Below are positions 1-64,000 of a stretch of DNA of 64,000 nt, piece by piece (positions within the stretch are counted from its first letter, which is position 1; each line of letters starts with the position of its first letter). The DNA comes from an uncultured Roseobacter sp. Its GTDB lineage: Bacteria; Pseudomonadota; Alphaproteobacteria; Rhodobacterales; Rhodobacteraceae. The stretch covers positions 434,001 through 498,000 of the forward strand of contig NZ_CANLNE010000001.1 in assembly GCF_947492555.1 (NCBI RefSeq), read 5' to 3'. The notes under the pieces are model-generated. The model saw only the letters and a list, made by a program, of their open reading frames with translations. It was not told where the DNA came from and ran no database searches. A program made the position numbers and the translations under genes.

Positions 1-314
1 ATGAAGACAAAATCATTATACATGATCTCGCGCCGGTAGGTGCCATGACCTTCGGCCACGAATTTCTCCTCCGCCGTGCGGGAGTGCACTAGGATTGCAT
101 CCACATCCCCCGCCTCTCCCAGCCGCAGGGCCTGGCCGGTGCCAACCACAAGCAATTGCACATCCAGGTCAAGGTCTTCCTTGATGGCCGGTAACAGCAC
201 ATCCGCCAGGCCAGAGTTTTCAAATGAGGTGGTCACGGCCAGTTTGATGTCTTCTGCCAGTGCGGCAGTGCCTAGAAAAACCGTTGTTAAAAGTGCTGCG
301 ATGCGCGTCATCAT
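1..314 (-). CDS. tupA: Tungstate ABC transporter substrate-binding protein, partial (C-terminus outside window)
   Basis: Only the first 104 codons are present; the gene runs off the left edge. The product begins with a Sec signal peptide (hydrophobic run IAALLTTVFLGTAALA, cleavage near residue 20) followed by the KLAVTTSFENSGLADVLLP stretch and the GTGQAL and DAILVHSR segments typical of TupA/WtpA-like periplasmic oxyanion receptors. The start ATG at 314-312 overlaps the stop of the ATPase gene (ATGA), so it is translationally coupled as the last gene of a permease-ATPase-receptor operon. The assignment to tungstate rather than molybdate rests on the TupA-like N-terminus; a separate modABC set lies at 28-30.5 kb. 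Confidence 0.85.
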   Translation of the reverse strand, partial: MMTRIAALLTTVFLGTAALAEDIKLAVTTSFENSGLADVLLPAIKEDLDLDVQLLVVGTGQALRLGEAGDVDAILVHSRTAEEKFVAEGHGTYRREIMYNDFVF

Positions 315-1024
315 GCGATGATGTCTCCTCTGAAGAATGCCTGCAATTCGGCGGTCTGCGGCGCGCTGAAGAAATCCGACGCGGGACCCCTTTCATGCAC
401 GACGCCATGCAACATGAAGAGTGCATCACCCGCGAGACGTCTGGCTTGACCCAGATCATGTGTGGTCATGATTATGCGGGTTTTTTCGGCAAGCGCGGTC
501 TGCAGGATGCTTTCGATATCGCGCGTCGAGGCGCCGTCCAGATTTGCACAGGGTTCGTCCAGAAACAGCACATCCGGTTTGCGGATCAGGGCGCGCGCCA
601 GCGCAAGCTTCTGTTTCTCCCCGCCCGAAAGCCGCGTGGCCTGAAGTCCCATCCGTGCCTCCAGCCCGATCCGTCGGGCCCAGTGGTTCACGCGGGTCTC
701 GATCTCCGCGCGGGGCGTCGCGATCAGTTGCAACGGATAGCGCAGATTGTCGGCCACCGTGCGCCGCAACATGATCGGGGTCTGAAAGACATAAGCCTGA
801 CGGTGACGTGCCTCTTCCTCGGCCACGGCCCATGTCGCACTACCGTCGCTCAGCCGTTCCACCCCATGCATGACCCGCAGCAAGGTGGTCTTGCCGCTGC
901 CGTTGGGACCCACGATCATGGTCAGCCCCTCCGGATGCAGGGTCAGATTCACCGGCCCCAACAGGCGCTTGCCGCGTCGGCGCACCGCGACATCCTTGAG
1001 GGTCAGGGGCAACATCCTGCTCAC
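311..1024 (-). CDS. tupC: Tungstate ABC transporter ATP-binding protein
   Basis: Cytoplasmic ATPase of the tungstate importer, about 237 residues. Walker A GPNGSGKT lies near residues 39-46, the signature LSGGEKQ near 132-138, Walker B VLFLDEP near 152-158 and the switch His in TTHD. There is no C-terminal TOBE domain, so the ATPase itself carries no oxyanion-sensing module, as is usual for TupC. I chose the GTG at 1024, which overlaps the permease stop (GTGA) and sits 7 nt after GGGAGG; the in-frame GTG at 1027 is possible but only 4 nt from that site. It lies between the permease and receptor genes, both coupled by overlaps. Confidence 0.85.
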   Translation of the reverse strand: MSRMLPLTLKDVAVRRRGKRLLGPVNLTLHPEGLTMIVGPNGSGKTTLLRVMHGVERLSDGSATWAVAEEEARHRQAYVFQTPIMLRRTVADNLRYPLQLIATPRAEIETRVNHWARRIGLEARMGLQATRLSGGEKQKLALARALIRKPDVLFLDEPCANLDGASTRDIESILQTALAEKTRIIMTTHDLGQARRLAGDALFMLHGVVHERGPASDFFSAPQTAELQAFFRGDIIA

Positions 1025-1725
1025 CACCGCCCCTCCCGTTCCGTGCGGGACAGCCAGTGGATGCTGACGTTGATGCCAATGGCCAGCGCGATCAGCACAA
1101 AGCCCAAGGCGAGCGCCAGAGCGAAATCACCCTTGCCGGTTTCCAGCGCGATGGCCGTGGTCAGCACGCGGGTGGCGTTATCGATGTTGCCGCCCACGAT
1201 CATGATCGCACCCACCTCGCCAATGGCCCGCCCGAAACCCGCCAGCGAGGCGGTCAGCAGATTGCGCCGCCCGTCCCAGATCAGCGTCTTGATCCGCTGC
1301 CAGCCGCTGGTGTTCAGCGAGATCAGCAGGTCGTGGTACTCCGCCCAAAGCTCGCGCATCGCCTGATGGGTGATCGAGGCAATGAGCGGTGTGATGATGA
1401 TCACCTGCGCGATGATCATGGCCGTGGGCGTGAAAAGCAGGCCCAGCACGCCAAACGGCCCTGACCGCGACAGCAGAATATAGACGATCAGACCAACCAC
1501 CACAGGCGGCAGTCCCATCAGCGCGTTCAGCAAAGAGATCGTCAGCCGCCGGTATCGGAACCGTCGGATCGCCAGAAAGGTCCCCAGCGGCAAGGCAATG
1601 GCCGAGGCGATCACAAGCGCCGAGAGGCTCACCTGCAAGGAACGCAGCGAGATCTGCATCAGGTCAGGATCGAAGGTGACCACCAGCCAGAATGCCGACA
1701 CCAGACCTTCAAGAATATCGTTCAT
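1021..1725 (-). CDS. tupB: Tungstate ABC transporter permease
   Basis: Inner-membrane permease of 234 residues with five to six hydrophobic segments and a binding-protein-dependent transport fold. The segment around residues 130-165 (ELWAEYHDLLISLNTSGWQRIKTLIWD) is in the EAA-loop position that contacts the ATPase, and GFGRAIGEVGAIMIVGGNI near the C-terminus is characteristic of TupB/ModB-like permeases. It is the first gene of the operon; only 80 bp separate it from the stop of the Rieske-TPP gene on the same strand, so read-through from that operon is possible. No clear Shine-Dalgarno sequence precedes the ATG beyond a weak CTGAGAC. Confidence 0.85.
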   Translation of the reverse strand: MNDILEGLVSAFWLVVTFDPDLMQISLRSLQVSLSALVIASAIALPLGTFLAIRRFRYRRLTISLLNALMGLPPVVVGLIVYILLSRSGPFGVLGLLFTPTAMIIAQVIIITPLIASITHQAMRELWAEYHDLLISLNTSGWQRIKTLIWDGRRNLLTASLAGFGRAIGEVGAIMIVGGNIDNATRVLTTAIALETGKGDFALALALGFVLIALAIGINVSIHWLSRTEREGRW

Positions 1726-1805
1726 GTCTCAGGCCGGATCATCTGCCACGCGTTCACACTTTGGTTGATCCGTCCTAGGACATCGCCGGGGGCGGTGCAA
1801 TCGGA

Positions 1806-3785
1806 TCAGACGAGATCGGCGTCTGTCATGATTTCAACGAGGGCCGGCCCCTTGTGATCCAGCGCTTCCCTGATCGCCGCCTCCAAGTCGCCAGCATCCG
1901 TGACCTTGACCCCGTGACCACCGCAGAGCCGGGCAAAGGCGGCAAAACCCGGATTCTGCAGATCTGTTTCCCAAACCGGCCATTCGCCCGACCGCTGCTC
2001 CTTCGAGATCTTGCCCAGCTCGCCGTTGTGCAGCAGGATATGGGTGATATCCATGCCGTATTTGACGGCAGTGGTGAACTCCATCGGGTATTGGCCAAAA
2101 CCGCCATCACCAGAGATTGACACCACCTTGCAGTCCGTCAGATCGGGTTTGTCCTGGGTTGCCGCCCAAGCGCCCAAAGCGGCAGGCAGGCCAAAGCCGA
2201 TGGAGCCGAGATAGCCCGACATCAGCACCCGCTGCGTGCCCTTGGTTTCCAGATAGCGGCCAAAGGAATAGGTGTTGTTGCCCACGTCCACAGCGAAAAT
2301 GGTGTTCTCCGGCACCAGCCGCCCCAGCGCCTCGAAAATCGCAAAGGAATGGATGCCCTTGCCGAGATCTTCCGCCAGCCGCTGTTGCTTTTCACGCCGC
2401 CAGATGTCCCAGCGGTCGGCCAGTTCGGTGATCTGATCCACCGCATCGGGGTTTTTGTTATCCGCCTTTGCAATGGCATCGCAAAACGCACCCACATCCC
2501 CCCAGATCGGCAGGGCGACGGGGTGGAATTTGCCCAGCTGCATGTGTTCATGATCGACCTGGATGATCTCCTTGCTGCGCTCGATCCCGGTGTGATTGGA
2601 AAAGCTGGTGCCCAGCGCGATGATCAGATCGGCCTCGTTCATGAACCAGCTGGCGATGGGGGTGCCGGACCGGCCCAGCACGCCGCCCGCGCAGCGGTGA
2701 TCGTCCGGCAAGAGCCCCTTGGCCTTGAAGGTGGTCAGGACCGGTGTGCCGAGGGTTTCGGCCAATGTCGCGATCTCCTCGCGCACCGGATAGGCACCGT
2801 GCCCGACCACGATAATTGGGCGTTTCGCGGCCTTGATCATTGCCGCCGCCTTGTCGATCTCACTTTGCGCCGGGATCACGGGGGCTGCCGTCACCCGTCC
2901 CTCCGGTGCGCCAGCCGGTTTGCCCGAGGGGTTCGTCTGCACGTCGTCAGGGAAGATCAGATGCGCCACGTTCTGCTCCACAATCGCCGTCTTACAGGCC
3001 AGTGACGCCAGCTCCGCGTGGTTGGAGCTGCCGAGCACAGGTTGGGAAAAGCTGGTGACCGCCTGAAAGGCAGACAGAAGGTCGATGTCCTGAAACGCCC
3101 CCGGCCCCATGACCTGTGTCTGCACTTGTCCGGTCAGCGCCAGCACCGGGGCGCGGTCCACCTTGGCGTCCCACAGCCCGGTGAGCAGGTTCGTGGCCCC
3201 CGGCCCCGCAATGGTCAGGCAGGCCGCAGGTGTACCCGTCAGCTTGCCATAGGCAGAGGCCGCAAAGGCCGCCGCACCCTCGTGCCGGATGCCGAAGTAC
3301 GTCATCTTGCCATCCACCACGGCGCGCCGGATCGCGTCCGACAGCCCCAGATTGGAATGGCCCACCATGCCAAAAACCGATTGCACACCCCAGTTGCTGA
3401 GCGTCTCGACCATGACATCCGTGACCGTCCGTTCATGCGGCGGCTCCGGCGCTATACCTACGAAAATCTCGCCCTCGCGCACCTCCACCGGGTACATCTG
3501 CTGCCCGGTGTCCTCATGCCCGCCCGGCGGTTTGCCGGTCAGCGGGTCGAAATCCCAGCCGTGCCAGGGGCAGCGAATCCAGCATTTGTCGTCGATGCCT
3601 TTTTCGATGGAGCCTTCGCCCAAGGGCCCGCGCTGATGCGGGCAGTGGTTGTTCATCGCCGCCCATTGCCCGTCGAAATGCACAAGGCAGATTGACGTGG
3701 TGCGCGCGGTTACGGTCTTGACCCGGCCTTCGGGCAGGTCGTCGGTATGGCCAACGCTGATCCAGTCGAGGGTTTCGTCACTCAT
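1806..3785 (-). CDS. Rieske [2Fe-2S] - thiamine pyrophosphate enzyme fusion
   Basis: A 659-residue protein with two parts. Residues 1-112 form a Rieske-type ferredoxin domain with ligands C48-x-H50 and C72-x2-H75. Residues about 120-659 form a complete TPP-dependent enzyme of the pyruvate oxidase/acetolactate synthase family: catalytic Glu169 in the N-terminal Pyr domain (RHEGAAAFAASAYG), a central domain, and the Mg-TPP motif GDG at about 559 followed 26 residues later by HNGELG. The start at 3785 overlaps the upstream stop and has AGGAG before it; an upstream in-frame ATG at 3839 would add 18 residues inside the neighbouring gene. The TPP half suggests decarboxylation of a 2-oxo acid. The fused Rieske suggests electrons leave by an iron-sulfur route. 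Substrate unknown. It is the last gene of a five-gene overlapping operon. Confidence 0.85.
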   Translation of the reverse strand: MSDETLDWISVGHTDDLPEGRVKTVTARTTSICLVHFDGQWAAMNNHCPHQRGPLGEGSIEKGIDDKCWIRCPWHGWDFDPLTGKPPGGHEDTGQQMYPVEVREGEIFVGIAPEPPHERTVTDVMVETLSNWGVQSVFGMVGHSNLGLSDAIRRAVVDGKMTYFGIRHEGAAAFAASAYGKLTGTPAACLTIAGPGATNLLTGLWDAKVDRAPVLALTGQVQTQVMGPGAFQDIDLLSAFQAVTSFSQPVLGSSNHAELASLACKTAIVEQNVAHLIFPDDVQTNPSGKPAGAPEGRVTAAPVIPAQSEIDKAAAMIKAAKRPIIVVGHGAYPVREEIATLAETLGTPVLTTFKAKGLLPDDHRCAGGVLGRSGTPIASWFMNEADLIIALGTSFSNHTGIERSKEIIQVDHEHMQLGKFHPVALPIWGDVGAFCDAIAKADNKNPDAVDQITELADRWDIWRREKQQRLAEDLGKGIHSFAIFEALGRLVPENTIFAVDVGNNTYSFGRYLETKGTQRVLMSGYLGSIGFGLPAALGAWAATQDKPDLTDCKVVSISGDGGFGQYPMEFTTAVKYGMDITHILLHNGELGKISKEQRSGEWPVWETDLQNPGFAAFARLCGGHGVKVTDAGDLEAAIREALDHKGPALVEIMTDADLV

Positions 3786-4062
3786 TTGGCTCTCCTGTTT
3801 CAGATGGCGTGGTGAAGAAATCATAGAGCTTCTGGGCAAGGCTCAGGATGGCGAAACACCCCAGCGCCCAGATCAGCAGCTCGAACGGGGCGGCATTGGT
3901 GCCCCGCAGCCATTGGCCGACCAGACCGCCCTGCGGGCGCAGCACCTCAAGCCCGAAAAGGCCCGGGCGGTCCCAGAGCGACAGATACCAGAAGCGCGAG
4001 AGGTAAAAGAAGATCGCGGCCAAACAGCCGATCAGGATCAGCATCAGAATACGGCGCATCAT
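3778..4062 (-). CDS. Small membrane protein of the Rieske/TPP operon
   Basis: A 94-residue protein of unknown family. Residues about 4-24 form an N-terminal hydrophobic helix (ILMLILIGCLAAIFFYLSRFWYL) and a second helix covers about 60-80 (PFELLIWALGCFAILSLAQKLYDFF), leaving a short central loop that contains GLFGLEVLRPQGG. No cofactor ligands are obvious. It overlaps its upstream neighbour by 4 bp (ATGA) and the downstream Rieske-TPP gene by 8 bp, so a 1:1 coupling with those proteins is plausible. Its likely role is a membrane anchor or assembly partner, which is inference from position only. Confidence 0.7.
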   Translation of the reverse strand: MMRRILMLILIGCLAAIFFYLSRFWYLSLWDRPGLFGLEVLRPQGGLVGQWLRGTNAAPFELLIWALGCFAILSLAQKLYDFFTTPSETGEPNE

Positions 4063-4820
4063 TCCAGCACCTCAAGCGTATCAGGGTCCAGACGCAGCAC
4101 CAGCAGATCGCCGCGCCGTTCCACTTCACCTTCCAGCGAGACGAACTGCGCCACATAGTGATAGGCGCTTTCCGGCAGGTGGCCGCCGTCCGGCCCGGTG
4201 ATCAGCAGGAATTCCGAGCCGTCCACCGGCTGCGTCGAGACAAAGACGGGCGGCACCTTGCCCAGCAGGCAGAGATTGGCGCAGGCCTTATGCGCCAACC
4301 CACGCCCGGGCCGCATCGCGCCAGCCAGGCATTTGCCATCACAAATCTCGCCCGCGAGCTTCCAGCGGCCGAGTGGAATGGTCTCGAAGACCGGCACCTC
4401 CCCTTCAGCGGCTTGAAGGCCGTTGCGACCGCCCCGCACCTGCATCATGTCCAAAGATCCGCGTTCAAGCAGCACCCCGGACACCTGCGCCAATTGTCCC
4501 TCTAACGGGATGGCGCGGCTTTCCACGTTGGTCTTGCCGCCGCCTGCGAGCATCAGGGTATGCCCCGCCGGAATGCGCTCGTTGCCTTCGGTGACCCGCA
4601 AGAGCGGATAGGGGGTCAGCTCGACAACCCCGGTAACCGTTTGCCGCCCATAGTCGAACCGAAAAGCACCCTCGCCCGGATCGTCCTGCGCGATGCCAAG
4701 CGCCAGACCGAAACCCGCAAGCCCCGAGATAAACAGCACGCAAACCGCGAGCAGCAGACCCCGCAACGCCTTGGGCGCAGGCAGGTATCCAACGAAGAAG
4801 GGACGATCCTTGTCACTCAT
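4059..4820 (-). CDS. Membrane-anchored protein with paired-cysteine motif, Rieske/TPP operon
   Basis: 253 residues. One transmembrane helix lies near residues 20-43; the remainder is predicted soluble and probably periplasmic. The notable element is C160-x3-C164-x13-H178-x-C180-x3-C184, followed by a GKVPPVFV segment. The spacing suggests a metal or redox-cofactor site or two disulfides, and I recall similar Cys-motif segments in other bacterial exported proteins but cannot name the family. The middle region (70-150) is rich in beta-strand-like sequence. It overlaps both neighbours by ATGA junctions, which places it firmly inside the operon with the two Rieske proteins. A role in electron transfer or cofactor delivery is inference. 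Confidence 0.75.
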   Translation of the reverse strand: MSDKDRPFFVGYLPAPKALRGLLLAVCVLFISGLAGFGLALGIAQDDPGEGAFRFDYGRQTVTGVVELTPYPLLRVTEGNERIPAGHTLMLAGGGKTNVESRAIPLEGQLAQVSGVLLERGSLDMMQVRGGRNGLQAAEGEVPVFETIPLGRWKLAGEICDGKCLAGAMRPGRGLAHKACANLCLLGKVPPVFVSTQPVDGSEFLLITGPDGGHLPESAYHYVAQFVSLEGEVERRGDLLVLRLDPDTLEVLE

Positions 4821-5869
4821 GACGTCGCTCCTGCGGGTACCGGTTCCACGTAAGTCCCGGGCGGATTGGCGCGGGGGTCGACCAATACGCGGGTACCTTC
4901 GGTCTTCAGATTGTAGGTTGGGATTTTCTCGGTGAAGGGCGCGGGCGAGCGGCCGTTGGTGACGTCATACTGAAACCCGTGCCACGGGCAGGTCACCAGA
5001 CAGTCGATAATTTGCCCCTCTCCCAACGGCCCGTTCTGGTGCGCGCAGGCGTTGGAGATGGCGCTGAGCTTGCCCTCGTTGAGATAGACCGCCACGCGTT
5101 CGCCATTGGCCAACAGCTTAATCTTGGCAAAGCCCTCCTTCATTTCCGAGACATCGCACACCGGCACCCACTCGACGGCCTCGGACGCCAGCTCCTGATC
5201 CGCGCGGCGTTCTTTCAGAGCCGCTATCAGTTGCAAGATGCCCACGGCCGCCGCGCCGCCGATGAAAATCATCGTAAAGGCATGGTTCTGCTGATCCTGC
5301 AGGATGCCGAAGGAGACATGCGCCACCACCGAGAGATAGGCCGGGTAGATCAGGTAGTGGATGCGTTTCCAGACCGGCGGGCTGAGGAATTTCATCCAGA
5401 AATCATGGCTCGTTGCCGCCAGCAGGATCAGCGTGAAAAGTGCGAAAATCCCGAAGACCTCGAAGGGGAAGCCTGCAAGCTGGCCGTAGCTGGTATTCGC
5501 AAAGAGCAGCGCCTCGTACTTGTTCGACGACGAAAAGGCGAAGTACCAGTCCACGATATAGCCCGCATGGGTGATCGCCACGAAAACCGTCATCACCCCG
5601 AAGTGTCGCCGATTGTAGAGCAAGGGCAGGAACCGGGGATCAAGCCGCGCTAAGGGACCGATACAAAGGATCACCGTCAGCATGACAAAAGCACAGGCCC
5701 CGAAAGCACGGGCATTATGGACCTGCGGGTTGATCGGACGTTCGTGACTTAGAATGCCGGGACTGGCATAGAGGAAGACGTACAGGAATAGTCCCACCCC
5801 CAGCAACATCACCGCGTCATAGATGTACTTGTTCGGGTTCCACTGAACGGGGATGTATTTGACGCTCAT
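4817..5869 (-). CDS. Ferric reductase-like transmembrane protein with C-terminal Rieske domain
   Basis: 350 residues. The N-terminal two-thirds (about 15-220) hold six hydrophobic helices with several histidines placed in membrane segments (H89, H101, H155, H171, H184), as in cytochrome b-type ferric reductase-like or MsrQ-like domains. The C-terminus (about 235-335) is a Rieske domain with C275-x-H277 and C294-x2-H297. The ATG at 5869 was chosen because it overlaps the upstream stop (ATGA) and follows GGAGGTCAGCCA; the frame is open further upstream but only as antisense-like sequence inside the neighbour. Expected role: transfer of electrons between a membrane heme pair and a soluble [2Fe-2S] centre, paired with the Rieske-TPP enzyme in the same operon. 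Confidence 0.85.
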   Translation of the reverse strand: MSVKYIPVQWNPNKYIYDAVMLLGVGLFLYVFLYASPGILSHERPINPQVHNARAFGACAFVMLTVILCIGPLARLDPRFLPLLYNRRHFGVMTVFVAITHAGYIVDWYFAFSSSNKYEALLFANTSYGQLAGFPFEVFGIFALFTLILLAATSHDFWMKFLSPPVWKRIHYLIYPAYLSVVAHVSFGILQDQQNHAFTMIFIGGAAAVGILQLIAALKERRADQELASEAVEWVPVCDVSEMKEGFAKIKLLANGERVAVYLNEGKLSAISNACAHQNGPLGEGQIIDCLVTCPWHGFQYDVTNGRSPAPFTEKIPTYNLKTEGTRVLVDPRANPPGTYVEPVPAGATS

Positions 5870-6243
5870 TGGCTGACCTCCGCCGGGCCGGAGAGTTGCA
5901 CCGGCGCGATCTCTGCAGGCCATGTCTGGCGCAGGCTGAGCCCCGTCAGGATGATCAGGCAGATGCCGATGGGCAGGATCCACCCCACCGCGAAATGGGC
6001 CCGGCGCGGCGGATCATAGCGGCGCGCCCAGAGCTCGCGCCCGCTCTCATAGAGGTACCAGCGCCACAGCACCAAGGGCCAGATCACCAGAATACCGGGG
6101 ATCAGCAAGGGGCGGAAAATATAGGCGCCGCGCGCATCCTCGTCGATGCGGTCCATGCCGATGGTCAGGAAAATCGCGGCCACCACGGCACCGATGCTGC
6201 CCCAGATGCGCAGCCCCATCAGAATGGCTTCGGCCTGGTTCAT
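5866..6243 (-). CDS. Small membrane protein, first gene of the Rieske/TPP operon
   Basis: 125 residues with three likely membrane helices (about 10-30, 42-65 and 85-105). A conserved-looking loop DRIDEDARGAYIFRPLLIPG follows the first helix, and ESGRELWARRYDPPRRAHF precedes the third. The family is not recognised. It could be a small subunit of the cytochrome b-like protein encoded next, whose start codon overlaps its stop. The promoter of the operon should lie in 6244-6486, between this gene and the end of tctA; I see no unambiguous -35/-10 pair there. Confidence 0.7.
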   Translation of the reverse strand: MNQAEAILMGLRIWGSIGAVVAAIFLTIGMDRIDEDARGAYIFRPLLIPGILVIWPLVLWRWYLYESGRELWARRYDPPRRAHFAVGWILPIGICLIILTGLSLRQTWPAEIAPVQLSGPAEVSQ

Positions 6244-6486
6244 CGCGTTGCCCTGCCCGCTGCGATCTGTCCCTCATCGTGCTGTTGTTTCGGGGCGGAA
6301 AGGCAGGCAGGCATCTTGAACTCCGGTCTTTTGCTACGCAGTGGCGTTGTGCTGCGCGTATCCTGCCAAGCCTGCACGAAACCCGCGCCTGCCGCCAAAT
6401 CACAATTTCAGTTTACCTCGTGAACGCCAGCAAAATGCCGCCAATGTGGTTTTCCTGCGTCACGTGCCAACCGGCCCGCCCGCGAC

Positions 6487-8001
6487 CTAGTCCTTCACCT
6501 TTGGCGACAGGGCTGACGTACCTTTCACCGCCCGCACGCCTGCCCGCACAATCGCGACGATGGTCAGCAGGGTCATCGCCCAGAAGAACCACGTGATCGG
6601 GCCGCGCACCAGAATGGACGGGTCGCTGCCAGACATGAGCATGGACTGGCGGAAGTTATCCTCCAGCAGCGGGCCGAGGATGAAGGCGATGAGGAAGGGT
6701 GCTGCCGGGATATGATAGCGCACCATCATGAAACCGACCCAGCCCATCACGAACATCACGCCCACGTCAAAGATATTGTTGTTCACTGCAAAGACCCCGT
6801 AGATGCAGAGCACCAGTACGGCGGGGATCAGGATGCGCTTGGGGATGTCTGCTACGTATTTGAACCCGCGGATGGCGACGGTGCCGATCAGGAACAGGAA
6901 GACCGAACTGACGATCAGCCCGATGAAAAGCCCGTAGATGATGTCGACATTCAGGATGAACATCATCGGGCCGGGCTGCAGCCCGTGGATCATGAAGGCA
7001 CCGATGATGATGGCGGTGATCACATCGCCCGGCACGCCAAGCGCCAGAAGCGGGATCAGCGTGGCGCCAGCTACCCCGTTGTTACCGGCCTCGGAGGCTG
7101 CCACCCCTTCGACCTCGCCCTTGCCGAAGTTCTCCTTGTTTTTCGACGTGCGCCGCGCCTCAGAGTAACTGAGGAACGCCGAGGGGGCCGCCCCAATGCC
7201 GGGGATAGAGCCAAGGAACACACCGATGAAACTGCCCCGTACGATGGATTTGAAGCTGCGGCGGTAGTCGGCAAAGCTGACCCAGTTCTTGCCGAGGCTG
7301 CGCGCCGTGCCGACATGCGCCGTCGGATGCCAGACCATGGCCAGGATTTCCGGGATGGCGAAGAGGCCAATCAGCACGGCGATAAAATTCAGGCCCCCCA
7401 TCATATTCGGATCGCCGAAGGTGAAGCGGTTGGTACCGTAAACCAGATCGAGCCCGATGGTCGCCAACAGCAACCCGAGCAGCGCCGACAGCGCCCCGCG
7501 CAGCAGGCTTTCGCCCGAGACACCGGCGATGATGGTCAGGGAGAACAGGATGAGGGTGAAGAACTCCGGTGGCCCGAAGCTGAGCGCGAAGGACGCGAGC
7601 CAACCGGCAAAGAGAATGAGCGACAGGTTCGAGATGACATCCGCCGTACAGGAGGCCCAGAGCGCCATGCCCAGCGCGCGGCCTGCCTCACCCTTCTCGG
7701 CCATCGGGTAGCCGTCGAGGATCGTGGCGGAGGATGCAGGCGTGCCCGGTGTCTTGATCAGAATCGCCGGGATCGACCCGCCGAAAATGCCGCCCTTGTA
7801 GACCCCGAGCAGCAGCAGGATGCCGGTGATCGGTTGCATCGCGAAGGTAAAGGGCAGCGTCAGCGCCACCGCCATGGTCGCCGACATGCCGGGGATCGCG
7901 CCACCGATTACCCCAATGGCCACGCCCATGAAAAGCGCCAGAAAACTTTCGATGTTGCCCACAAGGCTGAGGCCGGCCGCGATGCTGTCCAGAAAGCTCA
8001 T
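6487..8001 (-). CDS. tctA: Tripartite tricarboxylate transporter, large permease subunit TctA
   Basis: 504 residues, the usual length for TctA, with about twelve membrane helices. Recognisable family segments include GVAIGVIGGAIPGMSATMAVALTLPFTF near the N-terminus, GGSIPAILIKTPGTPAS (the conserved substrate-site loop) and the second pseudo-repeat GSIPGIGAAPSAFLSY. The start at 8001 overlaps the tctB stop (ATGA); the reading frame stays open upstream but that part is the shadow of tctB. It forms the main transmembrane pore of a secondary carboxylate transporter served by the periplasmic TctC receptor. Substrate could be citrate or another di/tricarboxylate or aromatic acid; the sequence does not decide. 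Confidence 0.93.
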   Translation of the reverse strand: MSFLDSIAAGLSLVGNIESFLALFMGVAIGVIGGAIPGMSATMAVALTLPFTFAMQPITGILLLLGVYKGGIFGGSIPAILIKTPGTPASSATILDGYPMAEKGEAGRALGMALWASCTADVISNLSLILFAGWLASFALSFGPPEFFTLILFSLTIIAGVSGESLLRGALSALLGLLLATIGLDLVYGTNRFTFGDPNMMGGLNFIAVLIGLFAIPEILAMVWHPTAHVGTARSLGKNWVSFADYRRSFKSIVRGSFIGVFLGSIPGIGAAPSAFLSYSEARRTSKNKENFGKGEVEGVAASEAGNNGVAGATLIPLLALGVPGDVITAIIIGAFMIHGLQPGPMMFILNVDIIYGLFIGLIVSSVFLFLIGTVAIRGFKYVADIPKRILIPAVLVLCIYGVFAVNNNIFDVGVMFVMGWVGFMMVRYHIPAAPFLIAFILGPLLEDNFRQSMLMSGSDPSILVRGPITWFFWAMTLLTIVAIVRAGVRAVKGTSALSPKVKD

Positions 8002-8489
8002 GGCAACCTCAGGATATTGCCCTGCGGGATCGCGACCCCGGCGACATGGGCAAAGAATGCATAGAGCACCAGTGGGATAATTACCGCACAGACCAGAGCC
8101 GTCACCGGATGGCGCGTGCGCACCAGAAAGGCAGTTGCGGCGAAGATCAGCATGGAGGTCAACACCATGCCCAGACGCGGCAAGGCAATCATCGTCAGCC
8201 CCATGATCACCGCCATGCCAGCGAGCCGCAGCCACGCCGCAGTCGGATCGTCACTGCGCGCGTTGACGGCCGCGCCCGTGTCCTCAAGTCGCAGTCCCGA
8301 AAACACCAGCCCGAGCCCGGCCAGACCGGTGAATCCGGCCAAAGCATAGGGCCAGAACAGCGGCGACAGGATGATGTTGCCCACGTTACTGGGCGAAGAC
8401 ACCCAGGCAGGAATGGCATAGACGACCAGAAAAACCGCTGCCAGCAGCGCGCCGAAGCCCAGCCGCAATTGCACCTGCCTTTGTGTCAT
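7998..8489 (-). CDS. tctB: Tripartite tricarboxylate transporter, small permease subunit TctB
   Basis: 163 residues with four hydrophobic helices, the standard size and layout of TctB proteins. It follows a strong Shine-Dalgarno sequence (GGGAGGAAGG) and overlaps tctA by 4 bp. Only about 95 bp separate it from tctC, and that gap contains a strong hairpin that could lower expression of the permease genes relative to the receptor. Confidence 0.88.
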   Translation of the reverse strand: MTQRQVQLRLGFGALLAAVFLVVYAIPAWVSSPSNVGNIILSPLFWPYALAGFTGLAGLGLVFSGLRLEDTGAAVNARSDDPTAAWLRLAGMAVIMGLTMIALPRLGMVLTSMLIFAATAFLVRTRHPVTALVCAVIIPLVLYAFFAHVAGVAIPQGNILRLP

Positions 8490-8523
8490 CCTTCCTCCCC
8501 TCGCCCGTTCCGGGTCTCATGAA

Positions 8524-8554
8524 AAACGCCGGGCAGAGACAGTGCCCGGCGTTT
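8524..8554 (-). terminator. Hairpin between tctC and tctB, likely attenuator
   Basis: Perfect 11-bp arms AAACGCCGGGC (8524-8534) and GCCCGGCGTTT (8544-8554) around a 9-nt loop. Read on the minus strand the stem is followed by a short T run, so it resembles a leaky terminator within the tctC-tctB-tctA operon. Confidence 0.75.
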
Positions 8555-8583
8555 CCGTCTCGCGCGCATCGCGGTCCTTGGAC

Positions 8584-9558
8584 CTAGCCTTCGATCCTCA
8601 TGCCCAGATCGTCAACAAGTTTCCGAAAGGTATTGTACTGCCCTTCGATGAAGGCATTCGCATCCTCGGGCGACATCAGTTCGATCACCGACCCCCGTGC
8701 GGTCATCTTTTCGAGGAACTCGGGATCTTCCGTCGCGGCCGCCATCCACGCGCCCCATTTGTCGGCGACATCATCCGGCAGGCCGTCCGGCCCGGCAATC
8801 CCGGTCCAGCCAACCAGCTGGTGCAACGCCGGTTTGCCCAAATCAGCCGCCGTAGGCACGTCGAACCCCGCCACCGGCTCTGCCGTGGTGACCATCAGCG
8901 GCACCAGTTGCTTGTTGGCCACAAAGCTCGCGATGGCGGAGGAATTGGTGCACAGGAATGTCGCCGTGCCGTTCAATACAGCCGTCGCAGCCGCCCCACC
9001 GCCCTTTTGCGGAATATGCGTGGTTTTGGTCAGCGGTTCCTCGACGCCGAACTCCGACAGCACCATGACGGCGGCCAGATGCAGCAAGGAACCGACACCG
9101 GAAGAGGAATAGGTCACCCCGCCCTCGTCCACCTTGGCGATCAGATCTTCCATCGAGGTGATGCCAGACGACGGGCTGACCGCGCAGGCCACCGGGTTGA
9201 TCTCATAGACGGTGACAAAGCGGAAATCATCCAGCGTATAAGGCAGCGTGGCTTTCATCGCCGGGTTCACCGAATGCGAGCCCACCCGCGCGAAGAGCAT
9301 CGTATAGCCGTCTTCCTTGGCGTTCTGCACCGCAACGGAGCCTGTCGCCCCGCCCGCACCGGTGACATTCGCCATCACCAGCGGCTTGCCCACCGCAGCG
9401 CCCAGAGGCTCAGCAATTGTACGGGCGGAGATGTCGGTCGCCCCGCCTGCCCCGTATGGAATGACCATGTTAATCGGGCGTTCGGGGTACTCCGCCAGGG
9501 CGGCTCCCGCCAGGCCAAGGCTCAAGGCGCAGACCGCGCCCAATGTTCTGAATGTCAT
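8584..9558 (-). CDS. tctC: Tripartite tricarboxylate transporter receptor TctC (Bug family)
   Basis: 324 residues with a Sec signal peptide (LGAVCALSLGLAGAALA, cleaved near residue 22). The mature N-terminus YPERPINMVIPYGAGGATDISAR is the hallmark of Bug/TctC periplasmic receptors, with the PYGAGG loop that contacts carboxylate ligands. It is the first gene of the tct operon, preceded by GGAGGAAAACG, and is divergently transcribed from a LysR regulator that shares a 149-bp intergenic region. It captures a carboxylate in the periplasm and delivers it to TctAB. The ligand is unknown; the downstream SDH/fumarase genes make a C4-C6 carboxylate plausible. Confidence 0.92.
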   Translation of the reverse strand: MTFRTLGAVCALSLGLAGAALAEYPERPINMVIPYGAGGATDISARTIAEPLGAAVGKPLVMANVTGAGGATGSVAVQNAKEDGYTMLFARVGSHSVNPAMKATLPYTLDDFRFVTVYEINPVACAVSPSSGITSMEDLIAKVDEGGVTYSSSGVGSLLHLAAVMVLSEFGVEEPLTKTTHIPQKGGGAAATAVLNGTATFLCTNSSAIASFVANKQLVPLMVTTAEPVAGFDVPTAADLGKPALHQLVGWTGIAGPDGLPDDVADKWGAWMAAATEDPEFLEKMTARGSVIELMSPEDANAFIEGQYNTFRKLVDDLGMRIEG

Positions 9559-9622
9559 CGTTTTCCTCCCAGTCGTGTCTTATTTCCGGACCTCCCCGAG
9601 CAAAGCCGACAGCGCCCTTGAC

Positions 9623-9692
9623 AATTGGTAACGTTAAGACATGCTTCATAGAAGTAATAATAAATTACAGAATTGGTAAGTTCTGCTGACAA
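9623..9692. promoter_or_regulatory. Divergent tctC/lysR promoter region with AATTGGTAA direct repeats
   Basis: Two copies of AATTGGTAA lie at 9623-9631 and 9671-9679. A minus-strand promoter for tctC is readable: -35 TTGTCA (complement of 9687-9692), 17-bp spacer, -10 TGTAAT (complement of 9664-9669). TTGACA at 9618-9623 could be the -35 for the LysR gene, though its -10 is weak. The second repeat sits inside the tctC promoter spacer, as expected for a LysR-family binding site. Confidence 0.55.
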
Positions 9693-9707
9693 AAAGGATG
9701 CTGCTGG

Positions 9708-10619
9708 ATGTCGATACGCACGCTGCGAACGCTGATCGCGGTGCATGATCACAAGACCTTCAGCGCGGCCGCAGATGCGGTTTACGTCACCCACGCCGCC
9801 GTCAGTCAGCAGATGCGCGCGCTGGAGGAAAACTGGGGCATCCAGCTTTTTGACCGTTCCAAACGCACGCCGGAACTGACACCGCTGGGCCGCGCGCTGG
9901 TGGCCAAGGCCCGCGATGTCGTGCGCGCCTACGACCAGATGCTGCCTTCCGTGCTGGGCGAAAGTGGTGTCAGCGGCGAAGTTTCTCTGGGCGCCTTGCC
10001 CACGACGCTGACCACGATGGTGCCGTCGGCGATTTCCATGCTGGTGGACGCCTACCCGGAGGTGCGCGTGCGTCTCTTTCCGGGGCTGACAATACAGTTG
10101 GTATCCCAACTCGAACGCGGGGCCTTGGACGCCGCGATCATCTCACGGCCCCAGCTGGTGCCCGCCGGCCTGGAGTTTCTGGAGATTGCCGAGGAACCGC
10201 TGCAACTGCTGGCCTCGCGCGATGTGCAGAGCGATGACCCCTTTGAGTTGCTGGCCAAGCACCCGTTCATCCGCTTCAACCGCGATGCGGTGGTTGGGCA
10301 CATGATCGAAAGCTGGCTGCAGAAAAAGAACATCCGCGTCAGCGAAGCCATGGAATTGGACGGACTGGAGGCAATCTCCAGCATGGTGTTTGCCAACCTC
10401 GGTGTGGCGATTGCGCCGAAACGGGCGGTCAAGACCAACAACCCCCTGCCGCTGAAACGCCTGTCGCTGGGGGAGGACGCGCCGGTCCGGCGGCTGGGCC
10501 TCGCCTTTCCGCGCGACACGGCGCACGGGCCGATCCTGACGGAACTGCACAGCGTTTGCCTGCGGTCGGTTCAGATCGGCGCCTTCGGCGCGCAGACAAG
10601 TACAGAACCCGCTGCATGA
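9708..10619 (+). CDS. LysR-family transcriptional regulator of the tct locus
   Basis: 303 residues. The N-terminal winged helix-turn-helix covers about residues 1-60 (TLRTLIAVHDHKTFSAAADAVYVTHAAVSQQMRALEENWG, typical LysR), followed by a periplasmic-binding-protein-like effector domain from about 90 onward. Divergent arrangement with tctC is the classical layout for a LysR protein controlling its neighbour and itself, with a carboxylate as likely co-inducer. Its stop overlaps the start of the downstream TSUP permease (ATGA), so the two are co-expressed. Confidence 0.9.
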   Translation: MSIRTLRTLIAVHDHKTFSAAADAVYVTHAAVSQQMRALEENWGIQLFDRSKRTPELTPLGRALVAKARDVVRAYDQMLPSVLGESGVSGEVSLGALPTTLTTMVPSAISMLVDAYPEVRVRLFPGLTIQLVSQLERGALDAAIISRPQLVPAGLEFLEIAEEPLQLLASRDVQSDDPFELLAKHPFIRFNRDAVVGHMIESWLQKKNIRVSEAMELDGLEAISSMVFANLGVAIAPKRAVKTNNPLPLKRLSLGEDAPVRRLGLAFPRDTAHGPILTELHSVCLRSVQIGAFGAQTSTEPAA

Positions 10620-11359
10620 GCGCCGAAGACATGATCTACCTGGTGATCGGCGCGCTGGCGGGCGGTTTCATCAACGGCTTGGCCGGGTTCGGCACCTCGC
10701 TCTTTGCCCTGGGGTTTTTCCTCACCATCATGCCCGCCGTCGAAGCCGTCGCCATCATCGTGGTGATCTCGGTGGTCAGCGGGCTCCAAGGCCTCTGGGT
10801 CGTGCGCGGTGCACTGACACAAAACCCGCGCCGGTTGGCCCGGTTTCTTCTGCCTGCGATCATCGGCATTCCACTGGGTGTCGCCTCTCTCAAGCAGATC
10901 GACGTGACCGCGCTCAAACTGCTCGTCGCGTTTTTCCTGATCCTTTACGGCGGATTTTTCACGCTCCGCCGCACCTTGCCAAAAATCGACCACCCGACCC
11001 CGATTATGGATTGCAGCGTTGGGTTTCTGGGCGGCGTCCTGGGCGGTGCGGCCTCTCTGTCCGGCGCGTTGCCAACGATGTGGTGCTCCATGCGGGCCTG
11101 GCCCAAATATGAAACCCGCGCCGTGCTGCAACCGTTTAACGTGACCGTGCTGGCCCTGACCGCCGTGATGCTCGCCTGGAACGGCGCCTATCACAGGCAG
11201 ACCTTGCTGCACCTCACCGTTGCGCTGCCCACGGCCATCGTGGCGGCGCAAATCGGCATTGTCGTGTTCCGCAGGCTTGAGGACGAGACCTTTCGCCGGT
11301 TGCTGATCGCAGTGTGCTTTATCTCCGGCACGGTCCTACTGCTGCGCGAGCTGTTCTGA
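10616..11359 (+). CDS. TSUP-family (TauE/SafE) membrane permease
   Basis: 247 residues, seven to eight hydrophobic helices in two similar halves; GALAGGFINGLAGFGTSLFALGF near the N-terminus and GFLGGVLGGAASLSGALPTMWCSMR in the middle are the paired glycine-rich repeats of the 4-toluene sulfonate uptake permease/TauE family. The ATG at 10616 overlaps the LysR stop. Members export sulfite, sulfoacetate or organic acids; here coupling to a LysR gene next to TctABC suggests transport of a related carboxylate or of a breakdown product. Substrate is not decidable from sequence. Confidence 0.88.
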   Translation: MSAEDMIYLVIGALAGGFINGLAGFGTSLFALGFFLTIMPAVEAVAIIVVISVVSGLQGLWVVRGALTQNPRRLARFLLPAIIGIPLGVASLKQIDVTALKLLVAFFLILYGGFFTLRRTLPKIDHPTPIMDCSVGFLGGVLGGAASLSGALPTMWCSMRAWPKYETRAVLQPFNVTVLALTAVMLAWNGAYHRQTLLHLTVALPTAIVAAQIGIVVFRRLEDETFRRLLIAVCFISGTVLLLRELF

Positions 11360-11366
11360 CGCGGAG

Positions 11367-12035
11367 CTAACCGATCACCTCGTCAGACCGGTCGTCCGTC
11401 TCGCCGTAGCGCTTGAGCACGGCGGGCCGCGTGCCTTCATAGACCTTATCGAGATTTTGCACGATCTTGGCATTCTCGCGCTCGAACAGGCAGTCGCCGT
11501 CAAGGTTTGAGGCCACGATGAACGGGCCCATACGCCGCGCCCGGATCACCCACATCGCCTGGGCGATGCCCAGCTCCTCATGCCAATGCACCGCCTCTAC
11601 CGTCTCCACCCCGCGCCCCAGCAGCGCGCCGGTGCCGTACCCAACCGTGGACAGATAGACCGCCCCGTTGGGCACGAAGTATTCCTTGTAATCCTTGGAC
11701 GACATGCCCCCCTTGCCGATGATCAGCCGGGCACCGGTCTTGGCCATCCATTCCGGCAACCACTTGGCAAAGCGAAAACTGGCTGTCGCCGTGACAGCCC
11801 CCAGATCGAATGATCCATCCTCTCGGATCACTGCGGCGGGAGAGCAATGGAAATTCGCGGCACTTTGCGAGGGCAGTTCCATGGGAATGTTGGCCTTGTC
11901 CTCCAGCGCGCGCATATAAACACCTTCGCGCGCGGTGTAGATCAACCCATCAAGGTAGACGATATCGCCCAGACGCAGATCAGCAATGGCCTCTGGGGTT
12001 GGCGTCGTGGACAGCGTGACCTCGCGGATTTTCAT
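11367..12035 (-). CDS. Class I fumarate hydratase/tartrate dehydratase, beta subunit
   Basis: 222 residues, matching the C-terminal (beta) domain of iron-sulfur class I fumarases and TtdB. The region IIGKGGMSSKDYKEYFVPNGAVYLSTVGYGTGALLG carries the conserved GKGGM and substrate-loop features. The start at 12035 overlaps the alpha-subunit stop (ATGA). With the alpha subunit it should catalyse hydration of fumarate to malate, or dehydration of a related hydroxy acid such as tartrate, using a [4Fe-4S] cluster. It is the last gene of the SDH/fumarase operon, which makes fumarate the most economical substrate. Confidence 0.88.
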   Translation of the reverse strand: MKIREVTLSTTPTPEAIADLRLGDIVYLDGLIYTAREGVYMRALEDKANIPMELPSQSAANFHCSPAAVIREDGSFDLGAVTATASFRFAKWLPEWMAKTGARLIIGKGGMSSKDYKEYFVPNGAVYLSTVGYGTGALLGRGVETVEAVHWHEELGIAQAMWVIRARRMGPFIVASNLDGDCLFERENAKIVQNLDKVYEGTRPAVLKRYGETDDRSDEVIG

Positions 12036-12988
12036 TCTGCAGCCTCCCGCGCCGGTTCCCAGTCTATGGTCTCGCGGCGCTGATAGTCGGTAAACCAATC
12101 GGGGTCTGTGCGATGCTCGACGCGGCCATCGGGAAAAACACGTGCAACGGCCCGGCGCGACGACAGGCAGAACGCATGCACAGACATCTGCATACCGCCA
12201 GTGTGGCAATATCCGACTTCAATATTGCAGTCTATCACCATGTTTTTACCAACAAATCCCATCGCCCCCATACCGATTGAATTGCCCAGTTCCTTGAACT
12301 CATCCTCCATCGCCGCAATCTTCGGATCGGAGTTCCTGCTGCCCACCGTGCGCAGGACCGAGGCGCGCTTGCCCAGCACCATGCAGGTGTCTTTCGATCC
12401 CCCGAGTCCGATGCCGATGATCGCGGGTTGGCACGCGAGCCCGCGTTTGCCGAAGGCGACGAGACTGTCGAGGTAGAACCGCTTGATCCCCTGAATGCCG
12501 TCAGACGGAAACAGCATCCGGTAATCCGTGCCGAAAAGCCCGCCCTTGTGTACAGTGATCAGATCAATCCACTCCCCTTCCGGCTCGAACCCGTATTCAA
12601 TCTCCGGCGCGCCGATGCCGACGTTGTTGTTGTGATCCGTACGCCAGAGCGGGTGCACCCGGTTGGGCCGTAAAGGCACGCCCGTTGTCGCATTGGCCGT
12701 GGCCCGACGTAGGGCGGCCTCCAACGCAATGGGGCCGCCTTCGATCCGCGCGTCATTGCCCATCTTCACGAACCAGCGCGGCACGCCCGTGTCGCCACAC
12801 ATCGCGCGCCTGTCTTCCTTCGCAGCCTCGTAATTCTCCAGCATCGCCTGCAGAACGAAGGACGAAAGATCGCCATCTTCCGTTGCCGCCGCAGCGCGCA
12901 GCCCGTCGAGATAATCCTGAGGGATCTCGATTGCCGCCTTGTCCATCAGGGTTTCAGCCGTCTTTTGAATGAGATCGATGGAAATCAT
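12032..12988 (-). CDS. Class I fumarate hydratase/tartrate dehydratase, alpha subunit
   Basis: 318 residues. The family cysteines that bind the [4Fe-4S] cluster are visible: one in RRAMCGDTGVP (near residue 65), one in LGGSKDTCMVLGK and one in VGYCHTGGMQ. The start at 12988 overlaps the stop of the small upstream gene (ATGA) and follows GGGAGGATTTC. Together with the beta subunit it forms a two-subunit class I hydro-lyase. In the same operon sits a succinate dehydrogenase-like complex that would supply fumarate, so the pair would convert succinate to malate. Confidence 0.9.
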   Translation of the reverse strand: MISIDLIQKTAETLMDKAAIEIPQDYLDGLRAAAATEDGDLSSFVLQAMLENYEAAKEDRRAMCGDTGVPRWFVKMGNDARIEGGPIALEAALRRATANATTGVPLRPNRVHPLWRTDHNNNVGIGAPEIEYGFEPEGEWIDLITVHKGGLFGTDYRMLFPSDGIQGIKRFYLDSLVAFGKRGLACQPAIIGIGLGGSKDTCMVLGKRASVLRTVGSRNSDPKIAAMEDEFKELGNSIGMGAMGFVGKNMVIDCNIEVGYCHTGGMQMSVHAFCLSSRRAVARVFPDGRVEHRTDPDWFTDYQRRETIDWEPAREAAE

Positions 12989-13314
12989 CTGAAATCCTCC
13001 CGGTTGCGCGACACCAGCCCCCACATTTCATCCTCACCGGACCCGGAGAACGCGACCGCCCCCGCCCGGATCAACGCCATGCGCAGCGCATCGTCGTTTT
13101 CGAACCCGCGCAGGTGGTGCTTGATCTTCTTGAGGCTGCGTTTCTGGTAGCTCTGGTTTTCCAGCAGATGCCGGATCGCGGCTTCGACAGAATAATCCAG
13201 CTTCATCTCTTCGCGTAGCTTCTCAAGATCGTTCCGGGCGGACATGCGGGCGGTGACAAAGGCCAGCACGATGCTGCACGCCAGCGTAAGGAATGCGACA
13301 ACGGCCTCGCTCAT
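12985..13314 (-). CDS. Small membrane-anchored charged protein between sdhA and fumarase genes
   Basis: 109 residues of unrecognised family. A single N-terminal helix (about residues 4-23) is followed by a charged, helix-rich cytoplasmic-type segment (RNDLEKLREEMKLDYSVEAAIRHLLENQ) and a basic stretch QKRSLKKIKHHLRGF. It overlaps sdhA upstream and the fumarase alpha gene downstream, both by ATGA, so it is certainly part of the operon. It might tether or assemble the enzymes at the membrane; this is inference from position. Confidence 0.7.
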   Translation of the reverse strand: MSEAVVAFLTLACSIVLAFVTARMSARNDLEKLREEMKLDYSVEAAIRHLLENQSYQKRSLKKIKHHLRGFENDDALRMALIRAGAVAFSGSGEDEMWGLVSRNREDFR

Positions 13315-15068
13315 TGCGCCGCCACCAGCGTTTCGGGCTCACCCGCTGGCAAGATCGTCTCACCGGGGCGAACGATAGAGAAATCAATATCTTCCCGGGT
13401 TACGTTCACGTTACCCTCCTGCATCTGAGCAACCGTGAAGTAGGAAGCCTCCATCGCGCCTGCCTCTGGGAAATCCTCGCGGTAATGCGCGCCGCGGGAG
13501 TTTTCCCGCGCAAGCCCGGCCTTCGCAATCACCTCGGAAACCTCGCAAAGGCTCGCCATGTTCAGCCAGTCGTGCCACGTCAGATTGAAGGCCAGGTTCT
13601 CCGCCGCCACACCGACCTGCATCAGATCCTCACCAATCGCGCTGATCCTCTCCAACCCGCGTCTCATCCCTTGTGCCGTGCGCATCACGCCCACATCGTC
13701 CCACATGGCTTCCTGCAAGCGGTTGCGCAGCGGCTGCACCAGATCGGGTGCGCGCGACAGCGGGTGCGTGGCCCGGGCGTATTCAGCGGCCAGCACCTCT
13801 TCATCCGGGTCCCGCAGGGTCGTCATGCTGCGAATGTCGACACCCATCGTATCGCCAGCAATGCCACCATAGACGGTGGAATTCGCCACCCCGTTGCCAC
13901 CCAGACGGTTGGAGCCATGGGCGCCGCCTGCATCCTCCCCCGCCACATAGAGACCTTCGAGAGCGGTGCGTGTCTCAACGTCGACAACAACGCCCCCCAT
14001 GAAGTAATGCGCGGTCGGCACCACTTCGACCAGCCCCCCCGCCAGATCAAAGCCGCTGTCCTCGCAGCGTTTTACCATGCCTTTGAACTTGGCGCGCACA
14101 TTCTCCGGCCCGAGGTGAGACATGGAAATGAACATGCCCACCTGATCGGGGTCGTTGCTCTTGCGCATTTCAGCGTAGATGCCCCGGCTGACCACATCGC
14201 GGGTCGCCCTTTCGCCCTTGCCATCGTAGTCAAACATGAACCGTTGGCCGGAGGCATTCAGCAACTGCCCACCTGCGCCGCGCAGCCCTTCTTCGAGAAC
14301 AGTGCCGGTCATGCGGCTGTGCTCTCCTGCCAGCAGCCCGGTGGGGTGGAATTGCACCATCTCCATGTCCCGCAGCGGCAAGCCAGCCCGCAGCGCCATG
14401 GCCAGACCGTCCATCGTTTTATCACCGCTGGGCGTGTGATATTTGTACATGGTCGGGCCGCCGCCCGTGGCCATCAGCACCGTCTTGGCGCGCACAAACC
14501 GAAAGCGCCCCGTGCGCATGTCGATCATCAGCACACCAGCCAAGGCACTGCCGTCCTTCGTCGGGATCAACCCCACCGCCCGGTGTTCCTGCAGCTTTTC
14601 GACAGGGCGGCTCAGCACCTGCTCCATCAGGCGATTGATGATCTCGATGCCCGTTAAGTCGCCCTTGTGCACCGTCCGGTCAGCGGTCTGCCCGGCAAAG
14701 GCTTTCTGGTGCAGGGTGCCGTCGGGATTGCGGTCAAAGAAACAGCCGATCTCGTTTTCCAGCTCTCGGATGCGCACCACCGCCTGTTCGCAGAGCCGCC
14801 AGGCCATGTCCTGATTGGGCAGCCATTTGCCACCCTCAATCGTGTCCATGAAATGCCGCTCGACCGTGTCGCCACCGCCCAGTGCCACGTTATAGCCGCC
14901 CTGCACCATCCGCGTGCAGCCGCATTTGCCGATCAGCCCTTTCACCGCGATCGTGATTTTTGTGCCTTCGGGCGCGGCCTGCTGTGCGTGCAGCGCGGCG
15001 AAAAGCCCCGCGCCCCCGGTGCCGAGGATCAGAATATCCGTATCGTGTCGGTCGATGTTACCCGCCAT
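13311..15068 (-). CDS. Succinate dehydrogenase/fumarate reductase-type flavoprotein subunit
   Basis: 585 residues. FAD-binding GTGGAG at 16-21; substrate-site motifs QFHPTGL and HYFMGGVVVD and the ERATRDVVSRGIY segment are present, as is the C-terminal SNRLGGNG FAD segment. The covalent-FAD histidine of classical SdhA/FrdA (in S-H-T-V-A-A-Q-G-G) is replaced: the aligned stretch reads G-C-T-R-M-V-Q-G-G, with Cys51 at the histidine position, so FAD is probably not linked through histidine. The gene lies in an operon with an SdhB-type iron-sulfur protein and two small SdhC/D-like anchors. It should interconvert succinate and fumarate; a different dicarboxylate is possible. Confidence 0.88.
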   Translation of the reverse strand: MAGNIDRHDTDILILGTGGAGLFAALHAQQAAPEGTKITIAVKGLIGKCGCTRMVQGGYNVALGGGDTVERHFMDTIEGGKWLPNQDMAWRLCEQAVVRIRELENEIGCFFDRNPDGTLHQKAFAGQTADRTVHKGDLTGIEIINRLMEQVLSRPVEKLQEHRAVGLIPTKDGSALAGVLMIDMRTGRFRFVRAKTVLMATGGGPTMYKYHTPSGDKTMDGLAMALRAGLPLRDMEMVQFHPTGLLAGEHSRMTGTVLEEGLRGAGGQLLNASGQRFMFDYDGKGERATRDVVSRGIYAEMRKSNDPDQVGMFISMSHLGPENVRAKFKGMVKRCEDSGFDLAGGLVEVVPTAHYFMGGVVVDVETRTALEGLYVAGEDAGGAHGSNRLGGNGVANSTVYGGIAGDTMGVDIRSMTTLRDPDEEVLAAEYARATHPLSRAPDLVQPLRNRLQEAMWDDVGVMRTAQGMRRGLERISAIGEDLMQVGVAAENLAFNLTWHDWLNMASLCEVSEVIAKAGLARENSRGAHYREDFPEAGAMEASYFTVAQMQEGNVNVTREDIDFSIVRPGETILPAGEPETLVAAQ

Positions 15069-15071
15069 CGG

Positions 15072-15410
15072 TCACACCACCTGCAGGAAAAACGTGCCGG
15101 AGATCAGGACCGCAATACCCACCGCACCCGCGGCCAGCGATTTCTGCGGTGCAGACCACGGCAACCATTCCATTGCCATCAGGCGCAAGCCGCCGAACAC
15201 ATGAACGGCCAGCAAAAAGATCAATCCGAATTCTGCAATTTTGACAATCGGTTGCTCGGCAAAGCTGAGAAACTGGTTGAGTTTTTCAGGTGCTGTCAAC
15301 GCATAGGACAAGACCCAGAAATGCAATGGCAGAAACAGCGCCAGCGCAAGCCCGGACACGCGGTGCAGCACGAAAGCCAGCCAGAGTGGATGCGCGCGCG
15401 CGGGTTTCAT
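15072..15410 (-). CDS. Succinate dehydrogenase membrane anchor subunit (SdhC/D-like)
   Basis: 112 residues with three transmembrane helices. HRVSGLALALFLPLHFW near the N-terminus (quinone-site Arg/Ser) and LAVHVFGGLRLMAMEW in the second helix (heme-ligand-type His) match cytochrome b556 subunits. It starts inside the stop of the preceding anchor gene (ATGA) and is 3 bp from the flavoprotein start. Together the two anchors would bind heme b and ubiquinone and hold the catalytic subunits at the inner membrane. Confidence 0.85.
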   Translation of the reverse strand: MKPARAHPLWLAFVLHRVSGLALALFLPLHFWVLSYALTAPEKLNQFLSFAEQPIVKIAEFGLIFLLAVHVFGGLRLMAMEWLPWSAPQKSLAAGAVGIAVLISGTFFLQVV

Positions 15411-15751
15411 GTCATCCCCGCGGGCCAGGTCACGGCAATCAGCGCCTGTGTGCCCATCGCCAGCAGCAACAGCCCCGTTCCCCAGGTAAATCCGGTCAGC
15501 GCGCGCCCCGTCAAACCGGTCATCTCATGCGCTATCACGCGGAGCCCGATGGCCGCATGTGTCGCGACGACCAGCACGAAGGAGCCATAGAACAAGAACC
15601 AGAAGATGGAGCCTTGCGTGCGACCCAAAATCTCTTCCGCCGACAGCCCGCCCTGCACAGCGTAGATCATCACCGCGATGTGCCCGAGGGTCAGCGGCGC
15701 CATGATCAGGGCCGTGATGCGCTGCAGCATGTAGAGGCGTAGATTCAGCAT
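15407..15751 (-). CDS. Succinate dehydrogenase membrane anchor subunit (SdhC/D-like)
   Basis: 114 residues, three transmembrane helices, with LQRITALIMAPLTLGH (quinone-site region) and VVATHAAIGLRVIAHE (heme-type His plus Arg). It resembles the other anchor in layout, so the two probably arose by duplication as in other small-anchor SDH complexes. It lies 3 bp downstream of the iron-sulfur subunit gene and overlaps the next anchor gene. Confidence 0.83.
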   Translation of the reverse strand: MLNLRLYMLQRITALIMAPLTLGHIAVMIYAVQGGLSAEEILGRTQGSIFWFLFYGSFVLVVATHAAIGLRVIAHEMTGLTGRALTGFTWGTGLLLLAMGTQALIAVTWPAGMT

Positions 15752-15754
15752 CGC

Positions 15755-16513
15755 TTACTTGCGCCTCCGAAAGAAGGATTTCGCCGTTTCCCGCTTCAAC
15801 CCGGCGATGGCGGACATCGGGTCGAGGTCATTCGGGCAAAAGACAGTGCAACTGCCCATCGAATGACAGTTGTGGCAACCTCCGACTCCCGACACCGCAT
15901 CCAAGATCTGGTCGTGCGCATCATGCTTTGCATCGTTCAACAGCGTCCAGGCGCGTTGCAGTGCGGCCGGACCGAGGTAGTCAGGATTGCCGGCCACCGT
16001 GTCACAGGCGGCATAGCAGATGGAACAGTTGATGCATTCTATTCCGGCGCTCGCCTCTACGCGGATCGCGTCTTGGGGATCGACTGGTGGGATGGGATCG
16101 TCCCGCGTGGCACTCGGCGCATGGGCACCTCCGGCGGTCACCCACTTGTCGAAAAACGGATCCATATCCGCGGCCAAGTCCTTGATCACTGGAAGGTTTC
16201 TTAGGGGCCCGATCTGTACCGCCCCGGCCTTCAGCACCTTTTTGACATGCGTGCGGCAGGTCCAGCGGGGTTGCCCGTTCACCATCATCGCGCAGGACCC
16301 GCACATGCCCACTCGGCAGGCAAAGCGGTAGGTCAGGGTCGCATCCGCGTAGTGCTGTATCCACGACACCACATCGAGGATCGTCTGGTTTTCCAGCGCC
16401 GGAACCTCAAAACGCTGATAGCCACCGCCCTCGGACGTGCCACGCCAGACCGAGACGTCAAGAGTGACGCCTTGCCCGTCCAATTCGCTTTCCTGACTTG
16501 TGACCGGTTTCAT
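15755..16513 (-). CDS. Succinate dehydrogenase/fumarate reductase-type iron-sulfur subunit
   Basis: 252 residues. Three cluster motifs appear in the usual order: [2Fe-2S] CRVGMCGSC plus a cysteine 11 residues later; [4Fe-4S] CINCSICYAAC; and [3Fe-4S] CHNC...CTVFCPNDLDP. The proline that normally follows the fourth cysteine of the 4Fe cluster is Asp here. I chose the ATG at 16513; the frame continues open upstream into the divergent promoter region but without coding character. It heads the seven-gene SDH/fumarase operon and passes electrons from the flavin to the membrane anchors. Confidence 0.88.
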   Translation of the reverse strand: MKPVTSQESELDGQGVTLDVSVWRGTSEGGGYQRFEVPALENQTILDVVSWIQHYADATLTYRFACRVGMCGSCAMMVNGQPRWTCRTHVKKVLKAGAVQIGPLRNLPVIKDLAADMDPFFDKWVTAGGAHAPSATRDDPIPPVDPQDAIRVEASAGIECINCSICYAACDTVAGNPDYLGPAALQRAWTLLNDAKHDAHDQILDAVSGVGGCHNCHSMGSCTVFCPNDLDPMSAIAGLKRETAKSFFRRRK

Positions 16514-16559
16514 TGCGCCTATGGTATAACCGCCAGAATAACTAACGAGAAGGAATATG

Positions 16560-16580
16560 TACTTATGTTTCTTGTAAGTA
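16560..16580. promoter_or_regulatory. Inverted repeat in the SDH operon/nitroreductase divergent promoter
   Basis: TACTTA (16560-16565) and TAAGTA (16575-16580) form a perfect 6-bp inverted repeat with a 9-nt spacer, followed by another half-site-like CTTAC. It lies in an AT-rich 94-bp region between the divergent starts at 16513 and 16608 and is a candidate operator for an unlinked regulator. Confidence 0.4.
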
Positions 16581-16607
16581 TTTCTTACTGTTTTAGCGGG
16601 TATTTCG

Positions 16608-17396
16608 ATGTCTGAAACCGCGCTCTCTGCAGCCCTGACACAGCGCTTTGGCGAGACGCCGGAGGTCCCCGAGGTTCTGGCCAAAATCCCGGTGTTAAAC
16701 GCCTTGGCCGCACGCGGTTCGTGCCGCAGTTTTACCGGTCAAACGGTTGATACGGACGTACTTGACACCCTTTGCGCATTGGCGCTTTGCGCGCCGTCAA
16801 AAAGCGATTTGCAACAGCGCGACATTCTCATAGTGACTGACCCGACACTGCTTGCGGCGCTGAAATCGCTGCTTGATGCGCAAGCCTGGATCGCCGATGC
16901 CCCGGCGATGGTCGTGTTTCTGGCCAACAACCGACGCCAGCGCCAAATGCAGATGATGCACAACCAACCCTTCCCGAACGATCACCTGGACGCGTTTTTC
17001 AATGCCAGTGTCGATGCGGGAATTGCTCTCGCCTTCTTCATGTCGGCAGCGGAGGCGGCGGGGCTGGGGTGCTGCCCGATCAGCACCATTCGCAACCACC
17101 TGCCGCGGGTCAAAGACCTTTTGGCCCTGCCGGATCACGTCTTTCCGGTGGCGGGCATGGCCGTGGGATACCCCAGTGCCGCACCGGGCGTCAGCGCCCG
17201 TCTGCCCTTAACCAAGACCGTCCATCGCGACCGGTTTTCGGATATCACCGAGGCAGACATCAAATCCTACGACACCCGCCGTCTGGCCGGGCAAAACGGT
17301 CCGGCATGGTCCGAAGCCAAGGCGAAGATGTACGCCGCCCCCCAGCGCACCGATTTTGCCGCCTTCCTCCGCAGCATCGGCTTCACGCTGGAGTGA
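16608..17396 (+). CDS. Nitroreductase-family flavoprotein
   Basis: 262 residues with the FMN-binding nitroreductase fold: RGSCRSFTGQTVDTDVLDTLCALALCAPSKSDLQQRDILIV at about 36-76 carries the typical R-x-S-R-F phosphate-binding start of the family, and AAEAAGLGCCPISTIRN near 150 matches the conserved GLGxxP(I) loop. It should use NAD(P)H to reduce a nitro, quinone or enone compound through FMN. It is divergent from the SDH/fumarase operon across a 94-bp region with an inverted repeat. Co-regulation with succinate metabolism is suggested by position, not shown. Confidence 0.85.
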   Translation: MSETALSAALTQRFGETPEVPEVLAKIPVLNALAARGSCRSFTGQTVDTDVLDTLCALALCAPSKSDLQQRDILIVTDPTLLAALKSLLDAQAWIADAPAMVVFLANNRRQRQMQMMHNQPFPNDHLDAFFNASVDAGIALAFFMSAAEAAGLGCCPISTIRNHLPRVKDLLALPDHVFPVAGMAVGYPSAAPGVSARLPLTKTVHRDRFSDITEADIKSYDTRRLAGQNGPAWSEAKAKMYAAPQRTDFAAFLRSIGFTLE

Positions 17397-17402
17397 CGCA
17401 GA

Positions 17403-18719
17403 TCACAACACCTCGTCGAAAGTCTTTTTCAATTTCGTGACGATCTCGTCCACATGGGCGTCTTCGATGATGAAGGGCGGTGCCAGCAGCACGTGATCGC
17501 CGGTCTGGCCATCGACGGTGCCGCCCATGGGATAACAGGCCAGCCCGTTCGACATGGCGGTCTGTTTGATCTGCTTGTTGATGCCCTTCGCCGGGTCGAA
17601 GGGTGTCTTGCTGGCCCGATCCTCGACGATCTCCAGGCCCCGAAACAGCCCGCGGCCGCGGATGTCTCCGATATGCGGATGCTGGCCAAACTCGGATTGC
17701 AGGGCGGACTGCAATTTCTCCCCCATCACCGCGCAGCGCTCAACCAAACCACCGGTCAGCTTCTTGAGCACCGCATTGCCCGCCGCACAAGCCGTGGGGT
17801 GACCAATGTAGGTATGGCCGTGCTGGAAAAAACCCGATCCATCGGCAATGGCCTGATGGATTTTGTCGGTGCATATCATCGCTCCGATGGGCTGGTACCC
17901 CGCACCAAGCCCCTTGGCGATGGTCACGATATCGGCGGTGATCCCCTCCTGTTCATGCGCGAACAGGCTGCCGGTGCGGCCCATGCCACACATGACCTCA
18001 TCCAAGATCAGCAGGATGCCATATTGATCGCAGATCTCCCGGACACGTTTGAAGTAGCCCTCGACCGGCGGCACCGCGCCAAGTGTGGCGCCCACCACCG
18101 GCTCGGCCACGAATCCGATCACCGTCTCGGGCCCAAGACGCAGTAATTCCGCCTCCAACTCGTTGGCGACCCGTTGGCCGTAGTCAAACGCGCTCTCACC
18201 CTCCTGCTGGCCACGATAGGCGTAGCAGGGCGAGATCAGCGAGGTCTCCACCATGATCGGCGCAAAGGCCTGCTTGCGCCAGACGTTGCCGCCGGTGGCC
18301 AGCGCGCCAAGGGTGTTTCCATGATAGCTCTGCCGCCGCGCAATGAAATGCCGCCGTTCCGACTGGCCGATTTCCACAAAGTACTGACGCGCCAGTTTCA
18401 GTGCCGCCTCCACCGCCTCGGAACCGCCGGAGACGAAGTAGACCTTGTCCAGATCACCCGGTGCTTCTTCCACAAGCCGGTCCGCCAGTTCTTCCGCCGG
18501 ATCAGAGGTAAAGAAGCTTGTGTGCGCATAAGCCAGCTGCGCCACCTGCGCCTGAATCGCTGCGATCACATCCGGGTCACCATGCCCGAGGCAGGACACC
18601 GCCGCACCGCCTGATCCGTCAAAATATTCATTGCCTTCAGCATCATAGAGGTACGCGCCTTTACCTATAGACGCCCGCCGAAGATTGGTCCTAGAGTGCC
18701 GGGCAAACACATGTGACAT
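17403..18719 (-). CDS. Class III PLP-dependent aminotransferase
   Basis: 438 residues, the usual length of omega-amino acid:pyruvate-type transaminases. Family motifs are present: GSGGAAVSCLGHGDPDV at the N-terminus, FVSGGSEAVEAALKLARQYF (PLP phosphate site), EPVVGATLGAVPPVEGYF, LLILDEVMCGMGRTG (PLP-ring Asp) and TIAKGLGAGYQPIGA with the Schiff-base lysine. The start at 18719 follows AGGGAGATTTCGA; the open frame upstream crosses the RpiR promoter. It would deaminate an amine or beta/omega-amino acid, probably one imported by the divergent TRAP-TAXI system, whose regulator gene lies just upstream. Confidence 0.88.
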   Translation of the reverse strand: MSHVFARHSRTNLRRASIGKGAYLYDAEGNEYFDGSGGAAVSCLGHGDPDVIAAIQAQVAQLAYAHTSFFTSDPAEELADRLVEEAPGDLDKVYFVSGGSEAVEAALKLARQYFVEIGQSERRHFIARRQSYHGNTLGALATGGNVWRKQAFAPIMVETSLISPCYAYRGQQEGESAFDYGQRVANELEAELLRLGPETVIGFVAEPVVGATLGAVPPVEGYFKRVREICDQYGILLILDEVMCGMGRTGSLFAHEQEGITADIVTIAKGLGAGYQPIGAMICTDKIHQAIADGSGFFQHGHTYIGHPTACAAGNAVLKKLTGGLVERCAVMGEKLQSALQSEFGQHPHIGDIRGRGLFRGLEIVEDRASKTPFDPAKGINKQIKQTAMSNGLACYPMGGTVDGQTGDHVLLAPPFIIEDAHVDEIVTKLKKTFDEVL

Positions 18720-18769
18720 TCGAAATCTCCCTTGTTGCGCTGCCAAGTGTGAAACATATGGAGCCTTCG

Positions 18770-18811
18770 TTGACAATGCGCTGAAACAAATGAATCCTCT
18801 TCTGAGGATTC
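18770..18811. promoter_or_regulatory. RpiR promoter with perfect 8-bp inverted repeat
   Basis: GAATCCTC (18792-18799) and GAGGATTC (18804-18811) form a perfect inverted repeat with TTCT in the loop. A -35-like TTGACA lies at 18770-18775, so the repeat would cover the -10/start region of the regulator gene, a good position for autoregulation. It also lies upstream of the divergent aminotransferase. Confidence 0.5.
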
Positions 18812-18832
18812 GTGACGGCTGGGGGAGCCTGC

Positions 18833-19696
18833 GTGGACGGACCACTCGATATCAGGATATCTGCGAGCTATGACGACCTCAGCGGCAAGCTGAAACAGGC
18901 CGCGGATTACCTTGTCGAGAACCAGATCGATATCGCGACCCGCTCCCTGCGGTCCGTGGCCGAACAAAGCGATATCGCGCCCGCGTCCTTTTCCCGCCTT
19001 GCGCGGGCCCTGGGATATGAGGATTTCGGTGCGTTGCGGGGGGATTTGCGCACCTCCATCGGGCGTCGCGTCAACCGCGCCACCCCGCGCGAGCAGCAGC
19101 TGTCCACCCTGCAGAGCGAAGGTCAAGTCGATTTCCCGGAAAGCTTTGCGGCCGCATGCGTCCGCAACATCGAGACCCTCGCCGGCAGCCTGCCCGCCTC
19201 GCAGCTGGAGGAGACGGTGCAGAAACTGCACGCGGCCCGCACGGTCATGGTGTTCGGCGCGCTCAGCTCAACCGGTGTCGCGGAACATCTGACCTATATG
19301 GCGGGCCTGCTTTTTGACAACTGGAGCCTGGCCGGGCGGATGGGCGCATCGCTGGGCGCGGGTCTGGCGGGCCTCTCCGACGAAGACGTGGTGATCGTCA
19401 TCACCCAATCCCCCTTTTCGCCCCGCGCCGCGCGGGCGGCGGAACTGGCACGCGAAAACGGGTGCTTTGTGGTGGTCATCACCGACACCCACACCTGCCC
19501 GGCGCTTAAATATGCAGCAGCCGGGTTCATCACCCCCTCCAAGACACCGCATTTCTTTTCCTCCTACACGGCATCGCTTTTCTTCGTGGAAACCCTGATG
19601 GGCCTTCTGGCACGGATCGGGGGCGAGGCGTCGCGGCAGCGCATTGCCGAGGTGGAACAGAACAACCGCCGTTTACAAGAAGTTTCAGACGGCTAA
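18833..19696 (+). CDS. RpiR-family transcriptional regulator (HTH + SIS domain)
   Basis: About 287 residues. The N-terminal RpiR helix-turn-helix ([32 protein letters not shown], about residues 40-75) is followed by a SIS domain from about 120 to 255 with [26 protein letters not shown] and [24 protein letters not shown]. The GTG at 18833 was chosen because it follows GGGGGAG by 6 nt; the frame is open from a GTG at 18812, which lies within the promoter palindrome region. SIS domains normally sense phosphosugars, but RpiR regulators also control amino-compound catabolism. It probably regulates the TRAP genes downstream and the divergent aminotransferase. Confidence 0.87.
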
Positions 19697-19730
19697 CCTA
19701 CGACTCATAATCCAAATAAGGGAGACAAAA

Positions 19731-20699
19731 ATGTTCAATGGATTGAAAATGACCGCCGCCGGTGCGGCGCTGGCGATGTTGACGGCGCCGGTTGCCATGG
19801 CGGAGGAATTCATCACCATCGGTACCGGTGGTGTCACGGGGGTCTACTACCCCACCGGTGGCGCGATCTGCCGTCTGGTGAACAAGGGCCGCAAAGAGCA
19901 CGGCATCCGCTGCTCGGTCGAATCCACCGGCGGGTCGGTCTACAACATCAACACCATCCGCGCGGGCGAGCTGGAGTTCGGTGTCGCGCAATCCGACTGG
20001 CAGTACCACGCCTACAAAGGCACCTCGCGCTTTGAGGAGCAAGGGCCGTTTGAAGACCTGCGTGCCGTGTTCTCCGTGCACCCGGAGCCCTTCACAGTGG
20101 TGGCGCGTGCCGATGCCGGCATCACCAGCTTTGCCGATCTGAAAGGCAAGCGGGTCAATATCGGCAACCCCGGCTCCGGTCAGCGTGGCACCATGGAAGT
20201 GGTGATGGAGAAGATGGGCTGGAGCACATCCGATCTGGCGCTGGCGTCCGAACTGAAGGCGGCCGAGCAATCGGCAGCGCTTTGCGACAACCAGATCGAT
20301 GCGATGATCTACACCGTGGGTCACCCCTCGGGCTCCATCCAGGAAGCCACAACCGCCTGCGATTCCGTGCTGGTTGAAGTTTCAGGTGCCGAGATCGACG
20401 CGCTGATCGGCGACAATTCCTACTACCGCTCCGCCAAGATCCCCGGCGGCATGTATCGTGGCACCGATGGTGACGTGGCCACCTTCGGCGTGGGCGCAAC
20501 CTTCGTGACCTCCGCAAGCGTGTCCGAGGATGCGGTCTATGCGGTTGTTTCGGCTGTCTTTGACAACTTCGAAGACTTCAAGAAGCTGCACCCGGCCTTT
20601 GCTAACCTGACAGCGGAAGAAATGGCAACAGCTGGCCTGTCCGCGCCGCTGCACCCCGGTGCTGCGAAATACTACAAGGAAAAAGGCTGGGTTGAGTAA
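19731..20699 (+). CDS. TRAP transporter solute receptor, TAXI family
   Basis: 322 residues with a Sec signal ([24 protein letters not shown]). The mature part begins [26 protein letters not shown], the defining TAXI-family N-terminus, followed by [29 protein letters not shown] 19731 follows AAGGGAGAC; the frame is open upstream, overlapping the regulator gene, but only the internal start has a signal peptide and ribosome site. It delivers a ligand to the fused DctQM permease encoded next. TAXI receptors often bind amino acids or dicarboxylates; the neighbouring aminotransferase favours an amino compound. Confidence 0.93.
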
Positions 20700-20719
20700 A
20701 CCCACCCCATGCCAACGCG

Positions 20720-20739
20720 AGGGGCGGTCCGCCGCCCCT
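20720..20739 (+). terminator. GC hairpin between TAXI receptor and TRAP permease genes
   Basis: AGGGGCGG (20720-20727) pairs perfectly with CCGCCCCT (20732-20739) across a TCCG loop. There is no long T run, so it is more likely an mRNA-stabilising or attenuating hairpin that raises receptor over permease levels than a full terminator. Confidence 0.6.
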
Positions 20740-20816
20740 TGAAGCCCGCCAAAGGGCACACAAAACGACAAAAAGCCGCATCCAAAAATAACGCGGCACG
20801 TCAGGGAGACAGTTAA

Positions 20817-23432
20817 ATGGCAGATAAGACAAGCGGCGGCCGCGCGCTGACCGAAGAAGAACTTCAGGACCTCGTCTCCTCGTCGGACGCAGGGGCCCGT
20901 AATCCGGCCGGGTCCGTCGGCACTTTTCTGGCGATTGTCGCAATCGTCTGGTCCCTGTTTCAGGTGATGCTGGCCTCGCCACTGTCCAATCAACTGTTGC
21001 CCGGATCGGTGATCAACAACTCGCGCCAGATCCATCTGGGTTTTGCCATTTTCCTGGCCTTCATGGCCTATCCGGCGCTGAAATCCAGCCCGCGTCACTA
21101 CATCCCGATCCAGGATTGGGTGCTCGCGCTCGCTGGCACGTTCATAGCGCTCTATGGCTATATTTTTTACGACAAGATCGTGAATTCAGGTGGCCTCGCC
21201 GATGACACCGACAAGTGGTTCGCACTGGTTGGCCTGATCATCCTCTTCGAAGGCGCCCGCCGCGCGCTTGGCCCCGCCATGGCGATCATCGCCACGATCT
21301 TTCTGCTCTATGTGTTCTTTGGATCCTCAACCGCTGTGCCCGATGTGATCCGATGGAAAGGCGCGAGCTTGCAAAAGGCGATGAGCCATATGTGGATCAC
21401 CTCCGAGGGGGTCTTTGGCATCGCGCTCGGGGTCTCAACGAAATTCGTCTTCCTCTTCGTGCTCTTCGGCGCGCTGCTCGATAAGGCGGGCGCGGGCAAC
21501 TACTTCATCAAGATGGCTTTTGGCGCGCTGGGACACCTGCGCGGTGGTCCGGCGAAGGCCGCCGTGGTCGGCTCTGCCGCCACCGGCCTGATCTCGGGCT
21601 CCTCTATCGCCAATGTTGTGACCACCGGCACCTTTACCATCCCGCTGATGAAACGCGTGGGCTTCTCCTCCGAGAAGGGCGGCGCGGTCGAGGTGGCCTC
21701 TTCCGTGAACGGCCAGATCATGCCACCGGTGATGGGGGCCGCAGCCTTCCTGATGGTGGAATACGTGGGCATCTCTTACGTCGAGGTCATTACCCACGCC
21801 TTCCTGCCCGCAACGATTTCCTACATCGCGCTGGTCTATATCGTGCATCTGGAAGCGGTGAAGAACAACATGCCAACGCTGGGTAACCGCGTGGTCTCGA
21901 TGGGCAAGACCATCGGCGGCATGGCGGCTTTCTTCGTCGGTTTTGCGCTGCTCTGCTACGGTGTGCAGTATCCGGTGAAATGGATCACGGCGCTGCTGCC
22001 CAACTCGGGCTTGCTGTTGTCGGCGCTGGTCTTCCTTGCCTATGTCGCACTGCTGGCGCTGGCCGCCAAGGTGCCCGATCTGCAGCCGGATGACCCCAAT
22101 GCAGAAGAGATCGAACTGCCTGTTGTGGGCGAGATCTACAAGGCCGGTCTCTACTTCCTGCTGCCGATCATTGTGCTGGTCTACTTCCTGATGATCGAGC
22201 AGAAATCCCCCGGCCTTTCGGCCTTCTGGGCCACCTCGCTGCTCTTCGTGATCCTGCTGACACAGAAACCGCTCAAGTCGATCTTCCGCGGTGAAAACAA
22301 CATGGCCAACGCCTTCAAGGACGGCGTGGTCGACCTGCTGCAGGGCCTGATCGACGGCGCACGTAATATGATCGGCATCGGCCTTGCCACCGCAACCGCC
22401 GGTGTCATCGTCGGCACGGTGACGCTAACGGGTGTCGGTCAGGTCATGGCCGACCTGGTTGAGTTCCTCTCAGGCGGCAACCTGATCCTGATGCTGATCA
22501 TGGTGGGGCTTCTCAGCCTCATCCTCGGCATGGGCCTGCCCACGACGGCGAATTACATCGTGGTCTCGTCGCTGATGGCGGGTGTTGTGGTAGAGCTGGG
22601 CGCGCAGTCCGGCCTCATCGTGCCGCTGATCGCCGTGCACCTCTTTGTGTTTTATTTCGGGATCATGGCAGATGTGACGCCCCCCGTGGGCCTTGCCAGT
22701 TTCGCCGCCGCCGCGGTCTCAGGTGGCGATGCAATCCGCACGGGCTTTGTAGCGTTTTTCTACAGCCTGCGCACGGTTGCCCTGCCTTTCGTCTTCATCT
22801 TCAACACGGATTTGTTGTTGATCGATGTGGGATGGGCACAGGGCATACTGGTGTTCATAACGGCCACCATCGCCATCCTCGTCTTCACCGCTGGCACCAT
22901 GGGCTATTTCCTGACCCGCAACCGGATCTATGAGAGCATAGCGCTGATCTTCATCGCCTTTATGCTCTTCCGTCCGGATTTCTTCATGGACCGCCTGCAG
23001 CCTCCGTTTGAGGATATCGCCCCGGCCAACTTTGCCGAGAAGGTGGAGAGCGCGCCCGTGGGTCGTGAATTCCGGGTGATCGTCAGCGGCCCCGACTTCG
23101 ATACCGGCGAGACCAAGGAAACCACGCTGCTGGTGCCCATCGGTGAAGAAGCTGAAGGCACCCGGATGGAAGCCTACGGCCTGCTGACCGTTGAAGAGGG
23201 TGATGAAATCGCCTTGGAAGAGCCGCTCTTTGGCACACCCTATGCGGAAACCTTCCAGGGCTATGACTTCTACGGCGACGAATTCGTGACCGTCAAAGCC
23301 GTGAAGGCCCCGGCGGATCAGATGCCAAAGGAGCTAGTGTTCCTGCCGGCCCTGTTGTTCCTCGGGCTGATCGTCCTGCTGCAACGCGGCCGTGTGGGTA
23401 AAGAAGAAAAACAGGAAGGAGTCACCGCATGA
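20817..23432 (+). CDS. TRAP transporter fused DctQM permease (4TM/12TM) with C-terminal DUF3394-type domain
   Basis: 871 residues. A short DctQ-like 4-helix part (about 40-160) is fused to a 12-helix DctM part that starts near residue 165 and shows the family segments GPAKAAVVGSAATGLISGSSIANVVTTGTFTIPLMK and GLLSLILGMGLPTTANYIVVSSLMAGV. After the last M-part helix there is an extra domain of about 130 residues (roughly 730-850) ending in one more helix, matching the DUF3394 tail of some TAXI permeases. The ATG at 20817 has GGGAGAC upstream. It performs Na+-driven uptake of the receptor's ligand. The stop overlaps the uspA start. Confidence 0.92.
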   Translation: MADKTSGGRALTEEELQDLVSSSDAGARNPAGSVGTFLAIVAIVWSLFQVMLASPLSNQLLPGSVINNSRQIHLGFAIFLAFMAYPALKSSPRHYIPIQDWVLALAGTFIALYGYIFYDKIVNSGGLADDTDKWFALVGLIILFEGARRALGPAMAIIATIFLLYVFFGSSTAVPDVIRWKGASLQKAMSHMWITSEGVFGIALGVSTKFVFLFVLFGALLDKAGAGNYFIKMAFGALGHLRGGPAKAAVVGSAATGLISGSSIANVVTTGTFTIPLMKRVGFSSEKGGAVEVASSVNGQIMPPVMGAAAFLMVEYVGISYVEVITHAFLPATISYIALVYIVHLEAVKNNMPTLGNRVVSMGKTIGGMAAFFVGFALLCYGVQYPVKWITALLPNSGLLLSALVFLAYVALLALAAKVPDLQPDDPNAEEIELPVVGEIYKAGLYFLLPIIVLVYFLMIEQKSPGLSAFWATSLLFVILLTQKPLKSIFRGENNMANAFKDGVVDLLQGLIDGARNMIGIGLATATAGVIVGTVTLTGVGQVMADLVEFLSGGNLILMLIMVGLLSLILGMGLPTTANYIVVSSLMAGVVVELGAQSGLIVPLIAVHLFVFYFGIMADVTPPVGLASFAAAAVSGGDAIRTGFVAFFYSLRTVALPFVFIFNTDLLLIDVGWAQGILVFITATIAILVFTAGTMGYFLTRNRIYESIALIFIAFMLFRPDFFMDRLQPPFEDIAPANFAEKVESAPVGREFRVIVSGPDFDTGETKETTLLVPIGEEAEGTRMEAYGLLTVEEGDEIALEEPLFGTPYAETFQGYDFYGDEFVTVKAVKAPADQMPKELVFLPALLFLGLIVLLQRGRVGKEEKQEGVTA

Positions 23433-23860
23433 GCCGTTCAGTTCTCTGCGCGATTGATGTCAGCCACAAGGGCCAGGACGCGGAGGTTCTGCGCGTGGCT
23501 AAAAAGCTCGCCGACCTCGACGGCGCATCGCTCGACGTGATGACGGTTGTGCCCGATTTCGGCGAAAGCATCGTCGGCAGTTTCTTCGAGGCCGACCACC
23601 ACGAAAAGGCGGTCGCCGAGGCGCGTCAAATGCTGAGTGACGAAATCACCGCCAGCATTGGCGCGGATGTGGATGCGATGGTGCGCCATGTGGTGGCAAC
23701 CGGGAACGCCTATGAGGAAATCCTGCATGTGGCGCGGGAGACGGATTGCGGGCTGATCGTGATCGGCGCCCACAAGCCGGACTTCAAGGATTACCTGCTG
23801 GGTCCGAACGCGGCCCGTGTTGTCCGGCACTCCAATTGCAGCGTGCACGTCGTCCGCTGA
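23429..23860 (+). CDS. Universal stress protein (UspA family) linked to TRAP transporter
   Basis: 143 residues with the USP alpha/beta fold: VLCAIDVSHKGQDAEVLRVAKKLA at the start and ETDCGLIVIGAHKPDFKDYLLGPNAARVVRHSNCSVHVVR at the end. The ATP-binding G-x2-G-x9-G-(S/T) motif is only partly kept (GAHK...LLGPNA), so ATP binding is uncertain. It overlaps the TRAP permease gene by ATGA. In Halomonas the USP TeaD is encoded with and regulates the TeaABC TRAP transporter, so a similar control role is a reasonable inference. Confidence 0.88.
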   Translation: MSRSVLCAIDVSHKGQDAEVLRVAKKLADLDGASLDVMTVVPDFGESIVGSFFEADHHEKAVAEARQMLSDEITASIGADVDAMVRHVVATGNAYEEILHVARETDCGLIVIGAHKPDFKDYLLGPNAARVVRHSNCSVHVVR

Positions 23861-23884
23861 TTGCTCCTTCTTTTTGACCTCTAA

Positions 23885-23917
23885 AACGCGCTCCAAAAGG
23901 GGCGCGTTTTTCTTTGC
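23885..23917 (+). terminator. Rho-independent terminator after uspA
   Basis: AAAACGCGCTCC (23885-23896) and GGGGCGCGTTTT (23901-23912) pair with one wobble around AAAA, followed by a T-rich run. It ends the RpiR/TRAP/uspA transcript 25 bp after the stop codon. Confidence 0.85.
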
Positions 23918-23935
23918 CCCCACCGCAGATCAGTC

Positions 23936-23969
23936 TTGCACGACTCATTATTTCATATATTCATGAAAT
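23936..23969 (+). promoter_or_regulatory. ars operon promoter with ArsR-type palindrome abutting the start codon
   Basis: ATTTCAT (23950-23956) and ATGAAAT (23963-23969) form a perfect 7-bp inverted repeat with a 6-nt spacer, ending one base before the arsR-arsC ATG at 23970. TTGCAC at 23936-23941 may be the -35 and TATATT at 23956-23961 the -10 (14-bp spacing, short). With that -10 the transcript would start at or within a few bases of the ATG, so translation may be leaderless. No Shine-Dalgarno sequence is present. Confidence 0.6.
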
Positions 23970-24806
23970 ATGGAAAAAAAATCTCTTCTCCGCCTCACCA
24001 CACTCAGCCACCCTCAGCGACTGAGCGTCTTTCGCCTGCTGATGCGGCGCTATCCAGACGAGGTGCCCGCCGGTGAAATTGCCGCAGCCCTGTCTCTCAA
24101 GGCGTCCACGACCTCCGTCTACCTCGCGGCCCTGACGGACGCGGGCCTGATCCGCCAGCACCGGCAAGGCACCTCGCTGCTGTACCGTGCCGCGCCCGGC
24201 GCAGCAGGGGAGCTGATCGATTTCCTCTTCATTGACTGCTGCCGGGGCCGACCGGAGTTGTGCCCCCCTCTCGCCAAAGGAGCACCAAAGATGACCGACA
24301 CCCGCTACAATGTTCTCTTCATCTGCACAGGCAATTCCGCCCGCTCGATCTTTGCCGAAACCATTCTGCGCGATCTGGACGGATCCCGGTTCAACGCCTA
24401 TTCCGCCGGCACGCTGCCGACGTCCGAGTTGAACCCGCTGGCGGTGGAGATGCTGATCTCCAAGGGGCATGACACATCGACGTTACGATCCAAGCATACG
24501 TCGGAGTTTCAAAGCCCCGAGAGCCCGCGCATGGATTTTGTCTTTACCGTCTGCAATCAGGCCGCCAACGAGGAGTGTCCCTCCTGGGAGGGTCAGCCAA
24601 TCAGCGGTCATTGGGGTCTGCCCGATCCGGTCAAGGCCAGTGGCAGCCTCGCCGAACGTCGGCTCGCCTTTCAACAGACCTATGGCGCGCTGCGCAACCG
24701 GCTGAAGGCCTTTGCCGCGCTGCCCATCAGCACGCTGGATGCCATTTCACTGCAAGCCGCCATAGATGATCTTGGCGCGGACCACCTGGAAGGAACCCCT
24801 GCATGA
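23970..24806 (+). CDS. ArsR repressor-ArsC arsenate reductase fusion
   Basis: 278 residues. Residues 1-100 are an ArsR-type winged helix ([49 protein letters not shown]), with a candidate As(III) site C90-C91-x6-C98. Residues 111-260 are a low-molecular-weight phosphatase-type arsenate reductase with P-loop C119-TGNSA-R125-S. The two parts are joined in frame with no stop. An internal ATG at 24291 (Met108) sits 8 nt after AAAGGAG, so a free ArsC could also be made. The start at 23970 directly follows a palindromic operator. The downstream genes GAPDH and arsJ are coupled by ATGA overlaps. Confidence 0.9.
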
Positions 24807-25801
24807 CCACTTATGCCCTCAATGGCCTGGGCCGCATCGGCAAACTGGCACTGCGCCCCCTGCTGGAGCGTGGCGCAAAGATCGCCTGGATCAACGATGC
24901 GGTGGGCGATTCAGCCATGCACGCGCATCTGCTGGAATTCGACACGGTGCACGGGCGCTGGCCAGCGGATTTCGCCGCCGATGAGGACAGTATCACCATT
25001 GACCGCATCCGGCTGCCGGTGCACGGCGAGACCGATCTGGCAGCCCTGCCGCTGGACGGTGTGGATGTGGTGATCGACTGCACCGGTGTCTTCAAGACCG
25101 AAGCCACCCTTGCGCCCTATTTCGCCGCGGGCGTGAAAAAAGTCGTCGTCTCCGCACCGGTCAAGGACGGGCCAACCGCCAATATCGTCTATGGCGTGAA
25201 CCACGACGTCTATGATCCAGCGCAGCACCAGATCGTGACAGCGGCCAGCTGCACGACCAACTGCATCGCGCCGGTGGTCAAGGTCGTGCACGAAAACCTC
25301 GGTATCAAACATGGCTCGATCACCACCATCCACGATGTCACCAACACACAGACCATCGTGGACCGCCCCGCCAAGGACCTCCGCCGCGCACGATCTGCAC
25401 TGAATTCACTGATCCCCACCACCACGGGCAGCGCTACAGCGATCACGCTGATCTACCCGGAACTGACGGGCCGCCTGAACGGTCATGCCGTGCGGGTGCC
25501 GCTGCTGAACGCCTCGCTGACGGATTGTGTCTTTGAGCTTGAGCGGGAAACGACGGTCGAGGAAGTGAACGGGTTGTTCAAGGCGGCTGCACAGGGGGAC
25601 CTCAAAGGCATTCTGGGCTATGAAACCCGCCCGCTGGTCAGCACCGATTACACCAACGACCCGCGCTCCGGGATCGTGGACGCGCCCTCGACCATGGTGG
25701 TGAATGGCACCCAGCTGAAAGTCTACGTCTGGTATGACAACGAATGGGGCTATGCCAACCGGCTGGCGGATGTGGCCTTCATGGTCGGCGCTTCCCTATG
25801 A
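24803..25801 (+). CDS. ArsJ-associated glyceraldehyde-3-phosphate dehydrogenase
   Basis: 332 residues with the GAPDH fold: NAD-binding [13 protein letters not shown] at residues 8-20 and catalytic Cys150 in AASCTTNC, the arginine-rich substrate region [20 protein letters not shown] after it. In ars operons with ArsJ this enzyme uses arsenate in place of phosphate to make 1-arseno-3-phosphoglycerate, which ArsJ exports (established pathway). The gene overlaps both the arsR-arsC fusion and arsJ by ATGA, which supports that specialised role over a glycolytic one. Confidence 0.9.
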
Positions 25802-27072
25802 GCGCCCCGCATGCAGGTGCGGCCTATGTGGCAGTGACGGCGGCCTATTGGGCCTTCATGCTGACCGATGGCGCGCTGCGCATGCTGGTGCTGCTGCACT
25901 TTCACACGCTGGGGTTTTCGCCGGTGCAACTGGCCTATCTCTTCGTGCTCTACGAGGTCGCGGGCGTGGTCACCAACCTCAGCGCGGGCTGGATCGCGGC
26001 GCGGTTTGGGCTGACCTCGACACTCTATGCGGGACTTGCGCTGCAGGTCGGCGCGCTGGTGGCCCTGGCGCAGCTTGACCCGAGCTGGACGGTTGCCGCT
26101 TCTGTGGTCTTTGTGATGGCGGTGCAAGGCGCCTCAGGCGTCGCCAAGGACCTCTCAAAGATGAGCGCGAAATCCGCCGTTAAACTGCTGGCCCCGGCCG
26201 AACAGGGAGGGCTCTTTCGCTGGGTGGCGCTGCTGACCGGCTCCAAGAATGCGGTGAAGGGCCTCGGCTTTCTGACCGGCGCGGTGCTGCTGGGCCTCGT
26301 CGGCCTTAAAATCGCCGTGCTGGGCATGGCGGCGGTGGTGGCGCTGATCCTGCTTGTGATCGTCGTGAAAATGCCCGCGGGGCTGCCCACGGGTCGCAAG
26401 GACGCGAAATTCCGCGAGGTTTTCTCCAAGAACGCCAATGTCAACTGGCTGAGCTTTGCGCGCGTCTTCCTCTTTGCCGCGCGCGATGTCTGGTTCGTGG
26501 TCGGCATCCCGATCTATTTCTACGCGGTGCTCTCCGATGGCACGGAGGCAGGCAACCGGGCCGCCTTCTTCACCATTGGCAGTTTCATGGCCCTCTGGAT
26601 CATCCTCTACGGGGCGGTCCAGGCCGCAGCCCCGAAACTGCTGAAAGCCAAGGCGCGCCCGGAGGCTGACATCATCCGCGAGGCTCGCAATTGGGTCGCG
26701 GCACTGGTCATCATTCCGGCAGGCCTCGCACTGCTGACCTACATCACGCCGGAACCCACCGGCTGGCTGACGGCCACGCTGATCGGCGGGCTTTTGATAT
26801 TCGGCGCGCTTTTTGCGGTCAATTCAGCGCTGCATTCCTATCTCATCCTCGCCTTCAGCACGGGCGAACGGGTCACGATGGATGTGGGGTTCTACTATAT
26901 GGCCAATGCCGCCGGGCGCCTGCTGGGCACGGTGCTGTCGGGGGCCAGCTATCAGATCGGCGGCCTGCCGCTCTGTCTGGGAACGGCCGCCGCGCTGCTT
27001 GCGCTCAGCACGTTCGGCGCAGGCCGTCTGAGGGCCTCGGAAAGCGGTCAATTCGCCGAGGGCAATGCCTAA
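25798..27072 (+). CDS. arsJ: Organoarsenical (1-arseno-3-phosphoglycerate) efflux MFS transporter ArsJ
   Basis: 424 residues with about eleven to twelve membrane helices of the major facilitator type. Distinctive ArsJ segments include [27 protein letters not shown] at the N-terminus and [23 protein letters not shown] in the middle. The ATG at 25798 overlaps the GAPDH stop; the upstream open frame lies within GAPDH. It completes an arsenate-resistance route: GAPDH forms the unstable arseno-ester, ArsJ expels it, and ArsC reduces residual arsenate. The 3' end overlaps the convergent Tag-like gene by 4 bp. Confidence 0.9.
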
Positions 27073-27737
27073 CCGGTACTGGTGGCCAAGATCCGGCTGA
27101 TCTCTTTCAACGACCGTCCGGAGGCGTGGTGCCACGTCGAAAATGCTTCCTGCACTGCGGTCATGGCCCCTTTGGACGTTGGCGGTTTGTCGATCACCCC
27201 TTCGGCAATCAACCGGGTGACCACGTCCTGGGACAGGATGTAACCGTCCACCCCCATGAACCGCAGGAAGTACTGCCCCGACGTCCCACCGAGCCGTGTC
27301 CCTTCGGACTTGAGATGTGCCAGCAGCCCCGAAAAATCATCCACGCCCCAGCTTGCAACAAAAGCCCCAAAGCTGCCATGCGCATCGGCTTGCGCCCGCA
27401 CATAGACCGCGTTTTCCTGCACGGCGCGGATTTTCGGCCCGTGACGCACGATTGAGGTATCGGTGATCAGCGCATCGAACCAATCGTCATCCATCATGGA
27501 ACACACACCCGGATCGAACCCCTTGAACGCGGTTTCAAACCCCGGCCACATTGCCTCCACGACCTTCCAGTTGAAACCGGCATTGAAGATCGCGCGCGAC
27601 ATGGCGGCCAGCCAGCGGTCATCCGAGGTCGCTGCCAACTGGTCCGCCGTCTTGGCAGGCTCAAAGCCTTCGAAGATCGCCGCTTCGGACCCTTTTCGTT
27701 CAACGCTGATCGCCAATATCTCTTCCAGGGTGCGCAT
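27069..27737 (-). CDS. DNA-3-methyladenine glycosylase I-like protein
   Basis: 222 residues. The segment FNAGFNWKVVEAMWPGFETAFKGFDP followed by DDDWFDALITDTSIVRHGPKIRAVQENAVYV matches the helix-hairpin-helix core of Tag-type glycosylases, which excise 3-methyladenine from alkylated DNA. It is about 30 residues longer at the N-terminus than E. coli Tag, and the Cys/His residues that bind zinc in Tag (CxW near the N-terminus and the C-terminal HxxxC) are not visible, so it belongs to a divergent subgroup. It converges on arsJ with a 4-bp overlap and has no operon partner. Confidence 0.78.
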   Translation of the reverse strand: MRTLEEILAISVERKGSEAAIFEGFEPAKTADQLAATSDDRWLAAMSRAIFNAGFNWKVVEAMWPGFETAFKGFDPGVCSMMDDDWFDALITDTSIVRHGPKIRAVQENAVYVRAQADAHGSFGAFVASWGVDDFSGLLAHLKSEGTRLGGTSGQYFLRFMGVDGYILSQDVVTRLIAEGVIDKPPTSKGAMTAVQEAFSTWHHASGRSLKEISRILATSTG

Positions 27738-27803
27738 ATGATCCTCCTTCTCGCTGGCGCATCAGTCTAGCCCCGCCGATGCACCCGCGAAATGCCCATT
27801 GTG

Positions 27804-27882
27804 GCACAGGCGCCTGTGCAAAAATCACGCCCCCGGCAGCATGCCTCGGTCGCGGCCCCTTGCAACCCCCCTGCCTGTGCAA
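27804..27882. promoter_or_regulatory. Palindrome and repeated half-site upstream of modABC
   Basis: GCACAGGCGCCTGTGC (27804-27819) is a perfect 16-bp palindrome. The sequence GCCTGTGCAA, which includes one half, occurs at 27812-27821 and again at 27873-27882, 61 bp apart. The region lies between the divergent tag-like gene and modA. It does not resemble the ModE/MopA box that I know from Rhodobacter, and no Moco riboswitch fold is evident. Confidence 0.45.
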
Positions 27883-27956
27883 GAATGTAGCCCCATGATC
27901 CGAAGGCTCACGAATAAGATTGCGTACGCGGCTCGCCCGACGTGGCGAGAGGCCGA

Positions 27957-28724
27957 ATGATGCGGTTCTTGCTGATCTGCGCGCTCTGTCTCATCGCTTT
28001 CGGTCTTGCACCTGCGCGCGCGGAACAAATCACGGTTTTTGCCGCTGCCAGTCTGAAAACGGCGTTGGACGAGATCACAGCGGGTTTTATCGAAGAGACG
28101 GACTATAGCGTATCGCTGTCCTATGCGGGCAGCTCCCTTCTTGCACGCCAGATTTCACAGGGCGCGCCTGCGAATGTCTTCATCTCCGCAAACCGCGCGT
28201 GGATGGATTGGCTGGAGGCACAACAGGCCCTGGCCCCGGAGACCCGCGGGGAGTTCATCGGCAACCGGCTTGTGTTGATCGCCCATGGCGCGGAGGCGGC
28301 CCCGCTGACGTTGACCCGAGAAACCCTTGCCGATCGTCTGGGTGCCGCACGTATCGCAACGGCGCTGGTCGAGGCGGTGCCCGCCGGCATCTACGCCAAG
28401 GCCGCCCTGTCGCATTTTGAGCTGTGGGACGCACTGTCCCCTCAGATCGTACAAACCGACAATGCGCGCACAGCACTGGCGCTGGTCGCTGCTGGTGAAG
28501 CGCCGTTTGGGATCGTCTATGCCACCGATGCGCAGGCCGAGCCACGGGTGAGCGTCCTTGCGCTCTTCCCGCCCGAAAGCCATCCGGTGATACGTTATCC
28601 GGCGGCCCTTCTTGAGGCGCGCGCATCACCGGCAGCGCAGGCTTTCCTCAATCATCTGACCACAGCCCCTGCGCGTCAGGTTTTTGAAAATCAGGGTTTT
28701 ACCCTGCTGAGGGCCGCCCCGTGA
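27957..28724 (+). CDS. modA: Molybdate ABC transporter substrate-binding protein
   Basis: 255 residues with a Sec signal (FLLICALCLIAFGLAPARA). The mature N-terminus EQITVFAAASLKTALDEITAGFIEETDY is diagnostic for ModA, with the Ser/Ala residues that ligate molybdate, and SLSYAGSSLLARQISQGAPANVFISAN follows. ATG 27957 follows GAGAGG; a second ATG at 27960 is also possible. The stop overlaps the modB GTG start. It captures molybdate in the periplasm. The regulatory region contains a perfect palindrome instead of a recognisable ModE box. Confidence 0.93.
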   Translation: MMRFLLICALCLIAFGLAPARAEQITVFAAASLKTALDEITAGFIEETDYSVSLSYAGSSLLARQISQGAPANVFISANRAWMDWLEAQQALAPETRGEFIGNRLVLIAHGAEAAPLTLTRETLADRLGAARIATALVEAVPAGIYAKAALSHFELWDALSPQIVQTDNARTALALVAAGEAPFGIVYATDAQAEPRVSVLALFPPESHPVIRYPAALLEARASPAAQAFLNHLTTAPARQVFENQGFTLLRAAP

Positions 28725-29416
28725 CAGAATGGCTCGGCCCCGACGAATGGCGCGCCGTTGCGCTTTCCCTGAATGTGTCCTTCTGGGCAACGCTCCTGAG
28801 CCTGCCCGTTGGCCTGTGGGTCGCCTATGTCCTGGCGCGCTATGAGTTCCGCGGCAAACAGCTGCTGAACGGGCTGGTGCATTTACCGTTGATCCTGCCG
28901 CCCGTGGTGACGGGGTATCTGCTGCTGGCCACCTTCGGCACGCAGGGGCCAGTGGGGCGTCTTCTGGAACCTTTCGGCATTGTGCTCGCCTTCCGCTGGA
29001 CCGGGGCAGCCCTTGCGGCAGCCGTCATGGCCTTTCCACTGATGGTGCGGGCCATGCGCCTGTCGATCGAGGCGGTGGACCCAAAGCTGGAAGAAGCCGC
29101 CGCCACCCTCGGTGCGTCGCGGGTCTGGGTGTTTCTGACCGTCACCCTGCCCCTGATCCTGCCGGGCGTGATCGCAGGCGCGGTGCTTGCCTTTGCCAAG
29201 GCCATGGGAGAGTTCGGCGCCACCATCACCTTTGTCTCCAACATCCCCGGCCAGACGCAAACGGTGCCCTCGGCCATCTATGCCTTCCTGCAGGTGCCGG
29301 GCGGTGAAACCTCGGCCTGGCGGCTGGTGATCATCTCGATCATCGTGGCGATGAGCGCGCTGCTGCTTTCAGAAGCACTCGCGCGCCGGGCCGCCAGAAA
29401 GGTGCAGGGCACATGA
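28721..29416 (+). CDS. modB: Molybdate ABC transporter permease
   Basis: 231 residues with five to six membrane helices. PLILPPVVTGYLLLATFGTQGPVG and the EAA loop EEAAATLGASRVWVFLTVTLPLILPGVIAGAVLAFAKAMGEFGATITF are typical of ModB. It uses a GTG start that overlaps the modA stop (GTGA), and its own stop overlaps modC (ATGA). It forms the channel for molybdate import. Confidence 0.93.
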   Translation: MTEWLGPDEWRAVALSLNVSFWATLLSLPVGLWVAYVLARYEFRGKQLLNGLVHLPLILPPVVTGYLLLATFGTQGPVGRLLEPFGIVLAFRWTGAALAAAVMAFPLMVRAMRLSIEAVDPKLEEAAATLGASRVWVFLTVTLPLILPGVIAGAVLAFAKAMGEFGATITFVSNIPGQTQTVPSAIYAFLQVPGGETSAWRLVIISIIVAMSALLLSEALARRAARKVQGT

Positions 29417-30540
29417 CACTTTCCGTTTCGCTGCAGCACCGCCTTGGCGATTTTGATCTGGACGTCGCGTTCGAGGCGCCACCCGGCATTACCGTGCTCT
29501 TTGGCCGGTCCGGTGCGGGCAAGACGACCATCATCAACACCGTGGCTGGCCTGCTTACGCCGCAAGCGGGTCGTATCGCCAGCAATGGCACCGTGCTGCT
29601 GGACAGCACGACGGGCCGGAATCTACCGCCGCATAAGCGCAGGGTTGGCTATATCTTTCAGGAGGCGCGGCTGTTTCCGCATCTGACTGTCCGTCAAAAC
29701 CTTGGCTACGGGCGCTGGTTTGCCCCCAAAACGGTCCGGCGCGAAGATATGGCGCGCATTGTCGATTTGCTGGGCATCGGGCACCTGCTCAACCGCAGGC
29801 CCGCGGGGCTGTCGGGCGGAGAAAAGCAACGGGTTGCCATTGGTCGGGCACTGCTGGCCAGCCCACAAATCCTGCTCGCCGACGAACCGCTGGCCGCACT
29901 GGACGAACAACGCAAAGCAGAGATCCTGCCCTACTTCGAACGGCTGCGGGATGAGGTGATTGTGCCCATCCTCTACGTGAGCCACGCGGCAACGGAAGTG
30001 GCGCGGATTGCCACCACGGTCGTGGCACTAGAGGGCGGCCGCGTGGCGCGTCAGGGTCCGGCCGCGGAGGTCATGAGCGATCCGGCGATCACACCTCTTG
30101 GCGTGCGGTCCGCCGGTGCCATGCTCGACGCGCGGGTACAGGCGCATCACGCCGACGGCCTCAGCACGCTGGAAGCCGAAGGCGTGCCCCTGCTGCTGCC
30201 ACGTGTCGACAAGCCTGTAGGCGCTGCGGTGCGTGTCTGGATCGAAGCGCAGGACGTGATGTTGGCGACGAAAGAACCACGCGGCATTTCCGCCCTCAAT
30301 GTGCTTGAGACAACGGTCACGGAACTGCGCTTGGGCGCGGGTCCAGGCGTGATCGTGCAGCTGTCTTTTGGCAGGGCGTTCCTTTTGGCAAGGATTACAC
30401 GGCGGTCCGCCGAAGCGCTTGCACTGGAACCCGGCGCGCCTGTCTTTGCGGTCCTCAAGGCGATTTCCGTCGCACGTGATGCGATCAGCGACGCCCCACG
30501 GCCTCAGGTCGAAACACCTGAAAGCGCGCAGGGCAGCTAA
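29413..30540 (+). CDS. modC: Molybdate ABC transporter ATP-binding protein
   Basis: 375 residues: ATPase domain with Walker A GRSGAGKT (about 32-39), signature LSGGEKQRVAIGRAL, Walker B ILLADEP and the H-loop in VSHAATE, followed by a C-terminal TOBE (molybdopterin-binding-like) domain from about 290 (NVLETTVTELRLGAGPGVIVQLSFGRAFLLARITRRSAEAL). The TOBE domain allows molybdate feedback on the transporter. It is the last gene of modABC and converges on the ribokinase gene at 30626, with an 85-bp gap holding no clear terminator. Confidence 0.93.
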   Translation: MTLSVSLQHRLGDFDLDVAFEAPPGITVLFGRSGAGKTTIINTVAGLLTPQAGRIASNGTVLLDSTTGRNLPPHKRRVGYIFQEARLFPHLTVRQNLGYGRWFAPKTVRREDMARIVDLLGIGHLLNRRPAGLSGGEKQRVAIGRALLASPQILLADEPLAALDEQRKAEILPYFERLRDEVIVPILYVSHAATEVARIATTVVALEGGRVARQGPAAEVMSDPAITPLGVRSAGAMLDARVQAHHADGLSTLEAEGVPLLLPRVDKPVGAAVRVWIEAQDVMLATKEPRGISALNVLETTVTELRLGAGPGVIVQLSFGRAFLLARITRRSAEALALEPGAPVFAVLKAISVARDAISDAPRPQVETPESAQGS

Positions 30541-30625
30541 GACCATTTTTCAAAAAAACCGTGATGTTGTTGCGCCGAGATAGCGTGCCCGCGACGAATA
30601 ACGCACGCCATGCACTGAAACGCGT

Positions 30626-31534
30626 TTAAGCGCGCAGCAGCGCCTCCACCTCGCTGCGATCTGGCATCGACGGGGCGGTGCCGGGCCGGGTCACGGAAAT
30701 CCCGGCAGTCGCACAGCCGATCTTAACCGCCTGCAGGGGCGACTGACCTTCTGCCAGCGCCGCAGCAAACCCACCGTTGAAGGCATCCCCGGCCCCGGTT
30801 GTCTCAACCACCGGACCTGCCTTGATCGCCGGCACCAGCCCGTGACCGTCCAGATAGGCTCCACGCTCTCCCATCGTGATGATGGGTGTGCCAACGCCAA
30901 GCGCCCGAAGCGCCGCCGCCGCGCGCTTTGCATCCGCCTCCGTCTCGACCGTGATCCCGGTCAGCGCTTCGCATTCGGTTTCATTCGGCGTCACGTAGTC
31001 ACAAAGCGCCAGCATCCCTTCCGGCAGATCCGCCGCAGGTGCCGGGTTGAGGATCGTCGTCACCCCAGCAGCGCGCGCGATACCCAACGCATGCAGAGCC
31101 GCTGGCATCGGTTGTTCCAACTGCGTAATGAACACATCTGCGCTTTTGATCAGGTCCGCACGCGCATCAATATCCGCCGCGTCAATCAAGGCCGCCGCCC
31201 CCGGCGCCACGATGATGGCATTGTCGCCAGAGCTTTCCTCGACAAAGATATAGGCCGCCCCGGTATAACTCTCGCTGATCTGATCCGCATGAGGCGTCAC
31301 CCCGGCGCCAGCCCAGGTGTCGAGCGCGAGCTTGGCAAAATCATCCTGCCCAAGCTTGGAGATCATATGTGTCTCGGCACCGATGCGCGCGCAGGCCACC
31401 GCCTGATTGGAGCCCTTGCCCCCCGGCCCCAGCGCGAAGCTGTTGCCCAGAATGGTCTCGCCCATGCGCGGCATCCGATCCGCGCGATAGGACGTGTCCG
31501 CCACGAACACCCCAAGGATGACGACCTTGCCCAT
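30626..31534 (-). CDS. rbsK: Ribokinase (PfkB family)
   Basis: 302 residues. N-terminal signature GPGGKGSNQAVACARIG (about 36-52) and the C-terminal PfkB motif ETTGAGDAFNGGFAAAL with the catalytic Asp are intact. It phosphorylates ribose or a similar furanose at O5/O1 at the expense of ATP. It is 3 bp downstream of a FucU/RbsD mutarotase gene, the same pairing as RbsD-RbsK, and ends the ATPase-SGNH-FucU-ribokinase operon. Two other PfkB kinases are encoded at 44.2 and 55.4 kb, so each probably serves a different sugar route. Confidence 0.88.
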   Translation of the reverse strand: MGKVVILGVFVADTSYRADRMPRMGETILGNSFALGPGGKGSNQAVACARIGAETHMISKLGQDDFAKLALDTWAGAGVTPHADQISESYTGAAYIFVEESSGDNAIIVAPGAAALIDAADIDARADLIKSADVFITQLEQPMPAALHALGIARAAGVTTILNPAPAADLPEGMLALCDYVTPNETECEALTGITVETEADAKRAAAALRALGVGTPIITMGERGAYLDGHGLVPAIKAGPVVETTGAGDAFNGGFAAALAEGQSPLQAVKIGCATAGISVTRPGTAPSMPDRSEVEALLRA

Positions 31535-31537
31535 ACC

Positions 31538-31987
31538 TCAGCCCTCTGCCTCCGGCGGCACCACGCCCTTGCGCAGGGCAAAACAGCCGTAAAACCGCCG
31601 CTCGCCGGTCTGGATCACCGCGTAGGCCTGCTTGGCCCGGTCATAGAAGGCAAACCGCTCGATCCCCAGCATCGTGGGGCCCTCTACGGCATCCACTTCG
31701 GCCTGCACCTCCTGCATCACCGGCAGGATCGTGTCGGGCTCTCCCACCACTTCCATACGTGCGGCGGCATCCTCGACGAAGGTATCTATCGGATAGACCG
31801 ACAGAACCGCGCGCACCACCTCCGCCGCCGGGCGGTCGATGCGCAACACCTCGCCCAAGACGGTTTCCCGCGCCACGCTGTCAGAGGGGAAATTGGTATC
31901 GGCAATGATCAGATCGTCGCCATGTCCCATCGCGCGCAATGCATAGAGCACATCCGCGTTCAGGATCGGATCCAGTCCTTTGAGCAT
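31538..31987 (-). CDS. RbsD/FucU-family sugar mutarotase
   Basis: 149 residues, the length of FucU. The N-terminal signature LKGLDPILNADVLYALRAMGHGDDLIIADTNFPSDS holds the family His/Asp pair, and AYAVIQTGERRFYGCFALRKGVV closes the fold. It catalyses anomer or pyranose-furanose interconversion of an imported sugar. The ATG at 31987 was chosen because the first residues MLKGLDP match the family start; the frame is open for 25 further codons without a family match. It lies between the SGNH hydrolase and the ribokinase. Confidence 0.87.
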   Translation of the reverse strand: MLKGLDPILNADVLYALRAMGHGDDLIIADTNFPSDSVARETVLGEVLRIDRPAAEVVRAVLSVYPIDTFVEDAAARMEVVGEPDTILPVMQEVQAEVDAVEGPTMLGIERFAFYDRAKQAYAVIQTGERRFYGCFALRKGVVPPEAEG

Positions 31988-32006
31988 GTCTTGCGTCCTT
32001 CCTTTG

Positions 32007-32657
32007 TCAGTCCTTGAAAATGCGTAGCACAGCTTGCGCCATCGCGGCACCAATTGCAGCATGCGCCTCTGCCGTCAGATGGATACCATCCACCGGGTCC
32101 ACCCGAGCAACGGCGTTCACGTCAGTGAAATGCACGCCTTGCCGCTCCGCCACCGTCGCCAGCAGGTCAGGCACCAGAGCAGACTTCGCCTCCGCACCGG
32201 CAAAAATCGCGGCCAGCGCCCCGGTTTCCCGGACCACCGCCGGCGCTGCCACCAGAATCTGCGGGGCGCTGCTGCCCGGTCCGCTATCGCAAGCCATGAT
32301 ATCGCGCACAAGCCGCTGCACTCCCAGCGCGATGTCATGGGCGGACTGGTTGAACCGGGCCTTGAGATCATTGGTCCCCAGTATCACGATCACCAGATCA
32401 ATGGGGCGATGCGTCTCCAGGAGCACCGGCAGCGCAGCCTGCCCGTTTTTGTGCGACCCCTCGATGGGGTCGTCAAAAACTGCTGTGCGGCCAGGGTGAC
32501 CTTCCGCGACAACATCCCAGTCCGGACCAAGACCCTCCGCCATGCAGCTGGGCCAGCGCATCTCCTTCGGCAGCCGCCGCCGATCCTCGGCGAAGCGCAT
32601 CGCACAGGTCCCATGGGTATTGCTGTCCCCGAAACAAAGAACGGTGCGCGGCGACAT
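32007..32657 (-). CDS. SGNH/GDSL-family hydrolase
   Basis: 216 residues with the full block set of the SGNH superfamily: block I FGDSNTHG (nucleophile Ser11), block III LGTNDLK, and block V VDGIHLTAEAH (catalytic Asp/His). No signal peptide is present, so it acts in the cytoplasm on an imported substrate. A carbohydrate esterase or arylesterase role is likely given the sugar-ABC operon; the esters could be acetyl groups on sugars. It is 3 bp downstream of the ABC ATPase gene. Confidence 0.87.
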   Translation of the reverse strand: MSPRTVLCFGDSNTHGTCAMRFAEDRRRLPKEMRWPSCMAEGLGPDWDVVAEGHPGRTAVFDDPIEGSHKNGQAALPVLLETHRPIDLVIVILGTNDLKARFNQSAHDIALGVQRLVRDIMACDSGPGSSAPQILVAAPAVVRETGALAAIFAGAEAKSALVPDLLATVAERQGVHFTDVNAVARVDPVDGIHLTAEAHAAIGAAMAQAVLRIFKD

Positions 32658-32660
32658 CGC

Positions 32661-33710
32661 TTATTCGATCCGCTGACCGGTCGCGGCGTCAAAGCAATGC
32701 AGGTGATGCGGATCAGGCGTCAGATGAATGATGTCTCCCGGCGCGAAGGCGTGACGTTCACGAAACACCGCCGTCACATCGCGTCCGTCGAAGGTCAGGA
32801 ACACCATGGTTTCCGACCCGGTCGGTTCCACCACCTTGACCTGCATCGGCAGCCCCTTGCCTTCGCTGGACAGCGCCAGATGTTCCGGTCTCACGCCCAA
32901 GCGCACCTGTCCGGCCCCCTCGACACCCGGCAGCGCAACGGAATGCCCGGCCAGATTGACAACCCCATTTGTCAGCGTGCCATACATCAGGTTCATCGAC
33001 GGCGCGCCAATGAAGGTGGCCACAAATTCATTGGCCGGGTTGTCATAAAGCTCCAGCGGCGTGCCGATCTGTTCGATCCGCCCCGCCTGCATCACCACGA
33101 TCCGGTCCGCCAGCGTCATTGCCTCGATCTGATCATGGGTCACAAAGACGGTCGTGGTCTTAAGCCGCTGGTGCAGTTCCTTGATTTCCGTACGCATCTG
33201 TATGCGCAGCTTGGCGTCCAGATTGGACAGTGGCTCGTCGAACAGAAATACCTGCGGGTCACGCACGATGGCCCGGCCCATCGCCACCCGCTGGCGTTGC
33301 CCGCCCGACAGATGCCGCGGTTTCCGGTCGAGATATTCGGTGAGGCTCAATATCTCCGCCGCTTCTTTCACCCGACGGTCAATCTCGGCCTTGTCCGCAC
33401 GCGCGACCTTGAGCGCAAAGCCCATATTGGCGGCAACCGACTTGTGAGGATAAAGCGCGTAGGTCTGGAACACCATCGCGATGTCCCGCTGCGCCGGGGG
33501 GAGATTGTTCACGACACGGTCCCCGATGGCGATGGTCCCGCCGTTGATTGGCTCCAGCCCCGCGATCATGCGCAGCAGCGTCGATTTTCCGCAGCCCGAC
33601 GGGCCCACGAGGGCCACGAATTCACCGTCGGCGATATCGACATTCACCCCGTGAATAACCTCGACAGCGCCATAGGATTTCTTGATGTCCTGGATTGTGA
33701 CGCCTGCCAT
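32661..33710 (-). CDS. Sugar ABC transporter ATP-binding protein (MalK/UgpC type)
   Basis: 349 residues. ABC domain with Walker A GPSGCGKS (about 36-43), signature [15 protein letters not shown], Walker B VFLFDEP and H-loop [18 protein letters not shown]-terminal OB/TOBE domain from about 240 ([12 protein letters not shown] typical of MalK/UgpC). It powers the transporter whose receptor and two permeases lie on the opposite strand at 33.9-38.9 kb. Its transcript continues into the SGNH hydrolase, mutarotase and ribokinase, which would process the imported sugar. Confidence 0.92.
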
Positions 33711-33786
33711 GCGATGTCCCCCCGCCTTCGAATTTTGATGCTAGAGAAAGGAATTTGCCTTGTCCACGCCCGGTTTACAGCTTTTG

Positions 33787-33814
33787 TTGACTTAAGGTTA
33801 ATCTCGCCCATAGT
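33787..33814 (+). promoter_or_regulatory. Candidate promoter for the sugar ABC receptor gene
   Basis: TTGACT at 33787-33792 and CATAGT at 33809-33814 with a 16-bp spacer form a plausible sigma-70 promoter reading toward the receptor gene at 33928, leaving a leader of about 105 nt. Confidence 0.4.
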
Positions 33815-33927
33815 GAAATCCCGTGGGGGGATCACCTGGCGCTGCTGATCAAAAACGCAGATAAAAACGCGCGTCCAAACGTCTGCCCATGGACAAGAGA
33901 ATATCACCAGGTCCCGGGAGGATGGAT

Positions 33928-35586
33928 ATGAAAGTTGACCTTTATAACTACATCAAAGCGGCGCAGAAGATGAACCGCAGGCAGGTGCTCAAAGGTACCG
34001 CCGCAGTGGGTGCTGTTGCCATGATGCCCAAGGCGGCAGCCTACGCCGACGGGCATGGGAATGTCCGGGCAGAAATCCTGAAAATCCCCGGTGTCGGCGC
34101 CGGTTCCCCCACCGACAGCGACTGGCAGAAAGTGGGCGAGATGTGCCTTGGGGCCACCAAGGAAAACGTCGCCGAGGGAGAATTGGCCGGTGTCGAGCTG
34201 ACCTTCATGGGGCTGAACAATCAGAACCTGCACAACTTCCTGTTCCGCGGTTTTCTGAAACCCTGGGAGGCCTACACTGGCGCCAAGATCAACTGGATCG
34301 ACCTCGCACAGGCCGACTATAACGCGCGCCTGCAGCAGTCGATTGCGACCGGCACCGTAGATTTCGACATCATCGAGATGGGCGCCCCCTTTGAGGGTGA
34401 CGTGCTGGGACGCGGCATGGCCTCGGAGATGCCCGATTGGGTCCGGGACCAGATCGACATGGACGACTATGTGGATTACCTCAAGGCGCCCGTGGGCACC
34501 TGGGATGGCAAGACCTACCGCGTCTCTATCGATGGCGACACCCATACGTTTGCGTATCGTAAGGACTATTACGAAAGCGAAGAACTGGCGCAGGCCTGGG
34601 CCGATGCGGGCAACACCACGCCCTGGGCACAACCGACCACATGGGAAGAGGTCAACGCGCAGTCCAAGTTCCTCGTGGGCAAGACCGATCCGCTCACCGG
34701 GCTCGACGCCCATGGCTATCTGGATCCGCTGAAGGGGTGGGGCGGTTTTGGCTTCTACTTCCTGGAAAACCGTGCGGCACCCTACGCCAAGCACCCGGAT
34801 GATCCCGCCTGGCTGTTCGACCCCGACACGATGAAACCGCGCGTCAACAATCCGGCCTTTGTTCAGGCGATCCAGGATGTGATGGACCTGATCGCAGCGG
34901 ATGCCTATCCCGCCGACCAGATCAACGCAGACCCCGGCACAACCGCCTTCCAGCAGTTCCTGGCAGGCACGGGCGGCATGCTGAACTGGTGGGGCGACGT
35001 GGGTTCTTCGGCACGCACCTCGGATACCTCGGTTGTGGGCGAAGTCGTCGGTTTCGACATCAACCCCGGCTCGGCACGAGTCTGGAATTCGGCAAGCGGC
35101 GCGTGGGAAGATACGCCCAATGTCTCGCCGAACAACGCCTACATCGGGTGGGGCATCTACGTCATGGCCACGGTCGACGGGGACGCCAAGAAGAAGAAGG
35201 CGGCATGGTCGGCAGCAGCCCATCTGGGCGGCAAGGATCTGTCGCTCTGGGCCTCCGCCTACCCGTCCGGCTTCCAACCTTACCGCCAGTCTCACTTCAA
35301 CTACGATGAGTGGGAGGAGGCAGGCTATGACCGCGCCTTTGTTGAGGATTACCTCAGCTCGAACGCCGACAGCTACAACCACCCAAATGCCGCGATCGAG
35401 CCGCGTATTCCCGGCATCTTCCAATACTACTCTGTGGCGGAAGATGAGCTGGCCAAGGGCTATGCGGGTCAGTATGGATCGGCGCAGGAAACGGCGGATG
35501 CCATTGCGGCAGCCTGGGAGAAAATCACCGACCAGATCGGACGCGAGAGCCAGATTGCCCTCTACAAGGCCTCTCTGGGCCTTTAG
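33928..35586 (+). CDS. Extracellular sugar-binding receptor of ABC transporter, Tat-type signal
   Basis: 552 residues, large for a sugar receptor. Residues 16-40 (NRRQVLKGTAAVGAVAMMPKAAAYA) have the twin-arginine consensus RR-x-x-L-K and a hydrophobic core, so export folded through Tat is likely. The body shows family-1 type features: NFLFRGFLKPWEAYTGAKINWIDLAQADYNARLQQSIATGTVDFDI and HTFAYRKDYYES. Many Trp/Tyr residues suggest carbohydrate stacking. The ATG at 33928 is 7 nt after GGGAGG; ATGs at 33922 and 33889 are in frame but worse placed. Its permease genes follow only after a terminator and a VPLPA-CTERM gene. Confidence 0.9.
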   Translation: MKVDLYNYIKAAQKMNRRQVLKGTAAVGAVAMMPKAAAYADGHGNVRAEILKIPGVGAGSPTDSDWQKVGEMCLGATKENVAEGELAGVELTFMGLNNQNLHNFLFRGFLKPWEAYTGAKINWIDLAQADYNARLQQSIATGTVDFDIIEMGAPFEGDVLGRGMASEMPDWVRDQIDMDDYVDYLKAPVGTWDGKTYRVSIDGDTHTFAYRKDYYESEELAQAWADAGNTTPWAQPTTWEEVNAQSKFLVGKTDPLTGLDAHGYLDPLKGWGGFGFYFLENRAAPYAKHPDDPAWLFDPDTMKPRVNNPAFVQAIQDVMDLIAADAYPADQINADPGTTAFQQFLAGTGGMLNWWGDVGSSARTSDTSVVGEVVGFDINPGSARVWNSASGAWEDTPNVSPNNAYIGWGIYVMATVDGDAKKKKAAWSAAAHLGGKDLSLWASAYPSGFQPYRQSHFNYDEWEEAGYDRAFVEDYLSSNADSYNHPNAAIEPRIPGIFQYYSVAEDELAKGYAGQYGSAQETADAIAAAWEKITDQIGRESQIALYKASLGL

Positions 35587-35977
35587 CCTGATACTGACAA
35601 GAATCACGAGGGCGCTGAGGTTTCAGCGCCCTTTTTTTGTTGACCCGCGTAAAGAACGCGCGCCAGCGTGAAATCCGAATCCGGCTGATTTCCGCTCAAA
35701 CCTCTATAATTGTTCACAAATACCGAACTGATCTATTGACGGCAAAAGCCCGCCAAAAATCATTGTTCCCTATATCCGGATAATCCACCAAGTTTTTGGT
35801 GATTTTGGCATACACTTCCGATTCAACCTTAAGTTGGCAACTTACTCATTCTAAACGTGTTTTTTCCTCTAAATAGGGTGATATCAACGTCTCAACGTTG
35901 ACTCCAATTGGAGCGAATCGTATTTTTGCCGAGCAACAGGAATTTGTTCCCGTGCATTGTAAAAGGGGTAAATTGAA
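35587..35977. promoter_or_regulatory. AT-rich 391-bp intergenic region with stacked palindromes
   Basis: After the terminator the region is clearly AT-rich relative to its neighbours and holds several inverted repeats: CACCAA (35786-35791)/TTGGTG (35796-35801); TCAACGT (35884-35890)/ACGTTGA (35895-35901); and the perfect 12-mer CTCCAATTGGAG (35902-35913). The last two directly adjoin and lie about 65 bp upstream of the VPLPA-CTERM gene, so they are the best operator candidates for it. No gene was found here. Confidence 0.5.
35610..35637 (+). terminator. Rho-independent terminator after the receptor gene
   Basis: GGGCGCTGA (35610-35618) and TCAGCGCCC (35623-35631) pair perfectly with a GGTT loop, followed by a run of seven T. 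It separates receptor transcription from the downstream genes. Confidence 0.92.
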
Positions 35978-36703
35978 GTGAAAAAGACTTTAGCAATATC
36001 ATGTGTCATTGCGGGGCTTGCCACCGGCGGCAGCGCGGCGACACTTTTCTCCGGTTCCACATCCGGAACATTCAATGATCCAGGTGTGAGTTACAGCTGT
36101 ACCTACAGCACCGCCGGCGGCAATGGCGTCGCTTGGGGCGAAAGTGGCAGCTGCCCGGACTATGGCGGCTCCGACGAGCATAGCCGTCTCTTCGTGCAGA
36201 ACTATGAGTTCAGCGAACAGATCACCGGTCATGAGAAAGTTCAGATCGGCCAGATCAAGTGGAAGAACGAACCCAACCCATCGAGCAAAACCACCGATTT
36301 CTACGCCGGTCTCAATTTGGCGTTGAACATCGACAGCCCGACGGTCGCGAGCTTCAATGAATTCCTCTGGAATTTCATTGACAACACGCCGAACCCGACA
36401 GGCGACCGTATTCTGACCTACCGCTGGGATGACTATGGTTTGGACATTCCGTATCTGCTGTCAGGCAGCCTGCGGATCGACGGGTTCTCCTTTGCTCTTA
36501 TCGGCAACACCAGTGGCGAAACGTGGTCGGAATCTGAATACGGCAGCGGGTTGAAGTTCAACTGGACCAACAAGGAAAACAACTGGTCCAAGCTGGCTAT
36601 TTACGCCGAAGTTTCCCAGGTACCGCTGCCGGCAGCGGGCTGGATGCTGATCGCTGCAGTTGGCGGTTTGGGTGCCATGCGCCGCAAGCGCAAAGCTTCC
36701 TGA
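35978..36703 (+). CDS. VPLPA-CTERM sorting domain protein (exported surface protein)
   Basis: 241 residues. A Sec signal (TLAISCVIAGLATGGSAA) leads, and residues 215-241 read VPLPAAGWMLIAAVGG then GLGAMRRKRKAS: VPLPA motif, one transmembrane helix and a basic tail, the VPLPA-CTERM sorting signal recognised by an exosortase (established for Rhodobacterales PEP-CTERM-like proteins). The middle part is rich in Asn, Ser, Trp and Tyr and has no recognised fold; two cysteines near residues 35 and 49 could form a disulfide. Start is a GTG with AAGGGG about 11 nt upstream. It has its own upstream region and terminators on both sides. Confidence 0.85.
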   Translation: MKKTLAISCVIAGLATGGSAATLFSGSTSGTFNDPGVSYSCTYSTAGGNGVAWGESGSCPDYGGSDEHSRLFVQNYEFSEQITGHEKVQIGQIKWKNEPNPSSKTTDFYAGLNLALNIDSPTVASFNEFLWNFIDNTPNPTGDRILTYRWDDYGLDIPYLLSGSLRIDGFSFALIGNTSGETWSESEYGSGLKFNWTNKENNWSKLAIYAEVSQVPLPAAGWMLIAAVGGLGAMRRKRKAS

Positions 36704-36729
36704 ACACGGCAAAAGCCAAGCAGATTGAC

Positions 36730-36759
36730 AAAGGCGGCCTTCGGGTCGCCTTTTCTTTT
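36730..36759 (+). terminator. Rho-independent terminator after the VPLPA-CTERM gene
   Basis: AAGGCGGCC (36731-36739) and GGTCGCCTT (36744-36752) pair with one G-U wobble around a TTCG tetraloop, then TTTTCTTTT. Confidence 0.88.
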
Positions 36760-36852
36760 GGCCTCGCGAATGTCTAAACGCGCGCTCAAAAATCTTTCTT
36801 CTCAAAGTCTTTGGTGCTTAACACGCTGAGCGGACGCCGCTAGTCTCCCGAC

Positions 36853-37956
36853 ATGAATACCGAAGGCGACCTGCTCCACACCGTCACGGCAGATGACATT
36901 CCCGAAAGCCGCAAGTTGACTGGCCGTGCCATGGTTTGGGTCACGGCATCGTTTTTTCTGGGGCTGGTTTCCATCCAGTTTGCACATGAATCCGGTTGGA
37001 CCGAGGCCGGCTTTGAAAACTGGCGCCCTGTTCTTCTCGCCTATCTGCTGTGGGCTACGGCCCTCTGTGCCGCGCAGGTGATCGTGAACGGGGAAAAGGG
37101 CAAGCGAACACTCTTCGTCCTGCCCGCAGCCCTTTTCGTGATCAGTCTTGTGGTCTTCCCGCTGCTCTTTGCGCTCTACATCTCGTTTACCGACTGGAAC
37201 CTCGCCTCGCTCGATGGCGCGCAGCCCAACGGTTGGGACAATATGCGCCAGATGTGGAGGGACGCGTTCTACTGGAACGCGCTGAAAAATATGGCGTATT
37301 ACGTGGCTGCGGTCAGCGTGGAATACGTGATCGCCTTTGGCCTTGCGCTGCTGCTGAACGCACAGATCCGGGCGCGCAAGTTCTTTCGCGTTGTTTTCCT
37401 GCTGCCGCTGATGCTGAGCCCGGTGGCCGTCAGCTGGATGGTCGGCAAGTCGATGCTGGAAGTGCGCTTTGGTCCGGTGTCGCGCCTCGTGCGGGAAATG
37501 GGGTTCGAGCCCAGCTTCTTTGGAACCCCGGAGATGGCGCGCTTCATGATCATGGCGATGGACGCCTGGACCTTTATCCCCTTCATGATGATCATGTTGC
37601 TGGCGGGCCTGCAGGCCCTGCCCCGTGAGGTGATCGAAGCCAGCAAGGTCGATGGAGCCAGCGGCTGGCAAAGCTTCAAGGAGGTGATCTTCCCGCTGAT
37701 GCTGCCCGTTTCGGTAACCGCCATCGTTATCCGCATCATCTTTAAACTGAAGCTGGCGGATATCATCATCAACGTCACCTCCGGCGGACCGGGAGGGGCC
37801 ACCGATAGCGTGACCAGTTTCATCTTCCGCGAATACAGGGACCGGTCGAACGTGGGCTATGGCACGCTGCTGGCCATGGTCTATCTGGTGCTGATCATCA
37901 TTTTCATCACCGCCCTGCTCAAACTGGTGAGTCGCTGGATGGAGCGCCCGGCATGA
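36853..37956 (+). CDS. Sugar ABC transporter permease (MalF/UgpA type)
   Basis: 367 residues with about eight hydrophobic helices. It has an N-terminal extension with two helices (about 25-80) before the permease core, and the ATPase-contact EAA loop EASKVDGASGWQSFKEVIFPLMLP near 260-283. It partners with the permease that overlaps its stop (ATGA), the Tat-exported receptor upstream and the ATPase on the other strand. The start is separated from the VPLPA-CTERM terminator by about 90 bp, so a promoter of its own is expected. Confidence 0.88.
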   Translation: MNTEGDLLHTVTADDIPESRKLTGRAMVWVTASFFLGLVSIQFAHESGWTEAGFENWRPVLLAYLLWATALCAAQVIVNGEKGKRTLFVLPAALFVISLVVFPLLFALYISFTDWNLASLDGAQPNGWDNMRQMWRDAFYWNALKNMAYYVAAVSVEYVIAFGLALLLNAQIRARKFFRVVFLLPLMLSPVAVSWMVGKSMLEVRFGPVSRLVREMGFEPSFFGTPEMARFMIMAMDAWTFIPFMMIMLLAGLQALPREVIEASKVDGASGWQSFKEVIFPLMLPVSVTAIVIRIIFKLKLADIIINVTSGGPGGATDSVTSFIFREYRDRSNVGYGTLLAMVYLVLIIIFITALLKLVSRWMERPA

Positions 37957-38867
37957 ATGCGATTTTCAAAGACGACGCGGCGGGGCGCAAGGTACAAGTC
38001 AAGTGGTGGTCGAGCCGCGTGGCAATCTACGGCGCGCTGATCCTCTGGGCTTTGATCTGCCTCTTTCCGATCTACTGGACGCTGACTACCTCATTTAAAC
38101 TGGCTCCGGACGTGATGCGCGGGAACATGATCCCCTTCGTCGATTACACCCCGAAATGGAAGGGCTGGGAGAGCCTGGGCCTGTCGCCCCGCCTCATCGG
38201 CGAGGTCTCGACCGTGCGCGAGGAGTTCCTGAAACGCTTCTGGAACTCCGCCGTGGTCGCCATCTCCGCCTCGACGCTGGCGGTCATGCTGGGATCGCTC
38301 GCCGCTTACGGTCTGTCGCGCTTCAACTACCGTTTCGGGTTCATGAGGAACTCCGACATCTCGTTTTTCTTTCTCAGCCAGATGATCCTGCCCCCTGTCG
38401 TGTTGGCGCTGCCTTTCCTCGTGCTCTACAAGTCACTCGATCTGCTTGACAGTCGGATCGGACTCATCCTGCTCTACACGCTGATGGTGCTGCCCATCGT
38501 CATCTGGATCATGCGGGACCAGTTCCAGGGTATCCCGGTGGAGTTGGAAGAGGCTGCCCTTGTGGACGGTCTCGGCATCTGGGGCGCCTTCCTGCAAATC
38601 GTGCTGCCCATCGCCCTGCCGGGCATGGTGGCGGCCTTCATCCTCAGCCTCGTTCTCTGCTGGAACGAATACTTCTTCGCAGCCCTCTTGACCTCTACAG
38701 ATGCCAAAACACTGCCGGTGATGGTCGCAAGCCAGACCGGATCGCAGGGCATCAACTGGTGGTCCATGGCAGCCCTGTCATCTGCTGCGATTCTGCCGCT
38801 GGTGATTGTTGCGATCTTTCTTGAGAAGTACATCATCAAAGGCATGGCAGCAGGTGCGGTCAAATAG
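37953..38867 (+). CDS. Sugar ABC transporter permease (MalG/UgpE type)
   Basis: 304 residues, six helices, with ILWALICLFPIYWTLTTSFK at the N-terminus as in MalG-like permeases and the EAA loop EEAALVDGLGIWGAFLQIVLPIALPGM near 190-215. Coupled by ATGA to the first permease. It completes the importer. Convergent with the FGGY kinase gene, with 36 bp between the stops and no clear terminator. Confidence 0.9.
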   Translation: MNAIFKDDAAGRKVQVKWWSSRVAIYGALILWALICLFPIYWTLTTSFKLAPDVMRGNMIPFVDYTPKWKGWESLGLSPRLIGEVSTVREEFLKRFWNSAVVAISASTLAVMLGSLAAYGLSRFNYRFGFMRNSDISFFFLSQMILPPVVLALPFLVLYKSLDLLDSRIGLILLYTLMVLPIVIWIMRDQFQGIPVELEEAALVDGLGIWGAFLQIVLPIALPGMVAAFILSLVLCWNEYFFAALLTSTDAKTLPVMVASQTGSQGINWWSMAALSSAAILPLVIVAIFLEKYIIKGMAAGAVK

Positions 38868-38903
38868 AGACGGCATTTGAGAACGGGATGCGCCGGACCT
38901 GCC

Positions 38904-40391
38904 TTAGGAAATCTCGACCGCGATATCCTTTGTTTGCTCATAGAGCCTGCGAAACAACGTATAACTCTTCCGGTAGACATCGTGCGATTGAGCGGAGACG
39001 GTTTCGGTCGCGGGGTTCCAGGTTAGAATATCAGACCGGTCGACAGCCCCTATGGCAAGGGCCGCCAGGAACGCGTCCCCATAGCTGGCACCGGTTGCCT
39101 TTTCGCAAACCACCTGATCGATCCCAGTGATGTCCGAGGTCGCTTGCAACCAGAGCCGGTTTTGTGTGCCCCCACCCACGGCCAGTAACCGCTGGGGCGA
39201 TTGACCAATCTCAGCGAAGGTCTCGGTGACATGCCGCGTCCCATAGGCGATGCCTTCGATCAGAGCGCGATACATGTCACCGCGGGTGTGCGTCAGGTTC
39301 AGACCAAAGAGCACGCCCTTGGCGTGGACGTCATGGATCGGCGTGCGCTCACCCGAGAAATACGGAAGCTGCAGCAGGCCATTGGCGCCGGGTGGGGAGG
39401 CGGCGGCCTCTTCGGCAAGCGCCGGAAACGCGGTCGAAGGGTCGAGATCGCGGGCGATCTGGTCGCGGAACCAATGGGTCAGCGTGCCGGAGGTGGCCAG
39501 ACCGGCCATCGAGGCATGCTCACCCTCAAAGAGCCAGGGCGCATACCAGATGCGCGGGTCGGCCACACGCTCGGCGGCGCGCAGTATGATGAAGATGGTC
39601 GAGCCATACATCATCATCATGTCGCCCGGTTGATCCACTCCGACCGAGAAGGCTTCGGCGGCGGCATCAATGGTCCCGGCGGTCACCGGCGTCCCGGGTG
39701 CAAGCCCGGTTGCCGCGGCGGCGGCTTGGGTGATTTCCCCGGCGATCTCGCCCGACCACATCAACCGCGGCAACTTCTGCAAAGGCAGGATATCATCAGC
39801 CAGATCATCGATCCAATCGAGACGCTCGACATCATATAGCGGCGCGAAGTTGGCGGCGGTGTAGTGGTCGATCACGACCTCACCGGTCAGACGCTGGACA
39901 AGGAAGCTGGTGGAGGTCAGCACATGTGCGGTTTGGGCGTAGAGCTCTGGGCGGTGGCGTTTGAGCCAGAGGATTTTGGGTCCGACCGATTGCGATGTGA
40001 GCACGTTGCCACAACGGTCGATCAATACGTCCTCTCCAATGCGGTCGGTGAGCTCCCGCACCTCCGCTTCGGCGCGACCATCGACGCCGTAGAGCACGCC
40101 GTTCATCAGCGGGGTACCCTGCGCATCCACCGGCAGCATGCAAGGGCCAATGGCGCTGCAGGCGACAGCCTTGATATCATGCGGATCCACGCCGCTGTCA
40201 CGCAGCAGGGTTTGGCAGACGTAGACGAAATCGCCCCACCAATCCTCTTCGGGGCGGTGCTCGGCCCAACCCGGTCGCGGCACCAGCATCTGGTGACCCC
40301 GCGCGGCTTGCGCGACGACGCGGCCTTCGAAATCAACCAAAACGCCCTTGGTCTCATAGGTCCCGATATCGATGCCCAGTGTGTATGCCAT
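38904..40391 (-). CDS. FGGY-family carbohydrate kinase (xylulokinase-like)
   Basis: 495 residues, standard FGGY length. N-terminal phosphate loop LGIDIGTYETKGVLVD, catalytic Asp in TAGTIDAAAEAFSVGVDQPGD, and the C-terminal ADENINE/FGGY region LLAVGGGTQNRLWLQATSDITGIDQVV are all present. It phosphorylates a ketose or polyol. Its start shares one base with the stop of the M42 peptidase-like gene upstream (TGATG). The operon partners resemble SgcX and SgcQ, so the substrate is probably unusual. Confidence 0.88.
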   Translation of the reverse strand: MAYTLGIDIGTYETKGVLVDFEGRVVAQAARGHQMLVPRPGWAEHRPEEDWWGDFVYVCQTLLRDSGVDPHDIKAVACSAIGPCMLPVDAQGTPLMNGVLYGVDGRAEAEVRELTDRIGEDVLIDRCGNVLTSQSVGPKILWLKRHRPELYAQTAHVLTSTSFLVQRLTGEVVIDHYTAANFAPLYDVERLDWIDDLADDILPLQKLPRLMWSGEIAGEITQAAAAATGLAPGTPVTAGTIDAAAEAFSVGVDQPGDMMMMYGSTIFIILRAAERVADPRIWYAPWLFEGEHASMAGLATSGTLTHWFRDQIARDLDPSTAFPALAEEAAASPPGANGLLQLPYFSGERTPIHDVHAKGVLFGLNLTHTRGDMYRALIEGIAYGTRHVTETFAEIGQSPQRLLAVGGGTQNRLWLQATSDITGIDQVVCEKATGASYGDAFLAALAIGAVDRSDILTWNPATETVSAQSHDVYRKSYTLFRRLYEQTKDIAVEIS

Positions 40392-41485
40392 CAGGAGGCC
40401 TCGTCGCGGTTGAGGGGGAAATCCGGTGTGATGCGGGTGAGCATCTCCTGCAGAAGCCGCGAGAGCTGCCCGAGATCGGTCAGATCACAAACCTCTCGGG
40501 CAGAGTGTGAATAGCGCATGGGAAAGCCCAAATCGAGGCAAGCGACGCCTGCGCCCACCAGCTGCACGTAGCTGAGGTCCGTCAGCACGCCCGTCTGTGC
40601 CGAGCGCTGCAATGGCAGATCTGTGGCGGTGGCGCTGTCTTCGGCGAGGCGCACAAGTGCGGGATGCGGGATCACTCCGTTGAGCGTGCCGCGCCCGTGG
40701 AAACTGTAGAGGCTCATGCCCGGCCCCTGCCCCAACGCCATCTCGCCGCGCGCGGCCATACCCGGCGTGTCGCTGGCCAGCATCAGGTCGATCTGGATTG
40801 CGATGTCGGGCTGAAGGCGTTGCGCCAAGGGTTGCGCGCCCCGCAGGTTGAACTCCTCCTGCACGGTGAAACAGAGATGTACGGGCGGACCGCTGTCGCG
40901 CCTGGCAAGTTGGGCTGCAACGTCAAGCAACACGGCGCAGCCTGCGCGGTCATCGACGCTGGTCCCGCTGACACGGCCGCCCACCAGTTCAAGGGCGCGC
41001 GGCGCATAGACCACCGGGGCCCCGATGCGGAGGCCAGCCGCCTCTGCAGCCTCTCTGCTGGCGAACCCCGCATCGACAAAGAGCTCAGCATAGGGCACCA
41101 CGGTGTATTTCTCATCCGGGCGCGTGGCGTGATGGCTCTTGTTGGCAATCACGCCGGGGATATCGCGGCCTTCCCCCAGACAGATCAACACCTCCTGTGC
41201 GGCCAGCGCACGTTCCGGCACCCCGCCCAGACGTTCCAACCGCAAAAGCCCGTTGTCTTCGATCTTGCGCAGGATGAAGCCCAGCTGATCCATATGAGTG
41301 AAAAGCATCACTGCCGGACCCTCGCCCTCGACGGTGACCCACAAGTTACCAAGCACATCGGTCTGGGCGGTGTGCCCCATCGCGTCAAGACGGGCAGCAA
41401 TTGCCCGTCGGACGCGATCTTCATGCCCCGAAAGCCCCGGCACCTGCATGAGCTGCATCAGGTCTTCTTTGATCCGCCCCGTCAT
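40391..41485 (-). CDS. M42-family metallo-aminopeptidase/SgcX-like protein
   Basis: 364 residues. The dinuclear-metal ligands of the M42/M20 clan can be traced: H64-x-D66 in LFTHMDQLGF, Asp in VSGTSVDDRAGCAV, the Glu pair in TVQEEFNLRGAQP, a further Asp in MLASDTPG and the late His in MRYSHSAREV. It is a zinc- or cobalt-dependent exopeptidase fold; members annotated as endoglucanase M or SgcX occur in sugar operons, and here it lies between a sugar kinase and an SgcQ-like gene, overlapping both. Peptidase, deacylase or glycan-related activity cannot be separated by sequence alone. Confidence 0.85.
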   Translation of the reverse strand: MTGRIKEDLMQLMQVPGLSGHEDRVRRAIAARLDAMGHTAQTDVLGNLWVTVEGEGPAVMLFTHMDQLGFILRKIEDNGLLRLERLGGVPERALAAQEVLICLGEGRDIPGVIANKSHHATRPDEKYTVVPYAELFVDAGFASREAAEAAGLRIGAPVVYAPRALELVGGRVSGTSVDDRAGCAVLLDVAAQLARRDSGPPVHLCFTVQEEFNLRGAQPLAQRLQPDIAIQIDLMLASDTPGMAARGEMALGQGPGMSLYSFHGRGTLNGVIPHPALVRLAEDSATATDLPLQRSAQTGVLTDLSYVQLVGAGVACLDLGFPMRYSHSAREVCDLTDLGQLSRLLQEMLTRITPDFPLNRDEAS

Positions 41486-42282
41486 CCGCGCGGCGCCCGG
41501 ACGCGGTTCATGAAATCAGCCGCCCGTTCCGGATCAACCGCGTTCCATGTGTCGCCGTCCCGTTTCAGCGAAGAGCCGACAATGCAACCGTCGGCCACGT
41601 TCAAAACATCCGCCACCGTATCGTGTTTCACACCGGTGTTGGCCAGCACAGGCGTGTCGGGCAGCACCGCCTTCACGGCCTCCAGATCAGAGAGCGCTGC
41701 CGCCTCGCCGGTGATCTGGCCGGACACCAGTACCGCATCCGGGATCGACGAAAACACCGCTGACCGCGCCCGGTCGGGCAAGGGCCGCGTGTCCAGCGAA
41801 TGAGCAAACTCGGCGGATATGTTGAACAGCATCGCCATGTCAGACCGGCCCAGCCTGTCGCGATACCGCATCGCCTTGCCTGCATCCGGCGACCAGACCC
41901 CCATGTCGGAGGCATAGGTGCCGGTGAAAATCTCCCGGATAAATCCGGCGCCGGTAGTCGCCCCCACCGCGACGCTCGCCATCGGATCCCAGAGCATGTT
42001 CACACCGAAAGGCACCGTGATCTCATTGCGCAGCTGCCCGATCACAAAGGCCATCATCGCAGAGGAGGCCGGATCAACGGCGAATTCATAGGGTCTGTCG
42101 TTCTCATTCCCAAACATCACCGCATCAAAGCCCGCGTCCTGCAAGGCCTGTAGATCGGCGCGGGCCGCAGCCACCAGATCGACCGCCGGATCGTAAAGCG
42201 GGCTGCCGGGCAAAGCGCCCAGATGCACCATGGCAATCACCGGCTTTTCTGTTTGGAAAACCGTCCGGAACCGTTCGGTCAT
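41482..42282 (-). CDS. BtpA/SgcQ-family TIM-barrel protein
   Basis: 266 residues with the N-terminal VIAMVHLGALPGSPLYDP signature and later GVNMLWDPMASVAVGATTGAGFIREIFTGTYASDMGVWSPD of the BtpA family. BtpA was first described for photosystem I biogenesis in cyanobacteria, but SgcQ homologues sit in sugar operons, which fits here. The ATG at 42282 follows AAAGGGAGAGGG. The product is the first gene of the SgcQ-SgcX-kinase operon and is divergent from the aldo-keto reductase gene. Catalytic role is unknown. Confidence 0.87.
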   Translation of the reverse strand: MTERFRTVFQTEKPVIAMVHLGALPGSPLYDPAVDLVAAARADLQALQDAGFDAVMFGNENDRPYEFAVDPASSAMMAFVIGQLRNEITVPFGVNMLWDPMASVAVGATTGAGFIREIFTGTYASDMGVWSPDAGKAMRYRDRLGRSDMAMLFNISAEFAHSLDTRPLPDRARSAVFSSIPDAVLVSGQITGEAAALSDLEAVKAVLPDTPVLANTGVKHDTVADVLNVADGCIVGSSLKRDGDTWNAVDPERAADFMNRVRAPRG

Positions 42283-42379
42283 GCACCCTCTCCCTTTTGT
42301 GTTCGAGCTTAGGTTTTGTGACCTGTTCACGCAAAGGGAAACTGGTTTATGGTAGCGCCAACACAAGTGGGAGGCCGGC

Positions 42380-43408
42380 ATGGCACTGAAGACAAGGCAT
42401 TGGGATCGGATCGAAAATGGCGGTGTGACCTTCACCGAACTGGGGTTCGGCACCGCTCCGCTGGGCAATCTTTACCGCGCGATTTCGGACGAAGACGCCC
42501 GCGCCACGCTGGATGCGGCCTGGGAGGGTGGCGCGCGCTATTTTGACACCGCGCCGCTCTACGGGATGGGTCTGGCAGAGACGCGGTTGAACCCTTTCCT
42601 GCGGGGCAAGCCACGGGATGAATATGTGTTGTCCTCCAAGGTCGGGCGGCTGATGCAGCACTGCGCGCCCGAACATCGCTCCGGCGTGGGCAAGTGGTTC
42701 GAGGTGCCGCAACGGCGCGAGCAGTATGACTATACTTATGACGGGGTGATGCGCTCGGTCGAACATTCGTTTTCGCGGCTTGGGGTGGACCGGATCGACA
42801 TCCTCTACGTGCATGATTTGTGCATCTTCAGCCACGGGTCCAAGGAAATCTCGGACATGCGGATCGAGGAGTTCTTTGGCGGGCGCGGCTATGACGCAAT
42901 GGTCAGCCTGCGCGATCAGGGGATGATCCAGGCGATTGGCGGCGGAATCAACGAGTGGGAGGTCTGCCAGACCCTCGCCGAGCGGGGCGATTTCGACCTT
43001 TTCCTGCTGGCCGGGCGCTATACGCTTCTGGAGCAGGAGGCGCTGAATTCGTTCCTGCCGCTCTGTGAAAGCCGTGGCATCGGGATCGTGACCGGCGGCC
43101 CCTACAATTCCGGCATTCTGGCCACCGGGGCAAAACCGGGCGCCTACTACAACTACGATCCCGCGCCCCAGCTAATCATCGACCGGGTGAACGCCATCGA
43201 AGCGGTCTGCAAAGAGCATGGCGTGCGCATGGTGGATGCGGCCTTCCAGTTCCCATTGCTGCACCCTGCGCATGTGGCGGTCATCCCCGGCGGCCAGGGC
43301 GTGTCCGAGATGCAGGCGAACCTGCAGGCGGCACAGGCCGAGGTTCCAAGCGCGCTTTGGGATGACCTGAAGGCGAAGGGCCTGATGCGGGAAGACGCGC
43401 CGACGTGA
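42380..43408 (+). CDS. Aldo-keto reductase (aldose 1-dehydrogenase type)
   Basis: 342 residues. The AKR tetrad is visible: Asp and Tyr in RYFDTAPLYGMGLAE, Lys in EYVLSSKVGRL, His in ILYVHDL. The first part (TELGFGTAPLGNLYRAISDEDARATLDAAWEGG) matches D-threo-aldose/L-fucose 1-dehydrogenases and pyridoxal dehydrogenases. With the lactonase encoded next (GTGA overlap) it likely oxidises an aldose such as L-fucose, L-galactose or L-rhamnose to the lactone with NAD(P)+. It has GGGAGG upstream of the ATG. Confidence 0.88.
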   Translation: MALKTRHWDRIENGGVTFTELGFGTAPLGNLYRAISDEDARATLDAAWEGGARYFDTAPLYGMGLAETRLNPFLRGKPRDEYVLSSKVGRLMQHCAPEHRSGVGKWFEVPQRREQYDYTYDGVMRSVEHSFSRLGVDRIDILYVHDLCIFSHGSKEISDMRIEEFFGGRGYDAMVSLRDQGMIQAIGGGINEWEVCQTLAERGDFDLFLLAGRYTLLEQEALNSFLPLCESRGIGIVTGGPYNSGILATGAKPGAYYNYDPAPQLIIDRVNAIEAVCKEHGVRMVDAAFQFPLLHPAHVAVIPGGQGVSEMQANLQAAQAEVPSALWDDLKAKGLMREDAPT

Positions 43409-44247
43409 AGATCGATGCGCATCAGCACTACTGGCAGCCCGCGCGCGGCGATTATGATTGGATGCCACAGGACAATTCGACCCTGAACCGCAGCTATGTG
43501 CCCGCCGATCTGGCCCCGTCACTGGCGCGCCAGCAGATTGACGGCACCGTGCTGGTGCAGGCCGCCGCAACAGTGCGAGAGACCGAATACATGCTGGGGA
43601 TCGCCGATGCGACGCCCAGTGTCAAAGGGGTCGTGGGGTGGATCGATTTTGAAGACACCAGCCACCTTGCGACGTTAAAACGGCTGGCCAAACACCCCAA
43701 ATTCCTCGGCGTGCGTCCGATGATCCAGGACATTCCGGACGTGGATTGGATGCTGCGCGACGATGTGCAATGGGCGTACCGCGCGCTCATCGATCTGAAC
43801 CTGACCTTCGACGCCCTTGGCTTTCCACAGCATCTGCCCAATTTCCACAGCCTGCTGACGCGCTACCCGATGATGCGGGTGGTGATCGATCACGTAATGA
43901 AGCCCAAGATCCGCGATGCCATGACGGGACAAGATGCGTTCTCAGAATGGGCTGAGGGCATGCGACGTCTCGCTGAAGACACACAGGCCTTTTGCAAGTT
44001 TTCTGGCATGGTCACCGAGGCGCGGGATGGGTGGCAGTTGAGCGATCTGCGTCCCTTTGCGCATCATGTGCTCGAGGTGTTTGGCCCGTCGCGCGTGATG
44101 TGGGGGTCGGATTGGCCGGTCTGCCGGTTGCAGGCGGAATACGACCATTGGCACGACATCGCCCAAGCGCTGACGGCACATCTTTCTGAAACCGAGCGCG
44201 CGGAGGTCTTTGGCGGCAGCGCCAGACGGTTTTACTACCTACTCTGA
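43405..44247 (+). CDS. Amidohydrolase-2 family sugar lactonase (L-fuconolactonase/L-rhamnonolactonase-like)
   Basis: 280 residues. N-terminal metal motif DAHQHYW (H-x-H), central KFSGMVTEA (Lys) and C-terminal RVMWGSDWPVC (Asp) are the hallmarks of the COG3618 lactonases, which open 1,4- or 1,5-lactones of deoxy-aldonic acids. It starts at a GTG inside the AKR stop (GTGA). The pair makes an oxidative, non-phosphorylating entry into deoxysugar catabolism. The 3' end overlaps the convergent PfkB gene by 13 bp. Confidence 0.88.
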   Translation: MKIDAHQHYWQPARGDYDWMPQDNSTLNRSYVPADLAPSLARQQIDGTVLVQAAATVRETEYMLGIADATPSVKGVVGWIDFEDTSHLATLKRLAKHPKFLGVRPMIQDIPDVDWMLRDDVQWAYRALIDLNLTFDALGFPQHLPNFHSLLTRYPMMRVVIDHVMKPKIRDAMTGQDAFSEWAEGMRRLAEDTQAFCKFSGMVTEARDGWQLSDLRPFAHHVLEVFGPSRVMWGSDWPVCRLQAEYDHWHDIAQALTAHLSETERAEVFGGSARRFYYLL

Positions 44248-45071
44248 TCCCGCAGAAACGTCTCGACCCTGTTGCGCGTGAGGTTTGCGCGCTCCGGCAC
44301 CGGCGACGCCACATGCAAGGCCGCTGCAGCCTGCGCAAAGGGGATGGCGCCTTCAATACGGTGCCCATCCAACACCTGCGCAGCCAGCGCACCGACAAAC
44401 ATATCGCCCGCCCCATGCGTAGAAGCTACATTAACCGGAAACCCGGTCATGTGCGCTCCGCCGTAACGCACCCCGTCTGCCCCCAGCGTTTCCAGTTTTG
44501 GCACATCGACTCCAGCATAGTGCGCCGCTTCGACCCGGTTCACGATCATCAAGTCCAACTCGTCCGACAGGGCGCCGGGCAGAGTGCGCGCCGGGGCTGC
44601 GTTCAGCCAGACAACGGCACCCGCGGCCTTTGCCCGCCGCGCAACCGAGAGGTTCACTGTCTCAGGCACTTCATTCTGAAGCAGAACCAGCTTTGTGCCG
44701 GGTGGGATTGAAACCCTGTCGGCCTCAATATTCAAATTGGCCGCCGACACGATCACGGCGCCATACTCACCCTGCGCATCGACAATGGCCGCACTCATCC
44801 CGCTGGGGCCGGGATCGGTTTGCAATTGGGTAAGCTGGACGCCGCTGGCCGTCAGGGTATCGCAGATCATCACACCAAAACCATCGGTCCCCACCCGCCC
44901 GGCGAAGGCGACCTCGGCCCCCATGCGTGCGGCAGCTACCGCCTGATTGCCACCCTTGCCGCCAAAGACGTAATCGACAGAGGACCCCGCAACCGTTTCA
45001 TCAAGGGCCGGAAGATGCGGAGCGCGCAGGACCACATCGAGGTGCAAGGCACCAACAACAAGCAAGCTCAC
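44235..45071 (-). CDS. PfkB-family sugar kinase (ribokinase-like)
   Basis: 278 residues. PfkB motif 1 FGGKGGNQAVAAARMGAEVAF (about 35-55) and motif 2 STHGAGDMFVGALAAQV with catalytic Asp are intact; the usual NTxGAGD Asn/Thr is Ser-Thr-His here. It is shorter than typical ribokinase and may act on 2-keto-3-deoxy sugar acids or another sugar; the sequence does not distinguish. Start is a GTG overlapping the stop of the TIM-barrel gene (GTGA). Confidence 0.85.
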   Translation of the reverse strand: MSLLVVGALHLDVVLRAPHLPALDETVAGSSVDYVFGGKGGNQAVAAARMGAEVAFAGRVGTDGFGVMICDTLTASGVQLTQLQTDPGPSGMSAAIVDAQGEYGAVIVSAANLNIEADRVSIPPGTKLVLLQNEVPETVNLSVARRAKAAGAVVWLNAAPARTLPGALSDELDLMIVNRVEAAHYAGVDVPKLETLGADGVRYGGAHMTGFPVNVASTHGAGDMFVGALAAQVLDGHRIEGAIPFAQAAAALHVASPVPERANLTRNRVETFLRDQSR

Positions 45072-46054
45072 GCCAGCATCACCCTGTTCACCAGGCGCAT
45101 GGCCAAGGGCGCATCCTGGGCCGCAATGGCCGCCTGCAATTCATCATTCTGTACCAGACCGGCAGCGATGGCGCGCAAGCGTTCGACCACCTCGATATTG
45201 GTTTGCGCCTCGGCCACCGGATCGAGACCGGAATGATCCGGGAAGGTGTCAAAGTAGATCGCCCCATCGTATCCTGCCCGCTCCAGTTCGACCAATAGTT
45301 CGATCGTTTGAATAGGATGTACCGCTCCAACCATCAGCCCGTTGTCCCATTTGCCATACCCGTCGTTGAGGTGCACACCCAGGATCCGTGAATGGCGCGC
45401 CACCAAGGCGGCGGCAAAGGCAGGCATCTCATCAGCGTAAAGCACATGGGCAAAGTCGAGCGTCACGCCGGTATTGGCGCGGCCCAGTTCCTTGATCGCC
45501 AGCAGCGTGGTGGCGGCATCCGGCATCAGCGCAAAGGCGCGGGGTTCATTTGGTTTGTATTCCAGTGCGATGTCGATGTCGGGGTTATGATCGGCCACCT
45601 CAGCCATGGCGGCGAGGGTGTGATCCCAGCCGCGCGCGTAGTCCATCTGGAACGAATAGTCGAAACCGTCCTGCCCCATCCAGAGCGTCATCAGCCTGCC
45701 GCCCATCTCTGCCAACACGTCGAGACCACGCTTGGTTTCGTCAATGGCCGCGCGACGCACATCCTTGTCCGGGTGCGTAAACGCACCGAGTTTGTAACCC
45801 GGATCGGTGTAATAGCGCATGGCCATGCCATTCAGCGCCATACCATTGTCATCCAATGCGCGGGAAAGATCGGCGGGCCGGTCAGCCACGAAATGATCCG
45901 GGTAGTTGAGATCAGCAGCGGTAAGCCCGGCAGAGGCGGCACGCGCCAGAAGGTCGGCGGTGGTTATGGAGTTCTTGCCGGGCCAATAGCTATCCGCTCC
46001 AATCTTGAATGCGTTCAGACGGGCGGCGTAACGGGGGCTTGGCGTACTCTTCAT
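45068..46054 (-). CDS. Sugar phosphate isomerase/epimerase-type TIM-barrel protein
   Basis: 328 residues of the AP-endonuclease 2-like (xylose isomerase-type) TIM barrel. Characteristic metal-site segments: DIALEYKPNEPRAF (Glu), TLDFAHVLYADEMP (Asp/His), LGVHLNDGYGKWDN (His, Asp) and YFDTFPDHSGLDPV. It would isomerise or epimerise a keto sugar. The ATG at 46054 was chosen; the frame stays open upstream through three hairpins with no coding character, and no good ribosome site precedes this ATG. It forms a two-gene operon with the PfkB kinase. Confidence 0.83.
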   Translation of the reverse strand: MKSTPSPRYAARLNAFKIGADSYWPGKNSITTADLLARAASAGLTAADLNYPDHFVADRPADLSRALDDNGMALNGMAMRYYTDPGYKLGAFTHPDKDVRRAAIDETKRGLDVLAEMGGRLMTLWMGQDGFDYSFQMDYARGWDHTLAAMAEVADHNPDIDIALEYKPNEPRAFALMPDAATTLLAIKELGRANTGVTLDFAHVLYADEMPAFAAALVARHSRILGVHLNDGYGKWDNGLMVGAVHPIQTIELLVELERAGYDGAIYFDTFPDHSGLDPVAEAQTNIEVVERLRAIAAGLVQNDELQAAIAAQDAPLAMRLVNRVMLA

Positions 46055-46150
46055 AGTCGCGAGCCTAACCGCAACCTGGGCCGGGTAGCAATTTGCATTT
46101 ACCCGCATGTGCGACGTGTGTGTCTTCCCGAAAGTGCCGATGTGGGTCAG

Positions 46151-46179
46151 CCGGGGCAATTCAGGCTGAATTGCCCCGG
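46151..46179. repeat. Strong inverted repeat, 12-bp arms
   Basis: CCGGGGCAATTC (46151-46162) and GAATTGCCCCGG (46168-46179) are perfectly complementary with a 5-nt loop. It lies between the rhodanese gene and the TIM-barrel gene, both on the minus strand, and has no T run on either side. Confidence 0.8.
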
Positions 46180-46219
46180 CGCGCATTTTGCGAACCAGCA
46201 CGTGCCGGGTAAAAAGCAT

Positions 46220-46250
46220 CCTGAGGGTGGAGAGGGGAAACACCCTCAGG
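46220..46250 (-). terminator. Terminator of the rhodanese gene
   Basis: CCTGAGGGTG (46220-46229) and CACCCTCAGG (46241-46250) form perfect 10-bp arms around 11 nt. Read on the minus strand the stem is followed by ATGC and five T, a usable rho-independent terminator about 50 bp after the rhodanese stop. Confidence 0.75.
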
Positions 46251-46259
46251 CAAACGAAA

Positions 46260-46285
46260 CGCACTGTCTGTCCGATAACAGTGCG
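46260..46285. repeat. Inverted repeat, 8-bp arms, just after the rhodanese stop
   Basis: CGCACTGT (46260-46267) and ACAGTGCG (46278-46285) pair perfectly across 10 nt. It is the first of three successive hairpins met when reading out of the rhodanese gene. Confidence 0.65.
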
Positions 46286-46301
46286 TCTCGAGTTCTCAGG
46301 C

Positions 46302-47189
46302 TCAGACCCCACCCGCTCTTGGCAGAGACGGATCCTGACCCCATTCCGCCCACGATCGGTGGTAGACGCGGACGCGAGGATAGCCCAGCAGACGCAAGGC
46401 GACGTAGCTATGCGAGGACGCAAGACCGACTTCGCAATGGATCACGATGTTCTTGTCAGGGGTTACACCGTGCCCTGCGAAATGCGCCTGCAACGCATGT
46501 GCGCTCAAAAACAAGCCTTCCGCATCCAGATTTGCACTCCACGGGACATTCTTGGCCCATGGGATGTGCCCCTTGGCGAAGGTCTTTGGCGGGCGCACAT
46601 CGATCACAATGGTGTCGCGGTCGCGGCGATGCGCCATGATGTAATCGGCACTGGCGAACCGGCGTGGCATCAGAGCAGAGACAAAACGTCCGGGTTTGGG
46701 ATCTGATTTCCGGCTCGCCAGCTTGCCGCCATTCGCAATCCATGCCTTGAGCCCACCATTCAGCAGGGTCACCTTCTGATGACCGAGGTATTCGAGCAGC
46801 CAGAACATGCGTGCCGCGTGGAACCCACCACGATCATCGTAGAGGATGATGTGACGGCTGGGCAGAAGGCCATTCTCTCCCAAAAGAGCTTCGATTTCCG
46901 CTTGCGGTCGCAGGGCACCTTTGACCGGTCCTCCTTGGGCCACAACCGCATTGGCATCCAGAAGGATGGCGCCCGGAATGTGCCCGGCGGCGTATTTCTT
47001 GGCGTTCCGCACATCGACCAGCACGGCAGGTTCGTCACCTTCCATCCAGACCTTGGCATCAAGATCTGCGGCACGGATAAGCAGGTCGGGGTGGGCATAG
47101 TCTGTGACATTGGCGACGGCCAGACGCGGCAAGGCCGTTGCCGCCAGCATCAGTCCGCCAAGTCTACGGCGTGTGAGTTTCATGGTCAT
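46302..47189 (-). CDS. Tat-exported tandem rhodanese (sulfurtransferase)
   Basis: 295 residues. Residues 1-26 (KLTRRRLGGLMLAATALPRLAVA) form a twin-arginine signal. Two rhodanese domains follow: an inactive N-terminal one (about 35-150, with AVLVDVRNAKKYAAGHIPGAI) and a C-terminal one (about 175-290) whose active loop reads HCEVGLASSH, keeping the catalytic Cys but with C-E-V-G-L-A rather than the usual CRxGx(R/T). The altered loop suggests a substrate other than thiosulfate or 3-mercaptopyruvate. It should work in the periplasm. It is separated from the downstream gene by three hairpins. Confidence 0.87.
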   Translation of the reverse strand: MTMKLTRRRLGGLMLAATALPRLAVANVTDYAHPDLLIRAADLDAKVWMEGDEPAVLVDVRNAKKYAAGHIPGAILLDANAVVAQGGPVKGALRPQAEIEALLGENGLLPSRHIILYDDRGGFHAARMFWLLEYLGHQKVTLLNGGLKAWIANGGKLASRKSDPKPGRFVSALMPRRFASADYIMAHRRDRDTIVIDVRPPKTFAKGHIPWAKNVPWSANLDAEGLFLSAHALQAHFAGHGVTPDKNIVIHCEVGLASSHSYVALRLLGYPRVRVYHRSWAEWGQDPSLPRAGGV

Positions 47190-47212
47190 TTTTCAATTCC
47201 TGAGGTTGGAGT

Positions 47213-47872
47213 TCAGCCTGGCTGCGCCACAAGGCGCAAATAGGGGCGCGGCGCGTCCCATCCGGCGGGAAATTTTTCACGGGCCTCTTCATCCGAGACC
47301 GCGGGCACGATGATGACGTCTTCACCCTGTCGCCAGTTCGCCGGCGTCGCCACCTTGTGGCGGGCAGTCAGTTGCAGACTGTCGATCGCGCGAAGCACCT
47401 CGTTGAAATCACGGCCAGTGGTCATCGGGTAGAGGATGATCAGCTTGATCCGCTTGTCCGGACCAATCACAAACACACTGCGCGCCGTGGCATTGTCCAT
47501 TGCCGTGCGATCTCCGGCCGCGCCTTCTGCCTCTTCGGGAAGCATCTGGTACAGCTTGGCAATTTCAAGGTTCGGATCACCGATCATCGGGAAGTTGGGC
47601 GCCATGCCTTGTGTTTCCGCAATGTCCTGCGACCAGCGCCGGTGCGACGAAACCGGGTCAACCGATAAGCCGATGAGTTTAACACCGCGCCGATCGAACT
47701 CCGCTTTCATATGCGCCATGGCGCCCAGTTCGGTGGTGCAGACCGGCGTAAAATCCTTGGGGTGTGAAAACAGAAGGCACCAATCATCACCGATCCATTC
47801 ATGTAGTCGGATCTGCCCTTCGGTGGTGTCAGCGCAGAAATCCGGCGCTATGGCATTCAACGAAAGCCCCAT
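47213..47872 (-). CDS. Peroxiredoxin, 1-Cys (Prx6) type
   Basis: 219 residues, the length of bacterial Prx6 enzymes. The peroxidatic Cys45 lies in HPKDFTPVCTTELG; the Prx6-type C-terminal dimer domain (LIILYPMTTGRDFNEVLRAIDSLQLT ... ATPANWRQGEDVIIVP) is complete. No resolving cysteine is evident. It reduces hydrogen and alkyl peroxides in the cytoplasm. The ATG at 47872 was preferred because family proteins begin MGLSLNAIAPDF; it has AAGGAG upstream. It lies 23 bp upstream of the rhodanese gene on the same strand. Confidence 0.92.
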   Translation of the reverse strand: MGLSLNAIAPDFCADTTEGQIRLHEWIGDDWCLLFSHPKDFTPVCTTELGAMAHMKAEFDRRGVKLIGLSVDPVSSHRRWSQDIAETQGMAPNFPMIGDPNLEIAKLYQMLPEEAEGAAGDRTAMDNATARSVFVIGPDKRIKLIILYPMTTGRDFNEVLRAIDSLQLTARHKVATPANWRQGEDVIIVPAVSDEEAREKFPAGWDAPRPYLRLVAQPG

Positions 47873-48063
47873 AACAATCTCCTTTTGATCAAGCCCGGGA
47901 TACGCAATCCATCCCGCCAGTCCTGACCTAGAGACTCGTGGGTGACTCGACCTGAAGAAATCCTGAACCTTTGTTGAAAGAACGCTGCGCATGAACGCTC
48001 ATCATCAATGGGCACGGCCGGATCAGCCTTCAAGCCATACATCACGAGGCCTTGAAGCGGGTA

Positions 48064-49677
48064 TCAGTTGCCGCTGTGCCCGTCCTGGATCGCATCTTTG
48101 AGGTCGTTTTCGTCCCAGAAGCCGATCAGCACGCCCTGATCCACCTCACGGCCCTGCCCCGCTTCGATCTCGGCATCGGTAATGGTCGTGCGGTTGTGGT
48201 GACGCCGCGCCCAGCGGTTCATGATCTCGGCAAGGCGTGCCCGCTCCGCCTCATAGGCAGGATCGGCACCCAGATCGTGAAACTCCTGCGGATCGGTTTG
48301 CAGGTCGTAGAGCATTGGGCGGAAGCCTTCGCAATGGATGTACTTCCAGCGCCCGTCAAAGACCATCACGAGACGGCAATCCGCAATCGGCTGGTTCAAC
48401 GCTTTTTGCGCCATGCGTCCCGAATAATCATATTCGCTGATCACGGCGCCGCGCCACGGGAGATCTTGGCCGCGCAGCAAAGGTAACAGCGACCGCCCCT
48501 CCAGAATCTGCGGCCGTGCGGCCCCCCCGGCCCAGTCGACAAAGCTCGGGGCAAGATCAATGGCCTCGATCATCTGGTGCAGAACCTGACCCCGGGTCCG
48601 GTCCGCCGCTGGCGAGGGGTCGACCACGATCAGGGGCACCTTGACGGATTGTTCGTGAAACAGCTCCTTTTCCCCCAGCCAGTGGTCGCCCAGATAGTCG
48701 CCATGATCGGACGTGAAGACGATCAGCGTCTCCTCGGCCCGGCCGGTTTCGTCCAGCCACGCCATGAGCCGCCCGATCTGGTCGTCCAGCTGTGCAATCA
48801 GCCCCATGTAGGCGGGGATCACGCGGGTGCGGACCTCGTCGCGGGTGAACACCTTGGAAAACCGGTGTTCGAAATAGGTCGCCAGGAGCGGATGCGGATT
48901 TTGCCGTTCGACATCGGAGCGGAGGGCGGGCAGCACCTGATCGGCGGAGTACATGTCGTGATAGGGCGCGGGCACGATGTAGGGCCAATGCGGCTTGATG
49001 TAGCTCAGATGCAGGCACCACGGCTGGTCCCCCGCCTCTTCGATGAAGGCCATGGCGCGGGTGGTGGTGTAAGGCGTCTCGCTCTCTGCTTCAGGCACGC
49101 GTGCCGGTTTGTCGGCATGGGACATGAACCAGCCGGACAGGATCTCGTCATCCTCTCCGGCGGCTGAATTCGCCCATTGCTCCCAGGGGTTCGGCCCGCC
49201 GTATCCCAATCCCGCAAGGTGATCGTTGTAGTGCGACGGCGCTTTACCCCCCGTCGGATGGACACCATCCAACCGATCCCAGACCTCGAAACCGCATTCG
49301 GCAATACGCGCACCGATGCCAGAGGTCGGATCAATGCCAAGCCGCTTCATCCCTTCGGTATCCGCCGCCATATGGGTCTTGCCGCAGAGCGCCGTGCGCA
49401 GCCCCAGCGGCTCCAGATGATCGCCCAGGGTCATTTCGCCCACGCGCAGCGGCGTCTGGTTCCATGTCGCGCCGTGACTGCGCACATAGCGCCCGGTATA
49501 GGTGCTCATGCGGCTGGGTCCGCAAATCGGCGACTGCACATAGGCGTTGTCAAACCGGACACCGCGCGCCGCCAGCGCATCGATATGCGGCGTCTTCAGA
49601 TGCGGATGACCCGCGCAGCCCAGGTAATCAAAGCGCAGCTGATCGCACATGATGAAGAGGATGTTCTTTTGCGCCAC
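48064..49677 (-). CDS. Sulfatase/phosphonate monoester hydrolase-family enzyme
   Basis: 537 residues, alkaline phosphatase superfamily. The N-terminal metal site MCDQLRFD (Asp12), formylglycine motif C52-G-P-S-R56 with TGR at 61-63, and the later metal site FTSDHGDYLGDHWLGEK are all present. Cys52 would need conversion to formylglycine by an anaerobic- or FGE-type maturase encoded elsewhere. No signal peptide is seen, so the enzyme is probably cytoplasmic, as for phosphonate monoester hydrolases and choline sulfatases. A GTG start at 49677 follows GGAAGGTGAGAC. No sulfonate/sulfate transport genes are adjacent, so the substrate is open. Confidence 0.87.
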   Translation of the reverse strand: MAQKNILFIMCDQLRFDYLGCAGHPHLKTPHIDALAARGVRFDNAYVQSPICGPSRMSTYTGRYVRSHGATWNQTPLRVGEMTLGDHLEPLGLRTALCGKTHMAADTEGMKRLGIDPTSGIGARIAECGFEVWDRLDGVHPTGGKAPSHYNDHLAGLGYGGPNPWEQWANSAAGEDDEILSGWFMSHADKPARVPEAESETPYTTTRAMAFIEEAGDQPWCLHLSYIKPHWPYIVPAPYHDMYSADQVLPALRSDVERQNPHPLLATYFEHRFSKVFTRDEVRTRVIPAYMGLIAQLDDQIGRLMAWLDETGRAEETLIVFTSDHGDYLGDHWLGEKELFHEQSVKVPLIVVDPSPAADRTRGQVLHQMIEAIDLAPSFVDWAGGAARPQILEGRSLLPLLRGQDLPWRGAVISEYDYSGRMAQKALNQPIADCRLVMVFDGRWKYIHCEGFRPMLYDLQTDPQEFHDLGADPAYEAERARLAEIMNRWARRHHNRTTITDAEIEAGQGREVDQGVLIGFWDENDLKDAIQDGHSGN

Positions 49678-49843
49678 GTCTCACCTTCCGCTATCCCGCC
49701 GCCGGGCTTCCGCACCCACGCGCATATCAGGCATGTCGCGGACAGCCTGAGCGTTTTGGGTCGGAATGCCAAGGGCACCGGCAAAGGATACGCAATTCGA
49801 TTGCCTGAGCCAGCGGGCAAGGAGAGAGGATCGCGGGCCGCAG

Positions 49844-50020
49844 CTATTTGGTCAGGATCAGCTTGCCCGCCCGGGTGATGCGCAGAAAATAGGGCTGTCC
49901 ATCCAGCACCAGCCGCGCCTGCACGCCTGTCTCAATCAAGGCACGGACATCGTAGGTCGCCATGTCAGCCGCGACACTGTCTGTGGTGGCAGATTGCACC
50001 GGGGGCACCATGGCATTCAT
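49844..50020 (-). CDS. hemP: Hemin uptake protein HemP family
   Basis: 58 residues. The C-terminal YDVRALIETGVQARLVLDGQPYFLRITRAGKLILTK carries the HemP signature (x-R-L-x-TR-x-GKLILTK). The ATG at 50020 lies 5 nt after GGAGGTGA, so this shorter start is preferred over an in-frame ATG at 50116. HemP proteins promote heme-uptake gene expression under iron limitation in related bacteria. It sits between the sulfatase gene and an Fe(III) receptor gene, all on one strand. Confidence 0.85.
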   Translation of the reverse strand: MNAMVPPVQSATTDSVAADMATYDVRALIETGVQARLVLDGQPYFLRITRAGKLILTK

Positions 50021-50301
50021 GATGTCACCTCCGGGCGGACCAAAAACGGCGCGCGTGTCAGGCGCGGGAAAGCGGGGAAAGGGCATGGCTCCATTGAGAC
50101 CTCCAGTAAACTGCATGGCTCCGGGCTGCCCGGTTCGGGTGGCTGGGACGTGTTGAAATTCTGCGGGAATTGACGGCAGGAGTCAATTCCGACAAAAAAA
50201 CTTGGCTATTTTTCTCCGATGTTTCCACGCAACATCACAGTGCGGAAATGGAAAAGGGCGCGGCCCTGCCACACCCCTTCCCTATTGGTGTCTGAAAGGC
50301 G

Positions 50302-51330
50302 TTACTTCCAGCCGACTTCGTTAAAAATCTTCTGCGCGGCAGGCACATTCTTGGCCACGGCGGACAGATCAACCGCATCGGCCTTGTAAGCACCCAGTTT
50401 CGACACACTTTCGCTCACCGGAACGCCCTCAACGGCCGGGAATTCGTCGTTCCCGGCAGAGAAATACTGCTGCGCCTGATCGGAAGCGAGGTATTCCATG
50501 AACTTGACGGCGTTGTCCTTGTTCGGCGCATGGGCGGCCACACCGCCACCAGATAGGTTCATATGCGCGCCTTCCGCTTCCTGTGCAGGAAACACCCAGC
50601 CGATTTTCTCGATATCCGAGGTGACGCCAGAGACATCTTTGCGCAGTGCGCGGGCAAAGTAGTAGGTGTTGGATATCGATATGTCACATTGACCGGACAC
50701 CAGACCGCGCAGCTGGTCAGTATCGCCGCCTTCGGGATCGCGTGCAAAGTTATCGACCACACCCTGCGCCCAGGCCTTGGCGGCCTCTTCACCGTGGTTT
50801 TCGATCACCGCCGCCAGAAGCGTTTGGCTATAGACGTTGGAAGACGACCGGTGGCAGACCATGCCCTTGTACTTGGGATCGGCCAGCGAGACGTAATCCA
50901 TCGGCGGCTCGGACACATCTGCCGTGTCGTAAAAGATGATACGCGCCCGCTGAGAGAAGCCGAACCACTGGTTGTCGCTGTCCTGCAGGTTTGCGGGAAT
51001 GCGCTCTTCCAGCACCGCGCTCTCGATGGACTGCAGAACGCCCGCGTTCTTGGCGCGCTCGAGACGGGAGGTGTCAACGGTCAGCAGAATGTCGGCGGGA
51101 GAGTTCGCGCCTTCCGCTTCCATCCGCGCAATCAGCTCGTCGGCCTTACCTTCGATCCGGTTGATGGTGATGCCGGTCTGTTCGGTGAAATCGGAGTAGA
51201 GCCGTTCGTCGGTGTCATAGTGGCGGGATGAATAGAGGTTCAGCTCCCCTTCCGCCTGCGCCAGAGAGCCGGTGCTGATCGCGGTCGTCGCGGCCAGTGC
51301 AGCAAGCATGAATTTCGATGGTGTCGACAT
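50302..51330 (-). CDS. Fe(III) ABC transporter substrate-binding protein (FutA/FbpA type)
   Basis: 342 residues with a Sec signal (FMLAALAATTAISTGSLAQA). The mature N-terminus GELNLYSSRHYDTDERLYSDFTEQTGITINRIEGKADELIARM is characteristic of the FutA/Sfu group; the iron-ligand tyrosines appear in the SSRHYDTD loop and in SISNTYYFARAL. It binds ferric iron in the periplasm. The permease and ATPase are not next to it in this window, so they must lie elsewhere. Its upstream region has an inverted repeat (51357-51371) and is AT-rich. Confidence 0.92.
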   Translation of the reverse strand: MSTPSKFMLAALAATTAISTGSLAQAEGELNLYSSRHYDTDERLYSDFTEQTGITINRIEGKADELIARMEAEGANSPADILLTVDTSRLERAKNAGVLQSIESAVLEERIPANLQDSDNQWFGFSQRARIIFYDTADVSEPPMDYVSLADPKYKGMVCHRSSSNVYSQTLLAAVIENHGEEAAKAWAQGVVDNFARDPEGGDTDQLRGLVSGQCDISISNTYYFARALRKDVSGVTSDIEKIGWVFPAQEAEGAHMNLSGGGVAAHAPNKDNAVKFMEYLASDQAQQYFSAGNDEFPAVEGVPVSESVSKLGAYKADAVDLSAVAKNVPAAQKIFNEVGWK

Positions 51331-51356
51331 TGGTATCTCCCAAAAGGTTAATCCTT

Positions 51357-51371
51357 ATTGATTTACTCAAT
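51357..51371. promoter_or_regulatory. Inverted repeat upstream of the Fe(III) receptor
   Basis: ATTGA (51357-51361) and TCAAT (51367-51371) are exact inverted repeats with a 5-nt spacer, 26 bp upstream of the receptor start. The position fits an iron-responsive operator, but it does not match the RirA, Irr or Fur boxes that I can recall, so the regulator is unknown. Confidence 0.4.
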
Positions 51372-51793
51372 TACTGATTCCGACGGGGAAAGCAATATTG
51401 TTGATAGAAATTGTTGGGTAAATTATGTGATTTTCCGAGTGTTTTTATAAACTTTAGTCAGCGAAGCGGTTTCGGCGCTTGGTCAACGCGCTCGACCTCT
51501 TCGAGGCGGCCCGGTTTTCCCGGCGTCACATTTTACACTTGAAGCGCGCGAAAACCCGGTATCGTGTCATCGGCAAAACCAACTGCCCGCGACAACCACA
51601 CAACCTGAAGCTGTTCGTGCATGTTAAGACTTCTTCAGGACTGACCACTCAATCGGAGAGCTGTGCGAATTCAGCGCCGAGAAATTCGCGTTCCGGAAGC
51701 TGGACAGAGGCGCGCCGTAACCCGTTGTTTCGATTGCCATTACCAACCGAAGCAATGGGAATCCCCGTTACCTCACCTACTACTCCACTAAAA

Positions 51794-51814
51794 ATGAAAC
51801 GTTTCATATTGACA
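51794..51814 (+). promoter_or_regulatory. LacI-family operator and -35 element of the ribose-type operon
   Basis: ATGAAACGTTTCAT (51794-51807) is a perfect 14-bp palindrome of the LacI/GalR operator type with the central CG. It is directly followed by TTGACA (51809-51814), a consensus -35, about 90 bp before the receptor gene. The -10 is not obvious. The LacI gene at the end of the operon (56404) is the likely ligand. Confidence 0.75.
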
Positions 51815-51902
51815 AGAATCACTTTCACTGACTTGCTTGACTCAGGTTGAACATTCGCCGTGGGGGCGGCTGTGCGGCCGAGAATTACTCAGGGAGGCTC
51901 AT

Positions 51903-52823
51903 ATGAAGCTCATGAAATTCGCTGCCGCGGCAGCGACCAGTATCTTATTGTCTACATCCATCGCAGCTGCCGACGACAAGCCCGTTGTCGGGCTGATCAT
52001 GAAGTCGCTGGCGAACGAATTTTTTCAGAACATGCTGGCGGGCGCTGAAGCCCACGCGGAGAAACGCGGCGACTATGAGTTACGCGCGGTGGGCATGCAA
52101 AATGAAACCGACTTTGAAAGCCAGATCAACGCGGTGGAAAACTTCATCACGCAAGGCGTGGACGCCATCGTTGTGGCCCCTGCTGATTCCAAGGCAATGG
52201 TCCGTCCGCTGAAACGCGCGATGGAGGCGGGCATCGTCGTGATCAACTTTGACGTGGCCTTGGACGAAGGCGCGAAGAAACAGCAGGGCGTCGATCTGGC
52301 TTTTGTCGGACCCGACAACCGCGGCGGTGCCAAAATGGCCGGTGATGCTCTGGGCAGCGCATTGGGCGAAGGTGCAAAGGTCGTGATCATCGAAGGCAAC
52401 CCCGGCGCGGACAACGCAACGCAGCGCCGTCTGGGCTTTGAAGATGCCGTGGCGGAGCACAAGCTGAACCTGCTCGACAGCCGCACCGCCCATTGGGAGA
52501 CCGAGGAAGCCAACCAGGTCTTTGCCACCATGTTGACCGCGAACCCGGACATTCAGGGGGTGATGGCGGCCAATGATTCCATGGCCATCGGTGTCGTCAA
52601 AGCGCTGGAATCCGCAGGCCGCAGCGACATCAAGGTGGTCGGTTTTGATGCCATTCCCGCCGTGCTGCCGATGATAGAAGACGGGCGCCTGCTGGCCTCC
52701 GTGGATCAGTTTGGTCAGGAAATGGCGGCGAACTCCATCGACCTCGCCCTCGACGTGCTGGCCGGCGGCCCACAGCTTGAAGGCTGGGTCAAGACGCCAA
52801 TCGAACTGGTTGCGGGCGAATAA
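51903..52823 (+). CDS. rbsB: Ribose/sugar ABC transporter substrate-binding protein (RbsB type)
   Basis: 306 residues with a Sec signal (KFAAAAATSILLSTSIAAA). The mature start VVGLIMKSLANEFFQNMLAGAEAHAEKRG and GVDAIVVAPADSKAMVRPLKRAMEAGIVVINFDV are typical of the pentose-type periplasmic-binding family (LacI/RbsB fold), with the D-F-D-A hinge region GFDAIPAVLPMI later. The ATG at 51903 follows AGGGAGG. It is the first gene of the operon receptor-ATPase-permease-kinase-LacI. The sugar is unknown; ribose is plausible because a ribokinase follows. Confidence 0.92.
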   Translation: MKLMKFAAAAATSILLSTSIAAADDKPVVGLIMKSLANEFFQNMLAGAEAHAEKRGDYELRAVGMQNETDFESQINAVENFITQGVDAIVVAPADSKAMVRPLKRAMEAGIVVINFDVALDEGAKKQQGVDLAFVGPDNRGGAKMAGDALGSALGEGAKVVIIEGNPGADNATQRRLGFEDAVAEHKLNLLDSRTAHWETEEANQVFATMLTANPDIQGVMAANDSMAIGVVKALESAGRSDIKVVGFDAIPAVLPMIEDGRLLASVDQFGQEMAANSIDLALDVLAGGPQLEGWVKTPIELVAGE

Positions 52824-52880
52824 ACCGCCCCTCCCGGCATCCGGCGCGCGACGCCGGGTGCCCCCAACAGGATCAGAGCC

Positions 52881-54413
52881 ATGACCGCATCCCCCCTCCT
52901 TTCCGTGTCAGCATTGCGCAAATCCTTTGGCGGCATTCACGCGCTGGACGGGGTGAGCTTTGAGCTTGAACCAGGCGAGGTGCATGCGCTGGTCGGTGAA
53001 AACGGCGCCGGGAAATCCACGCTGATCAAGGTTCTCTCGGGCGTACACCTGTTCGACGCCGGAGACATCACGCTGGACGGTGCGCCCTACAGGCCTGCCT
53101 CGCCGCATGCGGCAAAGCTGGCGGGCATCCAGGTGGTGCATCAGGAATTCAACCTGCTCAATGATCTGAGCGTAGCCGAAAACATCTCCATTGAGGCGAT
53201 GCCAAAGACGCGGCTGGGTCTACTGGACCGGGGGGAGATGAACCGCCGCGCCCGCACCGCACTGGATGCCATCGGGCTCAGCGATGTGGATGTGACCACG
53301 CCCGTGCGCCAACTTGGGATCGCGCATCGGCAGCTTATTGAGATCGCGCGGGCGCTGCAAAGCGAGAGCCGCATTCTGATCCTGGACGAGCCCACCGCGA
53401 CGCTGACCGAGCGCGAGACAGAGCGGCTGTTTGAGATTGTCGCGGGCATCAAGGCCAAGGGCGTGACGGTGGTCTTCGTGTCGCATCATCTCGACGAGGT
53501 GTTTGGCATCTGCGACCGGGTGACCGTGTTCCGCAATGGCGAGACCATTGCGACCCGGGAGATTGCCGATGTGACGCCTGCGGATGTGGTCCGCTTTATG
53601 GTCGGGCGCACGCTGGAAGAGGCCCAGCACGCGGGATCTGAGACGCATCTGGGCGCAGAGATCGCGCTGAGGGTTGATGGCTTGCGCACCACCGCGAACC
53701 CCACTGGCACGCCGGTGAGTTTTGAGCTGCGGCGCGGTGAAATCCTCGGGATCGCCGGGCTGGTCGGCGCGGGACGCACCGAGGTGCTGCGCGCGATTTT
53801 CGGGGCTGACCCGAAGCTGGACGGTCAGGTCGAGCTTGGCGGTCAGCCGGTGCAGATCACCGGACCGCGCGACGCGATTGCAGCGGGCATCGGCTTTGTG
53901 ACCGAGGACCGCAAGGAGGAGGGGTTGATCCTTGATATGCCGATCAGCGCCAACAGCTCGCTGGTCGATCTGGGCACTATATCCCGGCGCGGCCTGCTGA
54001 ATTTCGGCAAGGAACGCGAGATGGCCGCCCAGGGCGGTGCACGGCTTAAGTTGAAATACGGCAAGCTGTCGGACCATGCCGCCAGCCTCTCGGGTGGCAA
54101 TCAACAGAAGGTGGTGCTGGCGAAATGGCTGGCGAAAACGCCGAAAATCCTGCTGCTTGACGAACCCACGCGTGGCGTCGACGTGGGTGCCAAAGCCGAG
54201 ATTTACGGAATCCTGCGCGATCTTGTGGCGCAGGGCATGTCAATGATCGTGGTTTCTTCAGAACTGCCCGAACTGATCACGCTCTGCGACCGGATCATGG
54301 TCATGGCCGGTCAGGAAATCCAGGGCACGCTGGCGCGCGCCGATTACTCACAAGAGCGCATTCTGCATCTGGCCTACGGGCAGACGCAGACCGACGAAAG
54401 GATCCCCGCATGA
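52881..54413 (+). CDS. rbsA: Sugar ABC transporter ATP-binding protein, double domain (RbsA type)
   Basis: 510 residues with two ABC modules, the RbsA/XylG architecture. Module 1 has Walker A GENGAGKS (about 34-41), signature LGIAHRQLIEIARAL and Walker B ILDEPTA. Module 2 has a degenerate Walker A GLVGAGRTE, signature LSGGNQQKVVLAKWL and Walker B ILLLDEPTRGVDVGAK. It energises import with the permease encoded next (ATGA overlap). A GC hairpin (CCCGGC/GCCGGG) lies in the 57-bp gap from the receptor gene and may set the receptor/ATPase ratio. Confidence 0.94.
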   Translation: MTASPLLSVSALRKSFGGIHALDGVSFELEPGEVHALVGENGAGKSTLIKVLSGVHLFDAGDITLDGAPYRPASPHAAKLAGIQVVHQEFNLLNDLSVAENISIEAMPKTRLGLLDRGEMNRRARTALDAIGLSDVDVTTPVRQLGIAHRQLIEIARALQSESRILILDEPTATLTERETERLFEIVAGIKAKGVTVVFVSHHLDEVFGICDRVTVFRNGETIATREIADVTPADVVRFMVGRTLEEAQHAGSETHLGAEIALRVDGLRTTANPTGTPVSFELRRGEILGIAGLVGAGRTEVLRAIFGADPKLDGQVELGGQPVQITGPRDAIAAGIGFVTEDRKEEGLILDMPISANSSLVDLGTISRRGLLNFGKEREMAAQGGARLKLKYGKLSDHAASLSGGNQQKVVLAKWLAKTPKILLLDEPTRGVDVGAKAEIYGILRDLVAQGMSMIVVSSELPELITLCDRIMVMAGQEIQGTLARADYSQERILHLAYGQTQTDERIPA

Positions 54414-55408
54414 GCGCCGTCGACATCACCCCCCATTCCCCGGAGAAAACCAGCATGTCCATTCGGTCTGTGATCAACAACGCCGGGATCGGCATCGCAT
54501 TGCTGCTGATGATCCTTTTCTTTTCGGTCGCGAGCGAGCATTTCCTGTCCGCCAACAATATCACCAACATCCTCACGCAGATCACCATCAACCTGGTGCT
54601 CGCCGTGGGTATGACCTTCGTGATCCTGATCGGCGGCATTGACCTGTCCGTCGGCTCGGTCATGGCCTTTGCTGCCGTGGTGGCAGGCAAGGCGATCACC
54701 CTGCCCGGGCTTGGGGCGACCGAACTCATCATTCTGGCCGTGCTCGCAGGTGTGCTGGCGGGCATGGTCTGCGGCATTCTGAACGGGGTGGTCAGCGCCT
54801 ATTGGTCCCTGCCGTCTTTCATCATCACGCTGGGCATGCTCAACATCGCACGGGGCGCGGCGCTGCAAATCTCCGGGGCGCAGACGATCTACTCCTTTCC
54901 CTTCGCCTTTGAAGAATTCGGCTCCAAGCTGATCTACGGCGTGCCGGTGGTGTTCCTGGTCGCCCTAACGCTGGTGGTGATCGCCTGGTTCGTGCTGAAC
55001 CGCACCGTGTTTGGACGGCTCATCTACGGCATCGGCAACAATGAAGAAGCGGTGCGGCTCGCAGGTCACCCCGTTTTCTGGTACAAGGTCGCGGCCTTTT
55101 CGATCTGCGGGCTGACGGCGGGGATCGCCGCAATCATCTATATGGCGCGGCTGAACATTTCCTCACCCATTGCGGGCATCGGGTTCGAATTGAACGCCAT
55201 TGCCGCCGTGATCATCGGCGGGACAAGCCTCAGCGGCGGGCGTGGGTCGGTCATTGGCACGCTGCTGGGGGCCTTCATCATCGGGGTGCTGGCCAACGGG
55301 TTGATCCTGATTGGCCTGAGCGACTTCGTGCGCCAGATGATCACCGGACTTGTGATCGTGATCGCTGTCATTCTGGACCACTATCGGGCAAAGTATTCCG
55401 CATCATGA
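54410..55408 (+). CDS. rbsC: Sugar ABC transporter permease (RbsC type)
   Basis: 332 residues, about ten helices, with the BPD_transp_2 features GMTFVILIGGIDLSVGSVMAF, YGIGNNEEAVRLAGHPVFWYKVAAFSICGLTAGIA and IGGTSLSGGRGSVIGTLLGAF. It overlaps rbsA and the kinase gene by ATGA. It forms the channel for sugar import through the inner membrane. Confidence 0.93.
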   Translation: MSAVDITPHSPEKTSMSIRSVINNAGIGIALLLMILFFSVASEHFLSANNITNILTQITINLVLAVGMTFVILIGGIDLSVGSVMAFAAVVAGKAITLPGLGATELIILAVLAGVLAGMVCGILNGVVSAYWSLPSFIITLGMLNIARGAALQISGAQTIYSFPFAFEEFGSKLIYGVPVVFLVALTLVVIAWFVLNRTVFGRLIYGIGNNEEAVRLAGHPVFWYKVAAFSICGLTAGIAAIIYMARLNISSPIAGIGFELNAIAAVIIGGTSLSGGRGSVIGTLLGAFIIGVLANGLILIGLSDFVRQMITGLVIVIAVILDHYRAKYSAS

Positions 55409-56349
55409 GTGATATCGTCGTCGTCGGCAGTGTGAATATCGACCTGACCAACCACCTGCCCCGCTGGCCGCAGGTCGGCGAAACGGTCACGGCTATCCGC
55501 ACGCAGGTGGGTCTGGGCGGCAAAGGCGCCAATCAGGCGGTGGCCGCAGCACGGCTCGGCGCGAAGGTCAGCCTGATCGGGGCGGTAGGCGCCGATGGCT
55601 TCGGGCAACAGGTGACGGCCTTGCTGACAGAGGCAAATCTGGATCTTGCCCTCGAAACCCAACCTCGGGACGCAACCGGCATGGCCTTCATCGACGTAGG
55701 CCCGGACGGTGACAATATCATCCGCCTCGCGCCGGGGGCGAATGCCTCCCTGACGCCAGAGATCATCCTGCGGCATGCGCCGCTCATCGCGCGATCCAAG
55801 GTGCTGTTGCTACAAAATGAAATCCCGCTGGCAGCCTCGCTGCAAGCCGCACAGATTGCGCGCCAACACGGGGTAACCGTGATCATGGACCCGGCCCCCG
55901 CCCCGCAGCCGATGTGGGATGCGGACACGCTGGCGCGTTTCGATATCCTGACGCCAAACGCCCATGAGGCCGCGCTGATCACCGGCCACCTGCCGGGCGG
56001 TTTGCCCGAAGGTGAGATGACGGCCACGGCACTGACCACGCTGGGACCGCGCGGCGCGATTGTGACCATGGGCGCACAGGGCGTGGCCTGGCAGATCGGC
56101 GACGCGCAGGGTCGCAAAGCTGCACCAAAGGTCGATGCGGTGGATACTGTGGGTGCTGGCGATTGCTTCAATGGCACGCTGGCGGTGTTTCTGGCCGAAG
56201 GCGCAACACCGGAACAGGCGATCACTATGGCGGTGGAGGCGGCAGCCCTAGCGACCACGCGACCAGGGGCAGCGGCAGCGGCACCCAGTCTCTCCGACCT
56301 GCTGGCCTTCCGGTCGGAAGAGACCGCGCCAGCGGTCACAACCCATTGA
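55405..56349 (+). CDS. rbsK: Ribokinase (PfkB family)
   Basis: 314 residues. GLGGKGANQAVAAARLGAKVS (about 38-58), NPAPAPQP-type loop MDPAPAPQPM and DTVGAGDCFNGTLAVFL with catalytic Asp are intact, the full ribokinase set. It follows the transporter genes with ATGA overlap, which suggests direct phosphorylation of the imported pentose. No RbsD gene is in this operon; the nearest FucU/RbsD protein is at 31.5 kb. Confidence 0.9.
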   Translation: MSDIVVVGSVNIDLTNHLPRWPQVGETVTAIRTQVGLGGKGANQAVAAARLGAKVSLIGAVGADGFGQQVTALLTEANLDLALETQPRDATGMAFIDVGPDGDNIIRLAPGANASLTPEIILRHAPLIARSKVLLLQNEIPLAASLQAAQIARQHGVTVIMDPAPAPQPMWDADTLARFDILTPNAHEAALITGHLPGGLPEGEMTATALTTLGPRGAIVTMGAQGVAWQIGDAQGRKAAPKVDAVDTVGAGDCFNGTLAVFLAEGATPEQAITMAVEAAALATTRPGAAAAAPSLSDLLAFRSEETAPAVTTH

Positions 56350-56403
56350 CACCAAAGCCCAAGGACCGGAAAAACTCAGGCTGACACAGAGCAGCGAGGA
56401 CAT

Positions 56404-57399
56404 ATGTCGACTGTCAAGGATGTAGCGCGCGAAGCCGGGGTGTCGGTCGGCACCGTCTCAAAGGTGCTGTCCAACAACACCACGGTCAAGACGGCCCTGC
56501 GCGAGCGGGTGCTGCAGGCCGCGTCCGATCTGAACTATCGCCCGAATATGGCCGCCCGCGCCCTGCGCACCAACAAGATCAATATCGTCGGACTGGTGGT
56601 GCCAGACATCACCAACCCGTTCTTTGCTCAACTCGCCCTGCGAATCGAAACCGAAGCGGCACAGCGGGGGCATACCGTTATGCTGACCAACTCGCATGAC
56701 GATCCAGCCACGGAAGAGCGCCAGATCGCGGCGCTGCTGGAGCAATCGCCGCACGGGTTGATCATCGTGGCCTCGAACGATTCCAGTTCACAGCTGTGCA
56801 ACACGCAGGTCAGGGTGGTCTCTTTGGACCGCCGCTTTCACGCCAGCCCCCTGGTCAGCACAGACCATGTGCAGGGATCAGAGTGTGCTGCCGAACACCT
56901 GATTGGCCTGGGGCATACAGGCATCGCCTATCTCGCCGGGCCGCAAAACACCGAAGTCGGGCGCCAGCGCCGGTTGGGGTTTGAGCGGTGCGTGGCGCGC
57001 CATCAGGCGACGAACCCTAACCTGTCTCTGCGCGTCCTCGAAGGTCATTTTGACTACGAAAGCGGAGAGCAGATGGCGCGGAAGCTGCTGATGTCGCCGC
57101 CCGACATCCGGCCCACGGCAATTGCCGCCGCCAGTGACCAGATGGCAATCGGCGTGTTGCGCGCCGCGCGAGACATGGAAATCGCTGTACCGGAGACCCT
57201 TTCGGTGATGGGATTCGATGACATCACGCTGGCCTCTCTCGTGGTGCCGCGGCTCACGACGATCTCTCAGCCAAGCGCCCTGCTGGCGAAAGAAGCCGTG
57301 CGACAGGTTCTGCTGGACAGAGATGCGCAGACGAATGACGCCCTCATCGAGGGCGAGTTGGTCATTCGAGGCTCTACCGCCGCTGCACCGGGAGTTTGA
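56404..57399 (+). CDS. LacI-family transcriptional regulator
   Basis: 331 residues. HTH and hinge: STVKDVAREAGVSVGTVSKVLSNNTTVKTALRERVLQAASDLNYRPNMAARAL (1-57), followed by a sugar-sensing domain (NIVGLVVPDITNPFFAQLALRIE...). The ATG follows GAGGAC by 4 nt and the gene ends the operon, 54 bp after the kinase stop. It most likely binds the palindrome at 51794-51807 and represses its own operon until the sugar binds. No terminator is evident downstream. Confidence 0.92.
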   Translation: MSTVKDVAREAGVSVGTVSKVLSNNTTVKTALRERVLQAASDLNYRPNMAARALRTNKINIVGLVVPDITNPFFAQLALRIETEAAQRGHTVMLTNSHDDPATEERQIAALLEQSPHGLIIVASNDSSSQLCNTQVRVVSLDRRFHASPLVSTDHVQGSECAAEHLIGLGHTGIAYLAGPQNTEVGRQRRLGFERCVARHQATNPNLSLRVLEGHFDYESGEQMARKLLMSPPDIRPTAIAAASDQMAIGVLRAARDMEIAVPETLSVMGFDDITLASLVVPRLTTISQPSALLAKEAVRQVLLDRDAQTNDALIEGELVIRGSTAAAPGV

Positions 57400-58234
57400 T
57401 ACACCGTCAGTACGTCCGGAGGACCAATAATCCCGCCCCAACGGGTGCAGCCGGTCACAAATTCTTCCAGCAAAACGAAGGCTGCTCTTAACGTTTCCGC
57501 AAACCCGGGCAGAAAGCTACGTGAGTAGGCAACTGCCAGATGTGGCACAGATATCGGGCGGACAACACCATCCGGACGCCCGTGGGCAATCAGCGGGTGA
57601 CGTAAGCTCTCGCCACGACATCAACCCTTTGGATGACCGCATTACCCTCGGATATGCGGTCTCCATACAGATCACGGACCGTGCGCGTGATGCCAATTCT
57701 GCGCTGCCACCGCGCTGCCGTGCCGTACAAAACCCGCCGGAAACATCAAAGCAGGTTGGGCGTCGGGTCTGGTTGGGAACCGTGTCACGTCAAGCGCGAA
57801 GTGCCAAGACACCACTGGAAGGCGGCGCAAAAACCGGAGCTTCATTGCGTCCAGACGTTTGGATTTCCCAAAAGTTGCCACAATTGTCCAGAGCAACGTC
57901 ACCCTAGTCGATCTGGGTGCCGCGTTCGGCAACACACCGGTTCCTTCGCATCGCAATCCGCAAATACTTAACAATCCGCCAGCGCAACCCAAACGCGTTT
58001 ACGAAGCCTTTACACTTCGTCGAAACCTGAATGCGGCTAAACTATGAAAACTCAATGTTATCAGTATGTAAATCTCGGATTTGAGGTTCGGCGGCACGCA
58101 AAATCCATGCACTAAAAAGTTGAATCTAGTTGTTGCGAAATCGCGTTTTGACGTGCAAGGGTATGCACCGGGGGACCAACCTACAGTAGTGTGATTCTAC
58201 CACATTACCATGCTGCACGCTGGAGAACCGCGAG
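57400..58234. other. 835-bp region without a supported gene; possible decayed coding sequence
   Basis: Short open frames occur on both strands but none has a ribosome site or clear family. On the minus strand, roughly 57599-57750 reads as a protein-like C-terminus (RRVLYGTAARW, then RTVRDLYGDRI and GNAVIQRVDVVARAYVTR before a stop), and 57420-57540 in another frame reads LPGFAETLRAAFVLLEEFVTGC. These could be remnants of one gene broken by frameshifts; I do not recognise the family. The last 200 bp are AT-richer and contain TTGACG (58148-58153), possibly part of the promoter of the G8-domain gene. Confidence 0.4.
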
Positions 58235-61111
58235 ATGTTTTCATTCCTGAAATGGATTTACGACACCGGTGGCCTGTCCGATTTCTTTCAAAAGCTGACC
58301 GAATATTTCGAAGCGACCCAAGAGGACGCGTCAGAGGATCCCCCCGTTGATCCTGCACCCATCGATCCACCCCCGGACACCGGTGGCGAAGACACTCCGG
58401 AAACGCCGCCCGAAGCCGGAGAGGACCCCGTTTGTGAAGAGCACGATCAGGATCCGGTGACACCACCCAATGAAGATGGCGAAGACCCCGCCCCCCCCTT
58501 CACGCCCCCGGAGACAGGAGGAGGTGACGATCCCCAGGACCCGGAAATGCCGCCTGAAGAGGGCCACGGCGACGAGCCGAACGATCCAGAGACACCACCT
58601 GAAGACGGGCATGATGATGGTCCGCACGATCCTGAAACGCCGCCTGAAGACGGGCATGGGGATGAACCGCATGACCACGGCTCAGACCTGCCACAGACCC
58701 CGGAGGAAATCGAAGCATTCGTGGCCGAGGTCAGAGCTGGGCAGGATGGTCACCACCCCCACGATCCGGGCTCCCCGCAGGGTATGGAACATATGGCGGC
58801 GCTGAACCTCGTCTCGCCCGCAGACGCCACGCACATCGCCATCGGCAACGGCAGCTGGTTCGACGCCGACAACTGGTATCAGGGACAAATCCCTGACGCA
58901 GACGCACGTGTGGTAATCCCCGATGGGGTGCACATGACGTATGACGCCGTGAGCGACGCCAGTCTCTTCACCGTCCGTGTTGACGGACATCTGGAGTTTG
59001 CTCATGACGCCGACAGCCAGATGGTCATTGACACGATGGTTATCTCTCCCAGCGGCACATTGACCATCGGCACAGAAGAGACACCAGTGCAGGCGGATGT
59101 CAGCGTTGATATCGTGTTCGCCGGGAACGGTCCCATCGATACCGACTGGGACCCGACGCTGCTGTCCCGAGGACTGATCGCCCATGGCGAAACAAACATC
59201 CATGGTGCAGAGAAAGACGCCCATGAAAAGGTAATTGACGATCCAATGGAAGGCGACACATGGGTCGAGTTCGACAGTGCCCCGGAAGGCTGGGAGGTGG
59301 GCGACACCATCGTCGTGGCGGGGACCCATTATCGCGGGCACGACTGGAATGGCGTCAATGGTGTTGACCCTTTCCCCTCGCAAGACGAGGTGCGCACGAT
59401 CACCGACATTCAGGACGGCATGGTCTACTTCGACGACCCGTTGCAGCATGACCATGACGCCCCACGCGATGATCTGAGTACGTCCGTGGCGAATTACTCG
59501 CGCAATGTCACCTTCTCGTCCGAAGACGGCGCAGATGCGGAAATCTACGCGCGGGGGCATGTGATGTTCATGCACAATGATGACGTGGATGTGCGTTATG
59601 CGGCATTTCATGATTTAGGGCGCACCGACAAATCAGAATCCGCGCAGGATGCCAGTGATATCAATGACATCAGCTTTGATGATAACGTAAAAGGCCGCTA
59701 TCCCGCGCATATTCACAAGGCGGGCGTTGGGGATCTGGAGGATCCGGCAATACTGATGGGCAATGCTGTCTTCGGCTCTCCCGGTTGGGGTATCGTGCAC
59801 CACGATTCCAATGCGATTGTCGATGGAAACGCGACTTTCGATACCTTTGGTGCCGGCTATGTGGCCGAATCCGGGAATGAAACCGGTGTTTGGAGCAACA
59901 ACATAGCCATTTACGCCGAAGGCAACAGCTGGGCCGCCCCGAAGGACGGCAATGATATTGCCAATTTCGATCTGGGTCAGACCGGCGATGGCTTCTGGTT
60001 CCAGGGGCGTATGGTGGAATCCACCGACAACATTGCCGCCAGCGTAAATCACGGGTTTGTCTACATGCACCGCGGGTTCGAAGAGGGTCTCTATACCGCT
60101 GACTCGGATGTCTTTGCAGCGCCGGATGCCTTCTTTGGCGACGAGACGGTATTCCTTGATCACTTCCCTGTGCTGGGTTTCGACGGCAACGAGACCTTTG
60201 CCGCCAAGGAAGGCCTGCATGTGGTGAAATCCAACCCCAACCAGGGCCACGATCTGCACAGTAAGTTCAGCGATTTTACCGCGTGGAACGTGCGGTCGGG
60301 CGCGCATTTCGAATATACCTCGCACTACATCATCGAGGATTTCGATCTGATCGGGGAAGGTCCGGGGGTCAGCTACAGCTCGGCACAGGTCGGCGTCGAT
60401 TTCGGCCCGAACACAACCGACATGACCCTTATCGGGACGCAGATCTCAGGGTTCGATACGGGCATGGATTTGTTCAAATGGTTCACACCGAACAACCCCG
60501 GCACGCCGGATCAGTTCCAGCATACGATCATTGATCCGACCTTCGAGAACGTCAATCAGGAGTACGAGAACTTCAATCCAGCGATTGATGAGATCGTGAA
60601 CTCTGCCGATCTGCCGGAGAACGTGCAGCCCGATCTGGTGCTGGATCCGATGACCTACCGCGAGGGCTGGCCTGATCCGGGTGCCCGGATTGTGGAAATC
60701 AGCGGTACCAAGACCGACAGCCTGGGGCAAACCAGCTTTCCGGCAGGAACCGACAGCTACAACATGGATATGGAGGACGTGCTTCGGGTTCTGGAGACGG
60801 ATGGCTACTATTCGACGTCTGGCGGAGAAAACTACTTCATGGTCGATCTCTACTTCTCTGACCGGATTACCGGTGACATCTACACCGAGAGCCATCCGGT
60901 GATGATCGATCCGAATGTCCCGCTGGGCAACCAGTTCACCTCCTATGGAGATGCAATCTTCAACGGGTTAGCTGATCTGGATGGCAGCGAAAGCGATCCG
61001 ACGCAGGAAGCGGCCGACCTCTTTGCGCAGTTGACGGACGGTCAGGTGGTCCTCGCCGAAGACCCACCTGATCCGGAAGAGGAGGAGTTGCCGGAAGAGG
61101 CCACGGCCTGA
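58235..61111 (+). CDS. Large acidic G8-domain protein
   Basis: 958 residues. Residues 30-150 are a Pro/Asp/Glu-rich linker with three tandem 15-residue repeats (102-146; consensus DPETPPEDGHGDEPH). A G8 domain starts near 203: GNGSWFDADNWYQGQIPDADARVVIPDGVHM, with the conserved W...W...P...IP-G pattern. The following 600 residues look like a right-handed beta-helix, as in CEMIP/PKHD1-type and bacterial G8 proteins (GRYPAHIHKAG, SPGWGIVHHDSNAIVDGNATFDTFGAGYVAE). The N-terminus MFSFLKWIYDTGGLSDFFQKL is amphipathic, not a Sec signal, and no RTX repeats or CTERM anchor are seen, so the export route is unknown. The tail is again acidic. Many Asp residues suggest a calcium-rich, extracellular site of action, possibly on polysaccharide. 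Confidence 0.85.
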   Translation: MFSFLKWIYDTGGLSDFFQKLTEYFEATQEDASEDPPVDPAPIDPPPDTGGEDTPETPPEAGEDPVCEEHDQDPVTPPNEDGEDPAPPFTPPETGGGDDPQDPEMPPEEGHGDEPNDPETPPEDGHDDGPHDPETPPEDGHGDEPHDHGSDLPQTPEEIEAFVAEVRAGQDGHHPHDPGSPQGMEHMAALNLVSPADATHIAIGNGSWFDADNWYQGQIPDADARVVIPDGVHMTYDAVSDASLFTVRVDGHLEFAHDADSQMVIDTMVISPSGTLTIGTEETPVQADVSVDIVFAGNGPIDTDWDPTLLSRGLIAHGETNIHGAEKDAHEKVIDDPMEGDTWVEFDSAPEGWEVGDTIVVAGTHYRGHDWNGVNGVDPFPSQDEVRTITDIQDGMVYFDDPLQHDHDAPRDDLSTSVANYSRNVTFSSEDGADAEIYARGHVMFMHNDDVDVRYAAFHDLGRTDKSESAQDASDINDISFDDNVKGRYPAHIHKAGVGDLEDPAILMGNAVFGSPGWGIVHHDSNAIVDGNATFDTFGAGYVAESGNETGVWSNNIAIYAEGNSWAAPKDGNDIANFDLGQTGDGFWFQGRMVESTDNIAASVNHGFVYMHRGFEEGLYTADSDVFAAPDAFFGDETVFLDHFPVLGFDGNETFAAKEGLHVVKSNPNQGHDLHSKFSDFTAWNVRSGAHFEYTSHYIIEDFDLIGEGPGVSYSSAQVGVDFGPNTTDMTLIGTQISGFDTGMDLFKWFTPNNPGTPDQFQHTIIDPTFENVNQEYENFNPAIDEIVNSADLPENVQPDLVLDPMTYREGWPDPGARIVEISGTKTDSLGQTSFPAGTDSYNMDMEDVLRVLETDGYYSTSGGENYFMVDLYFSDRITGDIYTESHPVMIDPNVPLGNQFTSYGDAIFNGLADLDGSESDPTQEAADLFAQLTDGQVVLAEDPPDPEEEELPEEATA
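58538..58672 (+). repeat. Three tandem 45-bp repeats in the G8-domain gene
   Basis: Units at 58538-58582, 58583-58627 and 58628-58672 each encode a 15-residue DPE(T/M)PPE(D/E)GH(G/D)D(E/G)P(N/H) block. The second and third are more similar to each other at DNA level, suggesting recent duplication. Confidence 0.85.
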
Positions 61112-61427
61112 GGATTTCGTGACGGGTCGGCACTTGCTGACCGCTCGATGTCTGGCGGGATGAAGGCGGGCAGCGCGACGCTGCCCGCCTTCATTTCATC
61201 ATTGTGAGCCAGGACACCATGCTTCTCGTTCTACGTGTCCAAGATTACAGACAGGCACGTCATGATTCCCATACCACTGAGCCACTTCCCGTAATTCCGT
61301 TGCTTTTCTGATGGGTACGGTAGTAACAAAGGTAGTTAACCAACGGACTGTAGTTTCTCGCGAAGCCCGATCACCGGCGTTGTAAAACCCGTTTGTGAGT
61401 TCCGGGCTTGGCTGGAAGGATAAAAAT
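61112..61427. other. 316-bp intergenic region before the GNAT gene
   Basis: Apart from the terminator at 61161-61198 this stretch contains AT-richer sequence (61310-61350) that probably holds the promoter for the acetyltransferase/cyclase pair. No small gene with a ribosome site was found. Confidence 0.5.
61161..61198 (+). terminator. Strong terminator after the G8-domain gene
   Basis: TGAAGGCGGGCAGCG (61161-61175) and CGCTGCCCGCCTTCA (61179-61193) form perfect 15-bp arms with a 3-nt loop, followed by TTTCAT. Being a perfect inverted repeat it could work in both directions. Confidence 0.85.
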
Positions 61428-62048
61428 ATGACTCACGAAACTACAGCGATCATCACCTGGCGCCCGATGGGGCTGGAAGATATCCCCCGGATTTCGGGCT
61501 GGTTCTGGAACTTTACGGATGTTGCTCTTTTTGACCGCACCCTTCCCGTACCGGTGAGTGTCGATGCATTGCGCGAAAGCTGGCGGGAATCGATGATACA
61601 AAAATCCTCGCCGGGCGCCTATTGGTTCATGGCAGAGGATGACAACGGCAATCCCGTCGGGATCGCAGGGTTGGAATCAGTGAATTATATCCAAGGCGAT
61701 GCGGTTTTGCCCTTCTTCGTCACCGAGGATTTTCGTAAGAAAGGTCTGGCGACGGCAATGACCGTCTCGATGCTGGATTTTGCCTTCAAGCGGCTGCGCC
61801 TTCACCGGGTGACCACCTTCTACCGCTCGGACAACGCCGCGACACAACGCGTGCTGGAGAAATTCGGTTTTGCCGAAGAAGGTCGTTTCCGCGAAGGCTG
61901 GTTTGTCGACGGCATCCGAAAGGATACCGTAATTGCTGGCATTTTAGGAACGGAATGGATTGCAACTCGCGACGAGGTCATTGAAACTGTCGCGGGGTCC
62001 TGCAATCTCTCGTTCTCGCCAACCTGTTGGAAAGAAAATCTTGGCTGA
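61428..62048 (+). CDS. GNAT-family N-acetyltransferase (RimJ/RimL type)
   Basis: 206 residues. GNAT core: VLPFFVTEDFRKKGLATAMTVSMLDFAFKRLRLHRVTTFYRSDNAATQRVLEKFGFAEEGRFREGWFVDG, with the acetyl-CoA loop R-K-K-G-L-A-T-A. The overall pattern resembles ribosomal-protein or small-molecule acetyltransferases of the RimJ/RimL group. The ATG at 61428 follows GGAAGGA. The 3' end runs into the cyclase gene, whose probable TTG start lies 8 bp before this stop, so the two are coupled. Substrate unknown. Confidence 0.85.
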   Translation: MTHETTAIITWRPMGLEDIPRISGWFWNFTDVALFDRTLPVPVSVDALRESWRESMIQKSSPGAYWFMAEDDNGNPVGIAGLESVNYIQGDAVLPFFVTEDFRKKGLATAMTVSMLDFAFKRLRLHRVTTFYRSDNAATQRVLEKFGFAEEGRFREGWFVDGIRKDTVIAGILGTEWIATRDEVIETVAGSCNLSFSPTCWKENLG

Positions 62049-63831
62049 TACTGCAAACAAACCCGGGTCACGCGAAACCTTGAAACGTCGTCTGGTGGCG
62101 ATCGTCTTTGCTGATGTGGCGAACTTCAGCACGATGATGAGCGTGGATGAGGTCAAGACGACGATCTCGGTCACCAACCGGCTGGAAAAGTTTCGCGATG
62201 TCATCACGTCCTACTCGGGTGAGTTCAAAGGCTCTGCGGGCGACAATGCCTTCATGGTTTTCGAAAGCGCCGTGGACGCGGTGACCTTTGCGGTAGAAAT
62301 GCAAAAGACGCTGGAAGAAGAGAACAGCGGGCTGCCGGAAGAAGAACAGATCCACTTCCGCTTTGGCATCAACCTCGGCGAGATCCTGATCAGCGGCAAC
62401 GAAATCACCGGCGAGAGCATCAACATCGCCGCGCGCATCGAAGCCTTTGCGGCGCCGGGACAGGTCTGCATTTCAGGCGCGGCCTATGATCACGTCTGTA
62501 CCAAGCTGAAATACGGCTACGAATACCTTGGCGGTCAGGACTTCAAGAACATTGGCCGGACCATCGATGTGTTCCAGGTGCACGAGAACCCGACCACGGC
62601 TGCGATGACGCCGGGGCTGCGCCGCAATCTGGAGAACTCCGCCGAGTTCAAGGAGCGCCCGGTCGCCAACCAATCCATCGTTGTCCTGCCCTTTGGGTTC
62701 CAGGGCAGTGACCAGGGGGACCAGTGGTTTGCCGAAGGTCTGACCGAGGACGTGACAACCAACCTGTCGCGCTTTCAGGAGTTCTTTGTCATCGCGCGCG
62801 GATCGGCCAATATGTTTGCGGATCGCACCAAGTCGCCGGCGCAGGCCGCGCGGGAACTTGGCGTGCGCTATGCGGTCGACGGCACGGTGCGCAAGGCTGG
62901 CAAACGTATCCGGATCACGCTGCAGCTGCTGGATGCGCTGCAGGATCGCACCATCTGGGGTGAACAGTACAACCGCGATATCGAGGATATCTTCGATTTG
63001 CAGGACGAGATCACGCAGATCATCGTCTCCGCGACAGCAGCCCGGATCGAGGCCACAGAGCGGGACCGCATGCGCCTGTTGCCCCCTGCCAATCTCATGG
63101 CCTACGGGTTCGTGCTCAAAGGTCACAGGCATGTGCTCAAATACACCCAGCCGGAAGTGAAACAGGCGCGCCATCTCTATGAAGATGCCATTGGCAGCGA
63201 TGCACGCTACGCGCGGGCCTATGCAGCCAAATCCCGGACCTTCAATCTGGATTGGCGGTATGATTGGGCAGAGCAGCCGGATCTTGCGCTGGACGATGCA
63301 TTGAGTTTCGCCCGCGAAGCGATTGATCTGGACGAAGCGGACGCCCGTGGTTTCGGAGAGCTTGGGTTTGCCCATCTCTACCGCAAGGAGCATGATCCGG
63401 CAATCAACGCCTATGATCGCGCGCTCAAGCTCAATCCAAACGACGCCGACCTGATGTCGGACATGGCCGACGCACTGGCTCACATGGGCCGGTCAGAGGA
63501 GGCGGTGGAGCTTTTGCAGAAAGCCATGCGACTCAACCCGTTCTATCCGGATCAATACATCTGGCACCTTGGCGGCGCCTACTTCAACCTGCAGCGCTAC
63601 GAAGATGCGATCAACACTATCCAGAAAATGCAGAACCCGACCGAAGGACGCCGCATCCTTGCCGCCAGCTATGCCCATCTTGGGCGCACCAAGGAAGCAC
63701 GCGCGCAAGCAGATCTCGTACGTGAAGCGCATCCAAATTTTTCTGTGGAACGTTGGGCAGCCGTCCAGCCCGACAAGTTCGAGGAAGATGTTCAGCACTT
63801 CCTCGATGGCATGAAGCGCGCGGGCCTCTGA
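62041..63831 (+). CDS. Class III adenylate/guanylate cyclase with TolB-like and TPR domains
   Basis: About 596 residues from a TTG at 62041 that follows GGAAAG and overlaps the GNAT stop; an ATG at 61960 would add 27 residues overlapping the acetyltransferase and is less likely. Domain 1 (about 15-180) is a class III cyclase: metal Asp25 (VFADVANFS) and Asp68 (GSAGDNAF), catalytic N128-x3-R132 (GESINIAARIEA). Domain 2 (about 205-345) resembles the TolB N-terminal-like domain found behind cyclases (QSIVVLPFGFQG, GVRYAVDGTVRKAGKRIRITLQLLDA). Domain 3 (about 360-590) contains TPR-like helices (DPAINAYDRALKLNPNDADLMSDMADALAHMG). No membrane segment is seen. It should make cAMP or cGMP under control of protein contacts through the TPRs. 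Confidence 0.88.
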   Translation: MADTANKPGSRETLKRRLVAIVFADVANFSTMMSVDEVKTTISVTNRLEKFRDVITSYSGEFKGSAGDNAFMVFESAVDAVTFAVEMQKTLEEENSGLPEEEQIHFRFGINLGEILISGNEITGESINIAARIEAFAAPGQVCISGAAYDHVCTKLKYGYEYLGGQDFKNIGRTIDVFQVHENPTTAAMTPGLRRNLENSAEFKERPVANQSIVVLPFGFQGSDQGDQWFAEGLTEDVTTNLSRFQEFFVIARGSANMFADRTKSPAQAARELGVRYAVDGTVRKAGKRIRITLQLLDALQDRTIWGEQYNRDIEDIFDLQDEITQIIVSATAARIEATERDRMRLLPPANLMAYGFVLKGHRHVLKYTQPEVKQARHLYEDAIGSDARYARAYAAKSRTFNLDWRYDWAEQPDLALDDALSFAREAIDLDEADARGFGELGFAHLYRKEHDPAINAYDRALKLNPNDADLMSDMADALAHMGRSEEAVELLQKAMRLNPFYPDQYIWHLGGAYFNLQRYEDAINTIQKMQNPTEGRRILAASYAHLGRTKEARAQADLVREAHPNFSVERWAAVQPDKFEEDVQHFLDGMKRAGL

Positions 63832-63851
63832 GGCCCGCACCCCTTTCCTGA

Positions 63852-64000
63852 TTAATCGCTGGCGTCGCCGCCGCGCGCACCGCTGATCCGGGCGCCGGAA
63901 ATACGTGCCCCCGAGACCCGTGCACCTGCCACGCGGGCACCGGACACCCGGGCACCCGATACACGCGCACCGGAAACGCCACTGACACCGTCAGCAGCCA
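63852..64000 (-). CDS. Partial protein of GARVS pentapeptide-like repeats (C-terminus)
   Basis: Only the last 49 codons are in the window; the gene enters from the right edge and ends at a TAA (63854-63852). The visible part is VSGARVSGARVSGARVAGA followed by RVSGARISGARISGAR and GGDASD: a strict five-residue period G-A-R-(V/I)-S, encoded by a degenerate 15-bp repeat. Such periods suggest a right-handed beta-helix-like or fibrous surface segment, similar in periodicity to pentapeptide repeats although not the A(D/N)Lxx consensus. Convergent with the cyclase gene, 20 bp away. Confidence 0.7.
   Translation of the reverse strand, partial: AADGVSGVSGARVSGARVSGARVAGARVSGARISGARISGARGGDASD

Follow-up and report, generated by a model that had tools for sequence, protein, structure and literature searches.

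The window analyzed here, a stretch of 64,000 nucleotides from the genome of an uncultured Roseobacter sp., carries five overlapping genes between positions 1806 and 6243, here called A to E in reading order. All five ORFs lie on the minus strand, as do the domains described below, and both their positions and their start-stop overlaps of 4 to 8 bp were as the first-pass annotation had described them. Gene A (5866..6243) encodes a small membrane protein of 125 aa with three hydrophobic segments, for which no Pfam match above threshold was found, only a sub-threshold similarity to cytochrome b561. Gene B (4817..5869) encodes a 350-aa membrane protein that combines a ferric-reductase domain (FRD) with a Rieske domain at its C-terminus. 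The product of gene C (4059..4820), for which no family was found, is anchored in the membrane near its N-terminus and has a beta-rich soluble part after the anchor. Gene D (3778..4062) encodes another small membrane protein (94 aa, two hydrophobic segments; no Pfam match at E <= 0.05), and gene E (1806..3785) a 659-aa Rieske-ThDP enzyme resembling pyruvate oxidases.

The overlaps measure 4, 4, 4 and 8 bp in order from A to E; the A/B, B/C and C/D junctions are each ATGA and the D/E junction is ATGAGTGA. The conservation of these overlaps was determined at 25 loci outside this genome, 23 from the same family and 2 on Rhizobium plasmids, with start codons picked by script. Gene A lay upstream of B at all 25. 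A 4-bp overlap recurred at 17 of the A/B junctions, at 18 of the B/C junctions and, among the 15 loci with a recognised D, at 14 of the C/D junctions, whereas D and E overlapped in just three of the six loci carrying both. The coupling of A to D is thus conserved and the D/E overlap is not.

Upstream of gene A, a gap (6244..6486) separates it from tctA; in the sister loci L053, L056 and L125 this position is occupied by a further gene, F. The TctABC genes, a fumarase-like pair, a LysR gene and tungstate-type transport genes accompany A-E in nine Roseobacter loci only, and these neighbors were therefore dropped as a clue to the substrate. ATPases resembling TupC at other loci gave matches of 22-34% only. 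The run of neighbors that includes an O-acetylhomoserine sulfhydrylase-like gene reflects mostly genus-level synteny in Tateyamaria, and the singly annotated neighbors (patatin/MFS, pirin, DUF1611, arginase, SCP2, BKACE, outer-membrane efflux and others) formed no consistent pathway. Since the gene maps were drawn by picking the longest frames, they omit small genes and contain some wrong frames.

The transmembrane FRD part of B spans aa 57-181 (5327..5701) and its Rieske [2Fe-2S] domain aa 233-319 (4913..5173; ligands C275-x-H277 and C294-x2-H297). Both were detected well above the Pfam cut-offs (Ferric_reduct, PF01794, 45.8 bits against 28; Rieske, 59.5 against 20.3). Residues R87, R88, H89, H101, H155, H171 and H184, the last just outside the FRD part, were invariant in 73 sequences. 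Alignment of B with this genome's MsrQ-like protein matched R87/R88, H101, H171 and H184 with R80/R81, H94, H152 and H165, and the two share the FRD fold, RRxxG and three histidines. According to the available text of PMC3591440, proteins of the MsrQ/YedZ type carry an Arg in TM3 where the first heme His would be, together with a single His in TM3 and a pair of them in TM5, and the same residues are found in B. By domain and residues, B is thus an MsrQ/STEAP/NOX-like FRD protein of the MsrQ/YedZ type. It is probably a b-heme protein, as its candidate ligand residues suggest, and the additional invariant H89 leaves room for a second heme, which B may hold. The structure model of B has six helices; in fold searches Rieske ferredoxins matched it at E about 1e-5, and STEAP, DUOX and NOX gave weaker matches (E 7e-4 to 4e-3). 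The invariant histidines H101, H171, H184 and H89 and this STEAP/NOX-like predicted fold agree with the earlier description of B as cytochrome b-like; a lack of paired heme-ligand histidines would have counted against the electron-transfer unit first proposed. A modest charge bias, together with the six model helices, would place the Rieske domain of B inside and the soluble part of C outside.

On the other hand, B differs from the known systems that it resembles. It scored below the MsrQ equivalog cut-off (NCBIfam NF003831, 34.1 bits against 130) and has in addition the C-terminal Rieske domain and H89. MsrQ is a membrane heme protein that joins the cytoplasm to a periplasmic redox partner in the available text of PMC5676040, and B is likened to it in that respect; yet the A-E operon lacks a molybdoenzyme, no MsrP being present among the annotated neighbors in the window, and the MsrQ-like gene of this genome stands elsewhere, adjoining an ORF that by eye resembles MsrP. 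NADPH oxidases, ferric reductases and STEAP likewise combine a six-helix heme-type domain with a C-terminal donor domain, but B lacks the C-terminal FAD and NADPH domains of the NOX/ferric reductase long form and carries a Rieske domain there instead. This module is listed among those fused to bacterial FRDs (model M4) in PMC3591440, the available text of which gives no function for it.

In gene C, the residues C160, C164, M169, H177, C180 and C184 (4251..4352) were invariant in 82 sequences, and the four Cys and one His form a possible metal or redox site. C gave no Pfam match at E <= 0.05. Neither sequence comparison (best E 0.026) nor fold comparison (best E 0.012, with OB-fold proteins making up many of the weak matches) turned up a reliable solved relative, and the attempt to derive a function from the fold was given up. 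The same genome encodes a distant C-like protein (E 1.5e-4), two genes away from SCO1/SenC, whose N-terminus looks by eye like that of a secreted protein.

The Rieske-TPP identity proposed for E was upheld: an intact N-terminal Rieske domain (aa 8-86, 3528..3764; C48-x-H50 and C72-x2-H75; 63.0 bits) precedes TPP_enzyme N, M and C domains (aa 120-652, 1830..3428; 112-123 bits each). The ThDP part is closest to pyruvate oxidases, which were both the top families and the top solved relative; acetolactate synthases followed close behind, most of all in the PDB search. E nevertheless fell below every pyruvate-oxidase cut-off (PRK08611, 375.5 against 742; PRK09124, 290.8 against 792). ThDP-binding domains are marked by an activating Glu and by GDG...N, and E retains E169 in RHE, aligned with the ThDP-activating Glu of PoxB, as well as G559-D560-G561 and N587. 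The similarity to PoxB covers aa 119-654 and thus all three ThDP-family domains, including the central one, which is conserved in sequence and may bind FAD. In contrast to PoxB, E has the N-terminal Rieske domain and K592 in place of a Phe, the lysine being kept in 8 aligned bacterial E sequences and in 4 archaeal and 1 mycobacterial relatives. Of the 572 residues of PoxB the alignment covers none beyond 527, at which point five residues of E remain, and E has no counterpart of the membrane-binding C-terminal tail of PoxB.

The two Rieske proteins of the first-pass annotation, B and E, are joined at other loci by a third, F, which had escaped it because F is absent from the window. Neither the gap upstream of A nor the rest of this genome contains F at E <= 1e-100 among the best four of nine candidates, which were scored. 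F has an N-terminal Rieske domain and, like the glutamate synthase alpha subunit, a Glu_synthase FMN domain (profile positions 865-1156 of 1490 only) with K-x2-Q-G-A-K and the C-x5-C-x4-C spacing, a predicted 3Fe-4S motif. It is not a full-length glutamate synthase, the Rieske domain standing in place of the glutaminase part. The C-x-H ... C-x2-H Rieske ligands were intact in 90/90 B, 44/44 E and 50/50 F sequences. Mean identity between Rieske domains (150 random pairs) was 34% for B-E, 21% for B-F and 23% for E-F, and a common origin of the E and F domains is unsupported.

The A-D system is patchily distributed in Rhodobacteraceae (25 of 295 genomes) and also occurs in some other Alphaproteobacteria. 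The order A-B-C of the window recurred on 2 Rhizobium plasmids and, within the family sample, at 23 of the 24 further loci, the exception (L051) being cut by a contig end; B was present at 83 of the 84 distinct C loci with enough flanking sequence. E lay directly downstream of A-D in 32 of these 84 loci, F directly upstream of A in 33, and both flanked the block in 24 (Fisher p 2e-7). Among the 295 genomes, C was present in 25, E in 16 and F with its Rieske domain in 27, and the pairs C+E, C+F and E+F co-occurred in 14, 15 and 14 genomes (each p < 1e-11); because the loci and genomes are related, these p-values, the Fisher value included, make the association look stronger than it is. Distances between the proteins correlated across 24 loci (r 0.64-0.91, reached by 0/2000 permutations for each of six pairs), but shared descent yields the same values and the correlation was given no weight as a sign of contact.

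Neither E nor F was found in 8 of the 25 genomes with C, and neither C nor E in 10 of the 27 with F. Both E and F were also absent from three of the ten loci that have the tct/fum neighborhood of the window and keep A-D. The Rieske proteins were checked in six of the eight genomes with C alone: G055 showed B, a pair with the size of oxygenases and one with that of PetA, and no others; G083 had a similar set plus one candidate 614-aa frame; and G004, G139, G187 and G215 gave 7-17 candidate Rieske matches, longer frames among them. E and F also occur adjacent to each other where C is absent (G126 and G266). Thus, of the five-gene order, A-B-C-D is a conserved block and E a frequent but dispensable partner; since some loci have A-D with neither E nor F, the single complex suggested by the first-pass annotation is not an obligate one of all five genes. 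The membrane electron-transfer unit itself was supported by the domains, the intact ligand motifs and the candidate heme histidines of B.

We tentatively favor a reading, quite possible though short of probable, in which A-D form an MsrQ-like transmembrane electron conduit fed by cytoplasmic Rieske-tagged dehydrogenases, with C as the periplasmic exit. A-D would span the membrane in the manner of MsrQ, STEAP or NOX, and the Rieske domain of B would serve as the cytoplasmic donor site in place of a flavin reductase. E, soluble and cytoplasmic, would oxidatively decarboxylate a 2-oxo acid and pass the electrons from Rieske to Rieske into B, through the b heme or hemes toward the periplasmic side, and there the four-Cys/one-His site of C would pass them on to an acceptor in the periplasm or the respiratory chain. 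F would be a second, interchangeable client of A-D that this genome does not have. In favor of this reading count the conserved order, the co-occurrence of C, E and F, the intact Rieske motifs, the MsrQ-like residues and predicted fold of B, the charge bias, the C-like protein near SCO1/SenC and the pyruvate-oxidase relatives of E. Against it count the genomes and tct/fum loci that have A-D with neither E nor F, the genomes with F but neither C nor E, the E-F pairs where C is absent, the occurrence of E and F on haloarchaeal plasmids and the scores of E below the pyruvate-oxidase cut-offs. A more speculative form, to which we give distinctly less credence, makes A-D a modular electron bus with a cytoplasmic Rieske socket, open to interchangeable soluble enzymes such as E and F, each of which would have gained its Rieske domain independently. 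E and F would be old fusions common to Alphaproteobacteria and haloarchaea, and C would be a periplasmic Cys/His redox protein of a new kind, with a possible link of the system to cation/proton exchange.

It is also conceivable, if rather doubtful, that two separate systems merely travel together in Rhodobacteraceae, A-D being a stand-alone module with a general cytoplasmic donor and E-F an independent pair, sometimes with a cation/proton antiporter. This would fit the eight genomes with C alone and the E-F pairs of G126 and G266, as well as those of G001, G240, G125 and G171, which are adjacent to each other and have A-D elsewhere in the genome. Likewise, E was found on 4 haloarchaeal plasmids (57-60% identity) and F on 3 of these 4 (61%), while B was found in the same collection only on 5 Rhizobium plasmids, and of the 63 loci with E or F, 17 had a PF00999-type antiporter no more than 1 kb from one of these genes, against 0/52 others. 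However, 14 of the 16 genomes with E also have C, and in 24 of 84 loci E and F bracket A-D in the same fixed arrangement, a recurrence that is hard to account for without a functional link.

Unlikely, in our judgment, is a flow in the reverse direction, in which quinol or the periplasm would provide B with electrons and its Rieske domain would supply those of F and E, so that F might, for instance, reductively aminate a 2-oxo acid. F does keep the glutamate-synthase region with both motifs, and glutamate-synthase chemistry normally uses up electrons; the nearest relatives of E, on the other hand, are PoxB and the pyruvate oxidases, which release them. MsrPQ counts on both sides, drawing electrons from the respiratory chain in the available text of PMC5449189 and sending them outward through MsrQ to periplasmic MsrP in that of PMC5676040. 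A non-redox role for E, as a ThDP enzyme of the carboligase or another type whose Rieske domain is a redox sensor or structural part, is very improbable: the closeness of acetolactate synthases, chiefly in the PDB search, and the retention of K592 in bacterial, archaeal and mycobacterial sequences would agree with it, but the Rieske ligand motif is kept in all 44 E sequences and likewise in the five archaeal and mycobacterial relatives.

A-D with E, and with F in some relatives, appears to be an electron-transfer system that is undescribed but recognisable in kind. Among the titles and abstract beginnings listed by full-text searches of one literature library, none named the Rieske-ThDP fusion, the Rieske-glutamate-synthase fusion or the operon. 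If the conduit reading is true, the operon would provide an uncharacterised route by which 2-oxo-acid, perhaps amino-acid, oxidation bypasses NADH and enters the membrane chain from Rieske to Rieske. It would also give a function to the Rieske-FRD architecture, a domain combination included in 2013 in the available text of PMC3591440. C would then represent a periplasmic redox protein of a new kind, and two unusual Rieske fusions common to bacteria and archaea would be accounted for.

Five genes on the - strand of the window, A (5866-6243), B (4817-5869), C (4059-4820), D (3778-4062) and E (1806-3785), overlap by 4, 4, 4 and 8 bp at the A/B, B/C, C/D and D/E junctions, in agreement with the first-pass annotation, which had placed five genes here with overlaps of 4 to 8 bp and read them as one tightly coupled complex with two Rieske proteins. 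Both Rieske proteins were confirmed: B combines a ferric-reductase transmembrane domain with a C-terminal Rieske domain, and E an N-terminal Rieske domain with three ThDP-enzyme domains. A, C and D, with three, one and two membrane segments by hydropathy, all stayed below the Pfam cut-offs and had no NCBIfam match at E-value <= 0.01. Tungstate-type ABC transporter genes, presumably tupB, tupC and a cut tupA, lie directly downstream (window 3-1725), with close copies only in nine Roseobacter loci. Upstream (window 6487-13024) lie genes for a TctABC transporter and for a fumarase/tartrate-dehydratase-like enzyme of two subunits, together with divergent LysR and TauE-like genes, a set common to nine Roseobacter loci.

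Conservation of the cluster was determined using C, the most specific gene, as query against 295 same-family genomes, 25 of which had C, the own genome included. The 24 other family loci were taken with flanks; one (L051) ends at C at a contig end, leaving 23 intact. The order A-B-C was kept in all 23 and on two Rhizobium plasmids. In these 25 loci, with starts picked by script, the 4-bp overlap recurred at A/B in 17 and at B/C in 18, while five had an A-B gap of 151-174 bp; C/D overlapped by 4 bp in 14 of the 15 loci with a recognised D, and D/E overlapped in only three of the six having both genes. Since the overlaps recur across A-D, these four genes form the conserved coupled block, to which E is attached, so that of the proposed five-gene coupling only the A-D part is conserved. 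A is cut to about 70 aa in L048-L050 and in the Rhizobium plasmid loci L026 and L027; the two Rhizobium records also annotate a further small ORF separating A from B, and A may be a split gene in this group of loci.

A pattern scan of a species-genome collection gave 273 C relatives, of which the best 80 were used, so that the set leans to close relatives. Merging both sets and dropping ten duplicates and L062 (without a mapped C frame) left 95 distinct C loci, 84 with sufficient flank; the other 11 were excluded from the counts. B was present in 83 of the 84, E was directly downstream in 32, and a 536-aa protein, F, was encoded directly upstream of A in 33. With its N-terminal Rieske domain and glutamate synthase FMN domain bearing a C-x5-C-x4-C motif, F is, judged from its sequence, a second unexpected fusion, and the fullest layout is thus F-A-B-C-D-E, with three Rieske proteins. 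E and F were both present in 24 loci, E alone in 8, F alone in 9 and neither in 43 (Fisher p 2e-7), counts that depend on length and identity thresholds: the gene map shows a shorter F match in L128, scored E only, and L087, scored F only, has an E fragment. In L115 E is on the opposite strand. Among the ten loci sharing the tct/fum neighbourhood (the window and nine others, all with Roseobacter in the record title), F, ABCD and E are all present in L053, L056 and L125, the window, L052, L055 and L058 have ABCD and E, and L054, L057 and L086 have ABCD without E or F. In the own genome, scoring of the best 4 of 9 candidates gave no F at E-value <= 1e-100. C-alignment matches occurred in 17/385 genomes of a class sample (G668 weak, covering part of C) and 10/398 of a phylum sample (G904, G935 and G996 likewise), all inside the same class.

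The main rival to a joint function treats E/F and A-D as separate systems, often carried together. Full-length E (E-value <= 1e-150) was found in 16 of the 295 family genomes and F-like proteins (E-value <= 1e-100) in 49. The match took in the Rieske part in 27 of these, which were counted as Rieske-fused, including G098, G157 and G184 with partial or two-piece matches; in the other 22 it ran only from about residue 130 onward. C+E, C+F and E+F shared 14, 15 and 14 genomes (each excess p < 1e-11, the genomes being related). E and F are also neighbours apart from A-D in G001, G240, G125 and G171, and in G126 and G266, both without detected C. Rieske-fused F occurred without C and E in 10 of the 27 genomes, and C without E and Rieske-fused F in eight. 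A Rieske-domain search in six of these eight gave, besides B, two oxygenase-size frames and one PetA-size frame in G055 and two PetA-size frames and one 614-aa frame in G083 (names from size), and 7-17 matches, some in long frames, in G004, G139, G187 and G215.

E was also found on plasmids of Halorarius, Halorubrum, Haloferax and Salinirubellus (57-60% identity) and Mycobacteroides (51%), with Rieske ligands retained, and F in three of four haloarchaeal E-bearing plasmid records (61%); the plasmid search found B and C only on five Rhizobium plasmids. A PF00999-type cation:proton antiporter lies <1 kb from E or F in 17/63 E/F loci (L059, L061, L063, L074, L076, L077, L080, L083, L089, L095, L097, L114, L118, L129, L134, L137, L138) versus 0/52 loci without them. 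Mrp-type Na+/H+ antiporter genes, four Pfam-confirmed, precede F in L081:789-6733; in Halorarius E is followed by a sodium:proton antiporter, and in Mycobacteroides it has a cation:proton antiporter nearby. The plasmid occurrence and antiporter neighbours indicate that E and F have their own history, not bound to A-D. Around E/F on haloarchaeal plasmids L179-L182, a varying mix of mercuric reductase, DsrE, rhodanese, pirin, TauE and redoxin annotations gives the regions the look of a stress island for redox or sulfur. Genes of the pirin family are found repeatedly, close to A-D in distant alphaproteobacterial loci (L048, L049, L050; one cluster member Pfam-confirmed) and close to E in L180 and L182.

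The top NCBIfam models for E were pyruvate oxidases, all below cut-off, and among solved structures E. coli PoxB was its best relative, closely followed by acetolactate synthase. E has both the activating Glu and the GDG...N motif, but it lacks the C-terminal tail of PoxB and has K592 in place of a PoxB Phe. Since K592 is retained in 8 aligned bacterial E proteins and 5 archaeal and mycobacterial relatives, the substrate may be other than pyruvate.

In 73 B sequences R87, R88, H89, H101, H155, H171, H184 and four Rieske ligands were invariant, so that the candidate His heme ligands on which the electron-transfer reading depended (H101, H171, H184) are present. B shares the RRxxG motif and three histidines with an own-genome MsrQ-like protein, H89 being extra in B; the MsrQ-like gene adjoins an ORF that by eye resembles MsrP. 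According to PMC3591440, NOX proteins have four heme histidines, Arg replaces the first in YedZ/STEAP, and Rieske is among the modules fused to bacterial ferric reductase domains (FRD). In the B model (mean pLDDT 80.6, some stretches being weak) the Rieske domain is joined by six long helical stretches, five of them detected by a simple hydropathy scan; the model matched Rieske ferredoxins best and STEAP1/2/4, DUOX1, NOX2 and NOX5 more weakly (E-value 7e-4 to 4e-3; query TM-scores 0.34-0.43). Both the even number of helices and a charge bias, itself modest, suggest a cytoplasmic Rieske domain.

Four Cys and one His were invariant in 82 C sequences. The C model (mean pLDDT 90.5) has one long N-terminal helix followed by a beta-rich part, which charge bias would place on the outer side; sequence and fold searches found no solved relative. 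The own genome encodes a distant relative of C's second half (E-value 1.5e-4) with a secreted-looking start, two genes from SCO1/SenC, a copper-handling family; from this we would guess at a copper or thiol redox site in C. At L171:1435-2995 (own genome C1, about 811 kb) this small protein, with C's Cys/His motif and three of four Cys retained, stands in a row with SCO1/SenC and another secreted-looking protein that contains Cys. A similar trio was seen by eye in L175, and the trios are possibly copper-related.

FRD-Rieske proteins, listed earlier, and MsrQ-like conduits are already known; the listings from full-text searches of open PubMed Central papers did not show the specific A-D module, the C protein or the Rieske-ThDP and Rieske-glutamate-synthase partners. 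Electrons could possibly run in the reverse direction. In the preferred scheme, E would oxidise a 2-oxo acid, and electrons would go from the Rieske centre of E to the one in B, then through putative b heme(s) to the periplasmic side, to exit via C, much as the known analogue MsrQ hands electrons to a periplasmic partner (PMC5676040), and F would be an alternative or additional client.
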